Made by a program: the position numbers and the translations under genes | Source of the DNA: Fibrobacter sp. | GTDB taxonomy: Bacteria; Fibrobacterota; Fibrobacteria; Fibrobacterales; Fibrobacteraceae | Length of the DNA stretch: 34,508 nt | Direction of reading: 5' to 3' | NCBI GenBank assembly: GCA_031271785.1 | Contig: JAISUZ010000099.1 | Coordinates: 1 to 34,508, forward strand | In this document: positions 1-34,508 of the stretch, one piece after another | Numbering within the stretch: the first letter of the stretch is position 1 | How the letters are laid out: every line of letters starts with the position of its first letter | The notes under the pieces: model-generated | The model's database searches: none | Told to the model about the DNA's origin: nothing | What the model saw: the letters and a program-made list of their open reading frames with translations, nothing else

Positions 1-870
1 TCGGTGCCGGTGCTGCTTTTGGGGGAATCCGGTACGGGGAAAGAGGTGGCGGCGCGGCGGCTTCATGAGGAGAGTGCGCGGGCGGGCGGTGCATTTATTG
101 CGGTAAACTGCGGCGCCCTGACGGAGAGCCTTGCGGAAAATTTGTTGGAGGGTTCGGCGCGCGGGGCTTTTACGGGCGCCGTCCGCGAACAGAAAGGGTT
201 TGTACGCGCCGCGGATCGCGGTACTTTGTTCCTCGATGAAATCGGAGAACTTCCTTTGGAAAGTCAAACCCGTTTGCTGCGGATCATTCAGGAAAAAGCG
301 GTGACGCCTCTCGGAACGCAAAAGAGTGTCGCTGTGGATTTCCGGCTGATTTGCGCTACAAACCGGAATCTCCGGGAGCTGGTTTCCCGCGGGCTTTTCC
401 GCGAAGATTTGTTTTTCCGCCTGAATGTATTTCCGGTTCCTCTTCTCCCGCTGCGCGAACGGAAAGAAGGCTTTGAAAAACTGGTTCTCGATATTTGGAA
501 AGAAATCGAACCCGTTTCCGATGAGGAACATTTTCGGGATTTTCAAATCACCGCCGAAGAAATCCGGATTCTTTCGGCTTATCCGTACCCCGGAAACGTG
601 AGGCAGCTTAAAAATGTGCTTCTCCGTTACCGTCTGCTCGCTCCTTACGGCGCCTCTCTCCGCGAAATTTTGAGCGCGGAAACATGGAACTTCAATACGA
701 CTTTCGAGAAAAATGTGCATCCGGTTTTTTGCCGGGAAAACGAGCCCGAATGGGAACGGCTTCCGGAAGTGCTTCAAAATTGCAGCCATAACAAAACGCA
801 TGCCGCCCGGGAAATGGGAGTGAGCCGCGGGAGCCTCTGTTATCAGTTGCGGAAACGCGGACTTTCCTAA
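1..870 (+). CDS. sigma-54-dependent transcriptional activator, 5'-truncated
   Basis: This is the C-terminal part of a bacterial enhancer-binding protein that hydrolyses ATP to open sigma-54 promoters. The reading frame is open to the first base, so the gene starts outside the window and its N-terminal sensor or receiver domain is not visible. Seen here are Walker A GESGTGKE at the very start, the sigma-54-contacting GAFTGA loop about 45 residues later, Walker B GTLFLDEIGELP, a sensor-like ATNRNL, and the arginine-finger region FREDLFFRLNVFPVPLLPLRER. A Fis-type helix-turn-helix ends the protein (HAAREMGVSRGSLCYQLRKR). The residues just before GAFTGA (LLEGSAR) differ from the usual LFGHE(K/R), although the loop itself is intact. 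The target promoters are unknown, and I found no -24/-12 box before the next gene. Confidence 0.93.
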   Translation, partial: SVPVLLLGESGTGKEVAARRLHEESARAGGAFIAVNCGALTESLAENLLEGSARGAFTGAVREQKGFVRAADRGTLFLDEIGELPLESQTRLLRIIQEKAVTPLGTQKSVAVDFRLICATNRNLRELVSRGLFREDLFFRLNVFPVPLLPLRERKEGFEKLVLDIWKEIEPVSDEEHFRDFQITAEEIRILSAYPYPGNVRQLKNVLLRYRLLAPYGASLREILSAETWNFNTTFEKNVHPVFCRENEPEWERLPEVLQNCSHNKTHAAREMGVSRGSLCYQLRKRGLS

Positions 871-911
871 ATTTATTCCCGAATTAATCATACCATTTTA
901 AAACGATTATA

Positions 912-918
912 CTATTTT
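912..918 (+). promoter_or_regulatory. candidate -10 element for pta
   Basis: The 105-base gap before pta holds CTATTTT, preceded by the overlapping TATACT at 908-913. No clear -35 hexamer is present. The same CTATTTT or CTAATTT string occurs upstream of several other genes in this window, which is the main reason to note it. Confidence 0.3.
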
Positions 919-975
919 GAGACGGAAGGTGAAAGGGCGTGTTCGCACTCTAATAATAAAAGCGCTGGAGAAAAA

Positions 976-2580
976 ATGAGACGAAATTATCTGCTGGTTC
1001 CTACATCCATGGGCGTGAATGTGCCGGAAGTCACGGAAGGTTTTTTTCAGGTTATCAAGAAAATGGGGACAAAGGTCAATTATTTCCGTCCGATCTCCGA
1101 ACAGGAAAAACCGAACTCCATTTCAATTGCGCACGCCGAGCGTTTGCTTTCTACCGGAAACGGCAGCGAGCTGATGGAGCAGGTTTTGGATCTTTATCAA
1201 ACCGTCACCCACGAAAATGAGATAGTGGTAGTGGAAGGGCTCTCTCCCGACAAACTTCTTTTCCGGAGTAAAAAATTAAACAAGCTTCTCGCCCGCGCGC
1301 TCGATGTTTCTGTGATTCTCGTTTCTTTTCCGAACGGCCGTCCGCCCAAGGATGTTTTGGACGAAGTGGAAATCGAGGCGCAGGATTATCTGGAAGTGAA
1401 CGCCGGTATTTCGGGCTGCATTTTAAGTTCGCTCACCAATTTGGAAATACCGTCGCTCAAAGATATGTTCGGAAAAAGTTCGGTGCCGGTCATCGCGTAT
1501 CTTCCGAAAGAAGGGACATCTCTCCTGAAAAGCATCAACCGCATGATCATCCGCAAAATGGGTTCCGATAAAAAAGAACATTCCATCAGCCAGGCGGAAT
1601 TTCGCTCAAGCCTGATTCATATGGCAAAAAAAGAGCAACAGCGTATTGTACTTCCCGAAGGAGCGGAACCGCGCACCATTCAAGCGGCGATTCTCGCGTT
1701 TGAACGCCGGATCGCGATTCCGGTTTTACTCGGGAAACAGGAAGAAATCGAGCTTGCCGCCAAAGCCCAAAACCTCACAATCCCTAAAGAGATTGAAATT
1801 ATCGAACCTTCTCCGGAAAAGAAAGCGGAATACGCGAAAGAGCTTTACGAACTCCGGAAAGAAAAAGGAATGACTCCGGAAAAAGCGACGGAACTTCTCG
1901 AAAACACGGTATGGTTCGGCACCATGATGCTGAAACACGGCGATGTACACGGACTCGTGAGCGGCGCCATTCACTCCACCGCAGACACCGTGCGCCCCGC
2001 ACTTCAAGTAATTAAAACCGCACCGGGCGTCCGGAAAATCAGTTCCGTGTTTTTCATGTGTTTGCCATCGCAGGTTTTTATTTACGGCGACTGCGCGATT
2101 AACGAAAACCCGACAGCCGAAGAACTCGCAAGCATCGCCATTCAGAGTAACGACACCGCCAAAGCGTTCGGGCTCCCGGCGCGCGTAGCGATGCTCAGTT
2201 ACAGCACCGGAAAAAGCGGCTCCGGCGCAGATGTGGATCTGGTAGTGAACGCTACCGAAATCGTGAAAAAAATGCGCCCCGATATTTTGGTGGACGGCCC
2301 GCTCCAATACGACGCCGCATCCACCCCGAATGTCGCGAAGATCAAAGCGCCGGAAAGTCCGGTAGCGGGCAGAGCCTCCGTTTTCATTTTCCCCAATTTG
2401 AACGCAGGGAATATCACCTACAAAGCGGTACAGCGGAGCGCGCACAACGTCATTTGCGTGGGGCCCATGCTCCAAGGGCTCGCCAAACCGGTAAACGACC
2501 TTTCCCGCGGAGCGCTCGTGGAAGACATTGTTTACACCATCGCGCTCACGGCGATCCAAGCACAGAACGTAGGAAAGTAA
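976..2580 (+). CDS. pta: phosphate acetyltransferase, short form without the DRTGG domain
   Basis: The protein interconverts acetyl-CoA and acetyl phosphate, the route to acetate. Residues about 215-534 form the PTA/PTB catalytic domain: IVLPEGAEPRTIQAA at its start, then GAIHSTADTVRPALQ, YSTGKSGSGADVDLV and DGPLQYDAAS. Residues 1-200 resemble the N-terminal BioD-like P-loop domain of long Pta proteins, beginning LLVPTSMGV. Its Walker A is not intact, and this loop is also degenerate in E. coli Pta. At 534 residues it is about 180 shorter than E. coli Pta; the regulatory DRTGG domain that normally separates the two parts is missing. The start is supported by GGAG at 967-970. Acetate kinase, the usual partner gene, is not next to it. 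Confidence 0.93.
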   Translation: MRRNYLLVPTSMGVNVPEVTEGFFQVIKKMGTKVNYFRPISEQEKPNSISIAHAERLLSTGNGSELMEQVLDLYQTVTHENEIVVVEGLSPDKLLFRSKKLNKLLARALDVSVILVSFPNGRPPKDVLDEVEIEAQDYLEVNAGISGCILSSLTNLEIPSLKDMFGKSSVPVIAYLPKEGTSLLKSINRMIIRKMGSDKKEHSISQAEFRSSLIHMAKKEQQRIVLPEGAEPRTIQAAILAFERRIAIPVLLGKQEEIELAAKAQNLTIPKEIEIIEPSPEKKAEYAKELYELRKEKGMTPEKATELLENTVWFGTMMLKHGDVHGLVSGAIHSTADTVRPALQVIKTAPGVRKISSVFFMCLPSQVFIYGDCAINENPTAEELASIAIQSNDTAKAFGLPARVAMLSYSTGKSGSGADVDLVVNATEIVKKMRPDILVDGPLQYDAASTPNVAKIKAPESPVAGRASVFIFPNLNAGNITYKAVQRSAHNVICVGPMLQGLAKPVNDLSRGALVEDIVYTIALTAIQAQNVGK

Positions 2581-2596
2581 ATCCGAAATGGTATTT

Positions 2597-2720
2597 GGCG
2601 TGCCCCGGCGCGTCCATACGCCGCCGGCATAAAAGCCGCGCCGGGTCGGCGTGGCTTTGGGGTGCGCTTCGCTCCCGTGCCTGCGGCACCGGACCAGCCG
2701 CCCTCCGCCTGCCTCACGCG
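2597..2720 (+). repeat. dispersed structured repeat, copy A
   Basis: This intergenic element lies just after pta. It starts GGCGTGCCCCGGCGC, closes a GC-rich stem with GCGCCGGGTCGG at about 2638-2649, has a middle part with small hairpins (for example GTGCC TGC GGCAC near 2677-2689) and ends CCTCCGCCTGCCTCACGCG. Both ends match copy D (34235-34410), and the 5' half also matches copies B and C. The distal end abuts the stop codon of a FISUMP relic read from the other strand. Short open frames through it are not genes. Confidence 0.8.
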
Positions 2721-2840
2721 TTAAAAAGACATCTCCTTAACGCAACGCACAGAGTAACCTACACTTATCGGTGGTAAGCTCATTCACAAACGAACCGCTG
2801 GCATGCATATGGCGCATACAGGCGTCTATATCGGAAAAAA
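2721..2840 (-). pseudogene. relic C-terminal tail of a FISUMP-domain protein
   Basis: On the minus strand the frame ending at the TAA at 2721-2723 reads ISVGYSVRCVKEMSF. YSVRCVK is the typical end of FISUMP domains; compare SIRCVKD and LVRCVKD in the gene at 8270-9247. Immediately upstream a different frame reads HMHASGSFVNELTTD, which also looks like the last part of such a domain, so at least one frameshift separates the pieces. No start codon, ribosome binding site or complete domain remains. It lies between repeat copy A and the 3' end of the M6 protease gene, and is best read as a decayed remnant. Confidence 0.45.
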
Positions 2841-2845
2841 CGCGT

Positions 2846-5176
2846 TTATCTAACCAAAACTTTTACCATACTACTCCATAAACCGCTATAGGCTTTTACC
2901 ACATACAAACCTTGCGGTAAATCGGAAAGAGAAACCCTCAAGGAACCCGAAGCTGTTTTTTGTGTACGAATGATAGTACCTTTCAAATCGAAAATAAGGA
3001 GCGTGGCATTATTTTGTGTTTGCAGATAAATCCCACTCTGCTCTGCTCGAATCAGATTCCCGTTATTCAACGGTTGAATATGCGTTAATTCCGTACTTTC
3101 GCTCGAACTGCTTTCCATCTCAAAACTACTGCTTGATAAACCGGAAATCGTAATGTGATTACACATTCCACCGGCGTTGATTACATTAAACCGGGTGCCG
3201 CAATTTGCCGTGACTGCAATCTCCGTATAATCTCCGGCAACCGCGACAACACCGCCCGCAATAGGAGCCTTAGGAATACCGGACCAGGTTGGAGTTCCTG
3301 AAGCAGGAGCCGCATCGGTATTGCTGCATTTTAAATAACCCCTTTGAGTTGAATTATTCAGCAAAGTTCCTTCAACCAAATTATCCGGCAAAACACAGGA
3401 AACGGTAATGAGGGCAGAACTGCTGCTTGCCATAACAGAACTCGAACTTGAGTTCGGATTTGAACTTGAAGAAGGAGCTACGCTGCCGGAACTTTGCACT
3501 GCCGATGAACTGCTAAGGGGGTCTCCTGTTCCGATTTTAAATGTCATCGTATTGGTGGAAGTATTCAGTGCACTCACCTCGGTAATGTTAATCTCAGAGA
3601 GTTCTCCGGCCCAAAGATTCGGATCTGTGGCAGGAGCGCCGTAAGCGTGATATTGAGCCGCCGGTACTGTATTTTTATGAAATGCGGAACGAATGTTGTT
3701 ATAAACGGCGCTCGCTCCCGGACTACCGGTTCCGTTATTTGCCTGCATTACCGCTACCATTGGAATCCGCCGGGCCGCTTGAGCGTGTCCAACCTCATAA
3801 TCGGCATTGTTTCCTCTGGTATTCACATGCCAAATAACCAGGCCCTGCCCTGTCAAATTTGCCGTACTTCCCGGGCGAATGCGCCGGCGCGCTTCTACAT
3901 AATAGCTCTCGTATTGATCTTTTATGTATTTGTACGCGCTGTAACTTTCGGCAGTATGCGAAAGCGTGGCGTTCATATCGGTAATATCCGAAACTTCTAT
4001 CCAGCCTTCCTTTTCTCTAAGGAAAGGGTTAGGCTGTACCGGATTTTGCCCCGAAGTGCTCATTACACAGTAATTGGCGACAAAGTTGCGCTGCCCGCTC
4101 ACATAAGGATATAAATCGGGCCAATCGAAAAGCATGTGTCCGTTTTCATGCGCAATAGTTCCGATCGAAATGGAGGTACTGCTTGTGATGGTGCCGCTAT
4201 TTCCCAAGCCCGTAAATTGATAATCGTAAAAGCCAACCGTTTTACCTCCATCCGTTATTTTTACGCCGCCGCTATACCAGCCCCGGTGAGACCAAATTCC
4301 ATTCGCCCAATTTTGCCCCGAACGAATAGGATGAATATTCATGGCATAAGTCGTTGGCGTTACCGTTACCGGCCGCCCGGAACTACGGTTATAAGTACTT
4401 ACGCTTTCCACAATTTCTTTACGAGCCGCCGCATATTGAGGGTCATCTCTTAGTTTGGTGAGTACGGCAGTAATGAGTTCTTGAACTTTACCATAGTTAG
4501 GAGCAGCATCGTAATAAGCAAAAGTATTAGGCGCTTCAATCCAAACGCTAATGTAATTGGTGTATTCAAAATTTCCGTTGGAAATCACATTAAAATAGTC
4601 GTAAATGGAACCATTTCCTCTAAAGTTCTTTTGATTGTAGAGAGAATCGGCATACCGCAAAAACCGCCCGTCATCGTTCGGCGCCGGATAATCCGGAAAT
4701 GAAATAAACAAGGCAAAACCTTTTACCTCTTTCGTTCCGGGAGCCACTACAGGCATGTTTTCACTGCGATTTCGCCGATCACCGTAAAATTTACCGCGAA
4801 ACCCCCGCATTTGTTCTTCTTCGCCGTCACCCAGGTTTATTCTGTTTCTGTTGCGCTTTTTGAGTTGAGAACTTCCGCTCGTGCGAAGTCCCTTTTTAAC
4901 GTTTACCGGAACCGGTTTTCCCGTATATCGAATACCTGTAGAAACTAATTCTTCTCCGGAATTTCCGGCATAATAAAGCCAGCCGTCTTCCCCTCTAATA
5001 AGAGTAAATCCATCGGAACTTTCGGCAAACATATTCAGTTCGTCTCCAAAAAGATGCACCGAAACAACAGAACCATCCGGTTGCGTAAAATCGTATTCTT
5101 CACCGTTCATGGGAGCCGCCATAAGGCTATTCACCACAAATAAGAATACAAAACTCAAATTACGGCAATGAATCAT
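2846..5176 (-). CDS. secreted M6 family metalloprotease with serine-rich linker and C-terminal sorting domain
   Basis: This is a secreted zinc endopeptidase of 776 residues. A signal peptide covers residues 1-20 (NLSFVFLFVVNSLMAA). The next stretch matches the M6 N-terminal region (VSVHLFGDEL, then DGWLYYA). The catalytic motif HENGHMLFDWPDLY lies at 343-356, with zinc-binding His343 and His347 and catalytic Glu344. Low-complexity Ser-rich linkers follow at about 555-590, then a small cysteine-containing module, another Ser-rich stretch near 690, and a C-terminal domain of about 70 residues ending LPQGLYVVKAYSGLWSSMVK. That end resembles the type A sorting domain of type IX secretion cargo, as in other FCB-group bacteria. 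The start has a strong Shine-Dalgarno (AAAGGAGAGG on the minus strand, 5181-5190). The natural substrate is unknown. Confidence 0.88.
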   Translation of the reverse strand: MIHCRNLSFVFLFVVNSLMAAPMNGEEYDFTQPDGSVVSVHLFGDELNMFAESSDGFTLIRGEDGWLYYAGNSGEELVSTGIRYTGKPVPVNVKKGLRTSGSSQLKKRNRNRINLGDGEEEQMRGFRGKFYGDRRNRSENMPVVAPGTKEVKGFALFISFPDYPAPNDDGRFLRYADSLYNQKNFRGNGSIYDYFNVISNGNFEYTNYISVWIEAPNTFAYYDAAPNYGKVQELITAVLTKLRDDPQYAAARKEIVESVSTYNRSSGRPVTVTPTTYAMNIHPIRSGQNWANGIWSHRGWYSGGVKITDGGKTVGFYDYQFTGLGNSGTITSSTSISIGTIAHENGHMLFDWPDLYPYVSGQRNFVANYCVMSTSGQNPVQPNPFLREKEGWIEVSDITDMNATLSHTAESYSAYKYIKDQYESYYVEARRRIRPGSTANLTGQGLVIWHVNTRGNNADYEVGHAQAARRIPMVAVMQANNGTGSPGASAVYNNIRSAFHKNTVPAAQYHAYGAPATDPNLWAGELSEINITEVSALNTSTNTMTFKIGTGDPLSSSSAVQSSGSVAPSSSSNPNSSSSSVMASSSSALITVSCVLPDNLVEGTLLNNSTQRGYLKCSNTDAAPASGTPTWSGIPKAPIAGGVVAVAGDYTEIAVTANCGTRFNVINAGGMCNHITISGLSSSSFEMESSSSESTELTHIQPLNNGNLIRAEQSGIYLQTQNNATLLIFDLKGTIIRTQKTASGSLRVSLSDLPQGLYVVKAYSGLWSSMVKVLVR

Positions 5177-5203
5177 AACACCTCTCCTTTAATTCGACTC
5201 TTT

Positions 5204-5210
5204 AAAATAG
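5204..5210 (-). promoter_or_regulatory. candidate -10 element for the M6 protease gene
   Basis: The minus strand reads CTATTTT here, 28 bases before the start codon and upstream of the strong ribosome binding site. No convincing -35 hexamer sits at the right distance. It matches the CTATTTT string seen before pta and the FKBP gene. Confidence 0.3.
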
Positions 5211-5267
5211 TCCGGAATAAAGCAAAGCGTATCAAATAGTATAAGAATAAAGTAAATTCATCGTTAC

Positions 5268-5361
5268 TTTCGGCAAGTTACTTGCGCGCCTCCGTTGTAC
5301 TTGGCAATTTTCGCCTTAGTACAATATTTCACGACCAGGCGCTCGCGCCCGAGCACGCTCA
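5268..5361 (-). repeat. dispersed structured repeat, copy E (degenerate)
   Basis: Read on the minus strand this copy begins GAGCGTGCTCGGGCGC, then GAGCGCCTGGTCG, followed by a hairpin of TTGTACT (5324-5318) with AGTACAA (5301-5295) enclosing GGC/GCC, then CGGAGGCGCGC. It aligns with copy B (18559-18716) through the whole hairpin. Relative to the other copies it carries paired changes: GGGC/GCCC becomes GAGC/GCTC, and TTGCACT/AGTGCAA becomes TTGTACT/AGTACAA. The CCTCACGC end is not recognisable, so the copy is partial or old. It lies between leuS and the M6 protease gene, on the strand of both genes. Confidence 0.6.
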
Positions 5362-5401
5362 TTCTTCTTGAAAAGACATGACTTTTACGGAGATTTATTG
5401 G

Positions 5402-5422
5402 ATCCCGGATGAAATCCGGGAT
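5402..5422 (-). terminator. hairpin downstream of leuS
   Basis: A perfect 9-bp inverted repeat, ATCCCGGAT with a 3-base loop then ATCCGGGAT, begins 15 bases after the leuS stop codon. It could end or stabilise the leuS transcript. There is no U-run after it on the minus strand, so a classical rho-independent terminator is uncertain. Confidence 0.4.
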
Positions 5423-5436
5423 AACGGAAAGTTAAA

Positions 5437-8136
5437 CTAGGTACCCGGTTTAACCACAAAATTCACGAGTTTTCCGGGAACTGCGATAGTTTTCACGATC
5501 GTCATTCCTTTTAAAAACTCTTGAACGCGCGGATGATTTTTTGCGAGTTTTTCAAGGTCGTCTTTCGGCATGTCTTTGGCGATTTGTTCCCGGGCGCGGA
5601 CTTTTCCGTTAACCTGGAACACGACTTCTACCGTACTTTCCGCGGCAAGTTCCGAGTTTCCTTTCGGGAATTCCGTTCCGGTTAAGCCATCACTATGCCC
5701 GAGCTGTTCCCACATTTCTTCGGCGAGGTGCGGAGCAAACGGATGCAGCAGTTTCACAAAGACTTCGCAGGGTTCGCGGTAACGTTCCGGCGTTTTCATG
5801 AGTTCGTTATTGAATATCATGAGTTGGCTGATGGCCGTGTTGAAACTCAGTTTTTCAATATCGTCCGAAACTTTCAAAATCGATTGGTGCATGATTTTCA
5901 CAAGCGATTCCGGAACATTTTCGGTTTTGTATTCCGGGAGCGCGTCTTCTTCGCCCACGACCGCGCGCCATGCGCGCGCGAGGAAACGATACATGCCTTC
6001 AATGCCCTGCGGCTGCCACGGCTTGACCGCATCGAGCGGCCCCATGAACATTTCATATAAACGAAGCGAGTCGGCGCCGTACTGGTTTACCACATCGTCG
6101 GGGTTTACCACATTTTTGAGCGACTTGCTCATTTTGGCAATAATTTGCTTGACTTCGATTTCCGTTCCGGTTTTATAGAATTTTCCGCCCCGCTCTTCCA
6201 CCTGGTCGGAGGGTACTTTCGAGCCGGCGGCATCTTCGTAAGCGTAAGCGAGAATCATACCCTGATTGAAGAGTTTTTGGAACGGTTCATCGGTTGATAC
6301 ATAGCCGAGATCAAAAAGAACCTTATGCCAAAAGCGGCTGTACAATAAGTGAAGCACCGCGTGCTCGGCGCCGCCCACATATAAATCCACGGGCATCCAG
6401 CGATTTTCTTTTTCTTTCCCGACAAAAGCGGTTTTGTTTTTCGGGTCGATGTAACGCAGGTAATACCAGCAGCTCCCCGCCCATTGCGGCATGGTGTTCG
6501 TTTCGCGGCGGCCTTTCCGTCCGTTTTTATCGGTGACATAAAGCCAATCATCGCCCGCGTTGGCAAGCGGCGATTCCCCGCCCTCGCCGGGTTTAAAATC
6601 CGCCATTTCCGGAAGCATCACCGGAAGTTCGCTGTCGTCCACGAGCGTGATTTCACCGTCTTCCCAGTGAATCACCGGGAAGGGTTCGCCCCAGTAACGC
6701 TGGCGGCTGAAAAGCCAGTCGCGGAGTTTGTAATTCACCGTCGCTTTGCCGAGTTTATTGGTTTCAAGCCAGGCGATCACTTTCGCAATGCCTTCTTTTT
6801 TGCCGAGCCCGTTGAGCGAGAGCGTTTCGTTTTCGCTGTGAATATATTTTCCGTCTTCCGTCCAGCATGCTTTTCCCGCAAGCACCGCTTCTTTCAGTTC
6901 CGGCGGGCAATTGGCGTCGGGTTCCATAATCGGGACCACCGGCAAATTAAACTTTTGCGCAAATTCAAAATCGCGGGTATCGTGTGCGGGTACCGCCATA
7001 ATGGCGCCCGTGCCGTAACCGGTTAACACATAATCGGCAACCCAAACCGGAATGGTTTTTCCGGTGAGCGGATTCACCGCATAAGCGCCGGTGAACACGC
7101 CTGTTTTTTCTTTGGAAAGTTCCGCGCGGTCCAAATCGCTTTTAAGTGCCGCCGCTTTTACATAATCCTGAACCTTTGTTTTTTGAGCGTCGGTTGTGAG
7201 AAGCGGCACCAAAACGTGTTCCGGCGCAAGCACCATGTAAGTCGCGCCGAAAAGAGTATCGGGGCGGGTGGTATAAACCCGGATTTTTTCCGCCGAAGGT
7301 TTCCCGTCCGCGCCGGCCACAGCGAAATCAACTTCAGCGCCGTGGCTTTTCCCGATCCAGTTGCGCTGCATGTCTTTGATACCTTCCGGCCAGTCCAAAG
7401 AATCGAGCCCCGAAAGCAGGCGTTCTCCGTAGTGCGGGATCCGCATAAGCCACTGTTTTAAATTCCGGCGTTCCACTTCTTTCGTACCGCATTTTTCATG
7501 GGCGCCGTCGCTTAAGATTTCTTCGTTCGCGCACACAATCCGGCAATGCTTGCACCACCAAACCTGCGCGTTGTCGTAATAAGCGAGCCGTTTGGAATCG
7601 CGGTATTTCCGCACGGCTTCTTTCCCTTCGCGTTCAATTTCCGCAGGAATCAAAAGTTCGGAAATCGGCCGGCCTTTTTGTTTTTCGGAATCGAACCAGG
7701 TGTCATACAACCGTTTGAATATCCATTGAGTCCAATGGTAATAATCGGGATCGGTGGTGTTAATTTCTCTGTCCCAATCGTAAGAAAGCCCGAGCCTCTT
7801 AATTTGTCTTCTGAAATTATCGCAGTTTTTTTGCGTGGTGATTGCCGGGTGCGTGCCTGTTTGAATGGCGTATTGTTCCGCCGGAAGTCCGAAAGCGTCC
7901 CAGCCCATGGGGTGAAGCACGCTGAAACCGGTCGCGCGTTTGTAACGGCAGAGAATGTCTGTGGCGGTGTACCCTTCCGGATGCCCTACATGGAGACCGG
8001 CGCCGCTCGGATACGGAAACATATCAAGGCAATAAAATTTTTTCTTGCCCGGAATTTCTTCGGTACGGAACGTTTTATTGTTTTCCCAATAAGTTTGCCA
8101 TTTCGGCTCAATTTCCGACGGATTATACCTTGCCAT
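5437..8136 (-). CDS. leuS: leucyl-tRNA synthetase
   Basis: This class I aminoacyl-tRNA synthetase charges tRNA-Leu in the cytoplasm. Its 899 residues fit the bacterial family. The HIGH signature appears as HVGH at residues 49-52 within [20 protein letters not shown]. The CP1 editing insertion contains [19 protein letters not shown], and KMSKS is at 668-672. An anticodon-binding region and a C-terminal domain ([13 protein letters not shown]) follow. The start ATG has GGAG about 8 bases upstream on the minus strand. The gene is divergent from the FISUMP lipoprotein gene and appears to be transcribed alone. Confidence 0.98.
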
Positions 8137-8167
8137 AAAAACTCCAAAATCTTGATTTCAGGGCAAA

Positions 8168-8174
8168 AAATTAG
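8168..8174 (-). promoter_or_regulatory. candidate -10 element for leuS
   Basis: The minus strand reads CTAATTTTTTG starting here, about 32 bases before the leuS start. A TTACGA lies 17 bases upstream of TAATTT and could serve as a weak -35. The gene at 24600-25424 has nearly the same string, CTAATTTTTGAG, at a similar distance. Confidence 0.3.
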
Positions 8175-8269
8175 AAAATCTCACGGAAGTTCGTAATGAC
8201 TAACACGGAAAAGGAACACGGGACAAGAAAAACTTTTGCACCCGAGGGTTGCCGATATATATTAAAAAG

Positions 8270-9247
8270 ATGATTCTCAGAATAATTTTACTCATCTCTG
8301 TTTTATCACTCGGATTGATTTCCTGTGAAAACAGCGGAAGTGCACCCGAAAAACCGAACAGTACGAGTTCCTCTTCGGAGGTTCAAACACAGTCTTCAAG
8401 CAGCTTAGCAAGCGGAAGTTCTTCTTCGGAAACCGACATTCTTTCTTCCGGCGAAAACGCAACAAGTTCTTCGGCTTCCGTGACTTTAAATACCGGCGTT
8501 TTTACAGATACTCGCAACGGGAGAGAATACAAGACTTACACCTTAACGGAAAACGGGCGAGGCATTACTTGGTTTGCCGAGATGCTCGTTCTTGATTCCC
8601 AAGCGGGTTTTGACTATTCTACGGCAAGGAATGCCTGTCCCTCGGGTTTCTGGCTACCGGACGATGATGATTGGGATTTTTTTGCCTATGGATGGAATAC
8701 CGGAATCATAGATTCGGAAGATTTTGCGGACGGTTATGGTTATTATTGGAGTTCTACGGCCATGAGCGATAGCTACGCTTCCGTTTGGCTGGTCTCCGAT
8801 AAATCCATCGGAAAGTTTACCAACTACGGTTACAAAACAGATTTGTATTCCATTCGCTGTGTAAAAGATTTTATGGAAACAAAAATTTTTACCGATCCTC
8901 GTGACGGTAAAGAATACAAAACCGGAAACCACGGAAATGGATTTGTTTGGTTTTTACAGGATTTAAATGTGAATGATCAAAAAGAATATACTTGGAACGA
9001 AGCCGTGGAGGCTTGCCCGAAAGGTTGGCATTTACCGGACGACAACGAATGGGGCGGTCTTTTAACTTGGACAGTTTTGTTTCGTAGCGAATTTACGACC
9101 ATTTCAAGCGGCAACTGGTGGAGTTCAACGAAAAAGAGTAACACCAATTACGCAAATTTGTGGCATGTGGCCAATGGGCTGCCAAACTACGCCGATTACG
9201 CCGCAGAAAAGACGGACAAGAACCTTGTTCGTTGCGTGAAAGACTAA
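8270..9247 (+). CDS. lipoprotein with two tandem FISUMP domains
   Basis: This exported lipoprotein is of a kind abundant in Fibrobacter, with no established function. The signal peptide ends in a lipobox with Cys19 (LGLISC). A Ser-rich linker follows at about 24-80. Two FISUMP domains come next, each starting (V/I)FTD.R(N/D)G(R/K)EYKT, continuing with ACP.GFWLPDDD or ACPKGWHLPDDNEWG and a WSST motif, and ending RCVKD. The first covers about residues 85-205 and the second about 208-325. The duplication is old, since the copies differ at most positions. I chose ATG 8270; a TTG at 8249 would add seven residues (MPIYIKK) with a basic N-region, and neither has a good Shine-Dalgarno. Relic sequence of the same tail follows downstream. 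Confidence 0.82.
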   Translation: MILRIILLISVLSLGLISCENSGSAPEKPNSTSSSSEVQTQSSSSLASGSSSSETDILSSGENATSSSASVTLNTGVFTDTRNGREYKTYTLTENGRGITWFAEMLVLDSQAGFDYSTARNACPSGFWLPDDDDWDFFAYGWNTGIIDSEDFADGYGYYWSSTAMSDSYASVWLVSDKSIGKFTNYGYKTDLYSIRCVKDFMETKIFTDPRDGKEYKTGNHGNGFVWFLQDLNVNDQKEYTWNEAVEACPKGWHLPDDNEWGGLLTWTVLFRSEFTTISSGNWWSSTKKSNTNYANLWHVANGLPNYADYAAEKTDKNLVRCVKD

Positions 9248-9278
9248 TTATTATATTTTTGAGACAATAAACCTACCG

Positions 9279-9297
9279 CGGTTTCAAACGGAAACCG
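9279..9297 (+). terminator. hairpin after the FISUMP lipoprotein gene
   Basis: CGGTTTC and GAAACCG form a 7-bp stem with a 5-base loop, 32 bases after the stop codon. No T-run follows, so it is at best a weak terminator. Confidence 0.25.
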
Positions 9298-9348
9298 GTA
9301 AAGTTTAATCGCAAACCATAATATTAATCACACAAACTTACGACTTAT

Positions 9349-9385
9349 GCCGAACGACACCTTGCCTGTTGCGTGAAAATTAATT
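9349..9385 (+). pseudogene. relic copy of a FISUMP gene 3' end
   Basis: This stretch (CACCTTGCCTGTTGCGTGAA, then AATTAATTATT) closely repeats the end of the preceding gene around 9212-9256 (GAACCTTGTTCGTTGCGTGA, then AAGACTAATTATT). It would encode only the RCVK-like tail. It is probably the remnant of a second FISUMP copy, or a small tandem duplication followed by decay. Confidence 0.4.
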
Positions 9386-9740
9386 ATTTATGCTTTGCTT
9401 TCGAAGACGCTTTGGTCGCTTTCTTTTGCTTGGGACGATCGGTTTTCCAAACAGGACCCGACTGAGCCACTTTCTTCAAATTGAAAGACGCCGGTTGAAG
9501 TTGCTGATACTGAGCTAAAAACTCAGCGAAAAATTCCGGTAACGGAACGCCAAGCCCGTCCGCGAGCACGACAAAAGTATCAACTCTTGGAATTTTTTGA
9601 GCAGTTTCAAGACGAGAAATATGTTGTCTCGTGATATCACTGCGTTCGGCGAGTTGTTCTTGTGTCATACCGCAATTACCCCGAAAATGAATCAGAGTAT
9701 TTTTGCAGGCTTCTTTGATTTGTTTAGGATTAGTTGCCAT
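9384..9740 (-). CDS. XRE-family helix-turn-helix regulator
   Basis: This small DNA-binding protein of 118 residues has a Cro/C1-type helix-turn-helix in its first 70 residues: GMTQEQLAERSDITRQHISR followed by LE.....PRVDTFVVLADGLGV. It then has a short region and a lysine-rich tail (KQKKATKASSKAKHK). I place the start at ATG 9740 (MATNPKQIKEA) because the upstream TTG at 9779 adds a 13-residue stretch unlike the family. No toxin-like partner is adjacent, so there is no sign of a toxin-antitoxin pair. The target is unknown. It is convergent with the FISUMP gene, and its stop lies at the edge of the relic at 9349-9385. Confidence 0.85.
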   Translation of the reverse strand: MATNPKQIKEACKNTLIHFRGNCGMTQEQLAERSDITRQHISRLETAQKIPRVDTFVVLADGLGVPLPEFFAEFLAQYQQLQPASFNLKKVAQSGPVWKTDRPKQKKATKASSKAKHK

Positions 9741-10066
9741 CACTTCAATTCTATTAAAGTGGGGAATCGCTTCCCGCAACCTTCAGTTTGCGAATTTCTA
9801 AGTCATTCATTATCAAGGAGTTATGAAAGTTTCATTCAGGTACTTTTTCGAAAATACCACGAATAAACTAAGATTTCGGATAAATTACGATTCGGATCAA
9901 GCCCGATTTTTTAGGTGACGTTTTTCCGCCCGGCGGAAATAGATTGCTTTTATGTTATTTAAGCAATTTTAAGCGATTAAAAATTAAGATTACAACCTCT
10001 ATACTGAAAACAATGATACTTTCAATATTTTTAAATACAAAAAACACATTACGAAAACCTTATGTT
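9741..10066. other. AT-rich intergenic region with one short dyad
   Basis: This gap separates the divergent XRE and FKBP genes and holds no convincing gene. It contains a perfect dyad, TTTCCGCC-C-GGCGGAAA at 9923-9939, which could be an operator or hairpin. It also has a 31-codon open frame (9823-9918) behind AAGGAG with only 2 bases of spacing; I do not call this a gene. Confidence 0.4.
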
Positions 10067-10096
10067 TTGGTTTCTTCGAATTCTTTTTTCTATTTT
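10067..10096 (+). promoter_or_regulatory. putative promoter of the FKBP lipoprotein gene
   Basis: TTGGTT at 10067-10072 and TATTTT at 10091-10096 are 18 bases apart. The expected transcription start is roughly 30 bases before the ATG at 10133, leaving room for the ribosome binding site AGAGGA. The -10 sequence matches the CTATTTT string found upstream of other genes here. Confidence 0.45.
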
Positions 10097-10132
10097 AGCG
10101 GGAATCCGTAGAACTTTATTTAAGAGGATCTT

Positions 10133-10876
10133 ATGAATCGAAAACTTTTAGGACTTGCCGCTCTTTGCTCCGTGATGCTTCTCGGGTGTAACGAATCCGG
10201 CTCCCCTGCTGCGAAAAAAACACTCACCACCGACAAGGACAAGTACAGCTACGCCTTCGGTGCATTCTTTGGAATGCAGGCCAACCAACAGCTCGTGGCC
10301 CGCGATTCCATTGATATGGATTTGGATGTTTTTGTGCAAGCGTTTAAGGAACGTTACAATAATGATTCCGCCAAGTTTTTGATGAATGATTCCACCATTT
10401 TTGCTACGCTGAATGAATTTTCCATGAAGCAGCAAGCCGAAAAGATGAAAAAAGACAGCGTTGCTGCCGAAAAGTCTTTGGCGGATCAAAAAGAATTCCT
10501 GGAAAAGAATAAATCCGCAGAAGGCGTTGCCGTTACCGCAAGCGGACTTCAATATATCGTTTTACAGGAAGGAAACGGCGCAACACCCGGCGATAGCGAT
10601 ATTGTAAGCGTTCATTATATCGGTACCCTTTTGAACGGCAATGAATTCGATAACTCCGTTAAGCGCGGTGCACCGCTCGAATTTCCGGTAACCGCCGTGA
10701 TTCCGGGTTGGACGGAAATGCTGAAACTCATGAAAGTCGGCTCCAAAGTAAAAGCCTGGATCCCGAGCGATTTAGGTTACGGTCCTTCCGGACGTATGCC
10801 GATGATCCCGGGGAACAGCCTCCTTATTTTTGAAATGGAACTCTTGGATACCAAAGCTCCGGAAGCCGCTAAATAG
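10133..10876 (+). CDS. FKBP-type peptidyl-prolyl cis-trans isomerase, lipoprotein
   Basis: This is an envelope-anchored folding factor that isomerises prolyl bonds. The signal peptide has a lipobox with Cys19 (VMLLGC). Residues about 35-130 form the helical FKBP N-terminal dimerisation region (YSYAFGAFFGMQ), as in FkpA and Mip. The FKBP catalytic domain runs from about 138 to 242: GLQYIVLQEGNGATPGDSD, VSVHYIGTLLNGNEFDNS, VIPGWTEML, WIPSDLGYG and a closing LLIFEMELL. The 247-residue length fits the family. AGAGGA at 10124-10128 is the ribosome binding site. A strong terminator follows the stop codon. Confidence 0.95.
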   Translation: MNRKLLGLAALCSVMLLGCNESGSPAAKKTLTTDKDKYSYAFGAFFGMQANQQLVARDSIDMDLDVFVQAFKERYNNDSAKFLMNDSTIFATLNEFSMKQQAEKMKKDSVAAEKSLADQKEFLEKNKSAEGVAVTASGLQYIVLQEGNGATPGDSDIVSVHYIGTLLNGNEFDNSVKRGAPLEFPVTAVIPGWTEMLKLMKVGSKVKAWIPSDLGYGPSGRMPMIPGNSLLIFEMELLDTKAPEAAK

Positions 10877-10891
10877 TGGTAAGTATCACTT

Positions 10892-10922
10892 GAAAGCTCG
10901 CTCCGGCGAGCTTTCTCTTTTT
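10892..10922 (+). terminator. rho-independent terminator of the FKBP gene
   Basis: GAAAGCTCGC, loop TCCG, GCGAGCTTTC form a perfect 10-bp stem, followed by TCTTTTTG. It sits 15 bases after the stop codon, just before the ribosome binding site of the M23 peptidase gene, so the latter probably depends on read-through or on its own promoter. Confidence 0.9.
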
Positions 10923-10939
10923 GTAGAAGAGGTTTGATT

Positions 10940-12274
10940 TTGCGCTCAGGATTTCTTTTTTTGTGTTTGGTGGTATGTTTTTTGAGTAACGGTTGCGGAG
11001 GCAACAAACTCGAATCGCTGAAACAACAAGAAAAAGAGCTTTCTCACACGCTTGATTCCTTGAATTCATTGTTTACAAAAGCAGATGAAGAACTCAATAA
11101 TATACCGGTAATCTCCAAAGCGACGGTCGAAGCCGGCGACGGACTTTTCCAGGTGCTTGTGCGCATGGGGATTCCCGAACTCGAACGCCGCCAAATTGTA
11201 CTCGCTCTGCAAGACAGCGTAGAATTTTCCGGAATGCGGGTAGGGCAAGAATTTTATGTGGCGCAAAACCCGAACGCCGACCCCGGCAAACAAGTGAAAG
11301 CGTTTCGTTACGCAGCAAACCCGGCCACGATTCACCTGATTTTCCGAGACGACCAAACGGGAGATTTCTCATACCAGCTTGTGAATAAACCGCTCACGCG
11401 CCGCCATTCGATTTTTCAAGGGAATTTGGAAGCCGGTAGTACTCTCAATAAAATGCTTTTTCAGGTGGGAATTCCGGGGCGTATGGTGGGAGTAGTAAGC
11501 GGCGTACTGCAATGCAAAGTAGCGTTTCAGCAAGCACAGCCCGGCGACCGGTTCCGCATTTTACTGGAAGAAACTTTTTATCAGGATTCGATTTGGATTT
11601 CGGGTAAGGTGCTTTACGCCGAATTTGAAGGGCGCACTCTCGGGCATCACGAGGCTTTCCGTTACGACGACGGCGACCCTAAAAGTTCTTACAACGCGCA
11701 TTACACGGAAAACGGCGAGGCGCTTGTTTTTGACGGACTGCGTTACCCTCTCGACCGTTTGCACATCACAAGCACTTTCGGAAACCGCATTCACCCTATT
11801 ACCGGGCAGCGGAGAGCGCATCAAGGCGTAGATTACGGAAGCCCGCGGGGCGCTCCGGTTTATGCCGTCGCCGAAGGCGTGGTGGTCACTTCGGGTTACG
11901 ATCAATACAGCGGGAATAAAATTGCGGTACGCCACCGCGATAATTCTACCAGCTGGTACCTTCATTTGGATTCCCGGGGCGTTTCAAAAGGCATCACAGT
12001 GAATGCACGGCAGATGATCGGGAAAGTGGGAAACACAGGGCGAAGCACCGGACCGCACCTTCATTTCGGGTTTACGAATGCGAAGGGAAAATGGATTAAC
12101 CCGCTTTCCAAAACGATGATCGCCACCCCGAAACTTCAAGGGGAACGGCTCGCGAAACTTCAAAAGCAAGTGGGTGAAGTTCGAAATCATCTGCAATTGG
12201 CGGAAGCGGAAACACCGCAGCTTGCGAACGATTCGATGGATGTGAAAGTCAAGATGCGGTTTTTAGAACCATAG
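10940..12274 (+). CDS. M23 family (lysostaphin-like) peptidoglycan endopeptidase
   Basis: This zinc peptidase is predicted to cut peptidoglycan cross-links in the periplasm. A hydrophobic signal segment leads to an imperfect lipobox (LSNGC), then a short coiled coil at about 24-55. Two related LysM/OapA-like segments follow, VEAGDGLFQVLVRMGIP and LEAGSTLNKMLFQVGIP, as in MepM/ShyA-type enzymes. The M23 domain at about 270-390 keeps all metal ligands: H294 and D298 in HQGVDYG, and HLH around 373-375 in TGPHLHFGF. The start is TTG 10940, because AAGAGG ends at 10932, 7 bases away; TTG 10934 would leave only 1 base of spacing. The gene ends one base short of the convergent permease gene. Confidence 0.93.
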   Translation: MRSGFLFLCLVVCFLSNGCGGNKLESLKQQEKELSHTLDSLNSLFTKADEELNNIPVISKATVEAGDGLFQVLVRMGIPELERRQIVLALQDSVEFSGMRVGQEFYVAQNPNADPGKQVKAFRYAANPATIHLIFRDDQTGDFSYQLVNKPLTRRHSIFQGNLEAGSTLNKMLFQVGIPGRMVGVVSGVLQCKVAFQQAQPGDRFRILLEETFYQDSIWISGKVLYAEFEGRTLGHHEAFRYDDGDPKSSYNAHYTENGEALVFDGLRYPLDRLHITSTFGNRIHPITGQRRAHQGVDYGSPRGAPVYAVAEGVVVTSGYDQYSGNKIAVRHRDNSTSWYLHLDSRGVSKGITVNARQMIGKVGNTGRSTGPHLHFGFTNAKGKWINPLSKTMIATPKLQGERLAKLQKQVGEVRNHLQLAEAETPQLANDSMDVKVKMRFLEP

Positions 12275-12275
12275 C

Positions 12276-13097
12276 TTAATGCTTTTTGCCGGCGACAAAA
12301 AGACAGGAACCGGCAAGCACCAGAGATACGGAAATCACTTTTAACAGCGGGAACGGTTCGGAGAAAACCGCGCCGCCGGCAAGGATCGGGATCGCAGCTC
12401 CCACGGCGGCGCTAAGAGGAATAATAAAGAGGGCGCGCCCGCGGGTAAACGCCATTTGCGAATAAACAAACGCCGTAATATAAATGAAGACAAACGCCCA
12501 CAAGCGCGCATCGAGAAGCCACGGGAGAAGTTCCCGAAAACTAAGATCTGCGGAGAACTGAAAATCCAGCGAAAGGCTTTTGTAAAATACGGCGGAAAGT
12601 CCGAAACCCGCGCCCGCTATGAGAGAATCGCTGACTTCGTGATCTTTTTTGAACAAACGAACCGAGAAAGAAATGAGAATTACCGCAAGCGCAAAAAGCC
12701 ACAATGCAAAAGTATTTTGAACGCTCGAATCCAGCCCCGCATGAGGAGCAGCAAACGCGAGCCCGCCCACTACCACGGCAATAGCCAAAATAATGCGGCG
12801 GTTCAGCCGCTCTTTAAGAATCAGATAACCGAGAGCGGCGGTGAGCACCGGATTGAGAGCCATCATCGGCTGTACAATGCTGATGTCGTAACGCGCCATG
12901 GCCAGGTAATAACCGAGCGAAGCGAGAATGGAGCAAAAAAATCCGAGCAGCCAGCGAGGGTTCCGGAGAATGCTTCCTATAAATCGAAGCGGATTGCGAA
13001 CGGGAACCGAATGCGTGATTCCGGAAATACCCGATTTTTCAAGCGTATTCCCGCATGCAAAAAAAAGCGCCGAACCGAGAGTGAGCAAAAAAAACAT
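12276..13097 (-). CDS. EamA/DMT-superfamily permease
   Basis: This inner-membrane transporter of 273 residues has about nine or ten hydrophobic segments and the two-fold EamA pattern. The first half ends with LNPVLTAALGYLILKERL and the second with IPLSAAVGAAIPILAGGAVF followed by LVLAGSCLFVAGKKH. The substrate cannot be read from sequence; relatives export metabolites or amino acids. The start ATG is preceded by AGAGGTG on the minus strand (13104-13110). That ribosome binding site lies inside the last codons of a relic coding sequence (13099-13187) ending in TAA immediately before the ATG. The gene is convergent with the M23 peptidase gene. Confidence 0.88.
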   Translation of the reverse strand: MFFLLTLGSALFFACGNTLEKSGISGITHSVPVRNPLRFIGSILRNPRWLLGFFCSILASLGYYLAMARYDISIVQPMMALNPVLTAALGYLILKERLNRRIILAIAVVVGGLAFAAPHAGLDSSVQNTFALWLFALAVILISFSVRLFKKDHEVSDSLIAGAGFGLSAVFYKSLSLDFQFSADLSFRELLPWLLDARLWAFVFIYITAFVYSQMAFTRGRALFIIPLSAAVGAAIPILAGGAVFSEPFPLLKVISVSLVLAGSCLFVAGKKH

Positions 13098-13098
13098 T

Positions 13099-13187
13099 TA
13101 AGGCACCTCTAAAAATTCATTTTCTATGAAATCGGCAATAACACGTCGCATAAGTTCCTCGTTCAAATAGGCAATATCACCAATATT
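13099..13187 (-). pseudogene. relic coding tail shared with the 23064-23130 locus
   Basis: The minus strand reads NIGDIAYLNEELMRRVIADF, then IENEFLEVP and TAA, directly before the permease start. A near copy occurs on the plus strand at 23064-23130 (SMRCVIADFIENEFLEV). Conservation of the reading frame in both places suggests remnants of a real gene's 3' end, which I cannot name. A stop codon lies a short distance upstream in this frame, so it is not a complete gene. Confidence 0.4.
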
Positions 13188-13196
13188 AGCCTATTT
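13165..13196 (-). terminator. hairpin downstream of the lytic transglycosylase gene
   Basis: AAATAGGC and GCCTATTT, with inner AATAT/ATATT, form a long imperfect stem about 55 bases after the stop codon of the operon's last gene. No U-run follows on the minus strand. It may act as a terminator or mRNA-stabilising hairpin. Confidence 0.35.
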
Positions 13197-13249
13197 TCAC
13201 TCTTGCTTCTGCTCGGTTTTGCGCGATTTCATGAACGTAAAGCAATTCT

Positions 13250-15424
13250 TTATTCTTTCCAGATTTTTTGATAAACGACGTAATTGCCCATAACGCGCTT
13301 GACATAATCGCGCGTTTCCCAATAGCTGATTTCTTCGGCGCGAATATCCCAGGATTTTCCTTTCCCGGCCGCTTGCCAGCGTTTTGCCGGTTTAGGCCCG
13401 GCATTGTAATTGCCGAGAACATACATGTAATCGCCGTATTCGGTATAAAGATCGGCGAGGTAACGCGCGCCGAGGCGAATATTCAGGTAAGGATTAAATA
13501 GTTCACTTGGAGTGAACGGTGAAATTTTTTCTTTCTTCGCAAGAATTACGCCGGTAGCCGGCATAATTTGCAAAAGCCCGCGAGCACCCGCCGGCGAAAT
13601 AATTTCAAAATCAAAAGTCGATTCCTGCCGCATCACACTGTAAACAAAGTAAGGATCAATGACTGAATCGCCGGTACGTTTAAAAACCGCTTCGCGGTAA
13701 GGAACGGGATAAAGAAACCGAAGTACATTCAAGGGCGCGGAAAGGAAAATGCGGCGGTCGGCGTTGTTCTGGAAAACCCGCGCAAGGCGGTAACCTTCGG
13801 TGGTTTCTCCGGCTTCTAGAAACAGTTTTCCGTACTCGTAAAGAAAATCAAGGCGGTTGCCGTGCCTGCTGCGGGCTTCTTCATAAAGTGCGTAAGCGAC
13901 TTCCGTGAAACCCGCATCGAGGAACTTTTTCACGCGGGTCAAGCGTTCGGATTCTCCCGGGACAGGCGCGCTGTTCTTTTGTTTGGAACGGATCCAGGCG
14001 AGAGTGGAATCTTCGGAAAGAATCTTGAAAGAGAGCGACGGAATGCCGGCAGAATCGCCGGGATTCTTTTCAAGCCACAGTTCGCGGCTCCGGTGCGCAT
14101 AATAGCCTAACGGAAAATCCTGAATGCAGTCGATGAAAGATTGTTTCGCAAGGGAATCTTTTCCGAGTTGAAGGCGGGTGATTCCGAGAAACATCTTCGC
14201 AGCACTCGCGCTCCAGGTAAACGGCTGCTGCGCCGCTTCGGCAAAAGTATTTTCTGCGGCGGCATATTTTTCCTGAATGAAATACACATAACCGATGCGG
14301 AACTTTGCCCATTCCCGCCGCGGAGTTTTTCCGAATTTCGGATTATCGAGAATGCCATAAGTTTGAATCGCTTGTGCATATCTCTTATTTTGTTCGTGTT
14401 CAAAGGCGCGCACCCAAAGGTTATTTGCGTTCTCGGGGCTGAACTTGTGCTTTTCCTGAAAAATAGAATCGATCGCCTGGCTTTCCTTTCTCCGGTTTTC
14501 CGCACGCAGCAAACGGATCAGGGACTGTAACCACTGGGCGCGTGCATCGATGGAATCCACGAGATGCTGATAAATAACGATGGCTTCCGCAGAACGATTT
14601 TCCGCGCGAAGCGCGGCAGCCCGCGCTTCCCATAGAGAGAGGAGCGTTTTATCTTCGGCTTTAATGCCTGCAAATGAAATCGAATCCGTAAGAAGAATGC
14701 AACCGGAGGCGTCACCGCGTTTACAAATCTGCCTTGCATAAGAAATCTTTTCCGCCGGAGTTTCCTTATCCGAGGAACGTTCGCGCAACCGGCGCACGGC
14801 GGCGAAAGCGGAATCTCCGTATTCAAAAGAATCCGTAAGAACGCGGAGATAAAGCCCCTTGGCACGGTTAAACTTTTTTGCTTTTTCGAGATAACCGGCA
14901 GCGCGGTAACGAAGTTCGCCGGCGGATTTCTCTTTGGGATAACGCTTTAAAAAGGCTTCGATGGAATCGGCTTTTTGTTCGCCGCGGAGCGTAGAATCGG
15001 CGAGAGCCATCTTAAGGGAAAACAGCGCGGCAGGCATTTTCCATTCTTTGCTTTCCGAAAATTGAGCGTTCCCCAACCGAAGCGTTTTGTGAGCGTCTTC
15101 AACCCGGTTCAGGTGAAACTCCGTTTGCGCGATCCGGAGCAAGACTCCCGGCAAAAGCAAAGAATCCTTACCGCGCAAGGCGGAATAAGCGCGGTAAGCG
15201 TCCTCCCACTTTCCGGAATAAAAAAGATCGGCGGCAAGAGCGAAAGCGCGGGTATTGGAACTTAAAGAAGAATCCGCACTCACATTCGAGGCGTACTCGT
15301 AACGAATTACGCGGTCTTGAAACTGCCTCGGCGGAATTTTTTCAAGGCTATCCAGCGGAAGCGTGTTTGCCCCCACCGAAAATACCGCCCCAAAAAATAC
15401 GGAAATAAAAATCTGTCGTCTCAT
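13250..15424 (-). CDS. TPR-repeat lytic transglycosylase with SLT domain
   Basis: This periplasmic enzyme is predicted to cleave peptidoglycan glycan strands, with an architecture like Slt70. It has a signal peptide at 1-18 (FISVFFGAVFSVGA), then a long alpha-helical tetratricopeptide region over about 60-570 (for example LFYSGKWEDAYRAYSALRG and RFGIGYVYF-like segments). The SLT domain fills about the last 135 residues: MRQEST with catalytic Glu near 601, SPAGARGLLQIMPATG, LNIRLGARYL and YVLGNYNAGP. The start overlaps the ptsI stop by 4 bases (ATGA), so the two genes are translationally coupled. No good ribosome binding site of its own is visible. Confidence 0.92.
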   Translation of the reverse strand: MRRQIFISVFFGAVFSVGANTLPLDSLEKIPPRQFQDRVIRYEYASNVSADSSLSSNTRAFALAADLFYSGKWEDAYRAYSALRGKDSLLLPGVLLRIAQTEFHLNRVEDAHKTLRLGNAQFSESKEWKMPAALFSLKMALADSTLRGEQKADSIEAFLKRYPKEKSAGELRYRAAGYLEKAKKFNRAKGLYLRVLTDSFEYGDSAFAAVRRLRERSSDKETPAEKISYARQICKRGDASGCILLTDSISFAGIKAEDKTLLSLWEARAAALRAENRSAEAIVIYQHLVDSIDARAQWLQSLIRLLRAENRRKESQAIDSIFQEKHKFSPENANNLWVRAFEHEQNKRYAQAIQTYGILDNPKFGKTPRREWAKFRIGYVYFIQEKYAAAENTFAEAAQQPFTWSASAAKMFLGITRLQLGKDSLAKQSFIDCIQDFPLGYYAHRSRELWLEKNPGDSAGIPSLSFKILSEDSTLAWIRSKQKNSAPVPGESERLTRVKKFLDAGFTEVAYALYEEARSRHGNRLDFLYEYGKLFLEAGETTEGYRLARVFQNNADRRIFLSAPLNVLRFLYPVPYREAVFKRTGDSVIDPYFVYSVMRQESTFDFEIISPAGARGLLQIMPATGVILAKKEKISPFTPSELFNPYLNIRLGARYLADLYTEYGDYMYVLGNYNAGPKPAKRWQAAGKGKSWDIRAEEISYWETRDYVKRVMGNYVVYQKIWKE

Positions 15425-17247
15425 TTTAAAGAATCCGAAACCGCATCCGTTTCGCCGGAAGTAATCGAACTGGAGATTCCGAGATCCGTAATGGTTTGAA
15501 GATATTTTTCGCGAAGGTAATGATTGACCGCCGCGGCATCGTCAAAATTCAATACGGTTTCCGCCGTCATGCGCGCATCTTCAAAGTTAATGGAGCGAAT
15601 TAGTTTTTTACACTCCATAATGCTCCAGGGCGCCATTGAAAGCGCGTCCACGCCAAGCCCCACCAAAAGAAGCGTGCTGAGCGGATCGGAACTCATTTCG
15701 CCGCATACCGTCACCGTGATACCCTGATGATGCGCGGCAATAACCGTTTGATGAATCATGTTCAAAATGGCCGGGTGATGCGCCTGATATAAATCGGCAA
15801 TAAGTTCGTTGGTACGGTCCACCGCGAGCGTAAACTGAATCAGGTCGTTCGTACCGATACTGAAAAAATCAACTTCTTTGGCGAATACATCCACCATCAT
15901 CACCGCAGACGGCACTTCCACCATCATTCCGATTTTGAGTTCCGGAATTTCAACGCCTTCACTCAATAATTGCTCCCGGCATTCTTTGTAAATCGCTTTG
16001 GCCGACCTCAATTCCTGAAGACTCGAAATCATGGGAAACATAAGGTGCAGATTCCCGAACCGGCTCGCAAGTAAAATAGCGCGGAGCTGGTCTTTGAAAA
16101 TATCTTTCCGGTCGAGACACACCCGGATAGACCGCCAACCCATAAAAGGATTTGCTTCGCCCGTGATCGTTAAGTTCGGCACGAGTTTATCGCCGCCGGC
16201 ATCCAGCGTACGAATCGTGACCGGGTGCGGGTTCAGCGTCTGTGCAATATACGAGTAGGCTTCTTCCTGTTCTTCGCAGCTCGGGAAACCTTTCCTCGAA
16301 AATAAAAATTCCGAACGGTACAGACCGATCCCCGAAGCGCCGAAGTCCAGCACATGATTGGATTCCAAAGGAAGTTCGATGTTGGCGAGGAGAGAAATAT
16401 ATTTTCCGTCGCGCGTCATGGGCTCCAGTTGCCGCATGGTAAAAAGTTCGCGCTGCATTTTAAGGAAGGCTTTCAGCTTTTCCTGATACTGGCGGATATC
16501 GTCTTCGTTGGGGTTGATAATCACCATGCCGCCGGTGCCGTTGACAATCATCGTATCGCCCGGCTGTACAATGAGAGAAACATTGCGAAGCCCGGAGACC
16601 GCCGGGATTTGCATGGCGCGCGCGAGGATCGAAACGTGACCGGTGCGCCCGCCCGAATCGGTGGCAAACCCGCCGACTTGCCCTTTTTTCAGAGAAAGTA
16701 AAATACTCGGCGTGAGTTCGTGCGCGGCAAGAATCGTACCGGCTTCCCAATTTTCCGAATGGAGAACCGGCGTCGAATCGTTCAGCGAATCCAGCAAGCG
16801 GTTATAGAGATCGTTTAAATCGAGCGCTCTTTCGCGTAACAGCGGAGAAGGGCTTTTTTCAAACTCGCTGATCAGTTCCTTTAATTTGACATGAACGGCA
16901 AAACGCGCATTCTTGTGCTTTTTCTTAATTAAATCCAAAATACCGTTCATCAAAGACGGATCTTTCAGAATCATAATATGAGTATCGAAAATACGCGCCT
17001 TATCGGCGCCCACGCGCTCGGTAGTAATTTGCTTTACCGCCGAAATCTCACGGATAGCGCGATTGACCGCTCTTTGAAAAAGAATCTCTTCGGCGGCGAC
17101 CCGTTCCGGCGGAAGCGTCTCATCCACCACCGTGATTTCCCGGTTGGAAACCATCTGAACCGGACCCATCGTATAGCCCGGAGAAGCGGCGACACCGACT
17201 AAAACCGTCCTGGCGCGGTTATTCTTGTTCTTCGTCGAATTTGGCAA
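15421..17247 (-). CDS. ptsI: PTS Enzyme I (phosphoenolpyruvate-protein phosphotransferase)
   Basis: Enzyme I takes phosphate from PEP and passes it to HPr. Its 608 residues show all the expected parts: the N-terminal start RTVLVGVAASPG, phosphorylated His204 in GGRTGHVSILAR, the PEP-binding barrel with GIGLYRSEFLF and DAGGDK, SIGTNDLIQFTLAVDR, and the catalytic cysteine region VCGEMSSDP. The only start before the conserved N-terminus is TTG 17247, which lies 29 bases inside the end of ptsH; GGAG about 10 bases upstream could serve it. No sugar-specific Enzyme II gene is in the window. The products may therefore be regulatory, or serve permeases encoded elsewhere. Confidence 0.96.
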   Translation of the reverse strand: MPNSTKNKNNRARTVLVGVAASPGYTMGPVQMVSNREITVVDETLPPERVAAEEILFQRAVNRAIREISAVKQITTERVGADKARIFDTHIMILKDPSLMNGILDLIKKKHKNARFAVHVKLKELISEFEKSPSPLLRERALDLNDLYNRLLDSLNDSTPVLHSENWEAGTILAAHELTPSILLSLKKGQVGGFATDSGGRTGHVSILARAMQIPAVSGLRNVSLIVQPGDTMIVNGTGGMVIINPNEDDIRQYQEKLKAFLKMQRELFTMRQLEPMTRDGKYISLLANIELPLESNHVLDFGASGIGLYRSEFLFSRKGFPSCEEQEEAYSYIAQTLNPHPVTIRTLDAGGDKLVPNLTITGEANPFMGWRSIRVCLDRKDIFKDQLRAILLASRFGNLHLMFPMISSLQELRSAKAIYKECREQLLSEGVEIPELKIGMMVEVPSAVMMVDVFAKEVDFFSIGTNDLIQFTLAVDRTNELIADLYQAHHPAILNMIHQTVIAAHHQGITVTVCGEMSSDPLSTLLLVGLGVDALSMAPWSIMECKKLIRSINFEDARMTAETVLNFDDAAAVNHYLREKYLQTITDLGISSSITSGETDAVSDSLK

Positions 17248-17491
17248 GGAAAAGTTGCTCCAACTGCTGCATCACTTCACATTCGTCTTCCCCGTCCACT
17301 TCAAAAACAACATTGGAACCCGGGGTAATGGCAAGCATCATCACATTCAAGATACTTTTGGCATTGGCTCTGGTCCCGTTGTACACAATCATCACGTCGC
17401 TCTTTGCCTTACTCGTAATGTCCACAATCATGCCTGCCGGGCGCGCATGAACTCCGAGTTTATTGACCACTGGAATGGATTTTGAAATCAT
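17219..17491 (-). CDS. ptsH: phosphocarrier protein HPr
   Basis: HPr is the small phosphoryl carrier between Enzyme I and its acceptors. The 90-residue protein has the phosphorylation site His15 in KLGVHARPAG. A serine is at exactly position 46 in NAKSILNVMM, the place where HPr kinase acts in bacteria that have it. The ribosome binding site GAGGAG overlaps the stop of the upstream MCE gene, 6 bases away, and ptsI starts inside the last codons. Expression is therefore probably tied to both neighbours. The acidic tail (KFDEEQE) lies in the overlap with ptsI. Confidence 0.96.
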   Translation of the reverse strand: MISKSIPVVNKLGVHARPAGMIVDITSKAKSDVMIVYNGTRANAKSILNVMMLAITPGSNVVFEVDGEDECEVMQQLEQLFLAKFDEEQE

Positions 17492-17497
17492 ATCTCC

Positions 17498-18406
17498 TCA
17501 AAAGAAATCAACATTGATATCTAAACCGTCTTCAAGAATCACCCTGAAAAGGCTATCCGCAGAATGGATCGTCGTATTCAGCTCATCGTAGAACTTCCGG
17601 TCGTTCAGCAAAATACCCGCGGTATTGTCTTCGGATTGCAACTTACCCATAATAGAAGCGAGCTGCTGCATTGTCGCATCGAGCTTTGTGACCACCTGAT
17701 TCGCGTTTTGGAGCGTTGCCTTGGAACTGTCGATCAAAGAGAAAAGCGGCGATGGCATGGTATCGAGAAGCGTATTCACTTTTTCCGTAGCCGTCTGTAA
17801 GCCGATAAGGCTTTTCCGGAGACGCGGGTCGGTATCCTGAATCACGTTCAAAAGCCGGTCTTCCAGATTCTCCGCTTTCGCCAAAATGGTTTTGAACTGC
17901 GTTGTAAAATGAGGGTGCGCAATGGTACTGTCCATCACTTGGCGGATCGACTGAACGAGAAATTTGGTACTGTCGAGAACCGCGCCCGCCACGCCGAGCG
18001 CTTCGGCAATGCCCGCATCAAAATGACCGGGAATCGTATCTTGCGGCGCAAAATAAACGGCGGAATCACCGAGAATAACCCCGATCTGCCGTTCCCCCAT
18101 AATACCGATATTTTGAACGCGGATTTCGGAATTTTTCGGAATTTTCACATCGTCGCGAACCCGGATTTTCACCATCACACGGTTTCCGCTCAAATAAATA
18201 TCTTCCACTTTACCGAGCTTCACGCCGTTCACCTTCACCGGATCATCAATCGTGAGCGTACTGACCTGGACAAAACGAAGAAAAAACGTATTGAATTTTT
18301 CACGCGGATCTTTATCGTTCAGAAAAAACATCCCGAAAATCAAAACCACAATGGCGAGAATGACAACCAAACCAACGGCAAAATAAAGACTGGTATTCTT
18401 TTTCAT
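17498..18406 (-). CDS. MCE/MlaD family membrane-anchored lipid-transport protein
   Basis: This 302-residue protein has one N-terminal transmembrane helix (about 8-28, AVGLVVILAIVVLIFGMFF) and a single MCE domain at about 38-115: VSTLTIDDPVKVNGVKLGKV and later VQNIGIMGERQI. A long helical C-terminal part follows. MlaD-type proteins bind lipids and work with a permease and ATPase that move phospholipids across the periplasm. Those partner genes are not here. It is the first gene of an operon with ptsH, ptsI and the SLT transglycosylase. The start has no clear Shine-Dalgarno, and the predicted promoter leaves a very short leader. Confidence 0.88.
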   Translation of the reverse strand: MKKNTSLYFAVGLVVILAIVVLIFGMFFLNDKDPREKFNTFFLRFVQVSTLTIDDPVKVNGVKLGKVEDIYLSGNRVMVKIRVRDDVKIPKNSEIRVQNIGIMGERQIGVILGDSAVYFAPQDTIPGHFDAGIAEALGVAGAVLDSTKFLVQSIRQVMDSTIAHPHFTTQFKTILAKAENLEDRLLNVIQDTDPRLRKSLIGLQTATEKVNTLLDTMPSPLFSLIDSSKATLQNANQVVTKLDATMQQLASIMGKLQSEDNTAGILLNDRKFYDELNTTIHSADSLFRVILEDGLDINVDFF

Positions 18407-18422
18407 GTCGCTAAAATCTAAT

Positions 18423-18451
18423 TAAATAGCGCGAATTATATGAAGAATCAA
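18423..18451 (-). promoter_or_regulatory. putative promoter of the MCE-ptsH-ptsI-slt operon
   Basis: On the minus strand TTGATT (18451-18446) and TATTTA (18428-18423) are exactly 17 bases apart. The expected transcription start is close to the start codon at 18406, giving a leader of only about ten bases. A TATAAT-like string lies in the spacer but has no -35 partner. Confidence 0.5.
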
Positions 18452-18558
18452 GCGCCGGAAACGGAAATAAAGGACTCTTTCATAAAACCGGAAAGCTCTT
18501 CGCGATTCATGCCGGCAGCCTGAACCCTTGAAACAGCCGCATTGGGGATGCAGAACAA
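18448..18558 (-). pseudogene. possible relic C-terminus of an unidentified gene
   Basis: The minus strand reads NAAVSRVQAAGMNREELSGF, then MKESFISVSGA and TGA at 18448-18450. The composition looks like a genuine protein tail. The frame runs into repeat copy B, so a gene may have been cut by the repeat. It overlaps the predicted -35 of the MCE operon. I do not recognise the family. Confidence 0.3.
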
Positions 18559-18716
18559 GGGCGTGTCCCGGCGCATTATGTTCCTCCGGCGTGAAAACCG
18601 CGCCGGGTCGGGCTGTATTGCACTAAGGCTGCTCGCCAAGTGCAACGGAGCCGCGCGGAACTTCACCGGTTTATTTCTTGCGCGTCTCCGCCCAAGGGTC
18701 ACCATCCCTCACGCTT
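18559..18716 (+). repeat. dispersed structured repeat, copy B
   Basis: This copy starts GGGCGTGTCCCGGCGC, closes the stem with CGCGCCGGGTCGGGC at 18600-18613, and has a clear hairpin, TTGCACT (18618-18624) with AGTGCAA (18639-18645), enclosing GGC/GCC. It ends with CCATCCCTCACGC. The last part, GGGTCAC(C/T)ATCCCTCACGC followed by GTTACTCA, matches copy C. It is oriented opposite to both neighbouring genes. The rest of the 380-base gap (18407-18786) holds only the operon promoter, the possible relic at 18448-18558 and about 70 unremarkable bases. Confidence 0.8.
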
Positions 18717-18786
18717 TCAGAGTTACTCAGGTTGTTCTTTAGGGAATTAACGCAAGTAATTCAATACTGTTATTCAGGCAAAAATG

Positions 18787-19392
18787 CTATTTGTGAAAGT
18801 TCAGCGCGATTTTCTCCGGCTCAACCAAAATACCGGCTGTCTTTACCATTTGCTCAGCGAGATCTTCAGGATACGGCGAAACATCTTTCAATCGAAACCT
18901 AAAACCGTCTATGATCGTATCATTCTTAAAAGAGTCTTTCGGATTGGTGTCTAAAGTAAAGCGGTGTTCCTCATTTCCTGAGGTAAGTCGGAACTCAACG
19001 GAAGCATTGCCTTCCCAAACACACGTCACATTCCCGGGACACCTGCCGTCACTTACATTTTCGACTTGAAGCGATAAATCGTATTGAGTATTACAAGCCG
19101 TTTCTCCCGACCGGATTTCGGTGACTTCGCCTATTTTTAAGTTCATGCAAGTTTCAATACTTGAACTGGATTCTTTGTTGCCGGCGCTCGAACTTTCCGG
19201 TTGGGTACTGCTCGAAGATTCCGTACTCAAAGAGGAACTGCTCAGCGGACCGCCCGTTTCCGAAACAATATTGCCGGAAGATTCAATTTCGCCGTTTCCG
19301 CCGGTAGTGTTATCGCTGCCGCAGGCGGCAAGGAAAAGAACCAATACCGCGGAGCCTAACAGGATTGTCATTTTTGAGAAGAAGGATTTCAT
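18787..19392 (-). CDS. lipoprotein with serine-rich linker and a CPG..CVWEG domain
   Basis: This exported lipoprotein of 201 residues has no assigned function. The signal peptide ends in a clear lipobox with Cys24 (LFLAAC). Glycine and serine-rich linker follows to about residue 80, typical of Fibrobacter surface proteins. The C-terminal 120 residues form one small domain with cysteines at ETCMNL, ETACN and RCPGNVTCVWEGNASVEFRL. From memory, the CP....CVW(A/E)G signature recurs in short lipoproteins of Bacteroidota; I know no function for it. The start is supported by AAAAGG 8 bases upstream. It stands alone, with repeat copies on both sides. Confidence 0.8.
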   Translation of the reverse strand: MKSFFSKMTILLGSAVLVLFLAACGSDNTTGGNGEIESSGNIVSETGGPLSSSSLSTESSSSTQPESSSAGNKESSSSIETCMNLKIGEVTEIRSGETACNTQYDLSLQVENVSDGRCPGNVTCVWEGNASVEFRLTSGNEEHRFTLDTNPKDSFKNDTIIDGFRFRLKDVSPYPEDLAEQMVKTAGILVEPEKIALNFHK

Positions 19393-19437
19393 AATAGATT
19401 CCTTTTGAATAAAATGATCGCCCTTAAAAAGGACTTG

Positions 19438-19749
19438 TTAAATGTAAATTAAGGCAGTCGAAAAAAAACGGGAAACGGATAGATGCCGGAAACAGGTGAT
19501 TCCGGACACAAGAAAGTTGATTTGATCGGAGAGCCCGCGGCAAATGCGGGGAGCTTGCTCGCAATCATCCGATGAAAAACCGAACCTGTGTTCATGATTG
19601 AAATTCTCCGGATCGCCGCACGCGTATCCGTAATTGCTGTAAATTTCATGCCCGAGAAACTCAAAGGCGCGCAGTGACGGTTTCAGGACCGGGGTGACAG
19701 GAGTATGTGAAAACAGAGTTTTCCATTTCCTATTCCCGTAATTGCAATT
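19438..19749 (-). pseudogene. possible decayed ORF fragment beside repeat copy C
   Basis: A minus-strand frame without a usable start codon reads AFEFLGHEIYSNYGYACGDP, then ENFNHEHRFGFSSDD, before degenerating to a TAA at 19438-19440. The tyrosine- and glycine-rich stretch ending in an RFGFSSD motif loosely recalls the core of RHS/YD-repeat proteins, where (F)RFSSE is common, but this is not a firm match. The upstream end runs into a 19-bp direct repeat and the end of copy C. It is most likely non-functional. Confidence 0.25.
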
Positions 19750-19843
19750 ATTGAAGAACTTGAGTAACGCGTGAGGGATAGTGACCCGCAGGGCGGAGAC
19801 TCGCGGATTGTCTGCGATGATCCTTATTCCCGTAATTGCAATT
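19731..19843. repeat. 19-bp direct repeat flanking the end of copy C
   Basis: TATTCCCGTAATTGCAATT occurs exactly at 19731-19749 and again at 19825-19843. The two copies are 94 bases apart and bracket the CCTCACGC end of repeat copy C. Confidence 0.8.
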
Positions 19844-19998
19844 TCTGATTTGAGAGAAATTCCGCGAGGCTCCGTTTTTCCGCATCAATTCAGTTCGTAA
19901 AGTCATATAAGACTTTTCGTCTGCGGCGATACTTATTCGGAGACGCTTTAGCGCCCCGAAAATATAGCCCGACCCGCGCTTCGCGCGGGGCACGCCCT
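19761..19998 (-). repeat. dispersed structured repeat, copy C
   Basis: On the minus strand it begins GGGCGTGCCCCGCGC, loop GAA, GCGCGGGTCGGGC. A strong hairpin region follows, TATTTTCGG with CCGAATA enclosing GGGGCGCT and AGCGTCTCC. The end reads GTCACTATCCCTCACGCG and GTTACTCA. It is the longest copy because about 100 bases, including one unit of the 19-bp direct repeat, sit between the hairpin and the end. It directly follows trmH. The GC-rich 5' hairpin could affect trmH transcript ends, though no U-run follows. Confidence 0.8.
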
Positions 19999-20004
19999 TA
20001 TTCC

Positions 20005-20658
20005 CTATCCTATTCTCTGAACGGGGTTATTTTTGTCGATGCCGTTGATGTGGCGGTCATACCAGTCCAGCAATAGTTTTTCGCGTTCGGATTCGGGGAG
20101 GGCGTAAGCGGCGCGACCTTTCTGCTGCATGAAATGATCGAGGTAAGTCATGAGGACTCCGCCCGCGACGGAGACGTTCATGGATTCCGTGATTCCGTAT
20201 TGAGGGAGTTTGAATTCATAATCGGCGGCGGCGAGGGTGTCGGGGTGGTTGCCGTGAAATTCGCTGCCGAGGTAAAAGGCGGTGGGCTGCGAGAGGTCGA
20301 GATCGAGTACCGAATTTTTGGTGTTGGTACTTGCAACGGCAATTTTATAGCCGGCGGCGCGGAGGTTTTGAAGGCAAGCGGCGCGTTTTTTATAAATAAA
20401 AAGCGACATCCACTTGTAAGACCCCTTGAGGATGGATTTGTTGACGTGGTAAGGGTTTTCCTCTTCGATCACATGAACGTCCTGAAGCCCGAAGACTTCG
20501 GAGGTGCGGACCACGGCGGAGATATTATGCGGGTCGAATAAATCTTCAAGTACCATGCAGAAATGGCGGGTGCGCAATTTGGATACGGTGTTGAGCAGTT
20601 CCCGCCGGCGTTCGGTCACTTGTGTGTAATAATCCTGAAGTTGTTCCCGGATATTCAT
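20005..20658 (-). CDS. trmH: SpoU/TrmH-family RNA 2'-O-methyltransferase
   Basis: This SAM-dependent enzyme probably methylates the 2'-OH of G18 in tRNA; a different RNA target is possible for SpoU relatives. The 217-residue protein shows the N-terminal VLEDLFDPHNISAVVRTSEV, motif 2 AFYLGSEFHGN and motif 3 LPQYGITESMNVSVAGGVL, which together make the trefoil-knot SAM site. The start is ATG 20658: it overlaps the stop of the upstream gene by ATGA and has AAAGGA about 8 bases before it. The longer frame from 20694 adds 12 residues outside the family. Confidence 0.88.
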   Translation of the reverse strand: MNIREQLQDYYTQVTERRRELLNTVSKLRTRHFCMVLEDLFDPHNISAVVRTSEVFGLQDVHVIEEENPYHVNKSILKGSYKWMSLFIYKKRAACLQNLRAAGYKIAVASTNTKNSVLDLDLSQPTAFYLGSEFHGNHPDTLAAADYEFKLPQYGITESMNVSVAGGVLMTYLDHFMQQKGRAAYALPESEREKLLLDWYDRHINGIDKNNPVQRIG

Positions 20659-21530
20659 GGGGTTTTTCCTTTTAGGGCGTCGCCGAATATCCAAGGTTTT
20701 CCGGAGACAACGGCTTCAAAGAGTAAGAGTTGCTTTTGGTAGGGTTCGCGCGTGAAGGGCGCGTGTTTTCCGATGGGTTTTTTATTTCCTTTTGCAAACT
20801 GCGCGGAGGAGCGTTCGATATTTTTAACAATTTCGCCGATTTTTTCGGAGACGACGGATTTGAACGCCTGCATTTGCATGATCGAATTTAAAATGGAGTT
20901 CACCGGAAAGACATAAGTCTGCAGGCGGTAAGTGACTTGCTTTTTTCCGGGTACGGGAGTGATGTCCAATACGGCGACCGCTGTTCCGCGAAGCCCCCAT
21001 TTTAATACTTTCGCGCCGCCGTAACCGAAAAATACGCTGTGAAGCCCCGCGCCGCGCCCGGCGCTGTCTTGAAGGATCCAATTGAATTTTCCGGAGAGGC
21101 TCCCGCCGTTGGTGCCGTGAAACAAGCGGTGGTTGGGGGAATCGTAAGCGATAAAATATTCCGTTTTTTGATACGCGTTCACGAGTTCGGCGGTAAACGG
21201 CAAGTGGTCAAACAAAAAGCGCATCATTTCTTCGTTTACCTGAAGTACTCCTTTGTTTTCATAAACAACGCGCAAGGGTTTTCCCAAATGCCTGAATACC
21301 TCAAAAGCGATGCCTGATTCCGGATTGAGCCCGCGCTCCGTGAGGTCTAAAAGCGGGGCGCAAAAGGCTTGATCGTATTTGAGTTTCGGGAGCGGTTTTA
21401 ATTCTTCGGCAGAACATCTGCGGAGTTCCAATTGAAGACAGCTTTTCACCGCAGCGCACGCGCCCTGATCGGGGAGTTCCGCCCCAATGCCGGAAAAGAA
21501 CAGTAAAAGAATAAGGGCGATTTGTTTCAT
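20655..21530 (-). CDS. exported protein of unknown function
   Basis: I do not recognise this 291-residue protein. A signal peptide is clear (MKQIALILLLFFSGIGA), and the mature part begins with cysteines in QGACAAVKSCLQLELRRC and a further cysteine near residue 57, suggesting disulphides. The middle contains aromatic and glycine-rich beta-like sequence (YDSPNHRLFHGTNGGSLSG, GLHSVFFGYGGAKVLKWGL), and the C-terminus is helical and basic. It is coupled by ATGA overlaps both to the preceding non-catalytic M16 lipoprotein and to the following trmH, so it is expressed with the peptidase pair and probably works in the envelope. Confidence 0.75.
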   Translation of the reverse strand: MKQIALILLLFFSGIGAELPDQGACAAVKSCLQLELRRCSAEELKPLPKLKYDQAFCAPLLDLTERGLNPESGIAFEVFRHLGKPLRVVYENKGVLQVNEEMMRFLFDHLPFTAELVNAYQKTEYFIAYDSPNHRLFHGTNGGSLSGKFNWILQDSAGRGAGLHSVFFGYGGAKVLKWGLRGTAVAVLDITPVPGKKQVTYRLQTYVFPVNSILNSIMQMQAFKSVVSEKIGEIVKNIERSSAQFAKGNKKPIGKHAPFTREPYQKQLLLFEAVVSGKPWIFGDALKGKTP

Positions 21531-23140
21531 CGAAATTCGAGGCTATCTGCCGGTACAAGGGTAAACGGTTCCAATTCTTTGAGCTGAGCCGCCGGAGCGA
21601 CAATAGAAACGGTCATTTTTTCCCGCGAGAAATAACGGCGAATCATGGTTTTGACCTGTTCTGCCGTGACGGCTTGAATGGAATTTATGTAATCCGAATA
21701 ATGATCTTTGCTTTTGCCGAGGAGTTCATCGGAAGCGAATATTTGAGCGGTACTTTCGGGTGAATCGAATAACCCGGGAAGGCTTTCGATCAACGCATTT
21801 TTAGCAAGCGCGAGTTCTTCTGCCGAGGGGCCCTGCGCAGCAAGTTTTTCGATTTCTTCTTCGATTAAACGGAGCGCGAGAGCCGTACTTTCCACTTTTG
21901 TCTGTAAGGCGATGGTGGTGAGTCCTGTATCGCGGTAGTTGTTATCCACATGACTGTATATGCTGTAAGCGAGTCCTTCGTCGGAACGGATGCGCGTGGT
22001 AAGGCGGGAAGAAAATCCGCCGCCGCCTAAAATAAAGCTTGCCACGGCGGCGGGATAGTAATCCGGATGCGGGCGTTTTAAGAAAGGCTGATTCAAAGCG
22101 ATATTCGCTTGAGTGATTTCCTTATCCGTAACATAAATGCCGGGTTTATTCACAAATTTTAACGGTTGTACTTCTTTGCCCGGCGCGGCGGTACTTTGCC
22201 ATTCTTCAAAATATTTTTTGAGAAACACGATCACGGAGTCCTTATTCACATCGCCGGAGAGCGCAAAAATAATGCGGTCTTTTTTGAATTTCCCGCGGGC
22301 GAGGCGTTTTAAATCGGCGCTTGTCAAGGCTTGATACTCCGTATCGTGAGCGTCCCACAACCGCGGATTATTTTCATAATTCACATGATTTTTCAGCGCG
22401 AATAAAGTTTGGGCCGGAGTTTCATAGCGGCGGCGGAACGCGTCGATGAATCCGTTCTTTTGAACGTCAAGCACCTTTTTTTCAAATGCCGGTTTGGTTA
22501 AAATTTGCCGGGCAAGCCGCATGGTTCCTTCAAAATCTTTGGAGAGCGTGTTGATGGAAAAAGAACTCTGGAAAGCGGAAAGTGAGCTTGAGATTTCCGC
22601 GCTGATAAATTCGAGAGAATCTTCCAGTTTTTGCGCGGAAATACTATCGGCGCCGCCGCGGCGGAACATTACCGAAAGCATATCGGCCGCGGCGCGATCC
22701 CGTATGGAATCCGGAACCGTGCTTTCCTTGAAATACGCGGTAAACTGCACGAGCGGGAGCGTTTTATCTTCTACAATGTAACCCGTGATGCTATCCGTAA
22801 TTTGAACGCGGAATGAATCCGGGTGCGGAACGCCGTATTGGAAAGCCGGGAATGTTATTTCCCTGTAGGAATCCGGAACTTCGCTTTCCGCGGTTTGCGC
22901 AGGCGGCGCAGCGGGCGTTACCTCTGCCGGCGTTTCTGTTTTGGTGGAGGAACAGGAAACAAAAATAAAAATCGAAAAAACGAGCATAAGGAGGAATGAA
23001 AACCGGCGAGTACTGGTGATATGCCTTGTCCCGTGTCCCTTATCCCCAACTTTCATGCGAGCACGAACGGAATCAATGCGCTGTGTTATTGCGGATTTCA
23101 TAGAAAATGAATTTTTAGAGGTATCCTTTAAGTTATTCAT
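21527..23140 (-). CDS. M16 family peptidase-like lipoprotein, non-catalytic subunit
   Basis: This protein has the M16 (pitrilysin/insulinase) fold but lacks the zinc motif HxxEH; the matching region reads AAADMLSVMFRRGG. It keeps the substrate-side motif SRLTTRIRSDEGLAYSIYS of non-catalytic M16 subunits, so it is expected to pair with the catalytic protein encoded just upstream. A lipobox-like FIFVSC ends a hydrophobic segment at about residues 46-62. The start used is ATG 23140 (MNNLKDTSK), because GAAGGAGAG lies 7 bases upstream. That gives an unusually long, polar N-terminus before the signal segment, formed partly by the antisense of a short sequence repeated at 13104-13160. A later start at ATG 23056 is possible. 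Confidence 0.85.
   Translation of the reverse strand: MNNLKDTSKNSFSMKSAITQRIDSVRARMKVGDKGHGTRHITSTRRFSFLLMLVFSIFIFVSCSSTKTETPAEVTPAAPPAQTAESEVPDSYREITFPAFQYGVPHPDSFRVQITDSITGYIVEDKTLPLVQFTAYFKESTVPDSIRDRAAADMLSVMFRRGGADSISAQKLEDSLEFISAEISSSLSAFQSSFSINTLSKDFEGTMRLARQILTKPAFEKKVLDVQKNGFIDAFRRRYETPAQTLFALKNHVNYENNPRLWDAHDTEYQALTSADLKRLARGKFKKDRIIFALSGDVNKDSVIVFLKKYFEEWQSTAAPGKEVQPLKFVNKPGIYVTDKEITQANIALNQPFLKRPHPDYYPAAVASFILGGGGFSSRLTTRIRSDEGLAYSIYSHVDNNYRDTGLTTIALQTKVESTALALRLIEEEIEKLAAQGPSAEELALAKNALIESLPGLFDSPESTAQIFASDELLGKSKDHYSDYINSIQAVTAEQVKTMIRRYFSREKMTVSIVAPAAQLKELEPFTLVPADSLEFR
23064..23130 (+). repeat. second copy of the VIADFIENEFLEV relic sequence
   Basis: On the plus strand this reads SMRCVIADFIENEFLEV, almost the same as the relic at 13099-13187 on the minus strand; the DNA is nearly identical over about 45 bases. 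Here it is antisense to the first codons of the non-catalytic M16 gene, whose N-terminus (MKSAITQRI) is its mirror. The equivalent frame at the other locus reads MKSAITRRI. Confidence 0.6.
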
Positions 23141-24584
23141 GTTCACTCTCCTTCAAGAGCAAAGCCGTATTCGCTTTTTTCCGGATAAACGTTTTTTTCG
23201 CGGCCTCTTGAATCTGCGCCGGAGAGACTTGCTGCAGGTGATCCGCCCAATTCAGGAAGATGCGGTAATCGCCGAACATTTCATACCACGCAAGCATTGT
23301 CGCCACATTTTCCATATCGGTGAGACTGCGGACAAGACCGGCGTAAGTGTTGTTCAGCACTTTCTGAAATTCACGTTCGTGAACCGGTTCGGTTTTCATT
23401 TTTTCAAGTTCTTCCCAAAGAATTTTTTCCGCGCGCGCCGGGTCGGCTTCGGCGCGGAGATTCACGCGCACATTAAAAAGCGATACATATTTGTTCACGC
23501 TGTTCCCCGCCCTGACGGAAACGGCGAGTTTTTCTTCTTCCACAAGCCGCTTGTAAAGCCTGCCGGAACGGCCGTTGAGAACGCCTTCGATAATATCCAG
23601 CGCATACAAAGTCGAATCTCCGACTTCCGGCGTTTGGAACGATAAATCCAAGAGCGACGGCGCGTCGTTTCTCCGCACGATCAAACGTTTTTCGCCGGGC
23701 TGCTCCGGGTCGCGAACGGTGATTGCCGGAAACGCTTCCCCTGCAGGAATGTTTTCAAAATACCGCTTGATGAGCGCCATGGTTTCTTCGACATCCAAAT
23801 CGCCCGCGAGAGTAAGAATCGCGTTGCGCGGTTTGTAATACTTGCGGTAATGTTCTTCCGCCATCTCCCGCGTTAAATTTTGAATATCGGATTCCCAGCC
23901 GATGATCGGCATGCGGTAAGGGAACGCTTCGTAAATCATGGAGTTAAACGTTTCGTAATAACGCCCGGTGGGTTTGTCGTCGTAACGCAAACGGCGTTCT
24001 TCGCGGATCACATCGCGTTCGGCATAAAATTCCCGAAACACCGCGTTTTCCATACGGTCGGCTTCAAGCCAGAGAAACAGTTCGACTTTGTTTTTCGGCA
24101 ACGTGACAATATAAGCAGTCATTAAATCCGAAGTGAACGCATTCAGCCCCGTTCCGCCGGCGGCTTGATACGCGCCCCACAGTTCGTCTTTTACAAAAAT
24201 TTTCCGGTGCTCGTTTAAAATCGAATCGTGTTCGGTTTTGAGTTTTTGAATAAGCGAAGCTTCTTTCTTTTCGAGAGTGTAAGCCCGGATCAGCGTTTGC
24301 AGGGAATCCTGTTCCCGCATAAAAACCGCGTCGGCCACGCTGTCGGTGATCCCCACTTTTTTTGTACCCTTAAAAAGTTCATGTTCCAGCATGTGCGCAA
24401 GCCCCGAATTTCCGGGAACTTCATGCACGGAACCCGTCACATAAAATAACCGGCAGGAAACCGTGGGCGCTTGCTTGCTCGGGTATAAAAGTACCGTGAG
24501 CCCGTTGGGAAGTTTTTCCCGGTACACCGGAAGGTCTATCGCGAAAAGCGCTACCGGAAACAAAAGAAAGAAAAGTTTTTTCAT
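23133..24584 (-). CDS. M16 family zinc peptidase, catalytic subunit
   Basis: This periplasmic zinc protease of 483 residues has a signal peptide at 1-16 (KLFFLLFPVALFA). The inverted zinc motif HMLEH is at 64-68 within GSVHEVPGNSGLAHMLEHEL, and the third ligand is Glu195 or Glu196 in ERDVIREERRLR. Between them is a charged helical insertion (about 85-135) before GGTGLNAFTSDLMTAY, a layout common in bacterial M16B proteins. The C-terminal half has the second M16 domain (LNGRSGRLYKRLVEEEKLAVSV). It is followed by its probable non-catalytic partner, with an 8-base overlap at the preferred start. It begins 15 bases after the CnoX-like gene, with GGAAA as a weak ribosome binding site. Confidence 0.92.
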   Translation of the reverse strand: MKKLFFLLFPVALFAIDLPVYREKLPNGLTVLLYPSKQAPTVSCRLFYVTGSVHEVPGNSGLAHMLEHELFKGTKKVGITDSVADAVFMREQDSLQTLIRAYTLEKKEASLIQKLKTEHDSILNEHRKIFVKDELWGAYQAAGGTGLNAFTSDLMTAYIVTLPKNKVELFLWLEADRMENAVFREFYAERDVIREERRLRYDDKPTGRYYETFNSMIYEAFPYRMPIIGWESDIQNLTREMAEEHYRKYYKPRNAILTLAGDLDVEETMALIKRYFENIPAGEAFPAITVRDPEQPGEKRLIVRRNDAPSLLDLSFQTPEVGDSTLYALDIIEGVLNGRSGRLYKRLVEEEKLAVSVRAGNSVNKYVSLFNVRVNLRAEADPARAEKILWEELEKMKTEPVHEREFQKVLNNTYAGLVRSLTDMENVATMLAWYEMFGDYRIFLNWADHLQQVSPAQIQEAAKKTFIRKKANTALLLKESEHE

Positions 24585-24599
24585 AGAAAGTTTCCGGGA

Positions 24600-25424
24600 T
24601 TAAATGAAAAGGATCCGGTTGAGTTTCGCGCGGTATTCCCAAGTCAGCGCGTGCTTGGGCCCGAGAACGCCGAAAAGCGTAAGCATGGCGTTTTTTGCCG
24701 CGCCGCCGTTCCACTCGGCATTCATCTGCAATAATTCGAGAAACGCGTCAAACGCTTCCCGATAATTTTCCCGAACGGCAAAAACACAAGCCTTGTGATA
24801 AAGCGTTTCTTCAGTACCTTGAACGTCTGTTTTCAGACTTTCCACATGAAAATCCATCAGTTCCAAAAGCGATTTCGCTTCTCGGTATTCCGTTTCTTTT
24901 TCGGAAAACCGACTTAAAACGGTTTTGGCTTCGTCAATTCTCGAAAGCCGGATATAAACTCTCGCAAGCAACAGAAGCAGGCTTTTATCTTCCGGATTTT
25001 GGGCGATGAGGGCTTCTGCCCGCGGGAGCGCGTTCTCCGGAGAGCCACTTTCCATCAAGCGGATCACTTCAAATTTGGCTTGCTCTTCGGGGCTCATGAA
25101 AAACGGCTTTAAGCGGTCTTTAAATTCGGCTTCGGACAGATTGCCGTTCAGAACTTCGGCGATTTTACCTTCGGCGATCACCCGTGTGTCCGGGAGCGCG
25201 GCGATTCTAAAGACCTGAATGAACTGCCGGTTTTCAGGGCTATCCAAATCCACTTTCCCTAAAGAGAATTGAAGTTCTGCGGAGAGGCGTTCGAGAGTTT
25301 CGGCGGCGGTAAAACTTTCCGGAAACTGAGCGGAAGTGAATGTGATCACCACCGGCTTTTCGGCGGAAGCCTGCATGACATCCGGTTCAAAATTTTCAAG
25401 AGTTACGGCAAATGTTTGCGACAT
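24600..25424 (-). CDS. CnoX/YbbN-like thioredoxin-TPR protein without redox cysteines
   Basis: Residues 1-110 look like a thioredoxin fold: KPVVITFTSAQFPES in the position of the active-site strand, LGKVDLDSPENRQFIQVFRI, then a cis-proline region ALPDTRVIAEGKIAEVLNG. Residues 115-274 are helical repeats of TPR type (NALPRAEALIAQNPEDKSLLLLLARVY-like segments). This is the layout of CnoX (YbbN), a holdase that hands clients to GroEL. The WCxxC motif is absent and replaced by TSAQFPES, so a chaperone or scaffold role is likely rather than thiol exchange. No signal peptide is seen, so it is cytoplasmic. It heads the group with the M16 peptidases and has a GGGGTGA ribosome binding site. Confidence 0.75.
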   Translation of the reverse strand: MSQTFAVTLENFEPDVMQASAEKPVVITFTSAQFPESFTAAETLERLSAELQFSLGKVDLDSPENRQFIQVFRIAALPDTRVIAEGKIAEVLNGNLSEAEFKDRLKPFFMSPEEQAKFEVIRLMESGSPENALPRAEALIAQNPEDKSLLLLLARVYIRLSRIDEAKTVLSRFSEKETEYREAKSLLELMDFHVESLKTDVQGTEETLYHKACVFAVRENYREAFDAFLELLQMNAEWNGGAAKNAMLTLFGVLGPKHALTWEYRAKLNRILFI

Positions 25425-25453
25425 CAGTCACCCCGCGGGAAAAGAACGCTCAA

Positions 25454-25460
25454 AAATTAG
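25454..25460 (-). promoter_or_regulatory. candidate -10 element for the CnoX-like gene
   Basis: The minus strand reads CTAATTTTTGAG beginning here, 30 bases before the start codon. It is almost the same as the string before leuS at 8168-8174. No clear -35 is present. Confidence 0.3.
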
Positions 25461-25509
25461 AATTTTCATTACATCTTGCCTTGCCGTGTTTACTCGAATC
25501 CTGTTTTTT

Positions 25510-25516
25510 CTATCTT
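25510..25516 (+). promoter_or_regulatory. candidate -10 element close to the zinc-ribbon gene start
   Basis: CTATCTT ends 8 bases before the ATG at 25525. The -35 region is weak (GTTTAC). If it is used, transcription would begin at or next to the start codon, giving a leaderless mRNA; consistent with this, there is no Shine-Dalgarno. Confidence 0.35.
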
Positions 25517-25524
25517 AGTTCCTT

Positions 25525-26064
25525 ATGACGGCAATTTGTCCTTACTGTAAATCTAAGGTTTCGGAGCTTCATTTTCACAGCTTTCTATTGCGCCTTTGCC
25601 CGCATTGTTACTCCGCTTTTTTCCCGAGTAACAAAACCATGGCATTCCGTAATGAAATTTTCGACAAAACGCGGGAAATTTGGCTCTCGGTGTTAGAGCA
25701 AAACAAAGAGTCCCGGGTAAAAGAACCCGCGGAAGTTTTGTGCATTGATCACGGTCGGAAACTCGTGGACGGCACGCTTCCCGATTACGGGATTCCCGGA
25801 AAAGTCACTACCTGCTGCGAAATGTTTCATTTGCCGCCGGAGCTCCTTTCTCAAATTTTAAAACGCACTCTCGTTTCCCCTTCCGTAAATTACACGAAAT
25901 CAAGAGGAGCTTCCAAACAATTCATTTTGGTTCGCCTGATGACGGCGCTCGTACGCCCGTTCGATGCCGTTTTCCGGTGGATATTCGGTTCAAAAGAAGA
26001 AGATCCTTTTGAATCCATGCAATACGACATGAAATTTAAGGATGTTTTGGGACCGCGTCCATGA
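25525..26064 (+). CDS. zinc-ribbon protein of unknown function
   Basis: This 179-residue protein starts with a four-cysteine zinc ribbon, CPYCKSKV and LCPHCYSAF (Cys5, Cys8, Cys25, Cys28). A middle region with DHGRKLVDGTLPDYGIPG and a CC pair follows, then a basic helical C-terminus (LVRLMTALVRPFDAVFRWIF) that could be membrane-associated. I recognise no family beyond the ribbon. It is the first of four genes that overlap in sequence (ATGA to the next), so it is probably a cytoplasmic partner of the two membrane proteins and the permease behind it. No ribosome binding site is visible. Confidence 0.75.
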   Translation: MTAICPYCKSKVSELHFHSFLLRLCPHCYSAFFPSNKTMAFRNEIFDKTREIWLSVLEQNKESRVKEPAEVLCIDHGRKLVDGTLPDYGIPGKVTTCCEMFHLPPELLSQILKRTLVSPSVNYTKSRGASKQFILVRLMTALVRPFDAVFRWIFGSKEEDPFESMQYDMKFKDVLGPRP

Positions 26065-26771
26065 AAAAAAGTTCGAGAATTTTAGCGGGGCTTGCCTTTT
26101 TAGGGCTCCTTATCTTTTTAGTCGTTCCGAATCAAGAATTTTATGAGACGCTTTTCCCGCTCCGGGAAAACACGGAAATCGTAGTTTACGACGATCAGGC
26201 GGACGGCGGCAACTCTGTTGCACAAATGACGCTCCTTGATTCTTCGCTTGTGCTTGAATGCAAATTAAACGCCAATACGGGGCGCGACGCATGGTGCGGT
26301 CTGATTTGGACGTTCACCCATGAAAAAGAATATCATTATCAAAACTGGACTTTTGTCGATAGCCTTATTTTGGAAACGGAAACCATGGGAATTTCCGAAA
26401 TCCTGATTAAAGTCTGGACTTACGACCCCGATGTAACGCTCGAAACAGACAAAAAAACATTCCGCCTGCTCATCAAAGAAGTGCCGCTGAAAGAAGGGCA
26501 AAAAAGAATTGCGATTCCGTTTGAATCGTTTTACACACCCGACTACTGGTACACACAAACGAAAACCAACCGGAATTTAACCAAACGCCACCAGGAAACC
26601 GTTGCCAAAGTGGAAATCACCCCGGGCTGGCATACTCCGAGAGATTCGGTGTTCCGGATTTCAATTCGGAATTTCTCCGCTAAAGGAGTCAGTAATGTTC
26701 CGTTCGGAATTCTCCTCGCGTATCTCACCATTCTTATGATGGCGGCCATCGGACTCCGGCAAAAAAAATGA
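26061..26771 (+). CDS. membrane-anchored beta-rich protein, first paralogue
   Basis: This 236-residue protein has transmembrane helices at both ends (about 8-24, LAGLAFLGLLIFLVV; about 215-232, FGILLAYLTILMMAAIGL), leaving a domain of about 190 residues that is probably periplasmic. The domain has the alternating pattern of a jelly-roll: DDQADGGNSVAQMTLLDSSL, DSLILETETMGISEILIKVW, FESFYTPDYWY. It is clearly paralogous to the next gene, in the same order of motifs. The domain resembles carbohydrate-binding sensor domains in general shape only; no ligand residues are evident. Its ATG and stop overlap both neighbours (ATGA). Confidence 0.75.
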   Translation: MKKSSRILAGLAFLGLLIFLVVPNQEFYETLFPLRENTEIVVYDDQADGGNSVAQMTLLDSSLVLECKLNANTGRDAWCGLIWTFTHEKEYHYQNWTFVDSLILETETMGISEILIKVWTYDPDVTLETDKKTFRLLIKEVPLKEGQKRIAIPFESFYTPDYWYTQTKTNRNLTKRHQETVAKVEITPGWHTPRDSVFRISIRNFSAKGVSNVPFGILLAYLTILMMAAIGLRQKK

Positions 26772-27514
26772 AACACATCGCCTTTATTTTCGGTTATCTT
26801 CTTTTCCTTGCGGTTTTAGCGGGGATTTGGTGGATGTTCCGTACTTCGACGGCGGTACTTTACCCAAGCGCCCAACCGCTTTCCGTATTTCAGGATTCCA
26901 TAGAAGGCGGCAGTTCGCGCGCAACGTTTTCAGAGAACGATTCTTTGCTTTCTATTGACATTCTCGCGCGATCCGGTTCCGCTTCGCCTTACGCCGGCGT
27001 GAAACTCGCTCTCGTTCCGGAAGCAAAACAGGCTTTCGGAAACTGGCTGAATCTTTCGCGTTACGATTCTTTAAGTATTGAAGTAGCGACTCGCCGCATG
27101 CCGCAGGTTCTTTTAACCATTCTCACTTCGGATCCGGAACGCGCCTCCTCATGGCTCGACCCTTTCGGCCCGCGCTTTGTACAGCACACCGTTAAAACCG
27201 GCCGGAATTTTCAAAAAACAACCGTGGCGCTTTCCGATTTCCGGGTACCGGAATGGTGGTTTTCCTTTCATCAAATCCGCACGCCCGATGAATTCACTTA
27301 TCTGGAACGCGCCTTTGGTTTTCTTGTTCTGAACGGTTTCGGAACCATGCTTGGAATTCCCGATGAAATTCAGGTGAAAAAAATTGAGGTTTTCGGAGTA
27401 AATCGCCGTTTAGGTTCCTTTCTTCTTGTTATAGCTCTTGCGGGAAGTTTTATTTTTATTGTAACGGCTTACCGGAACGTACGCCGCCCACATGATAAAC
27501 CGAAGGAGAAATGA
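26768..27514 (+). CDS. membrane-anchored beta-rich protein, second paralogue
   Basis: This 248-residue protein repeats the layout of the preceding gene: an N-terminal transmembrane helix (about 4-22), a beta-rich domain with FQDSIEGGSSRATFSENDSL, YDSLSIEVATRRMPQVLLTI and LSDFRVPEWWF, a C-terminal transmembrane helix (about 220-238) and a basic tail (RRPHDKPKEK). Shared positions with the first paralogue include the DGG.S/EGG.S turn, the DSL.(L/I)E strand and the (Y/E)WW/YWY region. The two products may pair as a heterodimer. It is coupled by ATGA to the gene before and overlaps the permease start. Confidence 0.75.
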   Translation: MKHIAFIFGYLLFLAVLAGIWWMFRTSTAVLYPSAQPLSVFQDSIEGGSSRATFSENDSLLSIDILARSGSASPYAGVKLALVPEAKQAFGNWLNLSRYDSLSIEVATRRMPQVLLTILTSDPERASSWLDPFGPRFVQHTVKTGRNFQKTTVALSDFRVPEWWFSFHQIRTPDEFTYLERAFGFLVLNGFGTMLGIPDEIQVKKIEVFGVNRRLGSFLLVIALAGSFIFIVTAYRNVRRPHDKPKEK

Positions 27515-28665
27515 TGCCGAATCGTTGGAATCTTGACAAAATCATGCGCTTGGTTTTCATTACGGTCATTATCGTTTTAAGTGTGTGGCTTTTAAGTTAT
27601 TTAAGTGAAGTGTTAATCCCGTTTGTGGTAGCGCTCTTGGTCGCTTACATTTTGGATCCTGTGGTAAACCGCATTCAGAAAAAAGTAAAATACCGGATTA
27701 TCGCGGTCGTTCTCGTGCTGCTTGTTCTGAGCGGAATCTTTGCATTGTGTCTCGCTCTTTTTGTGCCGCGGGTATCCCGCGAAGTCGGTTATTTGGGAAC
27801 TCTTATTTCAAGACTTGCGTCGGATTCCTCCTGGTCGCAGCGCATCAGCGAATACGTTCCGGCAAGTATTTGGGAACAAATTCAAGGATTCCTTTCTCAA
27901 GAGCATTGGGTACAGGCCATGCAGTCTCTTGATTTTTGGCAATCGGTAGAATCAATCCTCGGAAAAATTTTGCCGGGCGCTATGGGCGTTCTCTCCGGAA
28001 CAGCCACGTTCTTTATTTGGATTTCGGGCGCGGTTTTAATTCTTCTTTACATGGTTTTCATCATGAAAGATATGCCTAAAATCCGTCTGAAAGTTTTGTA
28101 TTTCATTCCGCACCGTTACCATGAAGAAGTAAAAGTCTTTGCTCAAAAAATCGACGAACTGATGAACGGCTATTTCCGGGCGCAGATGGTAGTCGCCATG
28201 ATTGTCGGCGTTTTGTTTGCCATCGCTTTCAGCATTATGAAACTCCCGATGGGTTTTATTTTCGGAATTTTTATCGGCGTGTTAAACATGATTCCTTACT
28301 TACAAATTCTCAGTATTCCGCTCGCGCTGATTCTCGGCATTGTTTACGCTCTCGATACGGGAATGCCTTTTTGGGAAGTCGCGATAATTATTACGGCGAT
28401 TTACGTGGTGATACAGCTCATACAGGATTTGTTTATCGTCCCGAACATCGTAGGGAAAAGCATGAATCTTCCGCCGGTCGCCATTCTTCTTTCCCTCTCC
28501 GTTTGGGGCAAACTCCTCGGATTTCTAGGGCTTGTGGTCGCCATTCCCTTTACCTGCCTCGTTTTGGTTTACCTCGATAAGTTCAAGCAGAATAAGTCGG
28601 CGCAGGCATTTTTTATCGCCTCGGAAAATGAGGTCGAACCGCCCAAGGAGGATACATCCCCCTGA
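27514..28665 (+). CDS. AI-2E family (PerM-like) permease
   Basis: This inner-membrane protein of about 383 residues shows the AI-2E/UPF0118 pattern. Helices come first (LVFITVIIVLSVWLLSYLSEVL, LIPFVVALLVAYILDPVV), then an extramembrane region, then the conserved C-terminal block KLPMGFIFGIFIGVLNMIPYL, a downstream proline-glycine segment (FIVPNIVGKSMNLPPVAILLSL) and GFLGLVVAIPF. Members have been linked to export of small signals or to sodium-proton exchange; the substrate is not readable here. The start is one of two adjacent ATGs (27511 or 27514). AAGGAG at 27503-27508 suits 27514 better. It is the last gene of the overlapping four-gene group. Confidence 0.9.
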   Translation: MPNRWNLDKIMRLVFITVIIVLSVWLLSYLSEVLIPFVVALLVAYILDPVVNRIQKKVKYRIIAVVLVLLVLSGIFALCLALFVPRVSREVGYLGTLISRLASDSSWSQRISEYVPASIWEQIQGFLSQEHWVQAMQSLDFWQSVESILGKILPGAMGVLSGTATFFIWISGAVLILLYMVFIMKDMPKIRLKVLYFIPHRYHEEVKVFAQKIDELMNGYFRAQMVVAMIVGVLFAIAFSIMKLPMGFIFGIFIGVLNMIPYLQILSIPLALILGIVYALDTGMPFWEVAIIITAIYVVIQLIQDLFIVPNIVGKSMNLPPVAILLSLSVWGKLLGFLGLVVAIPFTCLVLVYLDKFKQNKSAQAFFIASENEVEPPKEDTSP

Positions 28666-28692
28666 AAACGGAAAATAATTTGAAAAAACCCC

Positions 28693-28720
28693 TTGCTTAC
28701 AAGCCAAAAAAAGGTATAAT
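28693..28720 (+). promoter_or_regulatory. sigma-70-type promoter of the HU gene
   Basis: TTGCTT at 28693-28698 and a perfect TATAAT at 28715-28720 are 16 bases apart. The predicted start lies about 33 bases before the HU start codon, upstream of AAGGAG. This is the best-matching promoter in the window, in keeping with high expression of HU. Confidence 0.8.
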
Positions 28721-28760
28721 AACTGTCAAGAAATTTCTCTAAACCTCCAAGGAGTTCATC

Positions 28761-29057
28761 ATGAACAAACAAGATCTCGTCGCTGCGGTTCAAAAAGAAG
28801 CCGCTCTTGAAACTAAAGCTGCTGCCGAACGTGCAGTGAACGCTGTGATCGACGCTATCGCTGCCGGCATCAAAAAAGACGGTAACGTGCAATTGATCGG
28901 CTTTGGTACTTTCCAGGTGAAAGAACGCAGCGCACGCATGGGTCGCAACCCGAAAACCGGTGCTCCGCTCAAGATCAAGGCTTCCAAAACTGTTTCCTTC
29001 AAAGCCGGTGCCGGTTTGAAAGAAGTAGCCAAGAAAACCAAGACGGCGAAAAAATAA
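28761..29057 (+). CDS. HU family DNA-binding protein
   Basis: This is a nucleoid protein of 98 residues that bends DNA as a dimer. It begins MNKQDLVAAVQKEA, has the flexible DNA-binding arm region with GFGTFQVKERSARMGRNP and the signature RNPKTGAPLKIKASKTVSFKAG, and ends in a short lysine-rich extension (KEVAKKTKTAKK). The start has AAGGAG at 28749-28754. Codon use is biased towards a restricted set, consistent with high expression. A bidirectional terminator follows. Confidence 0.97.
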   Translation: MNKQDLVAAVQKEAALETKAAAERAVNAVIDAIAAGIKKDGNVQLIGFGTFQVKERSARMGRNPKTGAPLKIKASKTVSFKAGAGLKEVAKKTKTAKK

Positions 29058-29080
29058 TTTATCTGTAACAACGGATAAGA

Positions 29081-29110
29081 AAAAGAACCGGTTCGCGCCG
29101 GTTCTTTTTT
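29081..29110. terminator. bidirectional terminator between the HU gene and scpA
   Basis: AAAAGAACCGG, loop TTCGCG, CCGGTTCTTTT form an 11-bp stem flanked by an A-run on one side and T-run on the other. It serves the converging HU gene (plus) and scpA (minus, stop at 29113). Confidence 0.9.
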
Positions 29111-29112
29111 GT

Positions 29113-30150
29113 TTATGCTTCGGTAGGTGTGTCGGCGGCATTCTCCGCCGCCGGATTCTCTTCGCTCAAAGCATCCGGATTTTCTTTCTCGCTGAGTTCA
29201 ATTTGCCCCGAAAGCAAATTCATAATATCATCATCCGAAATTTTCCGGCCCTGTTCCACCCAAAGCACCGCTTCCCGCATCACGGCATCAATCGAAATCC
29301 GTTTTTTATCGGCAATCGCCGTTTCGCGTTCATGAATAAACCGCACCAAGCCCTCTCTCAATTCCGGATCGCGGGAATAAATAATATGTTCGTTCGCCAT
29401 TTCTTCGTGAAACTCGGCGTTTCCTTTTTTGCGGTAAAGCCAAATGGCGCCGAGAGGTTCGCTTTGGCGAAACACAATTTCATCGGTTTTGTTCATCTCA
29501 AGCAACGCCATAAAAGATACCACCGCGACAATCGGGTGACGGTCGCGTCCGAGAATATCTTCAAAAAGCGCTCTCCCGTGCCGCGCGAGATAATTACTGA
29601 TAAATTGCTGCCGGTCTTCAATCGTCACATAATCGAGTTCCACATGGTGAATATTTTCACGGTTTCTCGATTTCAATGTTTTCTGATAACCGCGGAGAAG
29701 CTGCCACACCGTGGCATCGGCGAGGGAATCTTCTTCGTTTTGTGTTTTCTCAAGACGCCCGCGGTAAAACGCGCCGAAGTGATCGCTTTCCATACTTTGC
29801 AAATCGGTAGCGACTTTTTTAAACCGCTGATATTCGAGCATTTGTTTGAGAAGCTCTTCGCGGTCTTCCGAAAACTGCTGAATTTCTTCGTCGGTTTGTT
29901 CTTCTTTCGGCAAGAGTTCCCGCACTTTCATGGCCATGAGGCGGCTTGCCATATACAGAAAATCTCCGGCCGCCGAAAGGTCCGCCTGAGAAAAATCCTT
30001 CATCCAGAGCAAAAACTGATCCGTAATTTCAGCAATGGAAATTTGCTCTACCGGCACTTCGTTTTTTTGCACCAGATAAAGCAGAAGATCCATCGGGCCT
30101 TCAAAGGCGCGAATCCGGACTTCGTATTCTTCTTGGAAAACAGCGCTCAT
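29113..30150 (-). CDS. scpA: segregation and condensation protein A
   Basis: ScpA is the kleisin that bridges SMC heads in chromosome condensation. The true start is ATG 30150: the conserved N-terminus EVRIRAFEGPMDLLLYLVQK follows directly, and the ATG overlaps the glmS stop as TAATG. The longer open frame to 30291 is unlike the family. The 345-residue protein has the N-terminal Smc-binding region (LSAAGDFLYMASRLMAMKVRELLP), a charged middle part, and a C-terminal winged-helix-like region (VVSFMALLEMNKTDEIVF). An acidic Ala/Glu tail follows. ScpB, often adjacent, is not in the window. Confidence 0.93.
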   Translation of the reverse strand: MSAVFQEEYEVRIRAFEGPMDLLLYLVQKNEVPVEQISIAEITDQFLLWMKDFSQADLSAAGDFLYMASRLMAMKVRELLPKEEQTDEEIQQFSEDREELLKQMLEYQRFKKVATDLQSMESDHFGAFYRGRLEKTQNEEDSLADATVWQLLRGYQKTLKSRNRENIHHVELDYVTIEDRQQFISNYLARHGRALFEDILGRDRHPIVAVVSFMALLEMNKTDEIVFRQSEPLGAIWLYRKKGNAEFHEEMANEHIIYSRDPELREGLVRFIHERETAIADKKRISIDAVMREAVLWVEQGRKISDDDIMNLLSGQIELSEKENPDALSEENPAAENAADTPTEA

Positions 30151-31982
30151 TATTCTACGGTCACACTCTTGGCTAAGTTCCGCGGCTGATCCACATCGTT
30201 TCCGCGAAGCACGGCGATATGATAAGCGAGGAGTTGAAGCGGAATGCAGGTCACCACCGGCATCAGCATCGGGAGAATTTTCGGAACACAAATCACATGA
30301 TCGGCAAAACCGTTCAAGCGCGAAGGATCGTCTGTCGTAATCACAATCACGCGCCCGCCCCGGGATTTGATTTCCCGGATATTGGAAACAATTTTATCAA
30401 AGAGCGCGTCTTGCGGCGCCACCACCACCACCGGCATTTGCGCATCAATGAGCGCAATCGGACCGTGTTTCATTTCGGCAGCGGGGTAACCTTCGGCGTG
30501 AATGTAACTGATTTCCTTGAGCTTCAAGGCACCTTCCATCGCCACCGGATAATTGTAATGCCGCCCCAAATAAAGAAAATTTGAGACGGAAGTAAATTGT
30601 TTCGCGATTTCCTTAATTTGATCGTTGAGCTTTAAGGTTTCTCTCACAATAGACGGGAGTTCCTCAAGCGCTTTCGTGATCTCCATACCCTCTTCGAAAG
30701 ATACGCGGCGCTGCCGCCCGAGCAAAAGCGCAATCATCGCGAGCACCGTCACTTGAGCCGTAAACGCTTTCGTGCTCGCGACACCGATTTCCGGACCTGC
30801 GTGGAGGTAAACGCCGCCATTGGAAACGCGCGCCACGGAAGAACCCACCACGTTGCAAATCCCGAGAACCGTCGCTCCTTTGTTTTGCGCTTCTTTCATG
30901 GCGGCGAGCGTATCGGCGGTTTCTCCGGATTGGGAAATGGCAAACACGAGCGTACCCGGGTTGATAATCGGGTTGCGGTAACGGAATTCGGAAGCGTATT
31001 CCACCTCAACCGGAATTCCCGCGAGTTCCTCAATCATGTATTCGCCGACCATTCCCGCATAATAACTCGTGCCGCAAGCGGTAATGATAATGCGGTTGAT
31101 ACTGCGCAGTTCTTCGATATTGGTGTGGAGTCCGCTTAATTTGGCGTTACCGTCGCTCACGAGCAAACGGCCGCGCATGGTATTTTGCAGCGATTCCGGC
31201 TGTTCGAAAATTTCTTTCAGCATAAAATGATCGTAACCGGATTTTGCCATATCGCTCGTGTCAAAATCAATTTTCTGAACTTCGCGCTGCACGCTTTGGC
31301 TGTTCAGATTCAGCATTTCATAACCGCTTTTCCTAATCACCGCCACATCGTTATCATCGAGATACACGACTTTGTGTGTGTAATTCACAATCGCGGAAAC
31401 ATCGCTTGCCAAAAAATACTCGCCCGCTTCTTCGCCGATACCAAGCACGAGCGGACTGCCGCGCCGCGCCCCGATAAGCGTGTCGGGCGCGTCTTCACAC
31501 ACCACCGCAATCCCGAATGCGCCTTCCAACTGATTCAGCGCTTTCAAAACCGCTTTCAAAAAATCACCTTTGTAAAACCACGCAATCAAATGCGCAATCA
31601 CTTCCGTATCGGTTTCCGAAGAAAACCGGATGCCTTCTTTTTCGAGTTTCGCTTTAATAGCCGCATAGTTTTCGATAATGCCGTTATGCACCACCGCAAA
31701 TTTTTTGTCATAACTCAAATGCGGGTGGGCGTTCGCTTCCGAAGGAACGCCGTGGGTCGCCCAACGGGTATGCGCAATGCCGAGCGTACCGTGCCAAGGA
31801 CAGGTTTTTATCTTACCTTCAAGAGCGGCAATTTTTCCCGAAGCGCGCTCCGTTTGAAGTTTGGCATCGCAAATCATGGCAACGCCCGCGCTGTCATAAC
31901 CGCGGTATTCGAGCTTCTTCAAACCGTCCATCAAAATCGGGAGGACATCTTTTTTTCCAACGTAACCGACAATTCCGCACAT
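30150..31982 (-). CDS. glmS: glutamine-fructose-6-phosphate aminotransferase (isomerising)
   Basis: GlmS makes glucosamine-6-phosphate from fructose-6-phosphate and glutamine, the entry to UDP-GlcNAc for peptidoglycan and lipid A. The 610-residue protein begins with the catalytic Cys2 (MCGIVGYVG) and glutamine amidotransferase motifs (YRGYDSAGV, HTRWATHGVPSEANAHPH). Two SIS sugar-binding domains follow (ITACGTSYYAG with SQSGETADT; GRHYNYPVAMEGALKLKEIS), and the C-terminus ends DQPRNLAKSVTVE. Its start has GAGG upstream and lies 12 bases after the mutase stop. No glmS ribozyme is visible, and the short spacing leaves no room for one. Confidence 0.97.
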   Translation of the reverse strand: MCGIVGYVGKKDVLPILMDGLKKLEYRGYDSAGVAMICDAKLQTERASGKIAALEGKIKTCPWHGTLGIAHTRWATHGVPSEANAHPHLSYDKKFAVVHNGIIENYAAIKAKLEKEGIRFSSETDTEVIAHLIAWFYKGDFLKAVLKALNQLEGAFGIAVVCEDAPDTLIGARRGSPLVLGIGEEAGEYFLASDVSAIVNYTHKVVYLDDNDVAVIRKSGYEMLNLNSQSVQREVQKIDFDTSDMAKSGYDHFMLKEIFEQPESLQNTMRGRLLVSDGNAKLSGLHTNIEELRSINRIIITACGTSYYAGMVGEYMIEELAGIPVEVEYASEFRYRNPIINPGTLVFAISQSGETADTLAAMKEAQNKGATVLGICNVVGSSVARVSNGGVYLHAGPEIGVASTKAFTAQVTVLAMIALLLGRQRRVSFEEGMEITKALEELPSIVRETLKLNDQIKEIAKQFTSVSNFLYLGRHYNYPVAMEGALKLKEISYIHAEGYPAAEMKHGPIALIDAQMPVVVVAPQDALFDKIVSNIREIKSRGGRVIVITTDDPSRLNGFADHVICVPKILPMLMPVVTCIPLQLLAYHIAVLRGNDVDQPRNLAKSVTVE

Positions 31983-31994
31983 AATAAAACCTCG

Positions 31995-33338
31995 TTAACT
32001 CATCCGGCGTTCAATCAGCCGGCAAAGTTTTTCCGCTTCCGCTTCGTCCGGCGCTTCGGCAATCACACGAATCACCGGTTCCGTATTCGAAGCCCGCACA
32101 TGAACCCAACATTTTTCTTTCCCAAGCCAAAGCCCGTCGCGCGCATCTTCTTTCCAACCGGAAAAGTCCTCGCGAATTTGAGAAAATACATTTTCAACGG
32201 ACGTTTTGCCCACGGCAAATTTCTTTTTGAGAATCACATACCGTGGGTTTTGTTCCGCAAAATCTTCCACACGCAATTTCCGGCGCGCCATCCAGGAAAG
32301 AACAAGCGCAATAGCCACCAAAGAATCGCGGCCGTAGTGAGTCGCCGGTAAAATCACGCCGCCGTTCCCTTCGCCGCCGATCACGCAACCGTGTTCCATC
32401 ATGGCGAGACTCACGTTAATTTCGCCCACGGGAGCGCGGAAACAGGGTACGCCCCACTTTTCCGCCACATCTTCGTTCATACGGGAAGTCGAAAGGTTAA
32501 TGCAATGCGGCGCCTGCTTTTGAGATAGCACTTCTTCGGCGGCAATCACCAGCGTATATTCTTCGCCGGCGGGCTCGCCTTTACTGTTCACGAGAGCGCA
32601 GCGGTCGGCATCCGGGTCAAGCGCAAACCCAACGGCGCAATGATTTTCCGTGACGGCGCGGGAAAGATCTTTCAAATTCTCCGGAAGCGGTTCGGCGCCG
32701 CGCGGAAATGGTTTCTCAGGGTCACAATGAATCGCCGTCACCTCGCAGCCGAGACTCTCCAAAAGTTTCGGCGCAATCAAAGAACCGGCGCCGTTCACTG
32801 CGTCCACAGCCACTTTCAAATGAGCCGCGCGAATCATCTCCGCATCGATAAACGGGATTTCCAAAATTTGCCGGATATGAATATCATCGGTATTTTCCGT
32901 ATGGGAAACACTCCCCATGCCGCGATAATCCGGGTAAGCAAACGCGGCGCGATCCGCGATTTCAAACAACGTTTTCACTTCTTTCGGACCGAGAAAAAGT
33001 CCGTCTTGATTCAAAAATTTAAGCGCGTTCCATTCGATCGGATTATGGCTCGCGGTAATAATAATCCCGCCGCCCGCTTTAAAATGAGGCACCAGCACTT
33101 CTACGGTAGGCGTAGTGGAGAGCCCCGCCTCAATCACTTCGACCCCGGACAACCGGCAAACGCCGGTCACAAAAGCGATAATCGCGTCTCCGGTGGGGCG
33201 CGAATCCCGGCCGATCACTATTTTTTTCGCCTGCGTTACTTCCAAAAAAGCCTTGACATGATTCAACAAAACAGCGGGCGTAAGAGAATCTCCAACAATA
33301 CCGCGAATTCCGGAGACAGAGCGCATCAATACAGACAT
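31995..33338 (-). CDS. glmM: phosphohexomutase, probably phosphoglucosamine mutase
   Basis: This alpha-D-phosphohexomutase family protein has 447 residues: SVSGIRGIVG at the N-terminus, the phosphoserine loop ITASHNPIEWNALKF, the metal loop DPDADR, the sugar-specificity loop GGEGNGG and the phosphate-binding loop RASNTEPVIRV. The next gene is glmS, so the most sensible role is converting glucosamine-6-phosphate to glucosamine-1-phosphate. The ASHNPIEWNALK form is seen in Bacteroidota-type mutases, where phosphomannomutase or phosphoglucomutase activity is also possible. The start overlaps the lpxK stop as TAATG, so the genes are coupled. Confidence 0.85.
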   Translation of the reverse strand: MSVLMRSVSGIRGIVGDSLTPAVLLNHVKAFLEVTQAKKIVIGRDSRPTGDAIIAFVTGVCRLSGVEVIEAGLSTTPTVEVLVPHFKAGGGIIITASHNPIEWNALKFLNQDGLFLGPKEVKTLFEIADRAAFAYPDYRGMGSVSHTENTDDIHIRQILEIPFIDAEMIRAAHLKVAVDAVNGAGSLIAPKLLESLGCEVTAIHCDPEKPFPRGAEPLPENLKDLSRAVTENHCAVGFALDPDADRCALVNSKGEPAGEEYTLVIAAEEVLSQKQAPHCINLSTSRMNEDVAEKWGVPCFRAPVGEINVSLAMMEHGCVIGGEGNGGVILPATHYGRDSLVAIALVLSWMARRKLRVEDFAEQNPRYVILKKKFAVGKTSVENVFSQIREDFSGWKEDARDGLWLGKEKCWVHVRASNTEPVIRVIAEAPDEAEAEKLCRLIERRMS

Positions 33339-34150
33339 TATTTTCCTTTGAGAATTTCCAATTCCTGTAAAGTTACAAAAATCAAAGGATTTTTTCTTTG
33401 AGTTTCGGAGAGCCGCTCCGCATCCTTTTCGCTCATAATGATTGATTTCCCTTGCCGGAGGAGCTTATCTGCTTTTCGGCGGAAATTCCGGTCGTGATCG
33501 GGGCAGGCGGTTTTGGATTCGAGCGTGAATCCGAAGTTTTCGAGGTCTTTAAAAAATCGTTCGGGATTCCCCAAACCGCATAAAGCGTGAAACGTTTTTT
33601 GTGAAGACTCGTTTCCGAGAGAATCGTGCACCGCGGCAATGTAAAACCGGATATCGGGCGTTTCAAAAGCATCACCGCAGCGAATTGTTTCCGAAATATC
33701 GCGGTGATCTTTTTCGAGACTCCGGCATTTTCCGCCGGGAATCAGGTCGGCGATCCTTTCGGCGCGCTCGCCCCAGCGGAGCACTATTTTCCGCGCGCCG
33801 GCAATGCGCCTGTCTTCAAGACCGTCGTCCCAGACAAAGTAATCAAATTGACCGTCGAGTGCGCGGGTGAGTTTCGCCCGGTTCCTAGTCGCCAAAACGG
33901 TGCATCCGGAGAGTTTCCGCCGGAGCCAAGGCACTTCATCGCGCGCGGCGGCTTTGTGACAAATAACCGCCACACGAAACCCTTTGGAAACGAGCGACCC
34001 GGCAAGCCAAGCGGCATAAGGTGTTTTCCCGGCGCCGCCGGCTAAAAAACTCCCCACAATAATCAATTCGGATTGCAAAAGCGGCGCCTGTTCGCGATAG
34101 AACAAACGCCGGCTGCACAGAAAAAAGAACCGGTAAAAAAGCGAAAGCAC
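33338..34150 (-). CDS. lpxK: tetraacyldisaccharide 4'-kinase, short and divergent
   Basis: LpxK phosphorylates the lipid A precursor at the inner membrane. Visible features are a hydrophobic N-terminal anchor (LSLFYRFFFLCSRRLFY), a P-loop GGAGKTPYAAWLA (usual form GGTGKTP), the DDG motif WDDGLEDRRIAG in place of the usual DDGFQHR, LIPGG where LLPAGPLREP is usual, and the C-terminal MSEKDAERL corresponding to T.KDAVKL. At 270 residues it is roughly 50 shorter than typical members. The start is a GTG without a clear Shine-Dalgarno. The family call is safe, but several active-site neighbours are altered. It leads the group with the mutase, glmS and scpA. Confidence 0.85.
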   Translation of the reverse strand: MLSLFYRFFFLCSRRLFYREQAPLLQSELIIVGSFLAGGAGKTPYAAWLAGSLVSKGFRVAVICHKAAARDEVPWLRRKLSGCTVLATRNRAKLTRALDGQFDYFVWDDGLEDRRIAGARKIVLRWGERAERIADLIPGGKCRSLEKDHRDISETIRCGDAFETPDIRFYIAAVHDSLGNESSQKTFHALCGLGNPERFFKDLENFGFTLESKTACPDHDRNFRRKADKLLRQGKSIIMSEKDAERLSETQRKNPLIFVTLQELEILKGK

Positions 34151-34234
34151 TATGGCAAAATAAAAAATGTTGGATTGTACAACACCTCTGAAACCAAAAC
34201 AACCGCCTCGTCATTCGCACGATCCGGGATCCAT

Positions 34235-34410
34235 GGGCGTGCCCCGGCGCATTTATATAAAGCCTGCATGAAAGCCGCGCCGGGTCGGCGTGTCTCCGGG
34301 CTACCCTCCGGTCGGTGCCGGATATTTCGGTTCTTCGGAAGGAAAATTGCAGGGATTCGGAAATATCCGGCACTGCGCGCTTCGCGCGCACCCTCCGCCT
34401 GCCTCACGCG
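34235..34410 (+). repeat. dispersed structured repeat, copy D
   Basis: This copy begins GGGCGTGCCCCGGCGC, closes with GCGCCGGGTCGGCGTG at about 34277-34292, and ends CCTCCGCCTGCCTCACGCG, the same end as copy A. Its variable part has a 14-bp perfect hairpin: GTGCCGGATATTTC (34315-34328) with GAAATATCCGGCAC (34360-34373). It lies upstream of lpxK on the opposite strand. The remainder of 34151-34508 has no gene; open frames on both strands here follow the repeat and lack homologues I recognise. Confidence 0.8.
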
Positions 34411-34415
34411 AAGAA

Positions 34416-34497
34416 AAGGCATTCGTATATGCCTCCAAAAACATTGTCAGCACGCAAGCGTATTGACGTTGTTTTTTACGGCATATACAAACGCCTT
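34416..34497. repeat. 18-bp imperfect inverted repeat at the window end
   Basis: AAGGCATTCGTATATGCC at 34416-34433 and GGCATATACAAACGCCTT at 34480-34497 are inverted copies with 2 mismatches, separated by 46 bases. They begin just after repeat copy D. The right arm overlaps a weak promoter-like pair, TTGACG at 34463-34468 and TATACA at 34484-34489, whose spacing of 15 is short. Confidence 0.6.
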
Positions 34498-34508
34498 AAA
34501 AATGTAAA

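Follow-up and report, generated by a model that had tools for sequence, protein, structure and literature searches.

Paired membrane-anchored sensor-like proteins, related to AraC-type regulators, are encoded with an AI-2E family permease in Fibrobacter

What brings a small zinc-ribbon-like protein (A), two membrane-anchored proteins (B and C) and a permease (D) together in four overlapping genes? Such a unit lies at positions 25525-28665 of the window, the 34 508-nt stretch of Fibrobacter sp. DNA analysed here as a whole. The junctions are ATGA between A and B (at 26061) and between B and C (at 26768), and ATGATG between C and D (at 27511); all ORFs and overlaps were confirmed. An initial annotation, made from the sequence alone, took the strict coupling of the genes as a sign of one complex, perhaps a permease with a heterodimeric periplasmic sensor or binding subunit. 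Coordinates of the features are given in Table 1.

Table 1. Genes, domains and neighbours of the A-D locus (positions in the window)
Feature	Position	Strand	Description
T, divergent neighbour of A	24600..25424	-	274 aa; kept beside A in relatives
Gene A	25525-26064	+	179 aa, soluble, two putative zinc sites
Gene B	26061-26771	+	236 aa, TM1 - CBM11/CIA30-like domain - TM2, without output domain
B jelly-roll domain (residues 26-210)	26136..26690	+	probably periplasmic; AF2 model and PDB matches
Gene C	26768-27514	+	248 aa, TM1 - CBM11/CIA30-like domain - TM2, AraC domain lost; AF2 and alignment with AraC-bearing orthologues
C jelly-roll domain (residues 25-212)	26840..27403	+	probably periplasmic; AF2 model and PDB matches
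C TM2 (residues 213-239)	27404..27484	+	AF2 model, hydropathy
C cytoplasmic tail and stop	27485..27514	+	g3, g5 and g9 orthologues continue from here into linker and AraC HTH
Gene D	27511-28665	+	384 aa, AI-2E family permease; PF01594
HU gene	28761..29057	+	next 3' of D in family loci whose stretch extends that far

The window belongs to family f1, whose 56 named loci come from Fibrobacter, Fibrobacteraceae or Fibrobacteria. The common f1 locus, T< A> B> C> D> HU (T being presumably a thioredoxin/TPR-like protein, named by eye), was present in 98 of the 111 f1 genomes and occurred twice in one of them; no B locus was fetched for the others. Genes A and B, B and C, and C and D were adjacent in every stretch holding both members, with 25 of the 90 C-bearing stretches stopping short of D. 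B and C overlap in 84 of 90 loci examined; A and B overlap or lie no more than 10 bases apart in 87 of 89 loci, as do C and D in 62 of 65 (overlap lengths are upper bounds because longest-ORF starts were used). Given this recurrence, the overlaps in the window are not due to chance. A phylum-wide search with B as query gave matches in 123 of 167 genomes. In one contig (G043:C93, locus L034) an inverted duplication contains B twice in identical form, which probably reflects an assembly error.

B and C are diverged tandem paralogues with a beta-rich domain between two transmembrane helices, as proposed initially. B as query finds C in its own genome (E 5.5e-6, 22% identity), and B is recovered at 4.8e-34 by a profile built from C-type sensors. 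Hydropathy gives two hydrophobic segments in each (at 4 and 213 in B, at 4 and 215 in C), and both C-termini are positively charged. The AF2 models are confident and show one beta-rich domain between the helices (pLDDT 90.3 and pTM 0.83 for B; 94.6 and 0.88 for C). Judging by hydropathy, charge and the AraC-bearing orthologues of C described below, both domains are probably periplasmic; Cys67 and Cys79 of B, each present in 97 of 99 B proteins, are in line with a location outside the cytoplasm. The B proteins range from 208 to 278 aa, and an output domain was found in 0 of 99. Neither B nor C has a Pfam family match at E 1 or better, and none of the window proteins A, B and C had an NCBIfam match above chance.

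The initial annotation had suggested a fold search for carbohydrate-binding or sensor domains, and CBM11 was indeed among the leading matches. Both predicted models have the jelly-roll fold of CBM11 and CIA30. The best match was CIA30/NDUFAF1 (Z 17.4, rmsd 2.7 over 163 residues for B; Z 17.5, rmsd 2.8 over 163 residues for C), followed by CtCBM11 (Z 16.0, rmsd 3.6 over 164 residues; Z 16.7, rmsd 3.3 over 161 residues); CBM30 and CBM29 rank after these for both models, and PDB matches were also obtained by Foldseek. The lipocalin fold of VtrC was absent among the matches listed. The predicted fold is common to B, C, the CBM11 of Lic26A-Cel5E and CIA30/NDUFAF1; however, identity is 8-14%, the CBM11 (PF03425) and CIA30 (PF08547) sequence profiles do not match B or C (Pfam, E <= 1), and the B/C domain is held between two membrane helices. 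The likeness of the models is thus one of fold and not family membership. The assignment rests on predicted models, since a sequence search of the sensor profile against solved structures gave a chance match only (E 0.83).

Sequence relatives of C lead to transcription regulators. In genera g3, g5 and g9 the C orthologues carry a full AraC domain after TM2 (HTH_18 at 4.3e-24, 7.9e-23 and 2e-23), so that C is orthologous to AraC/XylS-type regulators with a membrane-anchored sensor, whereas the tandem HTH (HTH_18) of such regulators is missing from C of the window. Outside f1 nearly all loci read, across other Fibrobacterota families, have the sensor joined to an AraC domain; matches were found in 24 of 56 genomes, with 52 counted as strong after 17 lower-scoring matches (E 6.4e-17 and worse, frames of 188-873 aa) were left out. 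A third paralogue in the genome of the window (L033:6103-7428, contig C54) combines the sensor domain with a GGDEF diguanylate cyclase. Since C continues into an AraC domain in g3, g5 and g9 and the sensor occurs in AraC and GGDEF fusions, B and C represent the sensor modules of a family of transmembrane regulators, and C of the window is a regulator minus its output. The sensor or binding role first suggested for the pair is therefore borne out as probable, and the view that no described system resembles it fails for C, an orthologue of AraC-type regulators that has lost its DNA-binding domain here. Of the two observations named at the outset as evidence against a single complex, scattering of the four genes in other genomes and a match of the middle proteins to a characterized unrelated family, each was made in part.

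Several other members of the sensor family were observed. Loci L048-L052 and L147-L186 represent a large Fibrobacterota family of transmembrane CBM-like AraC regulators, often near glucanase or cellulase genes. At L172:68-2318, two tandem overlapping sensor-AraC genes stand beside an efflux-pump-like operon and offer a possible picture of an ancestral pair. A few members have other outputs (L177 has a GGDEF-like end, and the protein of L180 is longer), and the sensor-GGDEF protein has likely counterparts in other f1 genomes, as judged by frame length. Many long frames among the 17 dropped matches resemble enzymes with CBMs.

Scored for the AraC HTH, the 90 C proteins comprise 4 with the full domain, 36 with the second half only and 50 with none; G091, G104 and G150 (E 0.0013, 0.0012 and 0.022) are borderline among the 50 and were counted as ‘half’ for the trees. 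Neither Pfam nor a family-built profile found the HTH in C of the window, and no separate AraC domain split off from C was found in its genome (95.5% complete), in G146 or in G145. Losses were assumed to be irreversible because the AraC fusion is general outside f1. On this assumption both the B+D tree and the T+A+B+D+H tree require 10 truncations, falling to 8 and 9 when branches below 95 are collapsed so as to minimize losses. Sequence comparison thus indicates that the AraC domain was lost repeatedly in the C lineage, by 8-10 separate truncations on the trees. A recent in-frame deletion is seen in G111 and G119, where ∼50 codons with the half domain are gone and the last residues are kept; B of these genomes is almost identical to B of G071. 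In G089 (L090), TM2 was lost along with the HTH, which fits decay in that genome.

The sensor of HTH-less C has a median dN/dS of 0.098 (range 0.032-0.161, 16 close pairs) and that of half-HTH C a median of 0.068 (27 close pairs), the pairs sharing lineages and not being independent. Values in HTH-less and half-HTH pairs are, respectively, 0.067 and 0.074 for B, 0.028 and 0.039 for D, and 0.049 and 0.035 for A. The half-HTH remnant has a pooled dN/dS of 0.142 versus 0.083 for its own sensor (28 pairs); the remnant is thus less constrained than the sensor, though still constrained. These ratios suggest that HTH-less C is most likely functional, with its sensor under purifying selection.

C has lost its DNA-binding domain, yet the sensor pair has been kept by selection; hence the pair must work without binding DNA. 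We consider it fairly likely that B and C, descended from a one-component regulator, form a sensor pair in which the DNA output of C was lost and the ligand state is relayed to a membrane partner, possibly D. The ancestor would have been a one-component regulator with the arrangement TM - CBM11/CIA30-fold sensor - TM - AraC DNA-binding domain. The ancestral pair was probably co-component-like, with B as a sensor without output and C coupling its sensor to an AraC domain in the cytoplasm; in the window and many relatives C would have shed this domain while selection retained the sensor pair. B and C, presumably as a heterodimer, would most likely bind a cell-envelope or saccharide ligand together and pass its state to another membrane protein. 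Such a partner would be the simplest target, and D, nearest and co-encoded, is the first candidate. Counting against this proposal, B of g4 persists without C and apart from D, with D and A standing alone there; the best single fold match, CIA30, is an assembly factor rather than a sensor; and C of G089 lacks TM2, a loss that fits decay in that genome. A bolder version is tentative: a transmembrane transcription factor would have been turned at least eight times into a DNA-free subunit, and the CBM-like sensor and its output-less twin would directly gate or stabilize an AI-2E permease. One sensor would then have moved from gene control to transporter control.

Because CIA30 heads both fold lists, a role of B and C in assembling or stabilizing a membrane protein (D or another), like that of CIA30/NDUFAF1 for complex I, is a real rival, in which the ancestral AraC domain became useless. 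The survival of B without C and the conserved Cys pair of B would suit such a role. We nevertheless think it unlikely, as CBM11 follows close behind CIA30, a common fold shows no function and the closest relatives by sequence act in signalling.

Protein A has no hydrophobic segments by hydropathy. Its putative zinc sites (C5, C8, C25, C28 and C73, H76, C97, C98) are invariant at all eight residues in 89 of 89 orthologues, and its score against Zn_ribbon_TFIIB (PF13453), 16.2 bits, is below the cut-off of 22 bits; the zinc protein named initially is thus zinc-ribbon-like at a sub-threshold score. Being soluble, A might replace the lost HTH as a separate cytoplasmic partner through which C still controls transcription. 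Wherever the HTH of C is lost or halved, A belongs to the operon; g3 and g9 keep the full HTH in C and have B, C, D and HU together but A at another place. In g2 and g4 it follows a sigma-like gene (by eye) in six of seven loci read. On the other hand, A accompanies two of the four full-HTH C proteins, g5 combining A in the operon with a full HTH, and A is also present without C in g2, g4 and f2; we regard this route as distinctly unlikely. As a separate observation, A lies directly 3' of the sigma-70-like gene (by eye) at g2/g4 loci L278-L283, hinting at a possible action together with RNA polymerase.

That the permease and a heterodimeric binding subunit evolved together as a fixed complex would agree with the conserved order and overlaps, but the strict coupling initially proposed does not hold throughout. 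The order is kept across most of f1, whereas in genera g2 and g4 the genes A, B and D lie apart and C was not found in 13 genomes (two also without B, several <90% complete). The g2/g4 orthologue of D (46-50% identity) is on a contig other than that of B in 5 of 5 genomes tried; A, not found in G051, is present in the other 9 of 10 tried, on contigs other than that of B where B was found. B itself is located after a NifU-domain gene. As it persists in g4 without C and apart from D, B needs neither. A unit built or broken in such steps speaks against an obligate four-part complex, and C derives from a transcription regulator; we therefore hold a fixed complex to be very improbable. Three g4 loci (L036, L037, L038) show a three-gene cluster of B, the NifU-domain gene and a small AT-hook-like gene.

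Least probable of all is that C is a decaying regulator retained solely by its operon position: the repeated loss of the output domain and the missing TM2 in G089 would agree with this, but pseudogene decay is disfavoured by the low dN/dS of the HTH-less sensor.

D is, as first proposed, a member of the AI-2E family (PF01594 at 3.8e-50, residues 14-357), with TqsA (7nb6, 8.6e-13) as PDB match, and is the single match in the genome of the window (E 1e-8). Literature searches gave no described AI-2E permease in one unit with a B/C-like pair. To our knowledge, few regulators of this permease family are known.

The phylum Fibrobacterota is known for cellulose breakdown, and Fibrobacter degrades fibre. 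Of the 52 strong sensor genes outside f1, eight have a GH9 or GH5 gene within 3 kb, where genome counts predict 1.15 (P 1.6e-5, a value too small because some loci, with paired GH9 in G026, G027, G028 and G035, are probably orthologous). Among the 64 nearest neighbours of sensor genes (60 of 78 listed neighbours and 4 read earlier, with counts not mapped gene by gene), Pfam found 6 GH16, 4 GH9, 3 GH5 and 2 GH2; other neighbours were GH94 and a GH9 with CBM30 and CBM11. The wider sensor-AraC family forms a set of candidate plant-polysaccharide sensors, undescribed in our literature searches. No glycoside hydrolase was found among the genes conserved around the f1 operon, so a saccharide ligand for B and C is carried over from these relatives.

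RsgI anti-sigma factors of Clostridium thermocellum have CBM parts. They are membrane proteins with an outside substrate-sensing part, as B and C probably are; the window locus showed neither an anti-sigma domain nor a sigma factor. Closer parallels are the co-component systems VtrA/VtrC and ToxR/ToxS, which are described in PMC9214523 as overlapping genes for two membrane-anchored periplasmic partners, one with a DNA-binding domain. The overlap and the two membrane-anchored, probably periplasmic partners recur in B and C; the cytoplasmic DNA-binding domain is matched in g3, g5 and g9 and absent from B and C of the window. These systems have a lipocalin-like fold and an N-terminal HTH, in contrast to the CBM11/CIA30-like fold and C-terminal AraC domain of the B/C family. 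By analogy, the full-length form of C probably acts like a co-component system. Searches of the open PMC literature found no such system, and Fibrobacter is unmentioned in passages of PMC10766802.

It is rare to see every stage in which a regulator loses its output while selection maintains the sensor. Here a single conserved locus presents the output domain whole, halved or missing, which makes the role of an output-less sensor directly testable. If B and C act on D, they would provide an input on an AI-2E permease.
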